Origin: Dictyophora rubrovolvata
Taxonomy: Eukaryota; Basidiomycota; Agaricomycetes; Phallales; Phallaceae
Direction of reading: 5' to 3'
Assembly: GCA_029959195.1 (NCBI GenBank)
Contig: CP114117.1
Location: 3,100,001 to 3,164,000 of the forward strand
DNA length: 64,000 nt
Under the pieces are notes generated by a model. The model did no database searches and was not told where the DNA came from. It saw nothing but the letters and a program-made list of their open reading frames with translations. Position numbers and translations under genes: made by a program. Positions 1-64,000 of the stretch are shown piece after piece (position 1 is the stretch's first letter; each line of letters starts with the position of its first letter).

Positions 1-193
1 AAATAAAGCTATAGGGCATAAAAATATCGCACCGGGAGTTGCCGGCGGGCATCCAAATATTTTTGAATATTTTTAGAAAAGGCAGACGGGCAATCCGCAG
101 TAGTGAAGCAGTGATTTCAGAAACGTCTATAAAGAATGGTACCACTCACACTCCCACTGACGACGGTTCTCCTGTCTTTCCGTTTCATACAAA

Positions 194-1084
194 ATGCTAA
201 GGACGATTTCTCTCCCGGAAATACTCGGTGCTCGCAAAATCCCCTTGTTTTGGCTTAGACTGCCATTCTGGATTGCTACAGTTGGACTGTCAGTCGTGTG
301 CGTGGCGGTTGGTGCCCAAGCGATACGAAGGTATGGTTGTGTTATGGCTGAATTTTAACTAATACGTATGAATCATGCTTACAATCAATTCGTCAATAGG
401 AGCCAAGAGTTGGAAGACACCCTTCGTGCCGTGGCCCAGCAAAACAATGTCACGATTATGTTTGACATGAATGGTGAATTATTTTCGGGCTTTATCCATA
501 ATGGAACTTTTACAAATTACCCATTTTTAAAATCGCAGACATTGTAGCCACTTCTAGACTGCTAACAGTCATCGGCGCCTTACTCGCAGCTTTCAGTCTC
601 ACCTACAGCTTCATCCTCTTGATTGATGGCATCATGTTCCTCGTTCGTCGTAATAACCGAGCAAAAACGAAATCAGAAGAAGAATCAGATCGTGCACCCG
701 AAGAACGCTTACCTTTCTCAACTCGCACATTGCGTTTCCAAGTTCTTGTCCTCGGTGTACTGACTCTCGTTTTGTTCACTGGCTTGGTTCCTTCTACGAT
801 CTTTGCCCGAACAGGCCATGCCCACCTTACGATTCAACCTTCTAATCCAACTTTAATGTCCCAAATTGATACGAGGTACTGGGATTATGGATTTTGTACG
901 TTCTCCCGTGATTCCAACAAAGCCGACAAATGATCTAAAATTGCTATTAATAGTACGTTGCCTAGCAGCCGCACCGTGGTTTGCAATCATATTTTCAATC
1001 CCAACTGCTTTGATTAGTTGGGTAGCATTGCATATCTCCAACGCGACTTCCCCATCCGGATCTCCAATTGCAGGCAAAGCTTGA
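194..1084 (+). CDS. Four-TM membrane protein, function unknown
   Basis: Spliced model with exons 194-330, 400-473, 539-895 and 954-1084. All junctions are GT-AG and keep one frame, giving 232 aa from an ATG. Four hydrophobic segments are visible at about residues 18-45, 77-106, 137-160 and 192-214. A short charged loop rich in Lys, Glu and Arg lies between the second and third (about 107-130). The segment order suggests a small integral membrane protein with both ends on the same side. The last donor (896, GTACGT) was chosen over an earlier GTACTG at 876 because only the former keeps the frame of the fourth hydrophobic segment. I do not recognise the family; small MARVEL-like or fungal-only four-TM proteins look similar. 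The exon model is fairly sure and the function unknown. Confidence 0.7.
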
Positions 1085-1758
1085 CTTCTCTCCTCTTCAC
1101 GGCTTGACGTTTTCTAACGAACTCTCGTTTTGTCTCTATGCAAATTACATATTATTTGTTATGAATGCTTTGATGTCTTCGAAATACTCTTTATCACCTA
1201 TGATTTCAGGCTGATATCTATTATCCGACTTAGATTCGACACTCGACGCTAGATTGCGGATCAGTTCGAGCTAGTGGACGCACGTATGGGATAGAGATTT
1301 TTGCGAGAGATCTACTTCCGCCGGGGGATTATCGATCATCGTTCAAAGTTGATAACTGAGTCGGTACCGTTCAGTGATTAACGACCCATCAGCATTTTAT
1401 CCCTTGGCTGAGATGCATCAAACACGTTTGAGCCAGCTTTTCTCAATTCATAAGGAATATCGACGCGCTCGCTCGTCTCGAACTTCAATGTACTTAAATT
1501 ATTTTTTATTGTCTTTGGCTGATCCGATGAGGGTTCTTGGCGCATGGTTGATCTGCCATGTCTTCAAAGGCTTGTGCTCTCTACACATCTCACGAATGAA
1601 ATAGTCAAGTTGATCTTGGAGTTCGTGCAAGTTCCCTTATTAGTGCCCATCGCTTGAAGGAACTCACAGGGCCGCCATCCTTACTTCGACTCGTGTCCCA
1701 AGCACATTTCACATCCCTCGATATTATATTAACCTGTTGGTGACTCATATACCTAGTT

Positions 1759-2471
1759 TTGCAAGAACAAGACGGCAGAAGCTCTCACTATACCAACCAG
1801 TTCGATGACAATCGTCTCGTGTATTCCTATGAACAAACACCGGATCTACTGAAATTTTGGGAACCCCTGGTGGACTCCATCGTGTCCTCTATCACTCACT
1901 TAGAACTCATATTCCGATGCACGTCCCTGTTTGACAAGGACTACGCGATGCTTTCGATTATTCTCGGGACAATAGATAGTCTAGAATCCCTGGTTATCAG
2001 CCAAGTCCCAGAATTGTCCTTTGGCATTGACAATCTCCAATCAGTTTTTGTATGTATGTTTGTCAGCACTGGTACCAAATCCAATCCAGGACAAGTAGAA
2101 GCTTTTGAATGCAGGCCGAGTACAGAAAATCCGGTGCCTGATCCTGATTTGAACTCGATATCTATCGATGATTCTGAAGACGACTCTTCCACCGAGTCTG
2201 GCCAACCAACGTTGACATCAGAAGGTACCTCGGGGTCTGGCTTGTCAACATCTGCTGGAAGTTTTCCCTGCCCTCGTCTTCGCGAACTGACCGTGACAAT
2301 GGAGAGCCAAGTAGATATGACGTGCGCATCATGCTTCGCGTGTGTTATCAAGAGGAAGGATATCCTGTCCAAATGTTTGTTCTCTTCCCCGGAATGAAGG
2401 AAAATGTTGCATCCATCCTGCAGCTGGAGAAAAATAGTGACATTCACGTCTCGTTTGATCCACTTGATTAA
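1759..2471 (+). pseudogene. F-box/LRR-like gene remnant
   Basis: An open frame of about 210 codons reads like the leucine-rich tail of an Agaricomycete F-box protein: a hydrophobic repeat with 'SITHLELIF', then 'LSIILGTIDSLESLVIS', an acidic Ser-rich insert and 'FPCPRLRELTVTME'. The natural ending lies in another frame (about 2330-2471, 'FVLFPGMKENVASILQLEKN'). This points to a frameshift or an unrecognised intron near 2310-2340. No ATG start and no N-terminal F-box were found upstream; 1374-1604 is open but has no recognisable motif. The best reading is a decayed or badly split F-box/LRR gene, a family that is large and quickly lost in mushrooms. It could still be functional if upstream exons were missed. 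Confidence 0.35.
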
Positions 2472-2996
2472 GGATGGACTTTTTTGGCATACAAATTTGT
2501 CAGCTCCTTTCGCTTCATGGTCATGGTGAGTCTAAGTAATGTATTTATGCCCTTCTATTGTTGAATCCGCTTCCATATTATTCGAAGATATAAATATATC
2601 ATCAATGCTCATAACACCTACATAATTCTACTTACAGAATCAGGAGTTGATCTGTTGCCTATACATACGATGGATATGGCCAGGCCTCTAGTCATAAGAA
2701 TAGACACCACAAGCTGTGTAAGGTCAGCAATATCCGAGTCCTATCATGACGCGAAGTGACTTGGGATATGTTCTCATTCATAATCTCCCTTCTTTATATA
2801 TCTGATGAATATGTATTTAACGTCCACAATTTCCATGTATGTTATTTTACGCAGAAACTTGTGACAGACACGGTTTTTTGACAGACAGACTGATGCAGCG
2901 CTGAAATTATAGAATTTCTGTTTGTACCTGTTTGTACGTCACAACAGTAATGTGAACCTCTTCAACGAACGTCCAGGACTGAGAACTCTCCATTTT

Positions 2997-3886
2997 ATGG
3001 ATCTCGCAAAACAAACGGAAGAAATATTTCTTCTCAAAAGTTCTCTTTTACCCGATGAAAATTTGAAATTTGTTGAAGATGCTGAGTCATGGCAATCTGC
3101 TTTGGATCATCTGTCATTGGGCAACCCTTTTGCTGCTCTCAGGCCAGCAGCGACGCCTTCATTGCCAGCCGACTTCATTGTAGACGTCGAGAAGTCTCAT
3201 TTATCCTTTCGGGTCGTTTTCTCATACGAATACCCTTCTAAGCGGGATGCATTTGCTGTGAACATACATGGAAATATTGATAAGACGGAACAAGAGCGAT
3301 GGATGAATATCGTTCAGCAAACTCGTCAAAAATTGAACGACACAGAGTATGTACACACGAGCTTACAATAATACACATTAATTCTAAATTTCTTAGCTTT
3401 CCTGCGTATGAACTTTTGTCGTCACACTTGCTGCCTTTGTTACACGAACAACTATCATCCAAACCCAATATTATGCCAGTAACAAGCTCATCTCACCCTC
3501 CAACATCTCGCCCTCTCTCTCACGCACTTCTCACATCACACCATCTTGTTTCCTCTCAGAAACGAAGATCTTTGAAAGAATGGTCCGAGGAACACAGCTT
3601 ATCAGGGTTTGCTAAAATTGGCTATCCCGGCGTTATTTACTGCACAGGATATCAGTCTGATGTCCAAGAGTTCGTTTCCAAAGTTAAAAACATGCAATGG
3701 TTGGCCCTTCACACCAAGCTCATAGAGCCATTACCTAGCGAACATGAAAGTACTGATTTAACGATACGTCGATCAAGTTGGAAAGAAGTGGAAAAGATTG
3801 GGGAAGTTATCGACGAAATGAAAAAGTACGGACGCGAAGAATATGCCTACGAGTTCGGGATAGGAAGTGGTAAATCGAAGCAATAG
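2997..3886 (+). CDS. RWD domain plus DUF1115 protein (RWDD2-like)
   Basis: Two exons, 2997-3346 and 3397-3886, joined by a 50-base GT-AG intron, give 279 aa. The N-terminal half (about residues 4-130) has the RWD layout: a starting helix 'KQTEEIFLLKSSLLPDE', strands ending at 'SFRVVFSYEYPSKRDAF', and a C-terminal helix around 'YELLSSHLLPLLHEQL'. The second half contains the DUF1115 signature seen in RWDD2A/B-type proteins: 'LSGFAKIGYPGVIYCTGY' followed by a helix and 'MQWLALHTKLIEPL'. RWD domains bind partner proteins in ubiquitin-like and translation-control pathways; the exact role of the RWDD2 family is not settled. The start ATG is the first in frame at the head of the RWD domain. The stop lies about 730 bases before the convergent cyclin H gene. 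Confidence 0.82.
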
Positions 3887-4618
3887 GAGCAGCTATGGGG
3901 TACGTCAATACCGTACAATATGTGTTTATACTGGCCTCATCGATAGCAAGAAATTTATTAACGGAATTGTACAACATCGCCGACAACAGACTTCACGACA
4001 GACCAAGCTAGCCATATGTATACAGCGCAGCCCGAGGACGTCCGCGTCCGTTATGGCATGAGCATAAGTTCATCTTCCTGTCCTGAGCGGCGTTTGCAGA
4101 TCCGCATGGTCTGAAGTACGGTACCGTGTTTAGTCAACACCTCAAGCCAAATGATTTCGGATTGCCCGTGACTCGAAAAAGGTTCATTTATTTCATTAAC
4201 TCGATTGAGCAGATAAATTAAAATCAGACATGACTCAGAATTGATTGACCCTACAAGAAGCATGAACCAATATTATAATTCCCTATAGCGCAGGCGCTGT
4301 GAGATTCCTTCTCGTGAGCTTCCTACTAAACGCGTAGGCTGGAGTCGAACCGAACGATGCACGTGGCCGTGTTTTGCAAATTCGCCCCGTCTATAAATAA
4401 CCAAAACTCATCCGCCTGTCTACGAGATTATGATATTTCAGTTCCTTGCAGCTATCATGAGCGTGTAGTTTCGAGACCAGGATTGATCCAGGAAAAGCTA
4501 TGTAATTCTCCATTTAGCGCTCTAGAGAACATCAAAACTTAGGTATATGTCACAAAATAAGATAACTCACACAAGAAACTCCAACAGACCAGAAAATATC
4601 AGGAACGTCTCATTTCAT

Positions 4619-5901
4619 CTAGTCGTCATCATCTTCGTCTATAGATTTCCCCTGCAACTCGTTTACTAACTCGCCTCCAAACGGATCTTCATCTTTCGCT
4701 TTTTTAGCAGCTTCTTCCGCTTTTTTTAACCGCTTCAATCTGGCTTTTTCGTCTGCCTCTTGTTGTTTCTTCAGCCAGGCTTTACTCCCTTTGACCTTCT
4801 CCGGGTTCTTACAAATCCTCAACCGTTTATCAATCTCTTTAACCGTCTCAATTTCAGGACCCGACCCCTCCGCTTGAATCAAAGTCTTGATATTTGATAG
4901 GATCTGTATTAAATTCTCAGATTGACCTTTTGAAGAAGCCCATGCGGATGCCCATTGGGGAGCAGCTGACCATAATGCTGCCAACGCGATTTGTGAGGGA
5001 GTGTAAATAAACTCCACATCTGTCAAACGCGAAGCGCGGACGAACGCAATTGCATTTTCAAAAATCGGTTCTAATTCTGAGACGGAGGAATCAGGTAGTC
5101 CCTGGAGAGGTGGTTAGACATATATGATCTGGCAAGGCGCTTTTGTGTGGCTTACCTGAATGTCTAACTTCAAACCCCACAGCGCCCTATGTGCATGCCA
5201 GACTGCGAATTCGAAGCTGAGACTTTGCGCGACGAGAAACTCTAAATCCAATACATCGGCTGGTGAGGTTTTGGGAATGTTAGCGGTAAACTCATCGAGC
5301 GAGATGGCATTATTGGTTGTCTTTAGAGACAAAAAAAGTGCTGTTAGCCTGTGATAGAAGTTAAAAGAGTTCCAAGCAATAACAGGAGGGTTACTCACAT
5401 GACGTTCTTAGGATGCCAGTCCATGACAGTGTTCTTTAGATAAAAGCGCTTTAGATAGCTGATAGCGGTTGCTTCGACTTCTTCTGAGAATTTGAAATGG
5501 CCACATAATTGAGTTACTTTGGTAATGTAATGCTTGACTAATGAGCATTCTTCGGATGCAGTGAGAAACGACATGGTTTGAGACGAGCCAGCCTAAAATG
5601 AAGGGAGCATGATCCCAAGTCAATGACCGAAAATTTAACTGTACCCCGGTCATACCTCATCGCTTTCAAAAGTATTTCTGATAGCAGCTACAGCTGCGTG
5701 ATTCAACGTTTCCCGAACATTTTTTAATTGTTCCGCAGAGAAACGCCAATGTCTGTATTGAGAAGAGGATTCATAAATGGAGCGGCGTTGTGACTCGTGG
5801 TTGTTGGATTGTGTCAATTTATTGCCATTTGATGGTGTTGGGCTATGGGTTTGATGACTATTAGAAGAGGGTAGCCGATCCAGAGTGGTTGTCAGTGTCA
5901 T
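4619..5901 (-). CDS. CCL1: Cyclin H (CAK/TFIIH cyclin)
   Basis: Four exons on the minus strand (5901-5656, 5592-5399, 5348-5156, 5101-4619) give 371 aa, normal for a fungal cyclin H. The N-terminus has the typical 'YESSSQYRHWRFS' start followed by a helix. The first cyclin box runs over about residues 88-165, with 'ISYLKRFYLKN', 'WHPKNVMLTALFLSLKTTN' and 'LDLEFLVAQSL'. The second fold starts at 'FEFAVWHAHRALWG'. The C-terminus is Lys-rich then acidic (DEDDDD). Cyclin H pairs with CDK7/Kin28 and MAT1/Tfb3 in the nucleus, forming the CDK-activating kinase of TFIIH, which phosphorylates the RNA polymerase II CTD. All four junctions keep frame. The gene ends tail to tail with the RWD gene. Confidence 0.9.
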
Positions 5902-7318
5902 CGTGCTCGACGTGGCAAGGGTCTCGGACGAGTCCGCGTTGCGTTGCCCGTCACGGTCACGTTTTCTTTTTTAAGAGTCCTTCGGCGCTGGGGTATCTTC
6001 AACATACATACTGTCATTCGTGCTTGGAACGCGAAGAATCTTTCTTTCAACCTGGAACGTGCTTTATTTGTGATCAAACAATCGACGTGCGCACCCGACA
6101 TGTATTGGTCATCACCGTCAAAAGAAGAAAATAAGCAAAAGCTCTTGAGTTTAGATGGCACTTCCTGCGTTGCTTGCAACGAAGATGATGCCACAAAGTG
6201 TCCCTGTCTGGTTTCAAATTCTGTTACTGCGGGGACAGATGTGCTAGACTTTCCTTGGCTTCCCCCGAAATTGTGCTGTCGGTTTATGCCGCGTGTACCT
6301 CAATTACGGCCACCCGAAGGCGATACACGTGGACAAGAATAAACATGATGTTTTGAGGCGTTCTTCTTAGAGCATATCTGGCGATATACTTATTCCAGAT
6401 ATTGAAGCGTCTACGCATTAATCAGGTTTACGTTTCCTAGATTTTCTGGGGTTGTGTGCTCATCGATCGATAGATGAATGTCAGTGAACGCCTTCAATCC
6501 AGTATAGTCGGTCAGGGTCAACTGCGACGGAAGTTCTCTGTCCCTTCAAGTGAGACGCGCGGAAGGAACTGGTTTGAATCCCGCCTCCTCTACGCTGCTT
6601 AGGCTTGGAGAAGTCGCATTCCCTGCGGAGGTATCCAGGTTGAATCTAATAATTCAGTTTCGAGGTTCTTAGTTTCAAAGACTTTTCAATTCATCTCAAA
6701 GGGATACATATTTCCACCCTCCACGCAATCGTGCCACCCACTCCCACGTTGAAGGCTTTTTTCTGTATCCCTGCATCGAGAATAAATATCCCCTGTCAGT
6801 CAGAACATATTCTACTTCCCCTGTTTCTTGTCCCCGTATTGAAAGGCCATTTCCAGAATCCTGAAAGGTCCTGACCGACACTCACGGGCACTTGGCTTTG
6901 TCGTTTTCGAAAAGACAGCGGGGCCGTATACAACCCGCGGATCACAGATCATTAAACCTTCCATATTTCCAATCCACAGTTGTTTATTTCAGCAAAGTGT
7001 CTTTGAAACAAACCGGGCGTCACCCTCCCTTAGCCTAGCTAGCGACATTTCTTGACCCTGATTAATTAACCGAGCTTTCGCAGATCCAGATCTCTTCCTG
7101 AACAAGTATAGTCAATATAGTTATATTCCCAGTTGTGTGGCTCTATAACCCTCTCCCACACCCTCATAATTCTGTCCTACCCACCTCTCCACTCCTTTTC
7201 CCCACCAACGGTCACTTCCACCACTTCCGCCTGATGTCGAAGTATGACAGTAGATAATCCTCATCTGACTTTGGAAGGTATAAAAGGCGAGTAAATCGTA
7301 CACCGGAGTCTCTTTTAG
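5902..7318. other. Intergenic region with no supported gene
   Basis: This stretch separates the divergent cyclin H and 7TM genes. A plus-strand frame from 5944 to 6342 is open for about 130 codons and has scattered cysteines ('CVACNEDDATKCPC'), and another frame there reads 'TYCHSCLEREESFF'. Neither has an ATG start or a recognisable domain, so I do not call a gene. The first 100 bases are likely to hold the cyclin H promoter, and the last 100 may hold the first exon of the 7TM gene. Confidence 0.5.
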
Positions 7319-8690
7319 AAGTGCTTGCTGACAGAGAAATTGTTTGTCTATCACTCAGCAATCGATCTGACATTCCCCATCACGGCTTTTCTTTCTACAT
7401 CGACACGGCTTCTTATCAAGTATCGAATTGGCAATTTCTGGTGGGATGATGGTGTCGCGATTCTTGCAACGATGTTTTGCGGCCTTATGAGTTCTACAAA
7501 CTTTATCCATTACATGAACCCAGGTATATATCAATAATCGACGACCTAAAAGCCAATATAAAATTCTCTGATTCACCTTTCTCAGCCAAATTCGATAGAA
7601 CCACCAAAATCATTGCATATTATTGTATTTCTGAATCTTTTTATTTGAGTTTATGGTCAGAATCATTTTTTTTCTTTCTGTCGCGTATTGATAAACTATC
7701 CAATAGGACGTCCCGATTGTCAATGCTATTTTCCATCCTTCGCATTGCGCCAGACATGAAAACCCGCCGATTCCTCAAGATCGTCAGTATTGTTTTCGTC
7801 TGCGTTTTAGCTTTCCTCTTCTCTCAAGTATTCTGGGTTTGTGAGAGTCAATCAGGTCAGTAGCCAGTTTCGATGGCTTGAAAACAATACCTGATCTACT
7901 TGGTTCTAGGCTGGAAAAATCTCCCAAAGCCCCAATGCGCCCTCGGTAGACAAGTGGCAGTCTGTCAACTAATTAGTGAGTAAAGAATGATTCTCGACTT
8001 GTCTAGCCTCGTTTCTTTTCAGAATTTTCTTGAACTAACCTCGCTGCTTCGTAGCCGATATCAGCGCTGACTTCCTTCTCATCGGAATTCCGGTTCGGCT
8101 TCTATCACAAACTGCTTTCCCACGTGGGATCAAAATACGCGTGTTGATAATATTCGGGGCTGCTTCATTGATCACTGTCGTTAGTCTAATTCACGCGGCA
8201 TATATTTTGGCAATTCGTGGGATTGAGGCTAACTTGACGGGAATTGTTGAAGTATGTGACGTCGCCTTACACCTCCTGTTCCGACATAACAGAACCGTGA
8301 GCGCAAACTAAAATGCAACGACAGATATCCGTAGCAGTAATGGTTTGCAACGTCATCGTCATTCTCCCCGCCATTTGGCGCCTTTGCGGATTCGTGGATG
8401 ACAGCAGCGATAGTACGGTTGGAACCGTCAGGTTAACGAGTATGCACTTCGCGACAGGCGGGCACATCAACCAGCGCGGCACTGCAAACGAAACCATCAT
8501 ATCTTCGCGTTCGCTGTCCAACCCTACCGCAACAACCGGAACGTACCAGAGTTCTTCCAAAGATCTTCTACAAATCAAAGATCAAAGTACCTCCTTTGAT
8601 GATGAGACTAAGAACCCCAATTTGAATCACGTTGTACATCCACTCGAACTTCCCCACGACGCGCCTTTTTCAGATCCTAAAGGTGATTGA
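7319..8690 (+). CDS. Rhodopsin-like 7TM membrane protein (fungal family)
   Basis: Exons 7319-7523, 7586-7655, 7707-7855, 7910-7975, 8055-8251 and 8325-8690 join in one frame, about 350 aa. The marker is 'YRIGNFWWDDGVAIL' after the first helix, characteristic of the fungal Rhodopsin-domain (CFEM-GPCR-related) integral membrane family. Further helices cover 'IVSIVFVCVLAFLFSQVFWV', 'ISADFLLIGIPVRLL', 'IIFGAASLITVVSLIHAAY' and 'ISVAVMVCNVIVILPAIWRL', followed by a Ser/Thr-rich cytoplasmic tail of about 100 residues. These proteins sit in the plasma membrane; no ligand is known for most. The true start is not resolved: no ATG precedes the first helix in frame, so a short upstream exon is likely (an ATG at 7233 does not give the right phase). 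Confidence 0.75.
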
Positions 8691-9566
8691 CGGATATACC
8701 CTCCTACCAATTTTGTTCTCCCTGCACCTTTTCACTTCACCTTTTCTTCATGCTACCCAAACCACACATACATACATACATATGCACTTGCACTTGACTG
8801 GTCGTTTTGTCGTTTGCCCTTTTATGTTTGATTTCATAAATCAATTGAGTTGTGGCAAGAAAAGATATGGAACTAGCTTCACAGTTTTTCAGCCTCTTCA
8901 AGACTCAGAAAGCCCATACTCTCAAGCTCCAAAACAGCAGTGCTTTGATGCGTTTACACCTACGTTTATACTATGTCCTGAAGACATCCTGGAAGATTGA
9001 ACACGTACCATGTCTATCCCATCCAGTCTCTTCGTTTTAATGCCTCAACGTTGTTTTCAGCAAACTGTCTCACCCGAAACTATTGAGTATATCCAGAGGT
9101 TAGCCAAAATTACCTTCTAAAGTATCACCTTATATCTTATGAGCTCTAAGTTCATGCTAGTCTTTACCAGTCGTTGCTCAAAATATTTATAGGCTCAGCG
9201 TTTATTCGAGTGACGACACTGGCTCTACCCGGCCTGTTTTGTCATTTTTATTTTGGAATATTTACAAGACAATACAAAATAGCATAGTTTCGCTTTCACT
9301 TTCTCAGAGGTCGGAAGGTTTCTTTACCTGGTGCTCTGAATATTGCCTTTTTAAATTAACCTAACCCGTTGTAGATCATGCTGTACTCTTACTCACATAG
9401 ATAACGACTAATTTCGTCGAAGAGAAACTAGCAATCTTATCTCTTATCATAATTAGGTTCCTGTCTATAGTCGATGTTTGACAAGTTCAAAGAAAAAGGT
9501 ATACCGTGATGGGGAGGAGATATGCGTATAGTTGACGTGGGTTTAAAACGTCGGTCCAACAAAAAA
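8691..9566. other. Intergenic, nothing recognised
   Basis: The stretch after the 7TM gene stop holds short open frames only (for example 8852-9040) and AT-rich sequence. It probably contains the 3' UTR of the 7TM gene. No gene, RNA or repeat could be supported. Confidence 0.5.
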
Positions 9567-9639
9567 TGATCCGGGCCGGACTTGAACCGACGACCTTCTG
9601 CGTGTTAAGCAGACGTTCCACCGACTGAACTACCGAACC
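9567..9639 (-). tRNA. tRNA-Val (anticodon AAC)
   Basis: A full cloverleaf can be drawn on the minus strand over 73 bases without an intron. The acceptor arms are GGTTCGG and CCGGATC, with two G-U type pairs and an A discriminator. The D arm is GTTC/GAAC. The anticodon stem is TCTGC/GCAGA around the loop TTAACAC (anticodon AAC, reads GUU). The T arm is GTCGG-TTCAAGT-CCGGC. The B box (GGTTCAAGTCC) is canonical. A T-run follows on the minus strand, as expected for a Pol III terminator (plus-strand A-run at 9561-9566). Confidence 0.93.
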
Positions 9640-9819
9640 GTATGTGTCGTATATCAGCGCTAACGTCTATATGCCGTATATAGCCAAACCAGAGATACGA
9701 ATTGATTGAAAACGAATCAATTTTATAATTGAGTGCAGAAATAAAAAGACTTTGGATACAGTGCAAATACCCATAATAATCGAAAATATTAAACCGACAT
9801 TATGACTCTAAATAACAGC

Positions 9820-11779
9820 TCATCTCGCAAGTTCACCCTTACGACTATGTTGCGGAACATCATTTGCGGAGTTCATCTGTTTTGACACACTCGACAACGG
9901 GAACTGACGAAACATTACCAGTTTCTCTCTGAACCGTGTCCACGGTGATCTCGCGTTCAAGTTTACATTCAGGTCATTATCACCCTCGGGCTCAGGTTCG
10001 GTATCAAACATAAAACAGGAAGAGGCAGGAGAAGACCACGGCTGTTGTGCACGGTGCGGAATGTTAAGTGTAGTAGTAGTAGTAGCAGATGATGGTGGGA
10101 TGAATATTGTCGAAGTTGGTGAGAAAATCGTTTGCGAAAGGTTTTCGTGCGCATAGTATTCGAGAGACGCCTGGGACCAACTTTGACTAGTGCTAAAAGG
10201 CGATCGTGCATGTTGTTGTGTCTTTTTGATAGCTGCAGCTTGCTTAGATCGATCCAGCTGAAGTTTAGGCGGCCTACGACGCGCATAAGAAGGCCGCGTT
10301 GGTTTTTCAACGCGTCTTTCCAGCTCAATAGCACTCCGGGTAGCGAACAGCTTCAGGTTCCACAGTCGATGTGAAACTGATTTTTCGTAGGTTGGAACAG
10401 ACCCAGCATCTGGCTCCTGGGGGTCATCTTCCGCTGGCCGCAGATGTTGCCCGTGAACAAGTCTTTGGCAGTCTTCCACCGTCCTTGAAATGTAATATCC
10501 CCCTTTCCCATTGTTCAGCTTATCCGACCACGCTATTTGAGGTATTCGTATATGGAAGTCATGTGCTGAAGGCGAACTTGAAGCACAGATATCACCGTGG
10601 GAAGAGATGGATGACGAACTGGAGATGGCAGAGCATAACGAGTCAAGTGATGGCCGTCGTTGTCGTCGATGGTGTTGATTGACGGTGATTACATTATCAT
10701 TATGTTCAGAATTTAGTTCGCTTGAGGGTATATTTTCAGCAGAAGACGAAGGTAATAATAGGTTAGAGGTCGTGAAAGAAGGAAGTGATGGTATTTGGCA
10801 TGTTTGAATGTAAGGTAGCGAGGGTGCGGGCATTAAATTTGAGGCCGGGTCATGCTCAATTACGGATGTGGGGTCGTGGAGCTGGGACGTGGGGTTATTC
10901 ATTAGCGAGAAACTAGCAGTGGCAGTGGTATCTTCAGTTTCACACGCACGCAATCGCGCACGGGCCTTTTTGATAAAATCCACGTGTTTGACACCTGCTT
11001 TTCCGTGCCATGAGCCCACCAGCACGTAGACTCGTCTAAGGCCCATCCCCAAACCCGTATCGGACGGCGTGGTCGTAGGCGATGAACAGGGATTAGGTAT
11101 TGCCGAATGTGATAACCCACGTCCAGTTGAACGGTGTATCATTAACCCATGCACGTATAACGCCTCGACATTAGTCCACATCTTCTCCATACGAGGCGAG
11201 CGCGTCACTTCGACATCCAGGGTGTTGAACAGGTAGTATACAGTGGTTAAAGGCTGGTGAGATCTTTCAGTAGCCCGTTTACGTGAAAAAAGTCGTGCCG
11301 TCGTCGTCGTGCTGGAAAGCACAGAATGCCAGCCGGGATCGGAAATGCGTCCACGAATGTGTGCGTCGTCTCCGCCGCCTTCGAACCATATTAAATCATC
11401 TGCCCCAGGTACACAACGCCACCTTGTCAAAAGGCCTTGGGAGTAATACAGGACATTCCTGAAAAAAATAGAAGATTATATAGGCTCATGACTAAAGTTA
11501 CTTCACAACGTACTTGATCCTTGAATCGACGTCTTGCCATTCCTCAAAATCAGGAACCATGAAAGCATACGTATGTCGAGGTTTAGCATCGGCGAAGATG
11601 AAGGATGTATAAGACTCCTTGGCTGGGTAGTGAAAATTTGCATTCTTGTCCAAGGGCATAATGGGATAGTACGACCCTTGAGGCGAAAAAGTAAGTAGCG
11701 GCGAAAGATCGTATCCCGCTCCAATGTACAACATTATTGGGGTGGCTGGCGGTTTCAATGGCGGATAGTTGCATGCCAT
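9820..11779 (-). CDS. Conserved basidiomycete-type protein of unknown function
   Basis: Two exons (11779-11514 and 11458-9820) with a 55-base intron (donor GTACGT) give 634 aa from an ATG. The first 200 residues look folded: 'IMLYIGAGYDLSPLLTF', 'HTYAFMVPDFEEWQDV', 'RWRCVPGADDLIWFEGG' and 'LTTVYYLFNTLDVEV'. The remainder is low complexity, rich in Ser, Thr, Pro and His, with basic patches, and is probably disordered. I know no family for it. The layout (a short folded head with a long disordered tail) resembles many fungal regulatory or scaffold proteins, but that is only an impression. The gene lies head to head with the SDR gene at 12730, about 950 bases apart. Confidence 0.7.
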
Positions 11780-12729
11780 CGTCGTTGAGATAGCTGTCTA
11801 CAAAAATAAAAATTGCAGACAGCGCTGGATGGAATAATGGTTTAAACAAGGGCTCAGGAATGCATGGAAACGACGGGAAAAGAGTATTACGAATGAATGG
11901 GGAAAGTTACAAGATGTTTCACCGGCTCACTTAGGCACCTTTGTTTCAAATAGACGCTCACATTATCACAAGCTCATTAAAGTCATGCATCGTGTGTTTG
12001 TCGCCGTGCGTGTACAGTGCTATTTGACTGATTAAGCTTTAAGGCTTCCCGTTGGCTTTCTCGGGGTCGGCGTAGTACGGAGATCTGATGAGAGACCAGG
12101 TGCTTTTCAAAATATTGCAGAAAAACGAAAAGTCGCTGACAACTGCGGGAGAGGCGAAAAATCAAATTGTATCCCGATGATTGTCGAAGGCTCCAGCCGT
12201 GACACGAAAGAGAAAAAAAGGAAAAGTTTGAAAAAAAAATGTAGTGCTGAAGCTGAATAAATCACGTGACTGTATTACATAAGCGGACCATCTTATCCGC
12301 CCCGGAGTCCGTTACAAACCTTGGCAGCAGTGGCCCATTACTTATCGATCGCTGCAAAAGATAATATTGGATCGACGAAACGTACAGTATACAGGGAGTA
12401 TACAGGGACAAGCTGGAGCCCGAAAGCTTCACAAGGATCTTTGAATTCTTCCTTTGAGCTTCGTATTCATTTACTCTAACTTCTTGTCCGTCCGAACGAC
12501 GGGTAATAGTTGAACCACATAATAGCTTCTAGGGAAGTAAGTCAAATCTATGCTCGATCGTTCCATGGAGTTCTGCTGATTCAGCTTCGTGACAAATTTT
12601 CAACAGATTTTCAACAGATTTTCGCATGGGACCTTAAAATAACCCCACTTTCCCATGTTTTGGCCGAGCTCAGTTAAATACTGAAGGTCTCACTGCGTTA
12701 TCCATACATTATCTCCCTCGCGCTCTCCC
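11780..12729. promoter_or_regulatory. Shared upstream region of two divergent genes
   Basis: About 950 bases lie between the starts of the 634-aa protein (minus) and the SDR gene (plus). No gene is seen. A short direct repeat, 'TTTTCAACAGA', occurs twice in tandem near 12597-12622, and pyrimidine-rich tracts precede the SDR start, as is common in fungal promoters. No specific factor site could be assigned. Confidence 0.4.
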
Positions 12730-13829
12730 ATGACTACATTACAAGGCAAAGAAATTCTCATTTTTGGTGGCAGCTCAGGTATTGGGCACGGCGTCGCCGA
12801 AGCCAGTCTTAAAAGCAAAGCAAGTCGCGTTATCATCTCTTCATCAAACCCAGAAAAAGTGGCCCACGCTGTTCATCGTCTTACATCTGCAAACTTGGGA
12901 GAGGGAAAGGTCGAAGGTCACGCAGTTGATGCTACCGACTCCGAGGCCCTGAAGAAGTTTGTACAACAGATTGGGGAAGTAGATCATATCATCTGGTCGA
13001 GCGGTGACACGCTCCCGCTCGGTTTCCCAAACATTGACTATGATTTCATGAAGAGTAAGTGCTAGTGTCTTATTGATATACGTCAATGTTCATGGCTTTT
13101 TTCTCCATCCTCTCACAGAATCATTTGATGTGCGATACTGGGGTGCGGTCATTGTCGCTCAACATGCCAAATTCAAGCCACGTGGTTCATTCACTTTAAC
13201 CATCGGTGCATATAAAATGATTTGCCCACATTGTTACCAATATCTTACTCTCTTATTTATACAGGTTCTGTTGTTTTGAAACCAAGAAAAACCTGGTCCA
13301 TTGCTGCTGGTGTCATGGGTGCCGTAGAAAGCCTGACACGAGGGTTGGCCGTGGACCTTGCCCCCATTCGGGTAAATTCCGTTTGTCCCGGATTTGTAAG
13401 TCCAGATACCATACCTTCAATTCCATTTATTTCGTTGTGTTGACTGTATATTCACACATTAGGTTAAAACAGAAGTAGGATTTTCTATCCTGTAAAAAAA
13501 TTTTCGTGCCGTCTAATTAAACCATGATAGCTATGGGACAGTGTTGCCAGTAAAGAACAACAAGAAAAAATGTTCGCCGCTGCTGGAGAAAAACTTTTGG
13601 TCAAGCACGTTGCGGAGCCACATGAGGTAGGTGTTTTTGTGATCTCAAATTATTGTGACCCAGCTAAACGCAGACTCCTTTCTCTATAGCTTGCGGAAGC
13701 CTACCTCTTCTTGATGAAGTACGTTACAATGTATGCATTATGTTAATGAGCTAATGTTTTTTCAGGTGTGACTACATAACTGGTCAGCGGATAGAAGTTG
13801 ATGGTGGATTCCTTTACTCTGAGTCCTGA
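12730..13829 (+). CDS. Short-chain dehydrogenase/reductase, seven exons
   Basis: Exons 12730-13054, 13119-13205, 13265-13395, 13463-13474, 13531-13626, 13690-13718 and 13766-13829 give 247 aa in one frame, the classical SDR length. The cofactor motif is 'GGSSGIG' at residues 13-19, and 'HIIWSSG' stands at the usual NAG position. The C-terminal part has 'GLAVDLAPIRVNSVCPGF' and ends 'GQRIEVDGGFLY'. The usual active-site Tyr-x3-Lys is missing: the equivalent stretch reads 'KTWSIAAGVMGAVESL', with Trp and Ala in those places. This is a known trait of one SDR subgroup, so the substrate and even catalysis are uncertain. The fourth exon is only 12 bases (VKTE). The fold is NAD(P)-binding and the location probably cytosolic. 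Confidence 0.85.
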
Positions 13830-14027
13830 GTAGACCTATGTATGTTCACCACTTAATTGAGGTCCCCAAATGTAAATAAGCAAGGAAGATAACTGATTAG
13901 ATATTCGATACATGTTTTATATGGGCGTACAAGTGCCTAGTATGATAGTTCAGACAGAAACAGTTTCATAGTACTGAGAAGGCTCAATAGAATCATTTGA
14001 TGATCCAGGATTAATGTCTCCAGTTCC

Positions 14028-14216
14028 TTAACTAGAGTTCGTATAATCCCGCTGATTATCCATTTCCGCAAGAAACGATTGATGTATGTCATTTATGATG
14101 CTTGTTGACGATATGATTTTACTAGCTTCGACCGCTGGTGCAGAATTGTGTTGACGAAGTTTCAAGAAAAAATCAGCAACCAGAATGTTTGTCAGGCTAG
14201 GTAGAAAGGTGAACAA
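14028..14216 (-). pseudogene. DUF6533-like 7TM protein, C-terminal tail only
   Basis: A 60-codon minus-strand frame reads 'LPSLTNILVADFFLKLRQ' and then a polar tail. 'S..NILV.DF.L.LRQ' resembles the end of the last helix and the start of the tail in Agaricomycete DUF6533-type seven-helix proteins. A related tail ('VTDFTLELRQRNS') occurs on the plus strand at 58203. The upstream helices expected between 14217 and about 15500 on this strand were not found as open exons, so I read it as a remnant. It could be the last exon of a gene whose other exons I failed to splice. Confidence 0.35.
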
Positions 14217-17200
14217 AGATAGATTTTAATGACCCTAGTACTTCCACGCAAAATCATGGAAACTCTGAAATCCAGATTCTAATCAAGTTCAGACATTAAA
14301 ACCGTTAAAACCGCGTGGTAATAGTTTTGTGCTTACATTCACAAACTACAGAATGGGAAGTGAGTGATTGTAATCCAATACAACACCGTGCGTTAGACTT
14401 GTTACCTCTTGACAAACCAAATCAGCAGTAATTATAACAACCACGAAGCTTGCAAAGCCAAACTAGTCTGATATTTACGATGAGGGACTTTGTCGGATTG
14501 TATGCCTACCAGAACCTTAAGCTAACTAAAGGAGGTCATCAGACGGCCTCACGGAGATTTTTCCAACTTACCTTGCTTAAAAAGCATGGAAGTAAGGTCA
14601 CTGCTGATATTTCTAACCCCGGCTTCACGCTTTGATCTACATAACTCCCAGATTGTCCACCAGCCTATTCCGAATGTCGGGAAATTGGTGAAAATTTTGG
14701 AAATATTGAACGGAAGAGAAAGGGGATCCAGAGTCGCGGTCATATCTAAAAAAAACTTTTGTCTTTGGCTCCTATCGACGAAATTACCTGTGTCACATAC
14801 CACAATTGGACATTGGCTTTCCTTCAATAACCGATTCATACACCCCAAAAACAATGTCGTAAGTGTCGTTGATGCTGTATCATTGGCATTGCTAAAAGGC
14901 TCGACTCTTAAATTATCTGTTAAAAGTAATTTCAGAATTATTGACAACCTGTAGGGCAGGCTGCGGATGTGGTATTAGCTGTCAGGAAGCGGAAATCTAA
15001 TAATGAGCTGGCCATACATCATATATTTCCATCTTGTTCGACGTGAAAACACTCTTTCCTTTTTCCATTGAAACGGGGTCCAGAAATCTTGATGGTCATA
15101 GAACTACAAACCATGTGTTCGCTCAACTACGGGACGCTCCCATCTTCAATCCGTATAACCAAGCAACAGAGGGTTTTTTTACGACCAAGGATAGTTGGCG
15201 CTACACCATCTCTTCTTCCTTAAGTTCTCCCGAATAATATTCCTATTTCCATAATATATTTTAAAGAAGTTTTCTCAACCAATTCTCGTACAGATTGGTT
15301 TTCAAATATTTTCTTTTGGGTATAATGCTTTCTGTCTCCGTTCTAGTTGAAGTTCGTAATCTAAACCCAACGATAGGTGTATCGTCTGTGTGTTTGGCTA
15401 CTTGGGGTTCATACCGCGTTTTGCGCATTCTGGGCGGGCGTTGAGCTGTGCGCCTCCTTCCCTCAATACATACCTGATTAAAACAAACTCGCTCTAAAAG
15501 GCATAAACCAAGGGTCAATCAATTTCGATCCCAATGTAATGCATTCACCCATGTTCGTCAGCCATTAACTGGGAGGCTGAATGATTCAATACCCCAGCTG
15601 GCCGTTTCAACCTTTTCTGTTAAGGTCCCAAGACGCATCAAGGTACAGTGTTCAAGCTATCGTAAAAAATGGACATGGTTACTGCGTGCAAATTGCTACG
15701 GCGAAGCTACACTCACCTGCATTTGATTTGATGGAGAAAGCGAAAGTTTAGATACCCAAACAAATTGTCATACCCGTCATTAATGCTCAACCTCAATGTT
15801 TATTTAACGTTTACGCCTTGTGCATTGCTTCGCTCTACGTCAAGGCACAAGCGCAGTGATTGTTGCCAGCGTGCCAAAACGGGCTAATTAAAGAGGTCCT
15901 AGTATCCATTGGTACGAATGTCGGCCGTTCGTAATGTACGTCTATATAAAGGTTCTAATTTCTTTTTTGGTGCATGACATTTGATATTGGCCGTCCAAAG
16001 AGTTGCAATTGGGTATTCATCTGACACTTCGCAAATGATGGCTCAACACAAGCGACGTCGACATTCCTGATCATCGCAAGCTATCAACCGACTGAGGATC
16101 GCTTACAAGTTCCTTTTTGACAGATCCCAGCAAAAGAAATTTCAAGTCTGTGATTGACTCCTGAATATTGTCATTGAATTGACGATTCAGATGTTTGCCA
16201 ATGATACATATATTCATATGTAGTTATCGTATAACTCTGGATTAATTTGGTAGGAACGTTCGTATATACATCAATTCTAAGACCATGATGCACTTACATT
16301 TGGTTGATAATCATTGGCAATTAGATTGAAAGCGTAACAAATATGGATATGGGGAGGATCTGAATGTATTGTCAAAACTGGCACGCGATCAGTGTCCTGT
16401 TTTCAACGCCTATCTCGAAGATCAGAACCGGGGGTCAGTTCTGAAGATTGAAATCAAGTTTAAATCCGGCCTTTTGAATTTCCGTTACAGCAGGAAACAT
16501 GACGTTCTTCCTAGCCATGGCGCTCATGTTTTCGCCCTCAGAGGATGACGACAGGTATTGATCAACCCAAAGCCTTTGACAACCTGAAAGGTGGGTGTCC
16601 AGCTAGAAAAGAGTACGTTGCCTAAAAAGATTTGATGTGTTTACATTTAGGTCCATGTCTTCTGGTGCGCTCTCCCCTGACCGATTTGATCTTTCCCGCC
16701 ACCTCCTGGTCTGTCGGACATATGGTGCATGTACCTGTCTATACTCGTAGGGGCCAGGCCATGCCGCGATAATTTACTAGCCCTAGAGTAGTACATATTA
16801 TTATCGAAGACCACATTGATATATCCTCGGTGTGACAATCGTCCGGGTGCTGGCGAAACTCTAAGGGAATTAGGGGGAAAGAAATCTCAGGAGTAAGTAT
16901 TTTACTCAGTAGTAGGATGGTCCGTGTCCACTGACAGCTTCCCGAGCGTTATGTTATGACGAGGTGGTGCCAGTCTACATAGATGGCTGTCAGGCTCGCA
17001 TGCCGTCCAAGCTGGCCCGTGCATCTTGTTCGAACGTTCGACTGTTGTGCGGGGACCCAATGATATGGTCCGTCGTTAGTATGGTTTATATATAATACGT
17101 ATTGGTATGCCCTGGATATTGACGATGGTCTATTAATAATGGTCTATTGATAAACCGGCTGCTATAGGCTGTTGAGGGAGATTGCCGTGATTGATCAAGA

Positions 17201-18320
17201 TATCTGAGATCCGTTTCTTCTTCTCATTGTAAAGAGAAGAGATTTGATACTATGGTTAAACTGTAACGATACCAGCTATGATAGTACAGATACTAATATC
17301 TCAACACAAAAGTAAAGACTGCATTCAGATTGCCGTTTAACATATATAGTTAAATAAATTCTCAGATAAACAATGATATCAGAATATGTAAATCAATGCT
17401 ATGAAAGTGCGATAAAAATATCATGTACATACGTGGCACAAGGGTGTTCGAGTGTTCATGATATGACAGATGCATGACAGACCCGCTAGTAGAAGCGAGC
17501 GCTTCTTCAGGCGCCTATTTGTCGTTCGCACATGGCTGTAGTGCTCACTTCCGCCGCTAGTTTCCACGATTGCTACAAGTACAAAGCCGTATCTAGCCGT
17601 ATACGTTGTAATTTATCTTTTGAAAATTATTATTCTCCATTGATGTACGTACTGGTTACGATGATCAACATCCTTGTATCAAGCAACAGGCTTACAACTG
17701 ATCCTTTTGAAAGCCTACTCAAAGCCTGTACGTATTTCCTTGATTTTTGCTAAATTTATAAGGTTTGTTGTTTTCTTCAAAACAGTTGTATCATCTACTT
17801 ATATATCCCTACGGCCAGCCAACGCTAGAAGCTACCCGTTCGGATTGGACTACGCGACGCACGTTCGTCGGTCGGCCTCTGCGTTCCGCGTCCGCGACCC
17901 GTGTTTAACCTCTCTGAGGTTCAATACCCGAAAATAATTATTTCATAATATATGTCAAATCAAGTCAGGAACACATGTTCGCAAACTATGTATCTTTTTC
18001 ATTTCATTCATGATGATATTTAAATTGCAGGAATGACGAATTGCTGAAATTTCTTTTCTCGCGCGCGCTTTGTATTCGTTGTTGTGCCAGTGCTGTGTCA
18101 GTGGAGTCTGGAGTCCTCGCCACGAGTTATTCAACTTCACCTCCTACGGCTGCCATTTTCTCTCGCGATCGGGGAAAATCGAGTGCGAATATCGGCGCTT
18201 TGTCGACTTTGTATGTACGGGTCGGAGCGTATTACCCTTTGATCGTTCTCTACCTGCATTTGAACCGTCCACGGTCATTCCACGACTTCAAAGCAAACTA
18301 CTCAGTAGAGGATTCAACCA
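14217..18320. other. About 4 kb with no supported gene
   Basis: Only short frames are open here: 14549-14947 minus, 14586-14954 plus, 15261-15518 minus and 17532-18324 plus. None shows a domain, good splice continuity or biased composition. The base composition is mixed with AT-rich patches. No inverted or long direct repeat could be found by eye. Decayed repeats or missed genes are possible. Confidence 0.4.
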
Positions 18321-21300
18321 ATGACACTTCCGATGCCACTATACTCAGAGCACAACCTGAGCGCTGACGACAACGACGGCAACCACCGAACGACTCAACA
18401 TTCTCAGCCGGCCATTTCGACAGCTTCAGTTCCAAAGAATGTAGAACGCGTCGATCCGGGATCCACTTCAAAATACTCAGCTGCCGAATCCGTAAGTGCA
18501 CATTTTTTTTTCAAAGATAAAGTGTGGCACGAGTCATGGCCCTAACATGTCACCACCGCTACTTTTGTTTTTATTCGTTATGGCACGTGCGCACATTATT
18601 AATTCTTCAACAACCCTTCAGAAAAACACATAATTCAGTGGTACTAATTGAATTGTGTTCTTATTTAGTTCGCAGAACGCCAGATTGTACACTTTGCGAT
18701 GGTATTAGGCCGAAAATGGGCGTGTACCGAGCCTGGACACGAGATGTGTTTTACAGGGCAGGAAAAACACGTCCCATTAACAGACGATATGATTATGGCA
18801 TGGGTTACGGCTTTAGTAAGTGGAGCAATCCTATCATGATAGTGCCGCTCGCTGGTTTTTCGTTTTCCGAATACCTCTTACTCATCTTTCACTTAAAATA
18901 AAATAGTGTAAGGGGGAAGCTACAACTTCCATTCCCCCATTTGCTCTATCCGAAGAAAGCGGCAGCGATTTGGATACCCAGCAGCAGCAGCAGCAACATC
19001 GACCATATCAATCAAGTCAGATCGGCGACGATAGCGTTCTCGTACCGAGCATGTCAGCGAGTTCGATGGTACGTTTGGAAATGGCCTCAATCTCAAACAG
19101 TTCTTTATTCCCGACTGCAATTCAACCTCCCCGTTCTCAAAAAACCATCAAAAAATATCCTTCTTTATCTCGAATGAGCGCAATATCATCCACGGCCTCA
19201 CAGGTTTCGAGGATATCCTCCATTTCATCTTCGTCTTGGCATTCTGCAGCGACAGGGATGGCGTCGCTGGGCTCCACAGCTGCAACATCCACAAGTCAAA
19301 GTGAGGATGTAGCACCTTATGCACCATCATCACAAGGCGGAAGTACAGTCAAAATTCCGGGCCCTCATTCGCCGGATTCTGAATATTCCCCTACTTCGAT
19401 ATCAAGTCTCTCGAATGCAGCTTCACCGTCTCAGCGTTTCCGGCAATCATCATCATCGCCCCGTATTTCTCTACCACCTCCTCTTTCACCGCCTCCTGTC
19501 TCTGCTTTGCCTTCTCCACCGGGTCCTCGTATGCCGAATCCTTCGTCGAGTACAAGATCTGATTCACCCGTTCATTCATTGAATTCAGAGTTTTCAGATA
19601 GGCTCAACATCAGTTTGCATCAATTGCAACAACTGCAGCAGCAACAACAACAACAAGAACCTTGCTATCACCCTCATCGTCAACAATCCTTGGCCAACCC
19701 ACCCTCTTTCAATCAGCATCCTGACTATCCATCTCCCCATTCTCCTTTACCTCCTCGGCCACCACGCAATCAAAACCGTCCTCACTCACCCGAAATCACC
19801 ACAAGACATTTGGAACAACCCCGAACGCCTCCTCAAACTCCATCTGTATTGCAACCAACACATGATGTACCTCCACAAATAACACCAACCAGCTCGGGTC
19901 GATCTTTCAGCGGCTTGCGGCTACCCTTCTCCCGCTCACACACTTATCCTTCACCGACTCCAGCCTCCGCCCCTCAGGCTTCAGCGTCAAGCTCCCATTC
20001 TCACCACATTCATTCACCGCATTTGTACCCTTCGCAGGCGACACAATTGATGTATGTACGAGAGGAGGAAGAGAGGCTTGTGCTTGAGCCGGAGGGTGCC
20101 AGCCATAGACATGACGAACGTGCACTACATGATAATGCAGATATTGAGGACGAGGGCGAACCAGATTATATTACCCATTCTCATGCCGACGATCACTCTT
20201 TCATGCACGATCAGCATCATATCAAGCGAGGAAATGATGGAAGGAGCGATATCGCGAGTCATCACGACGACTCTGATCAGGGGAGTTATGTAGGGAGCCA
20301 AGTAGCTCACGGAGGCGAAGGAGGACGCTCAATATGGTCACCTTATACATCATTCCTTCCCTCGCTTGTCACTGCCCCGGGAGGTGGAAACAGTGCGTAC
20401 TAACTCAGCCCATCACGGTCGAATTCCCACCTGTTTTTTTTTCTTACTGCTCTCTTTTTTTTTTAGCTCAACCTCCGTCCATTACATCAACAGTCAAAAT
20501 CAAATGGATTGAAAGCGCTGCTTTGACAAAACGTGCGAAAAATCATCTTAGCAGGATTAAAAAATGGAGAAAACGCGCCATTACGGTAGTTGTTGACGGC
20601 AGGTATAGTAAGCGTGGGAAGGAAGGCGCGCAGGTTGGGAATCTTGAGCGCAACGCTGTGATTGAGATGATCGGGGATGGAGTTGAGATGGCTAGGTGGG
20701 TAATCATGTTTTTGTGGTTGTTATGGTATTTGGCAAATTGTTGATGTGCTCATTTTTTACTTTTTTTCTGAAAAAAAAAGAACTTGCTATCCACCACGAA
20801 TTCATAAGCTGGGCTATGAACTAGGCAAAGAGATACAGCAGTGGCTACAGACGTTCACAGATAACGATCCAGCCATCCTATACAAGAAGGAGAACATATC
20901 TCTTCTTACAACAATACAAACATGTTTCCTTCCCATGTGCGTACAGCGCGCTTTTTTCTTCTCTTATTTTTCTAACTCGCTTTCATCACTCTAGTCTCTT
21001 GATGCGTCTGGCGGAACTCGAACCTCCGGCAGTAACACTAGCAAATAATCTAATAGTCTCCCTAACTAAGGTGCCTCTATCCTTACACGAAAACGAGATA
21101 CAATCGCAAACAGAATCGGGAGCCCCGCTGTTCACTAGTCCTCCAGCCAAAACCAATCGCGGACGCCCCTCATCATCAGGCTCGAGATCTCTTCCATCCT
21201 CAACTTCAATTCCTCTTGTACCGCAACACCGCACGACAAGCATCTCGTCTATTGCTATTCATTTGGTTGCACAGGAATTGGGCTCTGGGTCGCCCACCTG

Positions 21301-22249
21301 TCCGAGTCAACATTCATGGCTTGGTATGTCGCTCCTGAAGATTGTAGAAATGTCGATGAAGATCCGGCATATCAGTATTGGGGAGATGGAGGATATCAGA
21401 GCTGTCGCGCGGAAGAGGGAAGGGTATGTATTCAATCGCAAGGGCTTATTATCAGATCTATTTTAATTGTCTTTGGTAGGGAACATCCACATGTCGACAC
21501 ACCTTTCCCAGCTATTATTGACGCTCGTTTTACTCGACCCTGGGAAGTCGCCTTGTTCGCTCTCTGCGCAACAGCTGATGTGCCGGGTGCTTCCTTTTTC
21601 CGACGAATGGTTTTGGGACCAATGGGAATTCCTGTGTTTATAAGGTCCCTTGATTCATTGTTGTCTGTGAAGGTCGATATGGACGATGTGAAGTGGGAAG
21701 ATATCGGTCTCACACTTCGTGCCCTCGCTTTTGTTTCGGAGCAGGCGTGGGTTGTTCAAGGTATGAGTAGTAGTAGCGAAGGGGAGGGTGATAAAGTGGA
21801 GGCGATAATTAAAGCCATTATGGGTGTATTTTGGTACGTGATACAATTATTTATCGAACTGTCTTTATTCATTCTCTTTTTTTAGGCGAGACATTCCGGA
21901 ACGGTGGTTCAGCATCCGCTTTTGGGCAATGGACGCTGTCCGGAATATGACCTCACATCGTCCTCCACTAGTGAGACTATTGGCAGATATTAAAGCCGAC
22001 CAAGCATTTATAACTCTGACACCTACATCATCACTATATCCTTCGGTCATCAATACGACCCGAATGATAAACGAGGCTGGAGAAAAGGTCAGAAACAAAA
22101 TGCTTGAAGAGTATAGGAAAGAATCGGCCAAGAGAGCGCAGGAGATGGTCGATTATATTAGGATGTTCCATAGCGTTGGCGAAGGTAAAATGAATGCCGG
22201 GAAGCATGTCGTATTGCAACCTGTTGCTATTGGGTTCGATGGGAGATGA
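18321..22249 (+). CDS. 1111-aa protein with Gln/Ser/Pro-rich disordered region
   Basis: Eight exons (18321-18491, 18669-18815, 18907-20392, 20467-20695, 20781-20936, 20995-21423, 21480-21833, 21886-22249) stay in one frame. The N-terminus is polar, and residues about 58-106 look folded ('FAERQIVHFAMVLGRKWACTEPGHEMCF'). Residues about 107-600 are low complexity with two Gln runs ('DTQQQQQQH' and a run after 'HQLQQL') and Ser/Pro/His tracts. The C-terminal 500 residues look helical and conserved: 'VKIKWIESAALTKRAKNHL', 'RWFSIRFWAMDAVRNMTSH' and 'RNKMLEEYRKESAKRAQEM'. I do not recognise a domain. Gln/Pro-rich linkers often occur in fungal transcription or signalling proteins, but that is only a guess. 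The third exon could start six bases later without changing frame. Confidence 0.72.
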
Positions 22250-23176
22250 GGTGGCTATGAGTATGGTATTGTATGATTTTCTGTGATGCTGGAGATGGTT
22301 CTGGAGCGACATACGTATCTTCTATAGTTCTGGGTCATCCACGATGGACTCGGTCTACACTCCTTTGTGTTTTTTTCTTCCTTTTGGTTTTTATGCGCTC
22401 ATTCCTTTCAATTGCCGGTGTGCTCCATCTATGTCCCTCCTTTGTCTCAAAATACCCTTCTCTCTCTTTTTATTTTCTTTTTTATTTCTCTCGTCTTATA
22501 TTTAGAATCAGTCGTATGCACTGTGGAATGTTCCGTGTCTGTATATTTGTGACAATTGTTGTTGTATTAGTGGATGTGTTCAAAAAGGATTCTGTAGAAT
22601 TATACTTATACCAATTATAAACTATTTAGATTGACTTTCTGCATAACATAATCATAAATTTAGATTGCCAGCCAGCTTTTTTCATTGCGGACGCCGGTAA
22701 GTTAATTGGGCTCTTCCCTAGAAAGACGCACGCCTTCATATCCTGTAATCTCAACCTTGCGAAACTTACAGCAAACTTTACGGCCACTGGAGGACTCCGG
22801 GGTGACTCAGACACCATTCCCCAGTCTGATCTTTTCCACGCACGCTCATGGGTTCGTTCTTGTTCCAAAGGATTATCGACATCATTCAATCTTTCTGATC
22901 GTTGGGATCTCGATGGAATATTATACCATTGACGTACGTATGGAGAAGCTCACCGGGAAGGTCATGCAGCGATGCGAACTCAAAGCTACTATTAAGCTTC
23001 AACTCAGGTTCCTGGTTCGCCGGAGATCAATAATATGTCAGAGATAGCTGCGCAGCAATAAGAATGCAAGTCAGGCTTGAGAACGTCTTGATGAAAACGG
23101 AGGTACTGCAAGAGGAGGCAAGGTAAAAAAAAAAGTGACATCAACTACCTTAACGAAAACAAGCCTGTCCGAACCC
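22250..23176. other. Intergenic, nothing recognised
   Basis: This holds the T-rich 3' flank of the previous gene and the left flank of the KDZ transposon. Short frames at 22626-22889 (minus) and 22706-23047 (plus) have no recognisable content. Confidence 0.5.
23169..23176 (+). repeat. Target site duplication, left (CCGAACCC)
   Basis: The same eight bases stand at 28408-28415, directly outside the other terminal inverted repeat. The bases beyond them differ on the two sides, so the duplication is exactly 8 bp. Confidence 0.85.
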
Positions 23177-23253
23177 GAGAAAAGGCCAGCGACTGGGAAA
23201 GTGTCCCATGGGACACTGTCTCATGAGACACTTAGGCGTCTAATTTGAAAGAC
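23177..23253 (+). repeat. KDZ left terminal inverted repeat
   Basis: The outer 21 bases match the other end at about 14 positions, finishing in a shared GCGACTGGG (23189-23197). Then come two 14-base perfect palindromes, TGTCCCATGGGACA (23202-23215) and TGTCTCATGAGACA (23217-23230), and a looser inner part with GGCGTC. The palindromes are probably transposase-binding or hairpin sites. Confidence 0.85.
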
Positions 23254-23377
23254 CGACGGCACCAGCCTCGGCTAAATTTTAACTCCGCTTTTCAAGCGTA
23301 ACCCATTATCCATAATACTAATTCTAACATCTACACATTCCACACATACATCAGCTATATGCATATTGATACTCAAA

Positions 23378-25862
23378 ATGAATGACTCTGAACTTCCAAT
23401 CCGTCATGTCAAATGTCTGAAATGTCCTGGTGAAATGGGAATATTTGAGGCATGTCTTGGTTCTTCCACCCCTGAAAATAGAGGAAGGATCATGCAACGG
23501 GTTTGTTATCTTTCTCCTTAACTTCTAAGAATTTTATATTTCTGCATTATTTCATGACATTAGTGCCGGAATCGTACCTGCAATTACACAGTATTTCACA
23601 GTGCTGCTTATCCGATTCATGAAGTCGCCCTTCAAATAGCGAATTATTACAATGAGACAATACCTGCATCAAATGCTGCAAAGAACACTTTGTTTTACCC
23701 ACCTGCACTTTTTCTGTCAGCTGATCATGCAACTACTTCAATTTTACGATGTATGGGTGCAACATGCCGTCGCGAACAAAAGCTCAACAGAGTTGCACAG
23801 AAGTGTTCCTTTCAGCGGTGCAGTTCTTGCTGTGATGAAGAGTTTCTGATTGCAAGAAGGGATAACAAGTTTCGAAAAGAGTGTGCTTTCCACCATAAAC
23901 AACCAATTCAAAGCACAGGACCTGTGAATATTCCTCTTCCAACTCTGTCTGTTCCATCTCTTTCTCTTAATACTCAACCACTTCCTGCGCCTACTGTTGA
24001 CATGACTTCAGTAATGACATCACAGCAGCTCAGCATTACAGCCACACCTTCCCAAACTTCAGCAATGACACAACCACTAAGCATTACAGCTGCACCTTCC
24101 CAAACTCTCGCCACAAGTATAGGTCCATTGTGGGCTTCAGCAGTAACATCGGCTAGAGCAAGATCACATATTAAACAGCAGATTAGTCAGGTCAAAGCAG
24201 AGAAACATGTCTTAATTGTTATTTGGAGCAAGGTATGTATATATCCCTTTCATTATAGTTCTAGTCATTCAATTACAGACTTTAGCCGGAATTGCCTCCT
24301 ATTCGCTTCAAGCATACAATAATGCAAAGTTATCCAAACTTCTCACTAGGCATGGCCATCCGACTACTTGAATATCTGAAGATAAATATTGATGACCTTA
24401 TTGAGACATGGATTCCCGAGACAAATGAATGGATCCTCCATGAACTTCACACTATGCAGCAAGTTGTAGACGGCCAACGAGTGTTATACCATATACTGCC
24501 AATCATCGGTTCACCATTCATTGAGAATTGGGAAAATTTGGATGATGAAATGGAACTACAGAAAAAAAACGAATAAGAATATTCACTCTTTAATCTCCCC
24601 AATAAAAGCAAATTCATCACCTTCATCCTCTTTTTCTATTTCTCAGCCTCTTGGTTCAAAGCGCAAACAAAAATCTCAATCAGCTGCAGGGAAAACGAAA
24701 AAAATCTGTATACGGCCCTTCCCTATACAAGATGATTCACGATACACTGGTTCAAAACGATGGCCAGCAGACTTTCATGTCTGTGAATTGAAAGATGGAT
24801 TCGAATTTGTCACACATGGTCGAAAACAAAATATCCCTCTTTCAGAGCTACTCAATAACTTTTTCGGACAGCAAATTCCTCGTTCTACATTTTATCGCAT
24901 CAGAAATATGTTTGATGATCTTGATGAAGTTCTCAAAGCTAGATTCATTGAATATGGTCGAACGTCTAAAGGCCTCTGGTCAAATCTGATCAAAAATAGT
25001 ACTTTCAAAGGTGATCAAGATAGTACAACTGACGGTAATACTTCTGATAGTATTTTGGATCTACTGGACCCCAAGACCCTTATTTTAGAGCGTTTCTGTC
25101 CACTATGCAATTCGCGATTAATGAATCTACCACCACATCTTGAGGACCATTTTCAACATCTGAAGGTGTCACTGAAATGCGACAATTACTTTCAGCTTCT
25201 ACAGAATTTTTGTGCTAGTCACACACTTCAGACGAAAGCTGATAAACAAATGCAGTGCCATCCCAATTGGAAAATACCGAAGAACATAGATTACGCACTC
25301 TTGCCAACTTGAGTCGAATCTTTTAAAACCCAACTACACAGGCAACTCTCTAATCCTATAGATAATCCGCTACTTCAACGGGTGAAGCACCAGTTCCGGC
25401 AAAGTGGGAATAGTATTATTTCATTTAGTGGTTTAACAGAGCGTATGAAGTTTGAACATTGCGGATAGTAAGTTATTTATTATATCTGTATTGTCGGATA
25501 AGCATAATAAATTATATAGCTATGGTGATAAGTCGGGTTTGATTATACACAAGACACTACTGAAACTCTTCCCTGCTCCCGAAAATCTAAATCTGTTATT
25601 GCATGAACAAATCAAACCTTTGAACTATCATCAATTCCTCACAGCAATTCTTGTTCCTTATACTGCGATATTATTGATTCAAGCTGATTCAGATGATTCA
25701 GAATTCTCATTTGATGATGCTTATACTACATGGCAAGATAGTGGTGAATGTGGCTCATTTTATAGTTACGCTACAGAAAGTGACATTAAAACGGAGGATC
25801 AAGAATTCACTATGACACAAAGTACTAATACAGATATCATTGTTATTTCTGATAATGATTAG
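23378..25862 (+). pseudogene. KDZ passenger gene: GRF-like zinc finger plus RTC4-like domain
   Basis: Exons 23378-23500, 23564-24232, 24286 onward to 25467, and 25520-25862. Residues 12-47 form a GRF-like zinc finger ('CLKCPGEMGIFEACLG', 'TPENRGRIMQRCRN'). A second Cys/His cluster spans about residues 104-150 ('CMGATC', 'KCSFQRCSSCCDEEF', 'ECAFHH'). A Pro/Ser/Thr linker and a helical part follow. The end has 'FCPLCNSRLMNLPPHLEDH', 'GYYGDKSGLIIHK' and 'TAILVPYTAILLIQADS', like the C-terminal domain of yeast Rtc4. The frame changes at an A8 run (24562-24569), and one in-frame TGA lies at 25310-25312, a likely CpG decay of CGA. This copy is therefore probably not translated in full. The role is unknown; zinc fingers and genome linkage suggest DNA or RNA binding in transposition. 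Confidence 0.7.
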
Positions 25863-25954
25863 ACCTTCATTCATTCATTCATTCCTTTCTTTTGAATTTG
25901 ATTTGTATTGACATGCGTTATCCTATTTGTATCATGTATGCAATAATACATCAC

Positions 25955-28270
25955 TTATAAAACTTCCTCATGAGGAATATTATATGGTGAATGTCTAGAG
26001 GCCTGTAATTCTTCGATGTGCACCTGATTATGCCGCATAATCACTTCATCTAAGAAAAAGTTATATCTATATGATCATAAGTTAAAAGCAATAAAGAACA
26101 AGGTATATGTATACCTTTCACAGCGCAACAACCGAGTCATTGAACGAAACCCTCCAATCCACGAATTCACCTGCTCGGCCGCTGATGAGTTAAATACCCA
26201 CTTTCCATTATTCATAAGCTGTGGCCAGCGGGCAGGATTGCATTCACGGCCACAAAATTCATCACTTTCCTTATGCTTGGTCTTGAAGTGGAAGACATCC
26301 ACTGGAAAGGCAACACCACTAAAGTAAGTGTCTCTCTCTGCGCGTAGCATTGCAACAAGGCGGCAATTGTTATCATGCCAGATGACATTAGGCAGAGACC
26401 GCTTCGTTGGAAAAAGGCCCTTGAGAAAACTCTATTTTAAATAATTAGTGTGAGAAAGAGAATGAAATATAAACACGTACGCGGACACTATTTGGACCCT
26501 CAGCACCATAGAAGGTAGCTCGACCAAGGATAATGCCACATGATGAAACACACAACTGCTCATTATGTGTACGACGGCGCCCGAAGCGTGCAGTAATTCT
26601 CCGAAGTCCACTTTCAGGTTTTTGTAGGCATTGGTTGGATTGGTCTGGCTCTTGCACCATCTCCTCCTCCTCCCCTTCCTCTCCTTCATCGCCGTATTCT
26701 TCATCAGCTTCAGTACTGACAAGTTGCATGCTTGGCTGCTTTGCAAGAGGTTGAGTGTGATGTGTTCGTCGCAACCGCTCTTTGAGCTGAAACATAGCTG
26801 ATCCACGTTCTTTGTGACGTAGCTCAAGGCTTCGATGGTGTTCGTTACTACAGGTCTTGTAGCCCACATCAACAGGAAAGCTACAGTTCTCAACAGCGCA
26901 TAACGTTTCCTGTAGGGTATGGATAGTGCAGTACCGATTCTTAGTTGTCGGTAATGGCTCTTTGCAGTCATGGACAGCGCAGCAAGGATGTCCGAGTGAC
27001 ACTCCATCCACAACCACTGACCTGTCAATGAAATTAGTGTGTCGACAAATAATTATTGTAGACAGGCATACCTGCAGACTGATATTGGAACACCATCCTT
27101 ATCAGTATAATGTTTGGTACATAAATCGCAGGCATGACCCCACAATGGTTGTCCCATTCCGGCTATCTCTGTGTTGCGCTCCTGGATTGTAGCATACCAG
27201 CGCACTCGTTGATCTTGAGCATTTTGTAAGACGGCGAGAGGTTTATTACGAGGTTGGGCCCATGATAGCAGAGAATGAATAGTAAAAGATTCCCAAACGA
27301 ACTTCGGTGTCAACTTGTAATTCAATGTGCTTGAGAAAGGAAGCGTGGAAGCCCAGTCCAGTTTAGAAGCCTCCATATTGTAAATCCGAGCACAGTTCTC
27401 AGCGGACATCCTGAAAGGTCTCAAAAGTGTGTACTAATAAATCCCAGAATAAATTATAACGCACCATGCGAATGCCATTTGGTCCAGGAACCGTTCACAG
27501 ACAGTTCTTTCGGCGAAATAGTGAGGAAGAACCTGAATGTATTTGTATCCAGCATCATCAAATTCACAAGAGTCATAGTATGTTCTAACATCGCTCTGGA
27601 CTGTATAATTGTGATAAAATCGCGTGTTACAGCCTACAAATTCATTCTTTTTAGCAACAAACCCACGATCCTGATATAACATACCACGGCAGTATAAAGA
27701 AGTAGTAAAAACAGGAATAGGGCCATTGACTGTGGTGAATAGTACAGCTTGGTGTGTCAATGGTTCTGTTAAGTCTTGAATCGGAAGATTTTCTTGCTTG
27801 CGAGCATGGAAGTTGTTGCGGCATCCCAGTCTGTTACAGTGTCGTGTAGGAGGGAAGAAATGTATTATTGCTGTAAACAATTTTTATACCATCCTAGAAC
27901 ACAATTAATTATTAAGCATACCTAATTCCAATGGCAACCCATACTCCAGGAAGAGGGGAAGCATGGTTGTGAAGTCAACTAGCAGTCCTTTTCCGGCCTT
28001 TACATCGCTGCTCCAGGCAAAATCTTTCAAAGCCATCCAACAAATAGTCATAATGTCTGACTCAAGACGAAGGCAGTTACACAGAAAAGCATGGACCTTT
28101 GACAGCAGGAACAGTGGTGGTTCATTGCAAGCAGTAAATGTTTGACTGTGCGAAAGGAGTGGCTTCATTTGTTGAACAAGGGATATAAACATAAAAAGAG
28201 TGTCGGCAGAGAAAGAGAATAGAACGGGGTACTGAGCACAACGTTCATATAGTGTATTTAATGTGAGCAT
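25955..28270 (-). CDS. KDZ transposase with CxC5 and CxC6 clusters
   Basis: Six exons (28270-27922, 27870-27465, 27410-27072, 27021-26481, 26431-26115, 26066-25955) give 687 aa without a break. CxC5-type part: 'PTRHCNRLGCRNN', then 'YCRGMLYQDRGF', 'FVGCNTRFYHNYTV' and 'YKYIQVLPHYFAERTVCE'. CxC6-type part (about residues 365-430): 'HPCCAVHDCKEPL', 'RYCTIH', 'CAVENCSFPV' and 'TCSNEHH'. The catalytic RNase H-like end has 'NVIWHDNNC', 'FPVDVFHFKTKHKESDEFC', 'NPARWPQLM' and 'FNSSAAEQVNSWIGGF', with candidate D, D and E. The last exon 'RYNFFLDEVIMRHNQVHIEEL' is typical of the family. It acts in the nucleus, cutting and moving the element at the terminal repeats. Intact by sequence. Confidence 0.9.
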
Positions 28271-28332
28271 GGTGTATTTGTTGGTTGTAATTGCACATAA
28301 CGTGCTGTGCAACGGCGCTGTCTATAGTCGGA

Positions 28333-28407
28333 GTCTGAACGGATTGACGCCCGTGTCCCATGGGACAATGTCTCATGAGACACTTCCCCAGTCGCGGTCG
28401 TTTCGTG
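28333..28407 (-). repeat. KDZ right terminal inverted repeat
   Basis: Inverted partner of 23177-23253. On the plus strand the two palindromes appear in the same left-to-right order as at the left end (28354-28367 and 28369-28382), so seen from the element ends their order is swapped. The outer sequence is CCCCAGTCGC followed by GGTCGTTTCGTG. Confidence 0.85.
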
Positions 28408-28415
28408 CCGAACCC
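28408..28415 (+). repeat. Target site duplication, right (CCGAACCC)
   Basis: Right-hand partner of the copy at 23169-23176; it marks the right end of the KDZ element at 28407. Confidence 0.85.
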
Positions 28416-28429
28416 ACCCACCCAGTTAC

Positions 28430-28545
28430 GTAATGGGCGCCTATTACCATAAATGGAATTTTTGTCACACATTGTCACATTAATCAACGAGACTGCTTGA
28501 TGGATTACATAATGGGCGTCGAATATCCCAAAATGGCAAGTACCT
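28430..28545 (+). repeat. Two degenerate copies of a ~77-bp unit
   Basis: 'CGTAATGGGCGCCTATTACC' near 28431 and 'CATAATGGGCGTCGAATATC' near 28509 begin two related stretches, each followed by AAATGG-type sequence. 'GGGCGCCTATT' occurs again near 28768. These look like debris of small repeats next to the KDZ insertion. Confidence 0.45.
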
Positions 28546-28659
28546 CCCATCTCAGTGAGGAGGAGAGAGCCCCGAAGAAGATGAGCCAAATGGGTGCAAA
28601 TACCTTTTTTTCTTCGCCATTGGGTGACAATAGCTTAATTTAATCATAATCACACCAGC

Positions 28660-29065
28660 CTCAATGTTGGGATATTAGCTATGTCTTTAACTTATTTTAG
28701 GGTTAAGATTAGGGTTAACGCTAACGATAACAAGGGGTCATGGACCCACCCACCCTAGTCGCGGTCTGGGCGCCTATTTTTTGCCTCCTCTTGAGGTACT
28801 GTTACACTTTGTTTAGTACTTTGCCTCAAATCACCATTTAGTCGTCCTTGGACTTATCGCGCTTCAAACTTATTAAAGGACACGTCTCCTTCCCTCCTCA
28901 GCCGTTATCCCGGAAATGAACGACATAGGCAGTAATAACATGATGCTTCTACCGCCACGGTAATGGCGATTCAAGAAGCATATGAGAGGTACATATATGT
29001 TTTATTCCTTGTTGTATACAATACACGCACTCAATGTTGGGATATTAGCTATGTCTTTAACTTAT
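28660..29065 (+). repeat. Exact 36-bp direct repeat flanking 334 bp
   Basis: The same 36 bases (starting CTCAATGTTGGGATATTAGC) stand at 28660-28695 and 29030-29065. The intervening segment starts with two telomere-like TTAGGG units. The second copy belongs to a longer block (about 28910-29140) that has a diverged relative at 42060-42290. Confidence 0.8.
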
Positions 29066-29140
29066 GTGTTATCAGCAACTTAGGTAAAGTTACTAACTTT
29101 AGATGAAAGTCTCTTGACAAGTTTAAAAAGAAAGCCGCGG
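28910..29140 (+). repeat. Dispersed repeat, copy A
   Basis: Shares the order 'GGAAATGAAC', 'AAGAAGC(A/T)TATGAGAGGT', 'AATACAC' and 'TTAGCTATGTCT' with 42060-42290, at spacings that differ slightly. Both copies are degenerate. The family is not identified. Confidence 0.5.
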
Positions 29141-29644
29141 TACTTAAAAATTGGTGGATAGCGTCATAGATCTTATCACACTCTTCAATGCAAGTGGTCA
29201 AGAAGGCGGCCATTGGGGCATAATTGCTTCCAATGATGTATGCCAACCATCGTATTCAAGGTCCGGGAGCTGTTGCATCTCATTCTGCACACAGTGCACA
29301 GTGGGCTCATCAACGAGGCATTCGAAGTCTTCCAAGGTAGGGCGTTCGTCAAGTTCTACGGCCTTGCGAGGCAGCTTAGGAGACAACATCTGCGCCACTA
29401 TATCTGGCTCAAATTCGTACGTCTTGATCATCAAGCTCGCCAGCCATGATTTCAAAGAGCTCACACTGGGGCCAGAAGGGGGAGGTGACGATTCCATATG
29501 AGACTGACTACTCCGAATTTTGGAAGGCATCGACTGAAGACTGGGGTTCAAGTTAGAGGCGTGCATGAGAAGTACACTTGAAGAGTTAACTGCGTAGAAG
29601 AGACCTAAGCGGTGCGTAGCCTGAACGCGTGAATCTCCACACAC
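29050..29644 (-). pseudogene. Fragment of an unrecognised gene
   Basis: A 148-codon minus-strand frame (29644-29198) has natural-looking composition: 'SSLKSWLASLMIKTYEFEPD', 'RKAVELDERPTLEDFECLVD' and 'QNEMQQLPDLEYDGWHTS'. A second overlapping frame (29246-29049, 'FLTTCIEECDKIYDAIHQFL') may continue it after a shift. There is no ATG at the head of the frame and no known domain. It could be a piece of a transposon-borne or host gene cut by the adjoining repeats. Confidence 0.3.
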
Positions 29645-29906
29645 CGTGGATTTGTCCAGCTTAATTTAAATATTTCTAAAATAGGACAGGAGATATGATA
29701 TTGTACAGACGTGTCTGTGTGCGCCGAGAGTATTGGGATATGAATATGTAATTTACTTTCCATATCATGGCACATAACCTACTTTCTCTGGCGCCGCGTT
29801 TCCATAACTGACTTAGTGTTTACTCGAAATTGCCGACGCAGCGTGAAGTTGCAACAGCAATTTATGAAGATTACATTATGTTCTACAACGTTACGGTAAG
29901 TGCATT

Positions 29907-32133
29907 TTAAATGAGTTGGCTGCCCTTTTGTCTGGCCACGCTGTATCTAACAATTAAATAAAAAAATGCAGATGCAAGCACAATTGACTACGTAACAATG
30001 TGAGTACAATCTCGAAAGGGAAGAATTACATGTAATGAACCTACCCCGGAAAATGCTATCGGTTGTAACCACTTGAATGAAGAACCAAGCAATGCCCCTT
30101 GCACAGGCGCGGAGACGAGCAAACCAGGGCTTACAATAGCCATAGCAATACCGACGCGTGGTCTATATAGTTCACCGAACAAGAATGGTGTTAGATCAAT
30201 GTTAAGACTGACGAAAGGTAAATTCTATGCATACCCGACTTCTTGAGGGCTCGCAGCTAATGACGCTACTCCTGCCAATGTCAAGGAGAGCCCTAGAGTC
30301 CGAATTTTATTTGTCAAAACATATAAAATTCTTCGTTTTACTCACATGCTCCAGACGAAATACCATAAAGAATGCTGACTATAATAAGAGAACCCGCACT
30401 CTTTCTGAAAACAAGTACATATTAGTCAACTAGCCTACCGACGTGAATGCAGTCCATCTCTCAAAGTGGACGAAGCACGTACATAGCGAAGACAGCCCAA
30501 ATTAGAGCGCCAGTCGCAAACGTAATTGGCACTTGAATATTCCAAAGTCCATATATGTCTGCCAAATAATTCCCAACGAGTCGACCGGGTATTCCCGACC
30601 CGTTAACAATAGCTAACTGAAAGTATGCTTGAAGTCAGGGGTTGAACCAGAAGAATGGCAAAAACAACGTTACGGAATAAAATGCTAGCTGACTATCTAT
30701 TCCATGTGTAGTGGCATATAGTTGCAAATAGACCACTTGCAGAAGAACACAATCAGCGCTAAGACCTTTGTCCGCTCATAAATCAGGGAGTGTTCACCTG
30801 GGAAGTACACTCCCAGCATTGCCAATGTCGTGCTATATACGTTAACAGGTAAACTAAGATAGTGCCAGGAAAAGTCAGTTTGGGACATTACCCGGCTATA
30901 AATGCAATGTATGTGGTGTCTTGGAAGAACGCTTTAATGTCCAATGGTGAGGGTCCCGCAGGCCGAGATACTGGACGTATTAGGATATTTCCCGCTATCA
31001 AGCAGCCAAGTCCAATATATGCGCTAGCCCGAACGGCATCTCCGAATCCAATTCGTTGAATGAGTCGACTTTGAGAAAAAGTATTTTGATTATGGAATGA
31101 ATGGATGGCAGGCACTTGACTTCAGCTCACTTTAGCACTGATTCGCACTCAGGGGTCAGTAAATAGTACACGGGATGTAATTGGGTTCATGGGACACTTA
31201 ACTAATTGGGAAACAAACAGCTCCGGAGGCAATACCGGTCAAAGCAACACCGGTGGCCAAACTTCTTCTGCGCCTGAATCTTAGGCTGATAATGGTGGTT
31301 GCAGGCATGAACAAACAGGCCGCTCCTAACCCCATACCTATTCCTTGACTCAATAAGACCTGAAAATTGAGTACACGTGAGATAGTTGTGACATAATTAA
31401 TATTAATACACGCTCACTGACCTGATAATACTTCATTGGCTTCGCCAACGAAAGCATGAACAATCTGCCATAGACTCCAGTCTCAACTAAACACGGAAAG
31501 ACATGTGATCGCGATCACTCACGAAAAAATGAATAAGCAGGATCCAAATATCAATACGATCCTGCTATGGCCGGCATTGAACAGTTTTCCTACAATAGGT
31601 GCACCGAGAAAGGGAAGAGACAGTTGAAGGCTGCCCATCCAGCTGCGGAGAACATTAAAGATGTTTCCTGACAATTAATGTGGACCATACGCTATACTGC
31701 TCGGACTTTGATCTGGTAAAAAAAGGCGAGCATAGAAATCTAACTGGGATTACAGTATCAACATTTCCCAATTTCCCGAGGCAGCCTACCCTGGTATACT
31801 CCGAAAGAGTATATATATCTAAAGCAATTCGTGTCGTTCATCTTTACAGCTTCCGGAATGAGAATAAATACCCTAGTGAACTGAACAGAATTAGCCACCT
31901 GTAAAATTATGAGCATGACTTTGGCACTGATAACTGTCACGGGGAACATACGAGCCAGCGACAGATAACCATCCCCATAAACCACCGTCTGGAGGTAGGT
32001 CGGGCTGTTCAACAGCGATTGCGACTTCATTATTGTCTTTTAGTGTCTTTTCCGTGTTTGTGACAGAGCCCAATTTAACCTCTTCCTGGTCATTACCACC
32101 GAAGCCTTGTAATGTATCGTCCAAATTATGCAT
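29907..32133 (-). CDS. MFS transporter, monocarboxylate (MCT/SLC16-like) family, 16 exons
   Basis: Exons 32133-31952, 31898-31872, 31818-31790, 31739-31691, 31642-31523, 31464-31422, 31359-31203, 31137-31131, 31068-30892, 30832-30798, 30735-30674, 30616-30483, 30404-30346, 30292-30235, 30162-30045 and 29987-29907 join without a frame break into 445 aa. The N-terminal cytoplasmic tail leads to the family motif 'LPPDGGLWGW' (residues 46-55). After it come 'YIYSFGVYQDFYARLFL', 'SPSSIAWMGSLQLSLPFLGA', 'VLLSQGIGMGLGAACLF', 'GIASGAVCFPIMLNRL', 'NGSGIPGRLVGNYLADIYGL' and 'SVARQKGSQLI' at the end. Twelve helices are expected. Fungal relatives (Mch-type) sit in plasma or vacuole membrane and move small organic acids or vitamins; the substrate here is unknown. 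Exon 8 is 7 bases long. It looks intact. Confidence 0.87.
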
Positions 32134-34969
32134 TATTGAGGAAAGGAAGTAGGTGCAAATAAAAGAATACAAGTGAAGATCGTAAAAAGACGCAGGTGAA
32201 CTGTGACCGCCGGACTCGACCAAATCAAAGAGATGAGGCCACGGAATTGACAGATTGTGGGCTAGTTTTTGTGTCAAACCGTCGTGATCAGAAATTTCAC
32301 CAATGTTTTACTTTAGTAGAGTACCGCACGAATCTGTCAGATGGGCTATCGACACCTCCGATGATGGAATCCGAGAAATCGCACTCGAGTCGAATTACAT
32401 AAAGAGGAGTGGGACATGACTGAAATATCAAATTAGGGGCGTATTCAAACATAGTATTCTTGCACCTTTTAGTTTGATCAAATCATGTAAGACCCTTTGA
32501 CAGGGTTCTTGGTAGGTCCAAACTCTTGAACGAGAAGTCTTGAATTACGAATGCTTGTGGCGTGGAAAACTCAACAGAGCACAGGACACTAGATTGACAC
32601 TGTCACAACAGAGCCTTCACCTCGACACCGTCTGCGAATACCAGATTCTCGGGAAATGATGTTTTGATTGTAGGCCTGCCCGATCTTTGTCGGAAATACA
32701 TTTGTCATTCGGTCAATGCCACCAGCGCTGATGAGATGTCCCTCGCATCGACCTGGTCACCTTTTATTCTGAGGAAAGTACCCATTATTCATTACTCATT
32801 AGGCAGTCTTAAGCCCATCTAAAGGCTGACAATCACAATCGCGGGATGCGGTCGCACACATGCACAATCCCAGTCATTGGTATGCACCTAAATAACTTCG
32901 TTATTAGCTGCTATTAGTAGCAGTGTGACTGACTTCTGTTTCAGCTCACTTAGTTACATTTAGACCCACGATGGACACGCAAGAATGAAGCCTTCCGCGT
33001 GGAGATATAAAGTCAAAAAGTTCTTGAATTCTAAATACACACGGTACGTCTCACTACAGTCAAATACACGGCAACAGATAGCGACATACATATGCATATT
33101 TCATGTTGCGAAACAAAAGAAAATAGCATCGTAGGCTATACAACTGATATGGGGGTGCTGCAACATCTTTCTTTTCATCGCAGTCTCAGGTAAAATAGTT
33201 TGATATGTGAGGGATGTTCTGAATAATGTCTGAAAGATAAAGAGCGTTTCGTTCATAGCTCATTCTCCCCTTGAGCGCTCAGACGTCTATCAGCGATTGC
33301 AATCAAATCACTCACATTCCGACCAGGAGCCCGATCAGGCGGCGGCGAGCGGCCTAGTACTCGCTAACCAAAAACTTGATACGGATAGCTCGACCGTGCT
33401 TCCTACACCAAATGAGCATACTGGCGCGGATGTACCAATGCAAGGTAAAGCACCAAAAAAGCAGACTCTGCTTTTCCAAATCAGTCCTAGAATGAATGCA
33501 AAGATCAGATATGCCCATTGTACCAAACGGAAACCGGTGTGATGAGCGTCCAAAGATACCTTCGTTTCAAATTGTATATTCGGAAGCTTTGGCAGCTCAT
33601 CAGCGCGCCGACAGCGACGGGGTTGCTGTGAACACTTGACGTCTTTTAATCACGCTCGTTATGCTACTGAATCATGCCACATGGTAGCAAGGACTAATAC
33701 TTTTCAAAAAGTTGATAGCCAACATGCACTGAAAAACTTACGCGCCGAAGTCACATGCATGACTGTCATGCACGGCACGGCGGCGCCCGCCGCCGGTGAA
33801 ACTTTATAGCAAGTGCTTGCTGGTAAATGGATTGTCAAGTTTGCGTCCCAGAAGATTATGCTGCCTCGCGACCTCACAAAGCAATATCGCGGACATCTCA
33901 GAAGCTTGGAAAACAGAGTCAACTTTCCATCACTCAAAACTTGTGCAGAACGTTTTCAAAATGATTCAGAAAGTATGTGTGTCTTTTATTGTGTCTTCTA
34001 TACAAAATTTGTCTTATTGAAGCCATCGTAAATTCCAGTACTCAGATAAGGAATGAAACACGAAGAAATCCGAGCCGCGCGAATCGAAGAGTAAAACCAA
34101 AGAAACTGGCGTTTTACATATCTAGACCTGGAACCAGGAAAGCTGACATACTTGCAATACCCGATAGTTCAATACTATCTTGAATAGGCACTTCCGGAGC
34201 AAGCAGCATGGGATGGATGTCCTTCGTCTTGTATAACTGACCGGACTGTGTGTTTATCGTCACTGTACAATGGCTCAACGTCCTTTCCATTATCCTCGGA
34301 GGCGATTCGAGTCCTGGGATCTTTTTTACCATCGCCTTTTCGGCTTTCTATCCGCCCTCTGAATCTCCATCACCCTCTCGGTTATGAGCGATCTTTTATA
34401 CATGGACTCGACCCATCATATATTTACTTTGTGCGTAACTAAGGCCCTGGGGTTTACTTAATTGCCGACCCGCTCACATGGATAAGAGGTGTTTGGTCCA
34501 GGAGCCACCTTGAGACCGAGAACGCGTAGAATTTCACTGAAAGCACCGTAGAGCAATGAAGATTAGAGAGCCGCGTTTTGAGATTGACATATTATGAAGT
34601 CTATCAAACGGAATCATATGAAAGTTAGAAATAGTCTAATGTATTGTGAGAATTCTAAGCTGATTTAAATGCGTCATGAAAATTGCAGATTCTTATTAAT
34701 ACACGTGGCCTGTCATCGCTGTTCTTTTTGCGGGGATAATGTGTTTGAGAGCGTCTTCAATCGCTGGCATAAACCATCATCCCACTGTCTTCCTCACCGG
34801 AAGTCACCACCACGGCTCTTTGCGAGCGTTTTTCGTGGATTTATTTGACGTCTTGCCGGCTTCTTCGTCAACCTGACTTCGTTTGCCGGATGGTGCAAAG
34901 GTAAAGGAACGCGTCCCTTACAACGAATTGACCGGGTAAAGTGGGTGGAGGTTTGAGTACTTGAGTACT
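32134..34969. other. 2.8 kb with no supported gene
   Basis: Short frames include 33297-33542 plus (polar, 'NHSHSDQEPDQAAASG'), 33796-34031 plus and 34332-34114 minus ('MERTLSHCTVTINTQSGQ'). None has a domain or convincing splice partners. The first few hundred bases are likely to be the MFS promoter. Nothing else could be supported. Confidence 0.4.
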
Positions 34970-35359
34970 TCAGTTGAACCCGTATAGTTGGTGCTGGACC
35001 ATTCTTGAAGGGCCTCTACAGGAATCATGTCCGCCATGACGGAGCTTCCCAATATGCATGATGTTTAAGATTGCGAGCCAGATGCCATGGAGGCACGTGA
35101 TTTTCCCTCTGCTATTGAAAAGTCGTAGTTTAATTTCATGCTCTGCATATTTCGAAATGAATGTTGTTTCTGGAAGTTGGTCCAAGAGGCACTCATCGTG
35201 CAATTGCTGCGCGGCTGTCCGCGAAGAGCTTTCGCGGAAATTGATATTTGAGGGTGAATGGTACAGAGACGAAAAGGTCTGCGGTTGGGAGGTAGCCGGT
35301 GGGGTGTAGTAAGGGGTTATGTGAAACCCGTTGGGATGACTGTTCCGGGTGCCAGACAT
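34970..35359 (-). CDS. Unrecognised 129-codon frame, duplicated in inverted form
   Basis: Opens with an ATG at 35359 and runs to 34970. Its first 50 codons ('MSGTRNSHPNGFHITPYY' onward, rich in Pro, Ser and Thr) lie inside the left palindrome arm. The same start is repeated in mirror image on the plus strand from 35629, where it ends at 35891 with a different tail. No domain is known. Coding status is doubtful; it may simply be an open frame in a low-complexity stretch. Confidence 0.25.
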   Translation of the reverse strand: MSGTRNSHPNGFHITPYYTPPATSQPQTFSSLYHSPSNINFRESSSRTAAQQLHDECLLDQLPETTFISKYAEHEIKLRLFNSRGKITCLHGIWLAILNIMHIGKLRHGGHDSCRGPSRMVQHQLYGFN

Positions 35360-35463
35360 TGTATGCGGGAAATAGATGGGAGAGGAGTAGTGTTTGCGCG
35401 GGGCTGTGGTGTGTATAATGGAATTTTCTTGCGAGTATTTCGCTCGTTCTATGAGAGGATGTA
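35201..35463 (+). repeat. Left arm of a 263-bp inverted repeat
   Basis: Matches the reverse complement of 35524-35786 with about six differences, five of them near the two arm ends, so about 98% identity. A 60-base spacer (35464-35523) separates the arms. Confidence 0.92.
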
Positions 35464-35523
35464 CACCTACGCCTCTGCATGCTCTAACCCCGTTTTTCTC
35501 GGTTTCTCGAGGGTTTTACTACC

Positions 35524-35786
35524 TACATCCTCTCCTAGAACGAGCGAAATACTCGCAAAAAAATTCCATTATACACACCACAGCCCCGCGCAAACACTAC
35601 TCCTCTCCCATCTATTTCCCGCATACAATGTCTGGCACCCGGAACAGTCATCCCAACGGGTTTCACATAACCCCTTACTACACCCCACCGGCTACCTCCC
35701 AACCGCAGACCTTTTCGTCTCTGTACCATTCACCCTCACATGTCAGTTTCCGTGAAAGCTCTTCGCGGACAGCCGCGCAGCAATTG
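35524..35786 (-). repeat. Right arm of a 263-bp inverted repeat
   Basis: Mirror copy of 35201-35463. Outside the arms the two flanks are unrelated, so the duplication ends sharply. No target duplication or transposase is seen. A transcript through it would fold into a long hairpin. Confidence 0.92.
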
Positions 35787-35891
35787 TGCTACAAGTACCA
35801 GCCAGCTTCTAGAGGAACCAGGGTTGTAACGACCATGACCATTTGGGTTGCATGTCAAGAGACTCGGGCTCTGTGTTGGATCAAGAGCTGA

Positions 35892-37651
35892 GGGAACGTG
35901 ATGTAAAGGCGGGGGAATGAGTTGATGATTTGAAGGAGCTAAAGCATCCTGTATATATAGGTGAGGGGGCTCGGTCGGGTCCATACAGTGGAACAGTGCG
36001 CATGTGTGCCGTCCGAACAACGATCCCCAATTTCATCATTGAACTAGACATAAGCACTGGGACTTGTCCTCAATAAACAAAGGGAATTTCTAGAACTATG
36101 GACCACTCCAATAGGACGTACACAAGAGATTAAGGCGATCGCAGTGAGTGTAGTAAGATTATGGACAAACAACAGGTTTAGCGTTCTAAAGATGTCTGTT
36201 GACAAACGCGAGAAACTAATTATTTAACTAGTCATATGATAAATATTTATATACTCACAATTACGGTGGTTGAAGATATGTAACAACGGTATCAAACCAA
36301 ATTTGCGATTTCGTGCAGGATGTCTAAAATTAGCGGGGTACTACTCTTCACGAGGGCAAAGTTATTAATACTTAGGACAGATTCCACTGAAGGTCTCTTC
36401 TCCTTTTTGGTCCACAGAAAAATGTAATGAGGTGGACCGACTTCGTAACCCGGCTTCGTACTTAGTTTCCATGTGTCCTAAACGTTTCACATCCAAATGC
36501 CGAATTTGAGGGTATCTAATGTCAAACGAGTGAACGACGAGTGTAAAACTCAAGAGTCAGACTGAACGTGAATTGCACCGTCGAGACCAAAAATTAAAAT
36601 CGAGATATATGCCATGATGTTAGTGCATTATGCATAGGGACAAGATAATCTTGAAATATAATATTTAGGAAGGGCTATTATTATTTCTAGATAAAACTGG
36701 AAAAAAGGGGGCTAAAGCTATGGTAAGATCCTATTTGTTTGGCAGAAACATACCTGGGAAATTAAGCAATAAGCCTAACGTGACATAGAATAGTATGCGC
36801 AAGCATGAGTTGGTACAGATTTGCATCAAGGAAGTAATTTGCACGGAATCAGTTCGTTTGATTCTAGGACACTGGAAATGATGGATCGCAGGTTCTAGGA
36901 ATTTTTCCCTCCTTTTTCGCCTTTCCCTCGACTTAGAGAACCTGGCATCATGTTGACAAGGCCCAACAATTGAAGCTTTATTGCAAGTTGATCAGTCCGC
37001 GCTGGGGCTGGCCAGCAGCAATAATTACTCATTGATCAGTAATAGGCTCCAAGACGTAAAAGACTTGGTATTTGCAAGCCTGAGTTCGTAGGAGCTGCGG
37101 GCCTGGCACTGGGCAGTGGACGGATACGAAGCTAACCCTGCTGAGGGTCAAGTCTTTTCAAGTTGTTCGAGATTACGGCTGCTTTTTTGAAGGAGGTTGT
37201 GTATCCGAGGAAAACGGGATAGTGAGGCATTATCAGCTAGGTTAGCAGGGTACAACACTGAGCTGTCGAAGTAGTCACCTTCGTTTCACAGTCGATCCAG
37301 TTCGATTCTGGTTTGGAAATTGAACTCAAACTGAGATCTTTTAGAAAAATAGTACAGTGGAAGCAGATTGACACCCCCCGTCAATGCTCGTATCACTGTC
37401 CTTGAGCGTAGTACCTGGATGCCCTGGTGAAGACAGCAAAACGACCATTAATGAAACCTATAGATTTATGCATCGAATCACTACCAATTAAATTTGGTAT
37501 AATTTCAGTCCCAATTATTGTGTATGTCATCACCTCAGTAGTGCCGAAAAAAAAGCAATGAAATCGGTACTGAAATGATACCAAAGTCGTGGCGATTCAG
37601 TATTTAATCCGTAGTCCTATTAATGGCGCCATTCCTCGCTGAACGTGTGCC
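35892..37651. other. Intergenic, nothing recognised
   Basis: AT-rich sequence with short frames only. A pair of weak Pol III box-like motifs near 37239 and 37309 was judged insufficient for a tRNA or SINE call. Confidence 0.45.
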
Positions 37652-38657
37652 ATGCAGAAGCATTACTTCATCGTTGGACCTTCTACTCTTTGCCCTTTCC
37701 GCGTTGGAGCTCTGAAGTATACTCCGGCTCGATCAATGGACAATAGCTACACTCTCACTCTACTCCATGCAATGAACTTACACAAAGAAACTTTCGACTC
37801 CTTTTTATCTGCTTTTCTCGGGGATACACAGAACTCATCTTTGCCCATTAAAGATGTCTGGTGTATCGGTATGCCCCTTGACTATGATCGGTGTTCAAAA
37901 TGTTTCGGACTAATGTTATGTTTCTTCAGATAACCCAAATAGCGGAAGAAGTTCATCCCTCAACCAGGCGCTCTTATCAACTAGTGAATACAAATCAAAC
38001 TGTACGGTTATTCTAAGTCATTTGTTAAGCCTATGAGGCAGCGGGATGATCACATCTTTCAGGGTGTGCTTTGGAATATGCCAGAGCGGCTCATTCGTTC
38101 CTGTGTAATAGTGACAGCCATGGAGTCGATTTCCGTTCGAGGAAATTAATTGGGGTGGCACATTTGGCAGGACGCATGGCATGGGTTGTTTGACCTGACA
38201 TACGCAGGATGTTATTACACCAAATGAAACCACCGTCGGATTTTTCGTGGATTGAGTGTTCTGCCCAGATAAATATACCTCGTTTAAGATCACTGATATG
38301 TTTGGACGGTGGGCAAAGACGAAGAAGGACAGCTGGCCCAGTAGAGCTTGCGCTCGCGAGGAGTTCTTAAAGCATCCCGCTTACATGCGATGGGACCCGA
38401 ACCTTGTGGAGCTATTCGTCGTAAGTTGTACGATTGAAGGAAGAGTCACATTCGCATGCTCAAAGCTCCAGGAACAGGTCTGTTTTGTTCTGTCCTTGTT
38501 CAATTTGTTCGGGGTACATCGGTAATGATATGATCAGGCTTTCTATTTGACAAGCAATGACTTCGCAGGTCCCCCTGCAAATATCTTTAAAGACATATAT
38601 CAGGAGGGTAAAATACCGATCCATCTCTTTGTGGCGGAAGATGACGAATACAAGTAA
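37652..38657 (+). pseudogene. Alpha/beta-hydrolase-like gene, catalytic Ser apparently lost
   Basis: Starts with an ATG and shows the order of a fungal alpha/beta hydrolase. 'LLHAMNLHKETFDSFLSAFL' is followed by 'DVWCIDNPNSGRSSSLNQAL' over an intron at 37869-37929, then 'LEYARAAHSFLCN' and 'HGVDFRSRKLIGVAHLAG'. Later parts are 'KKDSWPSRACAREEF', 'RWDPNLVELFV' and 'PIHLFVAEDDEYK'. The nucleophile elbow, expected as G-H-S-x-G, reads A-H-L-A-G; TCG to TTG at a CpG would explain it. The stretch between the elbow and 38290 could not be spliced cleanly. The gene is therefore probably dead, or a non-catalytic paralogue. Nothing in the neighbourhood suggests a pathway. Confidence 0.5.
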
Positions 38658-39437
38658 ATAGGGACAAGTGCTGCTGACGAACTGAATGTATCTCAGGGGT
38701 AAAGTTAAAGAGATAAAATCGTTTCAAGCCGAGAATGTGAAAAGAATTCCTCATGGCATGTCACCTGGATGAAAGGGGGGCATATGGTACGTGTGTATTT
38801 GCCTTTTCGGGTCTCACTAAGATTCCAACCCATTGGTTGCAAAGCTTCCCCAAGTCGTGTCTAAAATCCTTGCAAAGAAAGTAGCTCGAGCACTCTTAGA
38901 TATGAATGCGCGAGAAGAGTGTTTAGCCAAACTATAAAGTAACTTCTAAAATAAATTTATAGACTCGCCTGACGAAAATAGAGACTAGAAATATGGACAC
39001 CGACTGTCAGGTCGATCCTTAGTTTAGATGACTAGGGAGGTATCGTAGATAGAAACCTGTGTACTGAATATTTCTAGTCGAGGAATCTACACTCGACTAC
39101 AGTAATATTAAATACAGATATGGATGGCCTGTGCACCTAAGTGTGAAACCTTGGACAAACTAATATCTAACTAACGAGCTGCGCATTCCGCAGTATCAGC
39201 GCAATTACTGCAACGCATACACGTGCAGTTTATCTTGCGACATCGCCTGTTACTGGTCCAACTAAAAGTTCACGTTATACGCAACATAGGCACGGATCAT
39301 AATAAGCCTAGTAGCTGGTGAGAATGCGCGTAGCATGGAACACATTTAAGTAAAAAAAAGACACTTACGCAATGGGGGCGTATGACAAACAACAAATCTC
39401 CCTGGTATTACTCTAATTCAGGTACAGGTGATAATTT
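38658..39437. other. Intergenic, nothing recognised
   Basis: About 780 bases between the hydrolase-like gene and the F-box/LRR-like remnant contain no supportable frame or repeat. Confidence 0.45.
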
Positions 39438-40647
39438 TCATCGATTGGGACAACCGTAACTCGGTTTTGGCGCAATGCAGTAAGAGCCACTATAAACTCG
39501 GCGTCGTAGTAACAGCACGATCCCATTTTTAAAACCACGTCCGAAAGGACGTGGGACAATGCCGGGATGTGGAGAATAAGTATCTTGAGCTCTAATTTGA
39601 GGTAGCGGATGAAGCGGTATGTGGAGATTATTAATATGCATGTCGGGCACCCACAATATTAAAGTATTGGGGCAAGAGAATGATCTGCGGATGTCAATCC
39701 AGAAAAGAAACCCCCATGCTTGATAGCGCAGTTCTAAGTGTGTTGTTTTGGGCATAGCATGTCCATCCAGGAATAATTGCAATGGAATCATGCAAAGCAC
39801 CTGGTTGACACGAGCCTGAGAGGTGAAATGAATATTCAGAAGGATCAGGAGTTTCCCAGAGAAGATTTGAAAGCAGTACTGGGATATATCAAAACAGATA
39901 ATGATGGCCGGCAAAATGAGTGGATGTTCCGAGCGGGAATGATTCGAAAACGTTAAAAGGTAGAAATGACTGTAAGTCTTCGTTGCTGTTTTGATCTTCA
40001 GAACCACAATGGCACAGCTTGAAGTGAGATATCAATCCTAATGTATGGATGCGAGTCGAGAACTCATGGATATAGTCAGAGCGTGATACACCCGGGCCTT
40101 TCAATTCCAATACGAGTCTTTTTGAGGTTAGGAGAGTCTATGTTTCTAACCGCCAACGGGTTCGTGGAGGCTTGCAATCGGCCATCCATGTGGTCCATAA
40201 TACCCAATTCCAGCAGGCACAGAAGAGGTCAGTTGGACAGAAAAACTAAGCCGGGGAAGAATGGTAAGGTTGATTGGATGCAGAAAAATAAAATGCATTG
40301 ATCTATTGCTTAGAAGTTAGAGTCATGGTACGTGTATTCTTTCGAGGTTTAGTTCTCGAAGGCAGGAGGTGTCTGTGTTCAGGAAATCTGTTAAGGGTGG
40401 CGATGTGGGCATCATGCTAGGGGCCAACCTGATACCTAAGTTGTATTTGAAGCGGTTGAAATTGAGATTTCTGAGATACATACTTTGAGCCTGGGAACAT
40501 AAAAGACGTAGAGTCAAGGAACACAGTCTGGCAGGGTATAATAAAGTTTGCGTGGGACTCAAAATAGCTCAAAAACGCTGGGACGTCTGACGAAGAGCAT
40601 GATTGTGCCAAACTGTTAGAATCCGGCGCACTAAGCGCCAGTATCAC
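39438..40647 (-). pseudogene. F-box/LRR-like gene, fragmented
   Basis: Several minus-strand frames carry the leucine-rich texture of Agaricomycete F-box proteins: 'VPAFLSYFESHANF' (40647-40417), 'YLRNLNFNRFKYNLGIRLAP' and 'DTSCLRELNLERIHVP' (40562-40323), and 'TTHLELRYQAWGFLFWIDI' (40007-39438). The order fits one gene read from 40647 downward with two or more introns, but I could not join all parts or find the F-box. It may be functional or decayed. It has the same general type as the relic at 1759-2471 but no close sequence match. Confidence 0.35.
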
Positions 40648-40686
40648 GCCCTATACGCGTAGTACAAGCGCGTCACCTCTCCCCTA

Positions 40687-40833
40687 GTCGTCGTTACCGA
40701 CCACTAGGGAAGAGGTGAGTAAACCACATCGATACAATAACATAGCGTACTTACACACCTGTAGACTAATTAACTTACAGGTAATATAAGTCGTCGTTAC
40801 CGACCACTAGGGAAGAGACTAATTAACTTACAC
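40687..40833 (+). repeat. Short tandem-like repeat with internal dyad
   Basis: A 28-base unit (GTCGTCGTTACCGACCACTA then GGGAAGAG) occurs at 40687-40714 and 40790-40817. A 16-base unit GACTAATTAACTTACA occurs at about 40764 and 40816. CCTAGT and ACTAGG flank the first unit as an inverted pair. This is a local duplication of about 53 bp, possibly the end of a small unidentified element. Confidence 0.75.
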
Positions 40834-40849
40834 AAACTATGCGCAATGT

Positions 40850-42435
40850 GATAAGAGGATTCTCGGACCGACTGATGAATAAACTCATGATTAAACGAGA
40901 TTCATCCTAAACGAGATTCATCCTAAACCCCCATAATGCTGGCCATCCCAATGCAGATTTCCTCCAGTAATGACCATTGACAGGCATATGAGATTCCTAA
41001 TGCAGTCCTCCCAGAATGAGCCGAGTGGTAAATTGCTGGCATGACTGGGGAGGCATTGTAGAGTATGTCCGGAATTTCGGTTTATTGCAGCTTTGAGTTG
41101 TGGATGTTGTGCTCTGGTTGCACTGAGTTTGAACTACCACACCCCTGCGCAACAACATGTCCAGTCTAAGGGCTATGTATCTTTGAAACGATTTGAGTTT
41201 ATCCCATTCCCACCATTCATCTTCTATCTACTAATCTTCAATCTTCCCCCACTCTTTCCTTCCACGTGGCTTGGTATTCCGAAACTAGGCACGAGCTCGT
41301 TTGTGGGTTTTTTATCGTTCAGGCTCGTGAGGCACTTGGCAGGTCCAAGTCGCTTGCATTTACATTCATTTTTCTCTATGGGTCTTGCTAGTTCAACAGG
41401 GGTTACAATGATACAGTGGCTTTGCTGTGTGTTCTCAGCCTCAGCCACTCTGCACGAAGTCACCCTTACATTCAAAGAAAAAATGATTGGAAAACTTATA
41501 TGCCTGAGTGATGCAGTAGTAGTACATATTCAGGAGCCAGACAAAGATTTGCAGAGCTTTGACAAGAAATTGGAGACCCTAGATAAGAGACAATAGACAA
41601 ATACACTGGTAAGAGCTTGGTACGGCCATGAGGAATGAATTGTACTGATGAACGAAGAGTGAAAGCATGTGCAAATAGAGCTGTGGCTCAACGTTGGGAC
41701 CATGATAAAATATAGACGGAATGTTAAGCAACCAAAATTACTGCCACATGAACTGTACGTATTCGAAACCAATACAAACAAATAACACATAGGAGCAGAT
41801 TATGCGCAACAGTAGAGCCCTAACATTGCATGTGAGAGAAATTGAGATGTTGAGAGCATATAGACAAGCAACTGAGTTGATGAAGTTGATGCTGATACCA
41901 ACATCATTCTCCAGAGTGAACTCAGTTCTGGTTCACAGCTCAGTAAAACGTGAAACTGCAACTGACAAACGTTTTTGTCAGTATTTAATATTTCAGAGTG
42001 AGCCTTAGACTCTGAACAAACTGAGAACAAACCCACCACAATCCTCCTCCTTTGAAAACGCTATTCTGGAAATGAACAGCATAAACAACATAACCTCTTA
42101 GGCAGCAGCTATAGCAATAGAGGAGGCTATTATTAAAGAAGCTTATGAGAGGTGTGTGCTCATCCAAGTCCCCAAATACACATTGATTATGAGGTGTTTA
42201 GCTATGTCTACATTTTGGTCAACTTCAGCATGGGTGGCAAGTCTTCTAGTTTCAAGCGTGAGATCTATGATAATTTAAAGAAAAGCACTTTCTTTATACA
42301 CTACTATGCTGGAGATATTGCAGGAAATTGAATATATATAGTTCAAGCCATTCGGTCTACCTAGTCTGCTTTACATTTTTGGGAGATATGGAAATTTGTT
42401 TTCTCAGGGAATTTATATTGGAGCTAACTGGGTGC
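40850..42435. other. Region with no supported gene, left flank of Gypsy element
   Basis: Frames at 41093-41596 and 41802-42008 (plus) are open but unrecognised. Copy B of a dispersed repeat is at 42060-42290. Confidence 0.4.
42060..42290 (+). repeat. Dispersed repeat, copy B
   Basis: Diverged relative of 28910-29140 in the same orientation; it shares GGAAATGAAC, a TTATGAGAGGTG-type motif and TTTAGCTATGTCT in the same order. Reads in places like a decayed coding region. Family unknown. Confidence 0.5.
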
Positions 42436-42841
42436 TGTCAGGGTACGCTAGCATTGTCCCCTTATTTTTCTACATTTATCTTTGGTTCTGGTCTATTTTA
42501 TTTACTTCCATATTTCTCGTATTCTATCCCATCTCTTGCATTTCCCTCTCCTTCCATATTCCCATTTTTCCTCCAACGGGCGCTGAGTGCCCGTTCTCAT
42601 CAGAGCCATGGCCTAGGCCCCAGCTAAAAGTCTGGGACCGGCGCGTATCCATGCCCAGTCCATGAACCAAAGGCCACGTGTGGCCTTCGCCGTTTTTCAT
42701 AGTATATAGTTAGTAGCCCTAGAGGAGGGATCCCTAAGTTTGTTCTCTTAGGATCCCCTCCCTCTAGGTGAGTTAGTATTATTCCTAGAATATATCTTGC
42801 TTAGGATCCCCTCCCTCTAGTCTGAGAGAGTAGCCCTGACA
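42436..42841 (+). repeat. Gypsy left LTR
   Basis: 406 bp. Contains a long inverted pair (AGAGGAGGGATCC near 42722 and GGATCCCCTCCCTCT near 42750) that could fold into a hairpin near the transcript end, with part of it repeated 60 bases later. Confidence 0.93.
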
Positions 42842-44549
42842 GTAGAACAAACTTCTACCCCGGGACCGGTCATTTCTATCAATGTTCACCTTCGGAAAAT
42901 TGTCCTTGACAACGACTCGTTCCATCTCGAGTCCTTCCTCGTGCTCTGTCTATAACTTGACCCTTCCCATCCTTCTTACTGTGCACCTAGGCTATTTTTA
43001 CTATCATGGAACCCAACCAGGCTACTCTGAATCTAGAGCAACGCCTCGCGGCTATGGAACAAAATTTCCTTACATGCAACACTCAACTCGAACAACTCCT
43101 ATCTCGTCTCAAACTGTTTCTTCAACCTCAACTCCCGTCTGACTCTCCGTCAGAACCCCCAGTAAACCCTCAACCCGCCAATGTTCCCCCTGTCTGAGCA
43201 TCGGCTCCATCTTCCACACGAGATTCACAAAATTCTTGTAATACCCGTCCCGCAGTGCCTCAGTCCTTTGATGGTGATAGAAACAAAGGACGCATGTTCT
43301 GGAACTCTGTCCAGATCTATATGAGCGCATGTAGCAAGGATTTCGCGACTGACCAAGAAATGATCATTTGGACACTATTGTATATGAATGACGGCCCCGC
43401 CCACGTTTTTGCTAATAGCCTGCTACAGAAGTACCTCGCAGGTATCATTCCTTTTGCGACTTGGGGAGAATTCTGACTCAAGTTCAAAGAGGAATTTCTG
43501 CCCTTAACCGAACACAATGATGCCCTCAACCTCCTCCTATCCGGCAGATATGCTCAAGGAGGTCGAACTGTAGAGGATTATGTGGACTCCTTCAATGTCC
43601 TCATAGAACGTGCTGGCTTCACGGATGGCTTTGTCATCACAACACACTTTTGACAAGGATTAGACCCGACAATTCAGTCCAAGGTCATTACCATGCAGAG
43701 CCGACCCACATACAAAGATTTTGAAGGCTGGGTCAAGGCTGCGCGTGTTTTTGACCAAGATAGAAGAGCAAACGAAGCCTTCAGTGCCACTCGACATCGC
43801 TAACTCCCAACCCCATCGACTCCTAATTCCTTAATGATGGCTCCTATGTCTCGTCCTAGACTGGCACCCTTCCTGCCTCTAAGACCCACTATCCCCCAGT
43901 ACCAACCACCTCCATTCCCACCTCCTAGGCCAGTTGCTCCTGGGTTTGCTGCTGCTCCGCCTAGGCCATCGATTCCGGTTCAACCTCCTCAACAACGTCA
44001 TGACCCGATGGATGTTGATGCCACACGTCGACGGATGACCGCAGAATCCACTAGATGTTACTGTTGTGGACAAGCTGGGCATCTCATGCGTGATTGTCCT
44101 CGCACGCATGACATTCGTTTCGTGAACACAGACAAGATCGACAACCTTGTCGAACTGCTCCTTGCCCAGAAGGACATTGCAGAAGCGCAGAGTCATGCAG
44201 GGCCTGGACCAACAGAGGAAGAAGAGACTCCTGCACCAGTAGCAACAGAGGATTTTCAGGAAGGTGATGAGTGAAGGATACACTCTCGTTGCCGACATTC
44301 AATAGATTTGATGTTTTGTACATAGATCGTGAACAAAATAATGATAGTAATTCGAATCCTATTACCCCTGCTGTATCTCCTAAAAACCCCCCTGTTACGT
44401 ACAGTGGCCCAAAGCTATTCTGGATAGTTCCGAAGAAGTCTGGACCACGGGGTCAGATGGGAGACAGAGTACTGAAGTATGGGGTGAGGGACTTGGCTTC
44501 AACTTATATGTTGCGCCCACTCGCCCAGCTTACGATATCCCTCGATTTC

Positions 44550-45055
44550 GGAATATGAGGAAGTATGCAAGTACGTACAAGTCCGACGACGTGTGATACG
44601 ACGACGGAGTACAAGTCCACGTCATCGAAGACGACGTGAATGATAAGTACGAGTTGACTCGAACGTTAAGTCCAAGCCAAACTACGCAATACGGATTAAG
44701 AGTACGAGACAGACTAGAGATGAGAGAGTAACTGATTAAACTGATTATATTCAGACTGAGGATCCACAGCTGAGGGAGCTGGGGTTTAAATACAGAAGGG
44801 AGCGGAACTACGTAAATGGGGATAATGACAAATAAGGGAAAGTGGGAATTGACTAGTGCAAGCCAAGATGACAACCAGGTACCTTATTACTAAGCGAGCG
44901 GAATACACATCCCCTTAAGGAAGATGTCTGATACAGAGTACAGATGGAGTACGGATGGAGTACGGGTCTCGGAGTTAAGAGGAAATACAGGGTATGTAGT
45001 ACGGGATTCGGGATAGTCCGGGTTTGGACTCTGGGGCACGCGGAGCGTGACACCC
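44550..45055 (-). mobile_element. LTR-like insertion in the Gypsy element, antisense
   Basis: About 0.5 kb between gag and protease that does not read as part of the polyprotein. Read on the minus strand it begins TGTCACGCTCCGCGTG, an LTR-like TG start, and contains runs of GTAC/GACG-rich sequence. The far end and the target duplication could not be fixed. Probably a solo LTR of another family, inserted after the host element arrived. Confidence 0.45.
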
Positions 45056-48000
45056 CCTCTCCCTACACCTTCTTCTATGCCGCCACCTCCATGACTCTCG
45101 ACTTCGAAGCGGAAGTCACTACCCTCTGAATATTGACTCGCAGCCACTGCCGGTACTCAGAAACTTGAAATCTCAGTAGAGCTCCAGAGTACTGACACAG
45201 GAGATTTGGTCACCAGCAAAGCCATGCTTGATACGGGTGCTAGTGGTATGTTCCTGGACCACGAGTTCGTTGAGAGACATCGACTCCCAACTGTCAAACT
45301 CCTGAAACCTATTCCTGTATTCAATGTTGATGGTACACCCAACCAGGCCGGTGCTATCACACATGTGGTCGATCTGGTTATGAGGTATCAGTCCCACTCT
45401 GAACGCGTACTATTTGCCGTTACCGCACTTGGAAAATATCCCGTATTACTGGGGCTACCTTGGTTCAAGGCCCACAACCCGGTGATTGACTATACTGCTG
45501 GAGAGGTAGAACTGACACATTGTAGTCCCCAATGTCGTTCCTGTGCACCCAGCTGGCCTTCAGGTCGTCACACTAAACATTCCTTTCGACAGATCTGAAT
45601 ATCTGAAGATGTGAAGCTTGACAACACCAAGGCTGAAGATCCTGACATGCCTGATCTGGCAGACATGGAGGATGAGCTCCAGCTTGAGGACGGCGATAGG
45701 CTCTTTGGTATTTCGATGGTTGACACTGGACCTGAGTTCCATCGCGTTGGCGCAACTGAGACCATTTCACAAAGACTTGCTCAAGCTCACGCCAAGAACT
45801 CAGATGCTCCAGCCCCCAAGGGTTTTCACGATATCGTGCCTGAACAATTCCATGACTTTGACGACATCTTTTCCAAAGAATCCTTTGATTCGCTACTGAT
45901 GTCAAAGAAATGGGATCACCCAATAGAACTTGTCTCTGGTTCAGAGCCCAAATCCAGTAAGATCTACCCGCTGTCACCGAAGGAACAGGCCGAGTTGGAT
46001 GCGTTTCTAGAAGAAAACCTCAAATCAGGACGGATCCAACTCTTGAAATCGCCAATGGCCTCACTGGTCTTCTTTATCAAAAAGAAGGATGGTTCCCTTT
46101 GTCTCATTCAGGATTACCGGGCTCTGAATGCGATGACGATCAAGAACCGTTATCCATTGCCCCTTATCCCGGAACTCATCAATAAGTTGCAGGGTGCCCA
46201 CTACTTCACGAAGCTCAATGTTCGATGGGGCTACAACAATGTGTGGATAAAGGAAGGCGACGAGTGGAAGGCCGCGTTTCATACTAATAGAGGCCTTTTC
46301 GAACCTTTGGTGATGTTTTTCAGCCTTACTAACAGTCCAGCCACCTTCCAGACAATGATGAATGAAATCTTTGAGGACATGATCTCAGAAGGTGTCGTTG
46401 CCATGTATATTGACGATATCCTCATCTATATGCAAGATTTGGAATAACATCATTGTATTACTCGACGTGTACTCAAATGGCTTTGTGAGCACCAGCTATA
46501 CCTTAAGGCGGAGAAATGCGAGTTCTGCAAGACCAAGATTGAGTACCTCGGGATGGTCATATCCGAGAATACAGTTGAAATGGACCCTGCGAAGGTCTCG
46601 GGTGTTAGGGACTGGCCTGTCCCGAGAAACATCACTGAAGTTCAATCCTTCCTCGGTTTTGCTAACTTCTATCGTCGTTTCATCAAAGACTTCTCTTGTA
46701 TTGCGCTTCCAATGTTTGGTCTGACCAAAAAGGACACCTTGTTCATCTGGTCCGACAATTGTCAGCAAGCCTTCGATGCACTCAAGCTCTCAATCACTTC
46801 AGCTCCCATCTTGCTCATCCCAGACCCTGCTAAACCCTACAAAGTTGAGGCAGACAGCTCCGACTTTGCTTCTGGTGCGGTTCTCTCGCAGTTATCGGAC
46901 GAGGACAGTAAGTGGCACCCAATCGTGTTCTTCTCGAAAGCCCTGAGCCCCGTAGAACGCAACTACGAGATTCATGACAAGGAAATGCTGGCAATAATTC
47001 AAGCCCTGGAAGAATGGCGACACTTTCTCGAAGGCGCAAGTCACCCCATTGACATTCGCACTGACCATAAGAACTTGGAGTACTTTATGACCACTCGCAA
47101 CCTCAATTGTCGACAAGCTCGGTGGTCAGTCTATCTTGCTCGATTTGTCTTCACCCTCCAGCACATCCTGGGTAAGTCAATGGGGAAGCCCGACAGCCTC
47201 TCTCGACATGCAGATCACAGATCGGGAAAGGATGACAACCAAGGGATCACCCTTATCCGACCCAAGATGTTTGCAATCAATGCCCTGCAAACATTCCATA
47301 TCTGAGGAGAAGAGGAAGACTTCCTACATCAGATTCGCAAGGCCAACCGAGAAGGCAAGCATGAGGATAGCGTCTCCAAAGCCGTCACTTCTCTTTGAGC
47401 TCTCAGTGGTCATTCGGTGCATACCAGTGAATGGTCCGAAGATCAGGATGTTCTCTACTACCGTGGTAAGATCTACGTTCCCAATGTCGAGGATCTACGA
47501 CGAGAAATTGTTGCACGTCATCATGATACCAAAGTCGGTGGTCACCCTGGTCGTTTCAAAACTCTGGAGCTGGTCTCTCAAACCTTTTGGTGGCCGGGTG
47601 TGTCTCGGTACATCCAATGATACGTCGAAGCCTGCGATCTCTGCTTGCGTACAAAAATAGCTCGCCACACACCCTTTGGCAAGTTGCGCCCCACCGAGAC
47701 ACCACACCGTCCTTGGGAGTTCATATCTGTCGACTTTATCGTTGAACTCCCAGAATCTAATGGGTATGATGCGATCCTCTCTGTGGTAGATTCGCTAACC
47801 AAACAAGTTCATTTCATTCCCATGTTCACCACTATTGATGCATCTGGTCTTGCGAGTCTATACCTGCAACATGTGTAGAAGCTGCATGGCCTCCCTGACA
47901 AGATCATTTCCAACAGGGGGCCACAGTTTGTGGCACGCTTCACGAAGGAACTCTCTCGACTCCTTGGCATTCGACTCGCCATGTCCACAGCCTACCATCC

Positions 48001-48870
48001 CCAAACCGATGGTCAGACCGAGAGGGTTAATGCGGAAGTCGAACAGTACCTCCGACTCTTCACCTTGGAACAACAGGATGACTGGGATAGGCTGCTTCCC
48101 ATGGCCGAGTTCGTATACAACAACCATGTACACTTGGCAATGCAAGTGACACCCTTTGAGTTGGACACAGGCCATCAACCGCGTATGGGCTTTGAACCTC
48201 GTATCCCCGAATCGAAAATCAAGTCTGTCAACGAGTTCAAAGACCGTATGTCGTCAACTATCGAAGAAGCCAGAGCTGCTATCATCAAGGCCAAGGACGA
48301 CATGGCCAAGTACTATGATCGTAAATGACTCCTAACTCCTGAATATAAGATTGGTGACAAGGTCTACCTCGATGCCAGTGACATTCGCACTACCAGGCCT
48401 TCAGCGAAGTTGTCCCATCACTTCCTAGGGCCTTTTCCTATAGCAGCAAGAGTCGGCTCTCATTCGTATCACCTACTCCTACCCAAATCGATGTCACGGC
48501 TTCACCCAGTCTTTCATGTCGTGAAGTTACGTCCGAGACCAGAAGACACCATCCCAGGTCATCATTCTCGAATCCCTCCTCCTCCCGAGATTCGTGATGA
48601 TGGAGAACATTATGTTGTGGAAGAGGTCTTGGATAGTCGAGTCCAACAGAGCAAACTCGAATTCAAGGTTCGTTGGGAAGGTTATGGCCTGGAGCATGAT
48701 CAATGGGTACCAGAGAAGGACCTTGCAGCCCCCGATCTCTTGGGTAAATTCTATCAAGAGCATCCTAATGCACCATGTGCGATAAATAGTCTGTTGTTCT
48801 GCTCACGGCCAATCTGACCTTGGGAGAGACTGCAGGCATCAGGTCGACACCTGGTTGAAGGGGGGGGTGG

Positions 48871-49276
48871 TGTCAGGGTACGCTAGTGTCGTCCCCTTAT
48901 TTTTCTACATTTATCTTCAGTTCTGGTCTATTTTATTTATTTCCATATTTCTCGTATTCTATCCCATCTCTTGCATTTCCCTCTCTTTCCATATTCCCAT
49001 TTTTCCTCCAACGGGCGCTGAGCGCCTGTTCTCATCAGAGCCATGGCCTAGGCCCTGGCTAAAAGTCCGGGACCAGCACGTATCCGCACCCAGTCCATGA
49101 ACCGAAGGCCGCGTGTGGCCTTCGCCTTTTTTCATAGTATATAGTTAGTAGCCCTAGAGGAGGGATCCCTAAGTTTGTTCTCTTAGGATCCCCTCCCTCT
49201 AGGTGAGTTAGTATTATTCCTAGAATATATCTTGCTTAGGATCCCCTCCCTCTAGTCTGAGAGAGTAGCCCTGACA
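48871..49276 (+). repeat. Gypsy right LTR
   Basis: 406 bp, about 95% identical to the left LTR; nearly all differences are transitions. Followed by GGTGC, matching the five bases before the left LTR. Confidence 0.93.
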
Positions 49277-51370
49277 GGTGCTGGTGAGTTGGGAATCCCT
49301 AATGCTTACTCAGGCTGACAGAGTGAAAACTAACTAAATTATAGGCAGGAAGGTACGATATTTTTAATTTAGAGGCCGGTGTCGCGCACCAAAATCTTCC
49401 TAATAAGGAAATGTTCCGATTTTTGGTTCAAAGTGGAGTTTTAAAACTACCAAAAACTTAACTAACACACCACAGCCTCTAGAAAACAAAACTTTACAAA
49501 AAAGATGGCCACATTTTTATTTCACTATACATCATCAATCTCCTTGCCTATTCCAGCATCCCCCTCCGAGTCATTACCCCCCTCTGATGATGAATCTAGA
49601 TCACCTTTCCGTTTTTCGCCTACTAGTCCAAGGACATACGATTTGGATCTGCATACAACTCTCTATATTTATAGTTCCCAGTATACAAGTCTCGACATCA
49701 ACGAAGAAACATACCTCCTGAAGTTCCCTCCACCTCATATTATTCGTCAATGTAGAAGTTTGGATTTGGTTCACCCTGGTCTCATGTTTGGAGAAAAGGT
49801 CTATATCGAGGAACAACTAGATTAGTATACGATTATCAATGTTTATTCTACTCCCGAATCAGCCATACAAGACTCATATCGAATTTGGTTAGCAATACAA
49901 GATGGGTTCGAGTTTGCATTTATGGTATTAGATGTGTCAAGTCGTTGGGTTGTCATGAAAGGCATGAGGATGTAAAAACTTAGCTCTTATAGACCAGCAA
50001 ATCTCGTTCCTGAAGAGCCACATGTTTTCCATTTTTCACCTCATTCGCCAGAACTGATTTCACTCCCCTCTTTCCCATCCAGACAATCCTTCCGGAAGAT
50101 CTGTCACGTTTGTTCAAATCTTCTTGGACGAATTTAGGACAATAAACTTGTTTAGGATAAGCGATTAGATTTATATTTCATCTCCTTCTTTCTTTTCTGG
50201 ACATTTCATTAGTGCTTGAAATTTTTGGCTAACTCATATTATCATGTCGGACAATAGCAATACTCCCACTTCCCCTATTCCCTTTTTTCAACTCCCTTTC
50301 TTCCCTTTTGAATATTGTTCTTCTCTCAGATTCAGACCCAACCCTAATTTCCTCTCATAACTTCGCGTTTACAATACTCTCATCTCTAAAATTGATGTTG
50401 ATCCCTCCATAATACTTCCGATTACTCCACTGTCACTAATGGAGATTACTATTCCTTACGATAATCTGGAGATAGGATATCCACAAGCTTTGACCCTGTA
50501 CGAATGAACTAACATCAATGTCATGGACGAATCGTATGAGTTTGTCGAGTTCCTTTCAATGAATCGTCAAGAAGAATCAATCTGGAGACTGGTTTTTCGT
50601 CACCAATTTCGAAGTTATACTCAATTCCTATTCATAGACGTACCTCTATCTGCTATCCCGTCCCCTCCCAACTACACCATTGGAAATCAAATCCTCCCTT
50701 CCTATTCCAATCTCCAATCCAATCTCGTTTAAGATCTGATATTGTTAAGCATCGCCATGGCTTTTATTGTTATGCCACAGCCACAAAGAAGAAGATCTTG
50801 TCAACAAGAACCAGATCAGTAAGAAGTTTGGGATGATAAAGTTATAGTTTTGAGTAAGAGGCAGTATGAGAAGTGCCAGATGGTGATTTTAGTAAAGCTA
50901 TGCTGGGAGTCCGGTTTCATCATTTCCTTTTGATCTCTTTTTGTTTTTCCTTTTGTTTCTCTTTTCTTTCAACATATTTCTCCTATTCCCCTTAACTACA
51001 TATGCGATTCCCCTTTTCTGTAATTGTACTCCCTGTCATCCTCTCACGATGCTCCTTTTCTTTTGTTTCTTTGTTCTTTTTTTGTTTTCTTTTGTTATCA
51101 TGGCGAATAATGAGTGATCATTCTGCTTTCCTCTATGTTTCCAAATGGTATAAATACTGCATGTAAATACCTGTAATAGCAGCAATACCTACGTTGGTTT
51201 GACTCAAGTTTAAGTTTGTGGTTTTGTTTAGTATTTTTGGTTTTGCCTTTTGTCTATCTCTACACTCACGTCTTTACCTTTGGAAAACTCTGAGACCATA
51301 CATTTTGGAGTATAAACTTGCAACCTGAGTTATCGTGATTATTATACTTTGCCTCACAAGTAACCCTTGA
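49277..51370. other. AT- and pyrimidine-rich repeat debris
   Basis: Broken open frames (49505-49825 and 50222-50732 plus) with Ser/Pro-rich starts are followed by about 700 bases of T-rich sequence with a TATAAATA near 51152. The layout hints at an old retroelement end, but no LTR pair or conserved domain could be shown. Confidence 0.35.
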
Positions 51371-51558
51371 TTTGTTAACAGTAACTGTCTTTTGGTTGTT
51401 GTTGTTTGTTGTTGTGTCCATCACCTCCCCCCCTTATTTAGCACTAAGCAGCACCTGGACTCGCTCCGCAGAGATTGACTACCTCACCCATTCTTTTCTT
51501 GTGTATTTCGCTAGGCGTATTATTTTCCTTTTGCACATAGTAAAGCTTATACTGAAAG

Positions 51559-51840
51559 ATGACCAGATGCCAAAGGAATTGTAATAACCTCTCCAATGTA
51601 GTGGATTCTTTGGATTTTTTGACATCTACGGGTATCCAAGGTCATAGTACCATTTGCACTAGTGGCTATGTCATTTATATTCCATTTATTTTGGATTTAT
51701 TAGTTGCCCGAGCCTATGCACTCGGTCATGAGAGTAGAATTATGTCTGGATTTCTAGTGTTCAGTTTCCTTTCAGAATCATGTTTAAATCTTCTCAGTAG
51801 GTGGACTTAAAGCCAGCTTGTATGTTGCATTTCTAATAAG
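51559..51840 (+). pseudogene. DUF6533-like membrane protein fragment
   Basis: One frame reads 'TSGYVIYIPFILDLLVARAY' followed by 'ALGHESRIMSGFLVFSFL', like the middle helices of Agaricomycete DUF6533 seven-helix proteins. The matching C-terminal tail lies at 58140-58454, beyond the Copia element, so the element seems to have landed inside this gene. Exons between 51840 and 52454 could not be found. Confidence 0.35.
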
Positions 51841-52454
51841 TTTTTCAGCCATAATATTGGTCAATGAATGCACACCAACATGAGCTAACTATACAACTTG
51901 AAATATGTTTTTTTTTTCAAGCTTTGACAATTTTTAGTTTCAGTAGTATGTCATCAGCCCTTCATAAACCAATTTTGAACATTCATCAGCTTGCCCAACA
52001 TCTGACCAAAATTTCTTTCAGACCCAAGAACAGCACTTAATATACTCACTGATATTTCGGTCATTATGAATGATTTCTTAATCTTCTGTATATACTTGTG
52101 GAGTGTTTGGGGGACTTGGAAATTAAAATGCGAAAGTGAGATTTAAGGCAGAAATGACCTTGTGTCTATATTTCTCAAGTAAAGTGAACTCCAGAGAACT
52201 CCTCTTCTGAAGCTTTATCTGATAAATTAAATAGTTATTTCCAGGTTTTGGTAAGCATGTATATTGTTGCGGCAACATGAACATTATATTAATAATTTCT
52301 TTACAATTTTTGTGATTGCTGTGACAGTTACCTCCACAATCATTTCACAAATAGTAAGTTTGTCTATGTATTGACGGAATTCATTATTTTCTTTCTTCAA
52401 TTTGTCATTAGGATTCAAATGTGAGCATAACTTCAAGCTTTGAACAGGTGACTT

Positions 52455-52676
52455 TGTTAAAGATAGACAGCACCACTAAGTGTGAGTGCTTGTGTAGTTA
52501 GTTTTAGCTTAGTCACACACTCGCCTAAAGGTTCAAGGCTTCACCTTGAACTCTTTAGGTGAGCTATTCCTTTTTCATTCTTTTCTGTACATATCTAATG
52601 TTCAAGGCTTCACTTTGAACTCTTTAGCTATATTCTGCTGCTTGTAATATAAGCTATATTACCCTATCTGTTGTTA
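52455..52676 (+). repeat. Copia left LTR
   Basis: 222 bp. Contains the inverted pair TTCAAGGCTTCACCTTGAA twice. Directly followed by GGTTATGGGCC, the likely primer-binding region and gag start. Confidence 0.92.
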
Positions 52677-55600
52677 GGTTATGGGCCCCGCTAGCGATCC
52701 ATCCAGTTCTTCTAATAACCTGTGTCAAGCATTTAAGTTTCCGAAGTTGAATGGTCAGAACTACACCTTGTGGGCAGGCTATATGAAGTCAGCCCTTCAA
52801 GCTCAATACTTGTGGCTTGTAGTCTAAGGGACAGAGACATGTCCAAAAAAGCCTGCAAGCTCTCAGTCTGACAAAGTAACTGAGGCTGTCTGGAAAGCTG
52901 AAAAGAAGGAGTATCTGGAGTAGATGCAGAGAGATCAAGTGGCACAGGGTATAATGCTTGGAGCAGCAGATACATCACAGTGGCCGCATGTCAAGAGCAA
53001 AGCGATGTCGAAAGAAGTGTGGGATGAGTGAGAAGATCTATATGTTAAGAACTAGCAGAGGATCAACGTACATTACCATTTCGAGGAATTGTACACCCGA
53101 AAATATGTTAATGGAGAATCGATGCCCAAACATGTTGCCTCCATTCTTGATTTGGGTCAGAAGATCACAGCTGCTGGTGAAAACCTCCCAAACATCCACA
53201 TTGCTCGAGCACTGGTATTATCATTACCCAGAGAAGCCTCATGGGATCTAGTCAAGATCCAACTGTTCAGCCTGGATTCATTGAAGCTAACAATGGACTA
53301 TGTCGGGTCTGTGTTAATTGGCAAGTACAATCGACGGCAAAAGGAGAAGGCCAGTGAAACAGCTCTTCTCGCAATGAAAGACAAAAAGCGCAGGAAGAGG
53401 GGTGAAGGTTTTGGACCCAAACCTGATGATGAATGCCATTATTGTCATGAAAAGGGACATTGGGCCAGGCAGTGTCCAAAGAAGGACAAGAATAAAACCG
53501 GGACAAGCGAAACTATAGGCACAGCGAATCACACAGCAGTGGTACAGAACCTTGGTGTGTGTGAAGTCGGACAGCTGTTCATGGTCCAGGCCAGTCCGTT
53601 TTTGAAGTCTAATCTTGTTCTTGATACCGGAGCGACATCACACATGTTTCGTGATCAAAAATTCTTCAAGAACTACACGAATGTATCTGGTGAGTTCGTG
53701 TCAGTAGGAGATGCACGGAGTGTGCCAGTTATCGGCCAAGGATCCGTTACCTTCAAGAGTAGATTGCCAACAGGCTCTTATGAAGTGGTTTTGCATAAAG
53801 CATTGCATGTTCCATCATTAGCTGTCAACCTTGTCAGTCTTGGGTAATTACAGAAGAATGGAATCACTTACAGCAGCCGTGATGGTGGAATCAGTGTCTG
53901 GCAGGGTGGCGATGAGATTTTCAGAGCTTCACTAGCAGGTGGCACCGGGACATTGTACCACATTGACTGTTTGGAAGACCAGAATGAAGCTGCACTTGCT
54001 GCGACGAGTGGGAGCTTACGAGTCTGGCACCATTACTTAGGTCATCTTCACCTTGATGCGATCTGAGAGATGATGTGCAAAGACATGGTGAAAGGTCTGC
54101 AGATTTCAGCAATGAATGAGTTTGATCATGTGTGCAAAGGATGTGTGACTGGAAAGTCTCACCGATTGCCATTCCCGAAAGCAAGTGATACCGAGCATGT
54201 CAAGATGGATTTAGTCATGGTTGATCTGACTGGTCCATTCCATGTCGAAACTTGGTCCAGGATGAGATTCGCGCTTCTAGTAGTGGAAGCAGCTACAAGA
54301 TTCCCGGTCGGTCGATTGCTACGCATGAAGGACGAAGCGATACAAGCCCTACAAGAAATAATCACCATGCTGGAGCAGCAATCTGGCATGAGATTGAAAC
54401 ATTTGCGGTGTGATAATGGTCAAGAGCTGATCAATGATGAGCTTAATGAATTCTGCAAGAAGAATGGCATCATTACTGAGATGACTGTATCTTATACACC
54501 GGAACAAAATGACATCGTTGAGCATGTGATTGCTGTTATATTTGCCATGGTTCAGTGCATGTTGCATTCTGCGAAAATGGACCTGCGCTACTGGGGTAAA
54601 GCATTCAGTTATGCTGTGCACATCTGAAGCTGCACGTATATCTCGAAGTTGAAGGATAAGGTGCCGTTTGAGGCATGGTACAACTGGAAGCCTGACATTT
54701 CGCATATCCGCATGTTTGGTTCTGTTGCATACGTCAATATTCCTAAGAAACTCCATAGGGGAAAGCTGGAGCACACCTCTACCAAGTGCCGGTTGCTTGG
54801 TTGGTGGGCCGATGAAATGAAAGGCTACCGACTTGAGGCAGTGGGAGAGGACAGCCATGACATCATCACAGCTCGAGACATGACATTTGCTGAAGATGAT
54901 AGCCCAGGTGATCTAGCCATCATAGAGACGAGAGGCAGACCATCGACCCAGGCCGAATTAGATGTGCTGTTCCCAGACAAGGATGCTGAGAGTGAAGAAA
55001 ATGGTGGTGGAAATGTGGAAGTGCCTGTAGAGAGGCAAGCCGAGGTGGAACCCCCAGAGGTGAAGACCCGTCAATCACGCAGGAGTAGATGGGCAAACAT
55101 ACCACAATGAGACCATCCACAAAGAATAAGAAGACCACCGGCTCCACCTGGAGAAGCTGCAACTGAAGAAGAAATAGATGTGGCTTCTGAAGTAACACCT
55201 GATCAGCATCATGCTTTCCTGACTGTTGAAGGCGACCCAGAAACTTACCAAGAAGTGACTGAGTCACCTTACTCAAAGCAGTGGGAGGAGGCAATTTAAG
55301 TTGAATACAAAATGCTGAAGTCAACAGGAACCTTCAAGTGGGTTAAAAAGGTTCTGGAAGGTCAAAAAGCCATAGGTGGCCGCATAGTATTCAAAACGGC
55401 AATGGTGAAGTGACAAAGCACAAAGCAAGAATTGTTGCCAAGGGCTTCTTGCAGGTACCTGGTCTTGATTTCTCAGAAATGTTCTCCTCCATCGCAAAAT
55501 TCACGATCCTTCATGTTTTGTTGTCAATTGTTGCACATGAAGACTTGGAGCTGCATCAAGTGGACATTGTTAGCACCTATCTTCAAGGTGAACTGGATGA

Positions 55601-56339
55601 AGAAATTTATATGAATGTACCTGATGGAGTGAAGGAAGAGGGAAGAGAAGACTGGTCATGGCGACTTAAAAAGGCGTTGTATGGATTGAAACAAGCCGGA
55701 CGCCAATGGAAGCAGAAGCTTGATGGAATACTCTCAGAGCTTAAATTTGAAAAAAGCGCTGCGGATGACTGCCTGTATATTTTGAAGGAAAATGGGGAAG
55801 ACGGCGTTGGTTTAATGGTCCTTGTTTATGTTGATGACATGGCCATTGCCGGAAAATCAACCTCAAAAATCAAGCAATTCAAGACGGACTTGTGTGCCCA
55901 TCTTGACATCACAGACATGGGAGAACTAAAATATATTTTAGGCCTCCAGGTCGAAAGAGATAGAGAAAAACATACTATCTCGCTGAACCAAATGGCCTAT
56001 ATCCATAAGATGCTCAAATGTTTCAGCATGTCAGACTGTAACCCTGTCAGTATGCCGCTAACTGTTAAACACAACCTATGCAAATCTGAATATCCATTGA
56101 CGGATGAGGAATGCAAAGCTTACCTTGAATATGCCGGTAACATCAAGTTCCTTGAGTTGGTCAGCTCCTTGTTGTTTGTAACACAGACCTGACCGGATAT
56201 CCAGTTTGCAGTCGGTTTGGTCTCTCAGTTCAGCGGTAACCCTGGAAAAATACATTTAGAAGCTGCAAAAAGGATTTTGAGGTATCTGAAAGGGACCGCT
56301 GAATTTAGACTAACCTTTGGATCCAACGCTGGGCCCACT

Positions 56340-57321
56340 TGTCATGTAACTGGTTGCTTTCATCATCCCTTCCACTCAAAAACATCATAAAACTCCAAAA
56401 ATCACTTATTTTCCTATTCTTTTCCAATCTCCTCCTTTCCCTGTCACATGTTGTGACATTCTAACCATTTCTCCTTGATTTCTCCTTGGTTTCTCCTTTT
56501 TCTTCCTGTACCCACAACTTGGCAGGAACAGCAAGTCATTTCTGAGATATTACTGACTCATTCATATTTCCTTTTATGGTTAAGCTGTTCATGCCTAAAA
56601 GTCTATATAAGAAGGGCACTTTTCCCCTCTGGACATTATCTCATCTTACTATTATCCATATCATTCAACTGTCTGTAACTACTCTGGTACCTGTTGGTCC
56701 ATTATAAACTTGTGTTCAACCACTATCCTAGTCTCTAAGACTTCACTTCTCTTATCTAAACTCTCCTCTTATCTACATCTACTTCAATAACATCTTATCA
56801 ACATCACTATGCACAACGTCAACACTCATCACCATTAACTAACTTCGACCTCTTACTCTTTCTTTGCCATTGATGTTGGACTACTCTTGACCATTGTCGG
56901 AACTATTAAATACATCACCAAACACCATCATAATTGCTGAACACTGTTGTAATTGTTGAATGTTGTTGTAATTGTCGATAACGTTATCATAACTGTTATC
57001 AACAATACTATTCTCTCTAGTCTAAAGGGACCCCCAAGGACTTTCAACCTTCACCAGCAAGACCTACTCTCTCTTGAGTCTATACTCACTCAAGTAATCA
57101 TTCGTAGCCACGTATACTTCCATGCACACACTTGCAACCGTAAACTTGCATTAACCAAAGACACTTAAACAAAGTTTGACTTCAAGGTTCAAGCTGATAG
57201 GAGATTGTCATTGATATTCTTCTTGAAGTACTCTTGATTAATCTACAGTATTTAAATTACTGGACCTTACTTACGCAAGTGTCGGACATTGACGTAAGTA
57301 CCATTACGCAAGTCACTGACA
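56340..57321. mobile_element. LTR-like insertion nested in the Copia element
   Basis: About 0.98 kb of non-coding sequence between the reverse transcriptase and RNase H parts. Its ends are TGTCA and TGACA, a matched LTR-type pair, and there is a TATATAAG box near 56604. The orientation is likely plus from the promoter-like motif. No clear target duplication was found. Best read as a solo LTR of another family, younger than the Copia insertion. Confidence 0.55.
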
Positions 57322-57843
57322 CATAAGTTGCGGCAGATACATCACACCACTGTTGATGTTGTAGGGTGGAGTGACTCAGATTGGGCTCAAGATCCGGATG
57401 ATCGCCGCTCGATAGCAGGCTTCATTTTTGACATAGCAGGCGGCGCCATCTCCTGGTCATCGAAAAAGCAACCCACCATCACTTTATCAACCATTGAAGC
57501 CGAATTCATGGCCACATTGACTGCCACCAAGGAGGCCATCTGGTTGTGTACCCTACTTGCGGATCTCAGATACCCACAGTTGAAAGCATCGATCCTGCAC
57601 ATCAACAACCAGAGCTGCATTGGCCTTGCACGAAATCCAATAGTGCACAGCAGAGCAAAGCACATCAACATCCGGTATCACTTCATCAGAGAGCGGGTGG
57701 AGATGGCAGAGATTGCGACCAAATATGCATCGACGAAACACATGCTGGCGGATATATTCACAAAGCAACTGCCGCGTGAAACATTCGAAAGGTTCCGGAG
57801 CGAATTGGGAGTGGGAGCGACGAGTTAGTGCGCTGAGTGGGAG

Positions 57844-58065
57844 TGTTGAAGATAGACAGCGCCACTAAGTGTGAGCGCTTGTGTAGTTAGTTTTAGCTTA
57901 GTCACACACTCGCCTAAAGGTTCAAGGCTTCACCTTGAACTCTTTAGGTGAGCTATTCCTTTTTCATTCTTTTCTGTACATATCTAACGTTCAAGGCTTC
58001 GCCTTGAACTCTTTAGCTATATTCTGCTGCTTGTAATATAAGCTATATTACCCTATCTGTTGTTA
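57844..58065 (+). repeat. Copia right LTR
   Basis: 222 bp with six transitions relative to the left copy, and GACTT immediately after. Preceded by the purine-rich GAGTGGGAGTG tract. Confidence 0.92.
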
Positions 58066-58139
58066 GACTTTGATCTCTGAAAGGCTGATTAGACTCCTAT
58101 GATCACCTATAATCTCCTCTATTTCCAGAATGCGTGGGT

Positions 58140-58454
58140 TAGTTTTGATTTTGCTCCAAAACATTTTTTACGAAATCTTCATATCCAAGCCTGTCTGTCA
58201 TCATGGTCACTGATTTCACACTGGAGCTTCGTCAACGCAATTCTGCATTAATTGGGGCTAGTAACATGTCATTGCCGAAGCTGCAATTTTCAAGCATTCT
58301 ACAACATGTACATGGAACGCTTACTGTGGAGATGGGGGATCATGACGGTATGAGTTTAGAAGAGGACGGTGGTATTGGTCTCAGGCCCCCGAATGGTGAG
58401 CTCAGTGCTCAGAACCCGCTCGATACAGAGGCTTCCGAAGCCCGAGCAGTCTGA
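58140..58454 (+). pseudogene. DUF6533-like 7TM protein, C-terminal tail
   Basis: Reads 'VTDFTLELRQRNSALIGASN' and a polar acidic tail ending at a natural stop (58454). It resembles the tail at 14028-14216 ('VADFFLKLRQHNSAPAVEAS') and is probably the last exon of the gene whose middle is at 51559-51840, cut by the Copia element. Confidence 0.4.
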
Positions 58455-58748
58455 GAATGGCTGCTGATTCCCCCATTGAACTAGAAATTATAAAGTATCA
58501 GCAGTGCCAAAACCTATTTTTCTTTTCGAACGTGATTAAAACGACCAGTCAGGTTTCTCATCCTCAATTATGTTACGGATTTGAAATTTTCATTAGTCAT
58601 CCGTCCCCAAGAATAAAATAATCAGAGTAATTTTCATTTATATTCATATTTCAGCGAGAAATTCTTGTACAGAAAGGATACCGTCGAAGGCATGGGAGCC
58701 CCCAGAATTTACCAAACCTTTGCGGGACGCATTGAATGGTTTCCTAGT

Positions 58749-59916
58749 TTACCACTTTTCATGTGCGGGGCGAACTAAGGATAGATAGTCACCTGGGGAT
58801 GAACATTGTTACGATTGAACAATATAACTTACGATCCAATTCCCAAGTCCAAGCGGAGCGGTCCTGTTGAGTCAAGTATAGGTAGGACTATTATTTATGG
58901 AAATCGTAATAAGTGTATATGCCTAATTCGTTCGTTCAACGCAAACAAACCTTTGCAATGCTATCAGGATTGAGCCTGAGAGCCTCATTTTGTTCCCACT
59001 CAGGATTACCTCTTCTTTCTCTACTGAGATCGGTAATTATTCCCCCGTCAATAATAGAATGGGCAACCTGAGAAAATGTAAACCATGGACGGGGTTTAGC
59101 AAAATTAATTCAGCCTCACATGAATATCTTCTTTTCCAAATTCTTTGGCAAGACTTTGAGATAGAGCACGCAATGCGAATTTTCCGGAAGCAAATGCGGA
59201 AGTCGTTACGTTGCCTCTAATTGCAGCAGTTGCTCCAGTAAATATAAGCGTTCCTCGCACCCTATTCTCGTCAGGGCTATTAAATAAAAGGGTCGTATCA
59301 ATAGAATACTAGGGGGTCGCAAGATGGACATACGCCGACTGCTTGAAAGCGAGAATAGATTCTCTCGAGAATGCGAAGGCAGCGATGATATTTATGTCTG
59401 TGACCTTCTTAATATCTTCGGGAGTAACATCGAGGAATTTTTTCCAAACTCCAATTCCTGCATTGAAAATGGTAGCGCGTATATCACCATCGGAGAAATG
59501 CTTTTTGATAGCAGCAAATGTCTCATGTATGGACTCGTAGGTGTACTCATTGACCGGAAATCCCGCGGCCTATTGAGGAAGTCAGGTTTAGCAAGGACTT
59601 TTGGATAGCAGTATAGCACACAACCTGACCACCACCGGCATTAATCTCATCAGCGACCTTCTTGAGATGATCCGGGTTTCGAGCTATCAACGCAACCTGA
59701 TAGCCTATAAAACGCAATAAGAAATCCAACGAAAATGAGTAACTTTCTTCGGATATCTCACCATTCTTTGCAAATAAACGACTTTAAATCCGAGCACAAG
59801 TTAGCATGATAGACGAGCATGAGGACTTGAGATCCTTACGCAGAACTAGCACCAGTTCCACTACCGTTGCCGATGCCAGCTACAACAAGGATAGCACGAC
59901 GAGCAGCTGAAGCCAT
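58749..59916 (-). CDS. Short-chain dehydrogenase/reductase, eight exons
   Basis: Exons 59916-59840, 59781-59762, 59704-59625, 59569-59334, 59276-59120, 59067-58951, 58887-58833 and 58792-58749 join into 261 aa without a break. The N-terminal dinucleotide motif is 'GIGNGSGTGASSA', and 'LIARNPDHLKK' follows the second strand as in NADP-using SDRs. 'IFNAGIG' is the NAG motif. The active-site region 'LIFTGATAAIRG', then 'AFASGKFALRALSQSLAKEF', keeps the Lys but has Phe where Tyr normally stands. The end 'QDRSAWTWELD' and 'RPAHEKW' is shared by a known fungal/bacterial SDR group. The substrate is unknown and the location probably cytosolic. The second exon is only 20 bases. Confidence 0.85.
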
Positions 59917-60451
59917 GTTAGAAAACTATATGTAGTTACGAAAGAAGTACGAGAACAAGACGTGCTTTATATACACGCCCATGAGATAGCGGATTTATAA
60001 TAATGACGACAACCGTTACGAGACGATCGTGACACAACCGTGATGACCTTTGTCATCACTTGCTCAATGTGGTCTGGCGATGTCAGCAGTCCGATATTAT
60101 GAATGGCATCGGGAGAGCATAAAACTTTCTCAAGGAATGGTTGTTCTTGCGTCCTCTATTCAAATTTACTTTGTACCAGGTATTCGCTGGAAGATACTTG
60201 GGATGCAGCTCACAATTGGATTCTCCCACTGCCCCGAGTCCGCCACAAGCCTCTTTCTCACAACGCCATAGTAGTCTATTTTCTTTCCAACTACCAAGAC
60301 TAATTGAACGTCGGCTAGATATACAGTTTGCATGCCGGTTTACCGGTTTCGCAATATCTACAAATATACGTGTTTTGACGCAATACACACGCGAAATTTC
60401 AAGTTCTCTTCTTCTCTTTTTTCTTTATTTTGCTTCACTAATCATACAAAC
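59917..60451. other. Intergenic, nothing recognised
   Basis: Contains the likely SDR promoter and the 3' end of the SUMO gene. Short frames only. Confidence 0.5.
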
Positions 60452-60973
60452 TCACATTCGACCCCCAACCTGTTGGACCATCACATCAATCGCGTCACCA
60501 TCATCCTAAAAGATGTAATTTTCCCATAAAAAGTCAAGATTTCAATTTATAAATGCAATAACAAATCCAACATACCATCCCTAGACTGGCCGGTGTGTCA
60601 TCATCATTTATACGTTCACCATCGTATAAAAACCTAAAATGAAATCGCCGCCTTCAACTTCTAAGTCTGTCGTATATATTTTGGTGGCATTTACCGAATA
60701 TTATTCACGTCCTTTCCCACCTTGTTCGCATAAGCTCCTTGCAGTTTCGTAAGTTTCGTATTCTTCTTGATCTTGAAAAATACTTCTTCTCCGGTGGACG
60801 AAACAACCTAAAAACAAATAAACGCATCAGAAACGCTCGCCACTACCGCGTATAATACACTGCAAAGTGATTGCCCTTTTGTCTCGAAAAGAGACACTAA
60901 CCTTGATATTGATAGGAGCATTAGCGTCTTCGACTTTGGGTTCATTATTACGGGGTTCTTCGTTATCCGACAT
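60452..60973 (-). CDS. SMT3: SUMO (Smt3-type ubiquitin-like modifier) precursor
   Basis: Four exons (60973-60902, 60807-60695, 60633-60576, 60505-60452) give 98 aa, the usual fungal size. A polar N-terminal tail of about 20 residues precedes the fold: 'INIKVVSSTGEEVFFKIKKN', 'LTKLQGAYANKVGKDVNN', 'RFLYDGERINDDDTPASLGM' and 'DGDAIDVMVQQVGGRM'. The mature end is Gly95-Gly96; SUMO protease (Ulp1) would remove the last two residues. It is conjugated to lysines of nuclear proteins through E1 Aos1-Uba2 and E2 Ubc9. It is essential in most fungi. All splice sites are canonical and in frame. Confidence 0.95.
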
Positions 60974-61368
60974 AGTTAAAAAGCCCAATAGAATAATCTA
61001 CAAATTGATTTTGATTGGCTTTAAATGAGAATTGTGGCAATATAGTGGGAAGAGCAGAAAGTTTCAAAGGTTCTTCTTTGATAACTTTTTGGCACTGTTG
61101 CTTAGTCAGCTACAACGTAATTCGAACTCAGCTGACGTACTTTCGGAAGCTACTGAACCCATCCAAAATTAGTTAATTATACGAAGCTATACATCAACAA
61201 CAAAGGTCACCAAGATAAATCTATAATACAGTTAAGCATGCAAAACGTTATAAAATGCAATGAGATCGATAAGAGTAAATGTCGAAGAGACAAGCACAGT
61301 AAGATAATAGATTTGGTAGGTTAAGTATTAAATGAAATAAGGGTGAGGAGAGGGGGAGAGAGATAGCT

Positions 61369-64000
61369 TCATTTTCGAACTGAACTCTTACGCTGTTTAG
61401 TCCGAGCTAAAGCTCGTCTAGCAGCTTTATAACCTTCATCTTCGGACGAAGAATCTTCCCACACATTTGAAAGATCCTCAGCATCAGTTCGCGATTTCCA
61501 ACCAGACTCAGCTTTAGCCGGAGTGGAGGTGGCAGCTGCCGCTGCTGTTGTGTCAGAAAATCCAGAACGAAGGCCGGATTTATTGCGCGCAAAGAGTCCG
61601 CCTTCTTCGTAATCTTCCTGGGTTGGAGTTCGTTCTAGGACTTCAGGTGGAAGAGATGACAAGCGTACACTTTTCCGGCGACGCGCTACAGTTTCAGATC
61701 CATTGGCAACAGCAGTATCTCCTGATGTAACTGATGATACTTCGTGAACATCCGCCCGTGCTGTGGGTTGAGGCTGTGGCTGAGACTGAGACTGAAGCTC
61801 CGGGGGTGCTTGAACAGACATTGGCTCAGGATGTGGTTGCGACAATAAAACAGGAATGGCGGATAAATCAACATTGTTATTTCGACCTTGTTCCCCGGTT
61901 CCACTATCTCCACCTTCATCCCCGCCTTCTCCATCGATCTCATAAAAGTCCTCTCGCCCAGTCTCATATGAACTGATAGAAGACGTATCAGCAACGGAAG
62001 GGTGCGGCGAACCTGGTCTTTCGGGTGGTGGCGTAGCAGTAGCAGTATAAGATGCTGATGCCAACGCGACCGGTAGCTGCAGGGGCGGTATCCCCGATTC
62101 TAATGTCGCGATATTCGAAGCAGTCAGAGCGGAAGCTGGGGTTGGAGCTGATATATGATTCAACGGTATTGGAGATATCGGCGTAAGAGGTCGAAGAGGA
62201 GAATCTTGAGAGGTAGGAATGAAAACAGGAATAGGTAAGACAGCCTGTGGTAGTTTAGCCGGAGAAGAACCACTCGAGATTGAAGCGGCCTGGAGAGGAG
62301 ATATACTTCCGGCTCTTTCTTTGCTCGTATTTCGAAGAGCACTTTTCAGCGGTTTCTTTTCACCGCGCTGCGACGACGCTGAAACTGATAAACTCGGACT
62401 CCTAGCTGGGGGATTCTCAAGACCACCCCTCGATATCGCAGTGGATCCAGAGTCTAAGCGACTCGAGAGAACGGATGGTGGTGCACGCGGAATGTTTTTC
62501 ATCACCTTGGACGGTGTAGATGTAGATGGACCGTCACGAAATGACGAGTCCTCGGCAATTCTAGAAAGTCTGCCTTCTCCTGCAGGAAAATGTGAATGCG
62601 AAAATTTGGTTTCACGCTGAGGCGATCTACCATCACTAATCAGAATCCGTGAAGACGCGCCTGATGAAAGATCAAGGGTTGGTCGACTTTGCCTAGCTGA
62701 GGACAACGAGACGGCACGCTCTCTACCGCTAGGTTCACCCGGGCGGTTTCTTTTGCTTCCACTTCGCGTCAACAACTCTCGTCTATCTCGAGGCGGCTGA
62801 GGCGGCTGTGTACCAACCGGTGAAGCTGAAGGCGAAGGCATCATCAACGGCGTGGGCCCTGGGTTAGTGAGACTACCAGTACGAGTATGACGGACTGCGC
62901 TTTTCGATCTCCTTTTGCTCAATTTCCGAGCATTAGACCGCTCCTCGTCACTGCTATCGTCAATATCTGTCTTGGCACCTCTGATATTACGATCGGTACG
63001 TGTATCCCACCCGCCATTCCGTTGTTGTGATGATTTGTTATTCATCGAAGTCCTAAAAAGCGAAGCCAGCCCTCCAAAGAAACCCTGATTCTTCCGACCC
63101 CTATGATCGGAATCCGAAGGTAACGAATTCGTGTCTGAATTAGAAGTCTTGATTCGTGAGTTAGGAGAATGCTGGGGAGAAGATGGTGGATCCTTTCGTA
63201 TACTGTCTCGTGCCTTGTCCAGTACACTCCTGCGTTTGTATTGCGGGTTCTCGTGAACTTCAACTGGTACGTCTAGTTCTGAGGATGACCCTTCTTCCTC
63301 TTGTTGCTGCTGAAACTGGGGTTTGATTGGAGAGGGTACGGGAATAGTACCGTTCTCAGGTACACGATGTGGAGGAGGAATTTTGAGAGAGTACGGACTG
63401 GCCGGTGAAGATAATGCGCCTGTTTGTGTTTGCGTGTCGTTATTATAGGCACCTATTTGAGATGCTGACTGTGAAGGAGCCAAAGACGAAAAAGCTGATG
63501 CACGATCGTGGTCATAAACGCCATTTGTTGATAAAGGTTGAAATAGTCCAAGGGCTATAAGAACACAGTATCAGCATTAATCAAAAAGGCATCACATTAT
63601 AGAAATATCCGTACGTAATACAGCATCAAAATTACAAAGTTCAGTAAATTAAAGGCAAAATAGGAGATTGAATTCCAGAAATGACGCTCACCCGAAGTAC
63701 CGTTGGGAGATGGTGCATCACTTAGATCTGAAAGAAAGGAGAGACAGAGGCGTCCTAATTCACCCCATGTCCATGCACATTGAACGAGAGCCTGGCAGCG
63801 TGATTGTAATCCATGCTTTAGAGCGCTGAGTCGGTAAGCCTCCAGCTCGCGCTCTTGGTTGGCCAAATGGGATTCACAAGCTTGTAATTCCATTTGAGCA
63901 GCTGAAACCTTGGAATTGAAACTCTTGAACGAGACGGTTGAAGCTGAGTCTGAGGCGGAATGCAATAAGGATTGGGGAGTGGCCTTGGATTTTTGGGAGA
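61369..64000 (-). CDS. Large Ser/Pro-rich protein, 5' end outside the window
   Basis: Two exons are visible: from the window edge to 63692, and 63554-61369. The frame is kept across the intron, giving over 830 residues; the start lies beyond 64000. The visible N-terminal part has a coiled-coil-like helix ('KVSAAQMELQACESHLANQE', 'RELEAYRLSALKHGL') and 'ALVQCAWTWGELGRLCLSFL'. The rest is disordered: Ser/Pro-rich with basic patches ('KLSKRRSKSAVRHTRTGS'), a Gln run, and an acidic-to-basic end ('WEDSSSEDEGYKAARRAL', 'KQRKSSVRK'). I do not recognise it. The composition suggests a phosphorylated scaffold or cytoskeletal regulator, but that is only inference. Confidence 0.7.

Follow-up and report, generated by a model that had tools for sequence, protein, structure and literature searches.

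A recently mobile CxC5/CxC6-type DNA transposon of Dictyophora rubrovolvata with an RTC4-domain gene and a proposed preference for sites spaced from an AP-1-type motif

The DNA analysed here, a stretch of 64,000 nucleotides from Dictyophora rubrovolvata (hereafter the window), contains a transposon in which two genes converge: a transposase gene encoding CxC5 and CxC6 domains, and a second, cysteine-rich gene with an RTC4 domain, which is broken in this copy. Features are listed below by position in the window; exon positions of the second gene were copied from the model of another full-length copy, L009.

23177-28407, unstranded: complete CxC5/CxC6-type DNA transposon, 5231 bp; three full-length and four internally deleted copies have identical ends
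23169-23176, unstranded: left target-site duplication CCGAACCC
28408-28415, unstranded: right target-site duplication CCGAACCC
23177-23231, plus strand: left terminal inverted repeat, including the double-palindrome block 23201-23233
28353-28407, minus strand: right terminal inverted repeat, including the block 28353-28385
25955-28270, minus strand: transposase gene, 687 aa, splice model with six exons (28270-27922, 27870-27465, 27410-27072, 27021-26481, 26431-26115, 26066-25955)
27374-27871, minus strand: CxC5 domain (Pfam), residues 117-264, E=1.5e-25
26823-27014, minus strand: CxC6 domain (Pfam), residues 368-431, E=3.1e-23, starting beside D370
23378-25862, plus strand: second gene, RTC4-domain, cysteine-rich, broken here; frame transferred from L009 (exons 23378-23500, 23564-24232, 24286-25467, 25520-25862)
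25521-25757, plus strand: RTC4-like domain PF14474, the part found in the genome search
24021-24106, plus strand: 48-bp repeat unit, two copies in the window element and one more in the full-length copy L010
24562, plus strand: length change of an A-run causing a frameshift, in the window copy only (both other full copies differ)
25310-25312, plus strand: premature stop TGA at a CpG-transition site, common to L010
28426-28433, unstranded: TTACGTAA, proposed target-recognition motif, starting 19 bp from the element edge

The original prediction had described a complete copy with both ends and perfect 8-bp target duplications. Ends and duplications are confirmed, as CCGAACCC octamers abut the element exactly on both sides. 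The ends and the transposase gene are indeed complete, but the second gene, which carries a frameshift and a stop, is not. The prediction mentioned neither this gene and its damage nor the deleted copies nor the target motif. The terminal inverted repeats have 51-nt arms that are 82% complementary, and the outermost bases of the two ends are not the same. An inner 33-bp block is present at both ends, with 32/33 matches when the two are compared directly and 26/33 when one is inverted. It is the only direct repeat common to both ends, and it is not an LTR.

The 687-aa frame is open after removal of five introns and both domains are matched in one protein, as had been claimed, with scores of 90.1 bits for CxC5 and 82.2 bits for CxC6 against curated cut-offs of 26.9 and 27.5. 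Under other splice penalties the favoured 3' end changed and the protein had 705 aa, so that the C-terminus depends on the model. L010 encodes an identical transposase, and that of L009 differs by two substitutions. We infer that this protein is the element's own DDE-type transposase. The likely catalytic acids, as judged by eye from their spacing, would be D370 (at the start of CxC6), D565 and E631. The contexts of D565 and E631 are kept in a remnant, C2, and a D..C..D.FH..H..C..E pattern C-terminal to CxC6 recurs in a remnant of 29% identity from a different contig. A PDB sequence search with the catalytic region gave a best E of 1.2, which is chance level, and among Pfam models there was no KDZ or other DDE-domain match to the 687-aa protein. 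Its Pfam matches, taken up to E=10, include neither the dimerisation domain nor the BED domain that mark the hAT superfamily, so on this ground the element does not qualify as a hAT. Duplications of 8 bp are usual in hAT too, according to the available part of PMC12730594.

Assignment to the KDZ class, as originally predicted, stands in part. The element has KDZ-associated cysteine-cluster domains (CxC5 at 1.5e-25, CxC6 at 3.1e-23), 8-bp target duplications (in all seven copies with both ends) and terminal inverted repeats (the 51-nt arms). The Pfam KDZ catalytic model, PF18758, gave no match to the 687-aa protein in hmmscan reporting up to E=10, a limit at which the program's filters still drop most matches above about 0.1, and none of the six matches of this model in the same genome lies in the element. 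Profile comparison was tried and is not used as evidence, its scores being within the shuffled range: a two-row hhalign alignment of D565-E631 against two KDZ remnants of the same genome scored 12.0 (60 shuffles: mean 11.8, maximum 20.9), and against three remnants, including the longer C9 match, 11.8, which was reached by 41 of 100 shuffles. The element would thus be called 'KDZ' by association, short of strict membership, and what remains of the original interpretation is a young class II transposon with intact ends and a CxC5/CxC6 transposase. KDZ inverted-repeat motifs are given in the supplement of the Marasmius oreades study PMC8290104, according to its available text; the terms KDZ, CxC and RTC4 are all absent from a fungal co-option screen (PMC10799480).

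The seen sections of a Pleurotus study (PMC7641404), which cite Iyer et al. 2014 for the CxC5 and CxC6 domains, report that KDZ-type transposons were absent within the distance expected around its CxC5/CxC6 frames; where KDZ elements are intact, CxC2 precedes them, never CxC5/CxC6. Together with the very frequent association of CxC5/CxC6 regions with Copia in the same sections, the unmatched PF18758 and a Copia-type frame about 25 kb away within the window, this speaks for a merely accessory CxC5/CxC6 protein, the enzyme coming from another element such as a Copia retrotransposon, as that paper suggested. We find this unlikely: the protein is encoded within the unit bounded by the inverted repeats and 8-bp duplications, the 33-bp direct block is no LTR, neither encoded protein has a Pfam match to another enzyme, and the D..C..D.FH..H..C..E pattern recurs in the diverged remnant.

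Evidence of movement came from comparing copies within this genome. Three copies are full-length (the window copy, L009 and L010) and four are internally deleted. The ends coincide with 23177 and 28407 in 7/7 copies with both ends, which agrees with what the original prediction demanded of other copies, and each of them is flanked by a perfect 8-bp duplication of its own. L014, also near-identical, is an eighth copy and is without the right end. The closest pair, the window copy and L010, are separated by a single substitution, one 48-bp unit and a one-base length difference of the A-run. Such very high identity could be expected of segmental duplications or assembly copies, an explanation that is scarcely credible here given that flanking sequence differs at every one of the seven sites and every copy is framed by its own octamers. 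L012 and L013 have a common deletion, yet their sites and their duplications differ, which means that the element moved in its deleted form; likewise, the premature stop common to the window copy and L010, at different sites, indicates that a stop-carrying copy moved. The window insertion sits within a repeat, and two related repeats of the same genome, L049 and L050, span the junction as paralogous empty sites. The first has a single CCGAACCC at the junction, as predicted for an empty site; the second is 14 bp shorter there and lacks it, so that this check succeeded on one paralogue only. Exact ends, duplications, near-identical and deleted copies and the empty paralogous site identify the element as a DNA transposon of the cut-and-paste kind that moved recently.

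Copies without most of the transposase gene, or with a broken second gene, have their own duplications, and the transposase would for this reason act in trans. The second gene has an open frame of 771 aa in L009, whose protein matches Pfam RTC4 at E=1.9e-9 (38.2 bits, curated cut-off 23.7); the window's own last exon reaches 5e-6 (27.1 bits, same cut-off). The frameshift at 24562 is possibly a homopolymer assembly error. CpG transitions are gathered in the half of the element with the RTC4 gene, and there are none in the transposase half. A TpCpG signature would be of the RIP type; as 3/9 of the CpG sites between the window copy and L009 are TCG, plain CpG decay is preferred. Other leads on this protein were dropped. 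A GRF-like zinc finger suspected by eye at its start was not found by Pfam up to E=10, NCBIfam found nothing on three pieces of the gene, and the PDB hits (SAKe6AR at 9.6e-7 with no single stretch passing, another at 0.5) were not accepted as relatives. A link between RTC4 and transposons was absent from the available parts of PMC9370660 and PMC5948300, the two papers among the matches listed in which both terms occur, and 'RTC4-like' was absent from basidiomycete and transposable-element literature among the matches listed; both are weak evidence of absence. We regard the RTC4 protein as a probable accessory factor, provided in trans.

At 5/7 verified sites, TTACGTAA or its CpG-transition form begins 17-19 bp from the element edge. 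The word is palindromic. Exact TTACGTAA lies within about 40 bp at 4/7 of these sites, and with one mismatch allowed it is found within 45 bp at all seven. In 300 random sets, drawn from random genome sequence rather than promoters, no 8-mer attained 4/7 sites by exact match, and some 8-mer attained 7/7 with one mismatch in 1/300. The exceptions to the spacing are L013, with the motif at 29, and L011, which has only TGACGTAA at 38. A copy at 76% identity, L017, has TTACGTAA at +19, a site inspected after the motif had been noticed. Among five further flanks, that of L017 included, each scanned on one side, a start of TTACGTAA within 60 bp was absent from four (L014, L015, L018, whose end is damaged, and the flank common to L019 and L020). 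The genome (28.24 Mb) has 490 sites for TTACGTAA, versus 780 for the reversed word.

These observations suggest an integration complex that would favour sites beside TTACGTAA and insert the element with the start of the motif, in most cases, 17-19 bp from its edge. The association may instead be indirect, through insertion into open promoter DNA rich in AP-1-type sites, with no contact between motif and complex. TTACGTAA is indeed a known promoter element in yeasts, as given in the available text of PMC3111461, and when the flanks of the window copy and L009-L013 were scanned, the longest open frame on one side pointed away from the element, 159 bp (L012) or 169 bp (L011) off, at 2/6 sites. 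A promoter bias alone, however, predicts neither the preferred spacing nor the exact +19 beside L017, such sites number only 490 in the genome, and the window insertion is inside a repeat; we hold this explanation to be improbable.

What would hold the complex at the motif may be a host bZIP protein (Atf1 is a bZIP factor), or a DNA-binding region that mimics one, in either the transposase or the RTC4 protein. Because TTACGTAA equals a yeast AP-1 (Yap/Pap1) response element (PMC3111461, available text), bZIP tethering is proposed as a testable hypothesis. For this step only, one could dispense with a host bZIP and let the transposase cysteine clusters or the RTC4 protein bind TTACGTAA directly. 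The preferred spacing would fit such contact, cysteine clusters in both proteins could bind DNA, and a palindromic site might be expected for a dimer. The identity of the word with a yeast bZIP site and, as far as the seen part of PMC7175516 goes, the fungal precedent of the Tf1 integrase with Atf1 speak against it, as does the movement of a copy with a stop in the RTC4 gene, although the protein could come from another copy. Direct binding is a serious option, but the odds lean against it. Taking the evidence together, we favour, at a probability of about 0.77, a recently mobile cut-and-paste transposon with its own CxC5/CxC6 DDE transposase acting in trans, TTACGTAA-spaced integration through a bZIP-type tether, and an RTC4 accessory protein.

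Eukaryotic DNA transposons that target multicopy small-RNA genes are reportedly named Dada. They are likewise target-specific (PMC3706591, available part), but what marks the target here is a short palindrome, which lies at a preferred distance within flanks that are unrelated. In Schizosaccharomyces pombe, the available text of PMC7175516 describes guidance of Tf1 to promoters with Atf1 sites, like the mechanism proposed here; Tf1, however, is an LTR retrotransposon whose guidance was shown by experiment, whereas ours is a DNA transposon and its targeting is read from flanks. No report of TTACGTAA-guided transposon integration or of a KDZ target motif was found in titles or abstract openings among the matches listed.

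Among the closest described elements is the poMSH4 insert of Pleurotus ostreatus, which is likewise multi-copy, encodes a CxC5/CxC6 protein of 660-739 aa and is inserted into a gene. It differs in its 6.8 kb, against 5231 bp, and in its link to Copia (PMC7641404, sections seen). The main text of that paper does not contain the terms 'inverted repeat', 'duplication' or 'TSD', whereas the element described here has defined ends and duplications, together with a defined second gene and deleted copies. Cryptococcus KDZ1-KDZ3 also have inverted repeats and a cysteine-cluster domain in the transposase, with target duplications of 8 bp (KDZ1) or 4-8 bp (KDZ2 and KDZ3) compared with 8 bp here, but they are 9-11 kb long, with inverted repeats of 139-241 bp, CxC1 and a recognised KDZ domain (PMC12810828, available part). 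Zisupton and a Dileera family have 8-bp duplications as well, whereas Kyakuja has 7 bp and is without inverted repeats; fungal KDZ elements can bear a passenger gene, TET/JBP, where ours is RTC4-like (PMC12730594, available part). 'RTC4' is absent from the texts of PMC12810828 and PMC12730594.

Exact ends and a target duplication are thus fixed for a CxC5/CxC6 element. An insert of this class is known from a sporeless oyster mushroom in commercial use, and its mover is left open in the seen sections of PMC7641404; the present case argues that the CxC5/CxC6 protein is the transposase, as against the Copia link made for that insert. A fungal DNA transposon is also seen to carry an RTC4-domain gene as cargo. 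Two Puccinia species have 45 versus 15 RTC4 proteins (PMC9370660, available part), and for such large families a transposon link offers, speculatively, another reading. More broadly, and as a tentative view that may well not hold, CxC5/CxC6 elements could form a separate transposon lineage whose core is missed by current models, with an RTC4-type accessory gene and sites about 17-19 bp from an AP-1/Yap element chosen via a host bZIP, in parallel to Tf1/Atf1 but for a DNA transposon. On this view, the multicopy RTC4 genes that some fungi have would be transposon cargo, not expanded host gene families. If the TTACGTAA spacing holds in new insertions, the element would lend itself, as a compact natural model, to the study of how sequence guides the integration of a eukaryotic DNA transposon.

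A perfect 8-bp duplication lies directly outside both ends predicted for the element, 23177 and 28407:

23169-23176: left target duplication CCGAACCC, abutting the element start at 23177
28408-28415: right target duplication CCGAACCC, abutting the element end at 28407

The two ends carry inverted repeats of 51 nt with 82% complementarity. Their outermost bases are unlike (GAG on the left; on the right CAC, taken in the inward direction). Further in, a 33-bp block of two palindromes agrees between the two ends at 32/33 positions directly versus 26/33 inverted. When this terminal pattern was searched in the own genome (28.24 Mb, 11 contigs), 18 places were found, 9 per strand, and none with the reversed control. 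Sixteen were perfect, 15 in eight near-identical copies and one in the older relative L018; the other two, with two mismatches each, were at the L019/L020 loci. Duplication length matches that described for Cryptococcus KDZ1 (8 bp, with 4-8 bp for KDZ2 and KDZ3; PMC12810828), and for Zisupton and a Dileera family (8 bp, with 7 for Kyakuja; PMC12730594).

The window corresponds to C1:3100001-3164000. A DNA search of the genome with the element gave 20 matches.

Copies and relatives of the element
Window (C1), L009 (C6), L010 (C5): full-length copies (n=3)
L011 (1540 bp): both ends, large internal deletion
L012, L013 (1498 bp each): both ends, same large internal deletion in both
L016 (464 bp): both ends, large internal deletion
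L015, L017, L018, L019/L020 (one common flank), L021: older relatives

All seven two-ended copies share the ends of the window copy, and each is flanked by a perfect octamer pair that varies by site (CCGAACCC, CATTTCCT, GATTTGGT, ACTTCTGT, GTTGTATG, ATTGGCAC, CATGCCAG). A further copy (L014, also L056; C4, about 542000-545110) has the left end only: element sequence stops at position 3959 and, after ~60 bp, its own left flank recurs inverted. It may be a transposition product, rearranged or aborted, or else an insertion into an inverted repeat.

The window insertion sits within a repeat, and its joined flanks match four more places, two of them spanning the junction. The empty sites compared are paralogous places in the same genome, not the orthologous locus of another strain. 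At L049 the junction is crossed by a single unbroken CCGAACCC, as had been predicted; at L050, 14 bp are missing exactly there, which speaks neither for nor against. Joined flanks of the other six sites gave no junction-spanning match in the own genome. The host repeat itself is MITE-like, of ~450 bp with GAGGAGGCAA-type ends (window 23099-23176 and 28416-28793), and parts of it match L049 to L052, on C9, C4 (two) and C6.

The transposase splice model has six exons and encodes 687 aa; under other penalties, a previous model had a different 3' end and 705 aa. The L010 protein is identical to that of the window, and the L009 protein has two substitutions. The predicted CxC5 and CxC6 domains were recovered by Pfam (1.5e-25 and 3.1e-23), and nothing else in the protein was, the KDZ catalytic model remaining unmatched. 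By eye, an acid (D370) is found where the CxC6 match (residues 368-431) begins; D565 sits within WHDNNC, and after it come VDVFHF....H....C and, next, E631. A second CxC6 element (L041, C2:1270500-1280400), stop-containing and 29% identical over the proposed catalytic region, retains the D..C, VD.FH, FC...CNP and AEQ positions, a comparison that bears on the D565/E631 side, D370 not being traced there. Together, these positions and retained contexts suggest a putative DDE core in which CxC6 would follow the first acid as an insertion.

The KDZ model gave six listed matches in the own genome, all outside the element. Three of the six have internal stops (matches include L044-L046 on C5, C9 and C4, and L047 on C10), and one lies <0.6 kb from the end of C4. 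These remnants show a loosely similar order (D..C, FH..H, CE), yet profile comparison does not support a link: a score as high came from 41 of 100 shuffles. Of the original family claim, a CxC5/CxC6 protein in a DNA transposon is supported, and we file the element as a KDZ-associated CxC5/CxC6-type DNA transposon, not a proven KDZ member. In Pleurotus, a CxC5/CxC6 insert was linked to Copia, no KDZ-type transposon being reported at the distance expected (PMC7641404). From the element described here, the simpler reading is that it is mobilised by its own CxC5/CxC6 protein. Copia-type frames also occur in the window, ~25 kb from the element (53056-56189): one frame matches copia-type gag, below its cut-off, and Pol_BBD, and another matches RVT_2. 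The Pleurotus study noted such proximity of CxC5/CxC6 and Copia. Two abutting frames at 45599-47302 carry reverse transcriptase and RNase H domains.

The element was also predicted to be complete, which holds for its ends and transposase gene but not for its second, plus-strand gene. In L009 this gene is a clean four-exon frame of 771 aa, with a cysteine-rich N-terminal part and then an RTC4-like domain (1.9e-9). Two lesions interrupt it in the window copy, a frameshift at 24562 that may be a homopolymer error and a stop at 25310-25312; of these, L010 carries only the stop. A modelled alternative splice could skip the stop. Since the window and L010, at different sites, both have the stop, a copy bearing it has moved, and so have L012 and L013, which lack most of both genes. 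It follows that trans supply works for both proteins, or that the element can do without the RTC4 protein. Genome RTC4 match counts are lower bounds, and the sole other match listed, on C8, has 34% identity over ~60 residues, which rules out fresh capture of that gene.

Between the window copy and L010 there is a single substitution, together with length differences of a 48-bp repeat unit and one base in an A-run; L009 shows this A-run difference too, with 12 substitutions relative to the window. CpG transitions make up 10 of the 13 distinct substitutions across the three full copies, all 10 in the second-gene half, between element positions 725 and 2741, and none in the transposase half, with 57 CpGs up to position 2760 and 75 in the transposase half. 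For the window-L009 pair, 9 of 12 substitutions are at CpG versus 5.7% of bases (p=1e-9), and the one-sidedness is significant (Fisher's test, p=6e-4). This pattern may reflect methylated-cytosine decay, the transposase half being spared by selection or lower methylation.

In the joined flanks, the motif TTACGTAA was first spotted by eye.

Motif position in the flanks (distance from the element edge, duplication included)
Window: TTACGTAA at 19, right
L012: TTACGTAA at 19, left
L009: TTATGTAA at 17, also TTACGTAA at 31, left
L010: TTACATAA at 17, right
L016: TTATGTAA at 18, right
L013: TTACGTAA at 29, right
L011: TGACGTAA at 38, right

TTACATAA and TTATGTAA are the words that CpG decay of TTACGTAA would give. 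In an unbiased 8-mer count, TTACGTAA was the commonest shared exact word (4/7 sites), and in none of 300 random draws of seven stretches from the genome was any word shared by 4. With one mismatch allowed, it occurs at 7/7, as do the overlapping words ATTACGTA and TACGTAAT; some word equalled this in 1 of 300 random sets. The motif is present 490 times in the genome and in 0.055% of random stretches as long as those counted. Chance values of 7e-17 and 9e-14 were computed post hoc and should not be read literally; the 8-mer count and the diverged copy L017, examined after the motif was noticed and having TTACGTAA at exactly +19, are fairer. Among the further flanks, L017 was the one in five with the motif, the one-sided flanks of L014, L015, L018 and L019/L020 having no motif start within 60 bp (L021, whose end is not preserved, was left out). 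At two of the six sites whose flanks were scanned for open frames, one starts 159 bp (L012) or 169 bp (L011) from the element and reads away from it; within the first 150 aa, the L011-side frame has a fasciclin domain and the L012-side frame no Pfam match.

TTACGTAA is described as the adjacent-half-site Yap response element, and the DNA in 1GD2, a structure of Pap1, includes it (PMC3111461). In S. pombe, Tf1 integrase is reported to interact with Atf1, which can steer integration, in plasmid targets, to promoters with Atf1 sites (PMC7175516). Given this motif identity and precedent, we propose that a bZIP protein would tether the integration complex at TTACGTAA; the main rival is direct recognition of TTACGTAA by the element's own proteins. 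Comparable motif targeting by KDZ elements in other fungi was absent from the literature matches listed. As a whole, mobilisation by its own transposase with tethered targeting near TTACGTAA has, in our estimate, about three chances in four of being correct. This estimate and the next were set slightly lower because of the null repeated KDZ comparison and the 1/5 further flanks. More tentatively, and with the odds somewhat against it, the element may represent a lineage of its own that carries RTC4 cargo and would insert at a spacing from an AP-1/Yap site through a bZIP protein.
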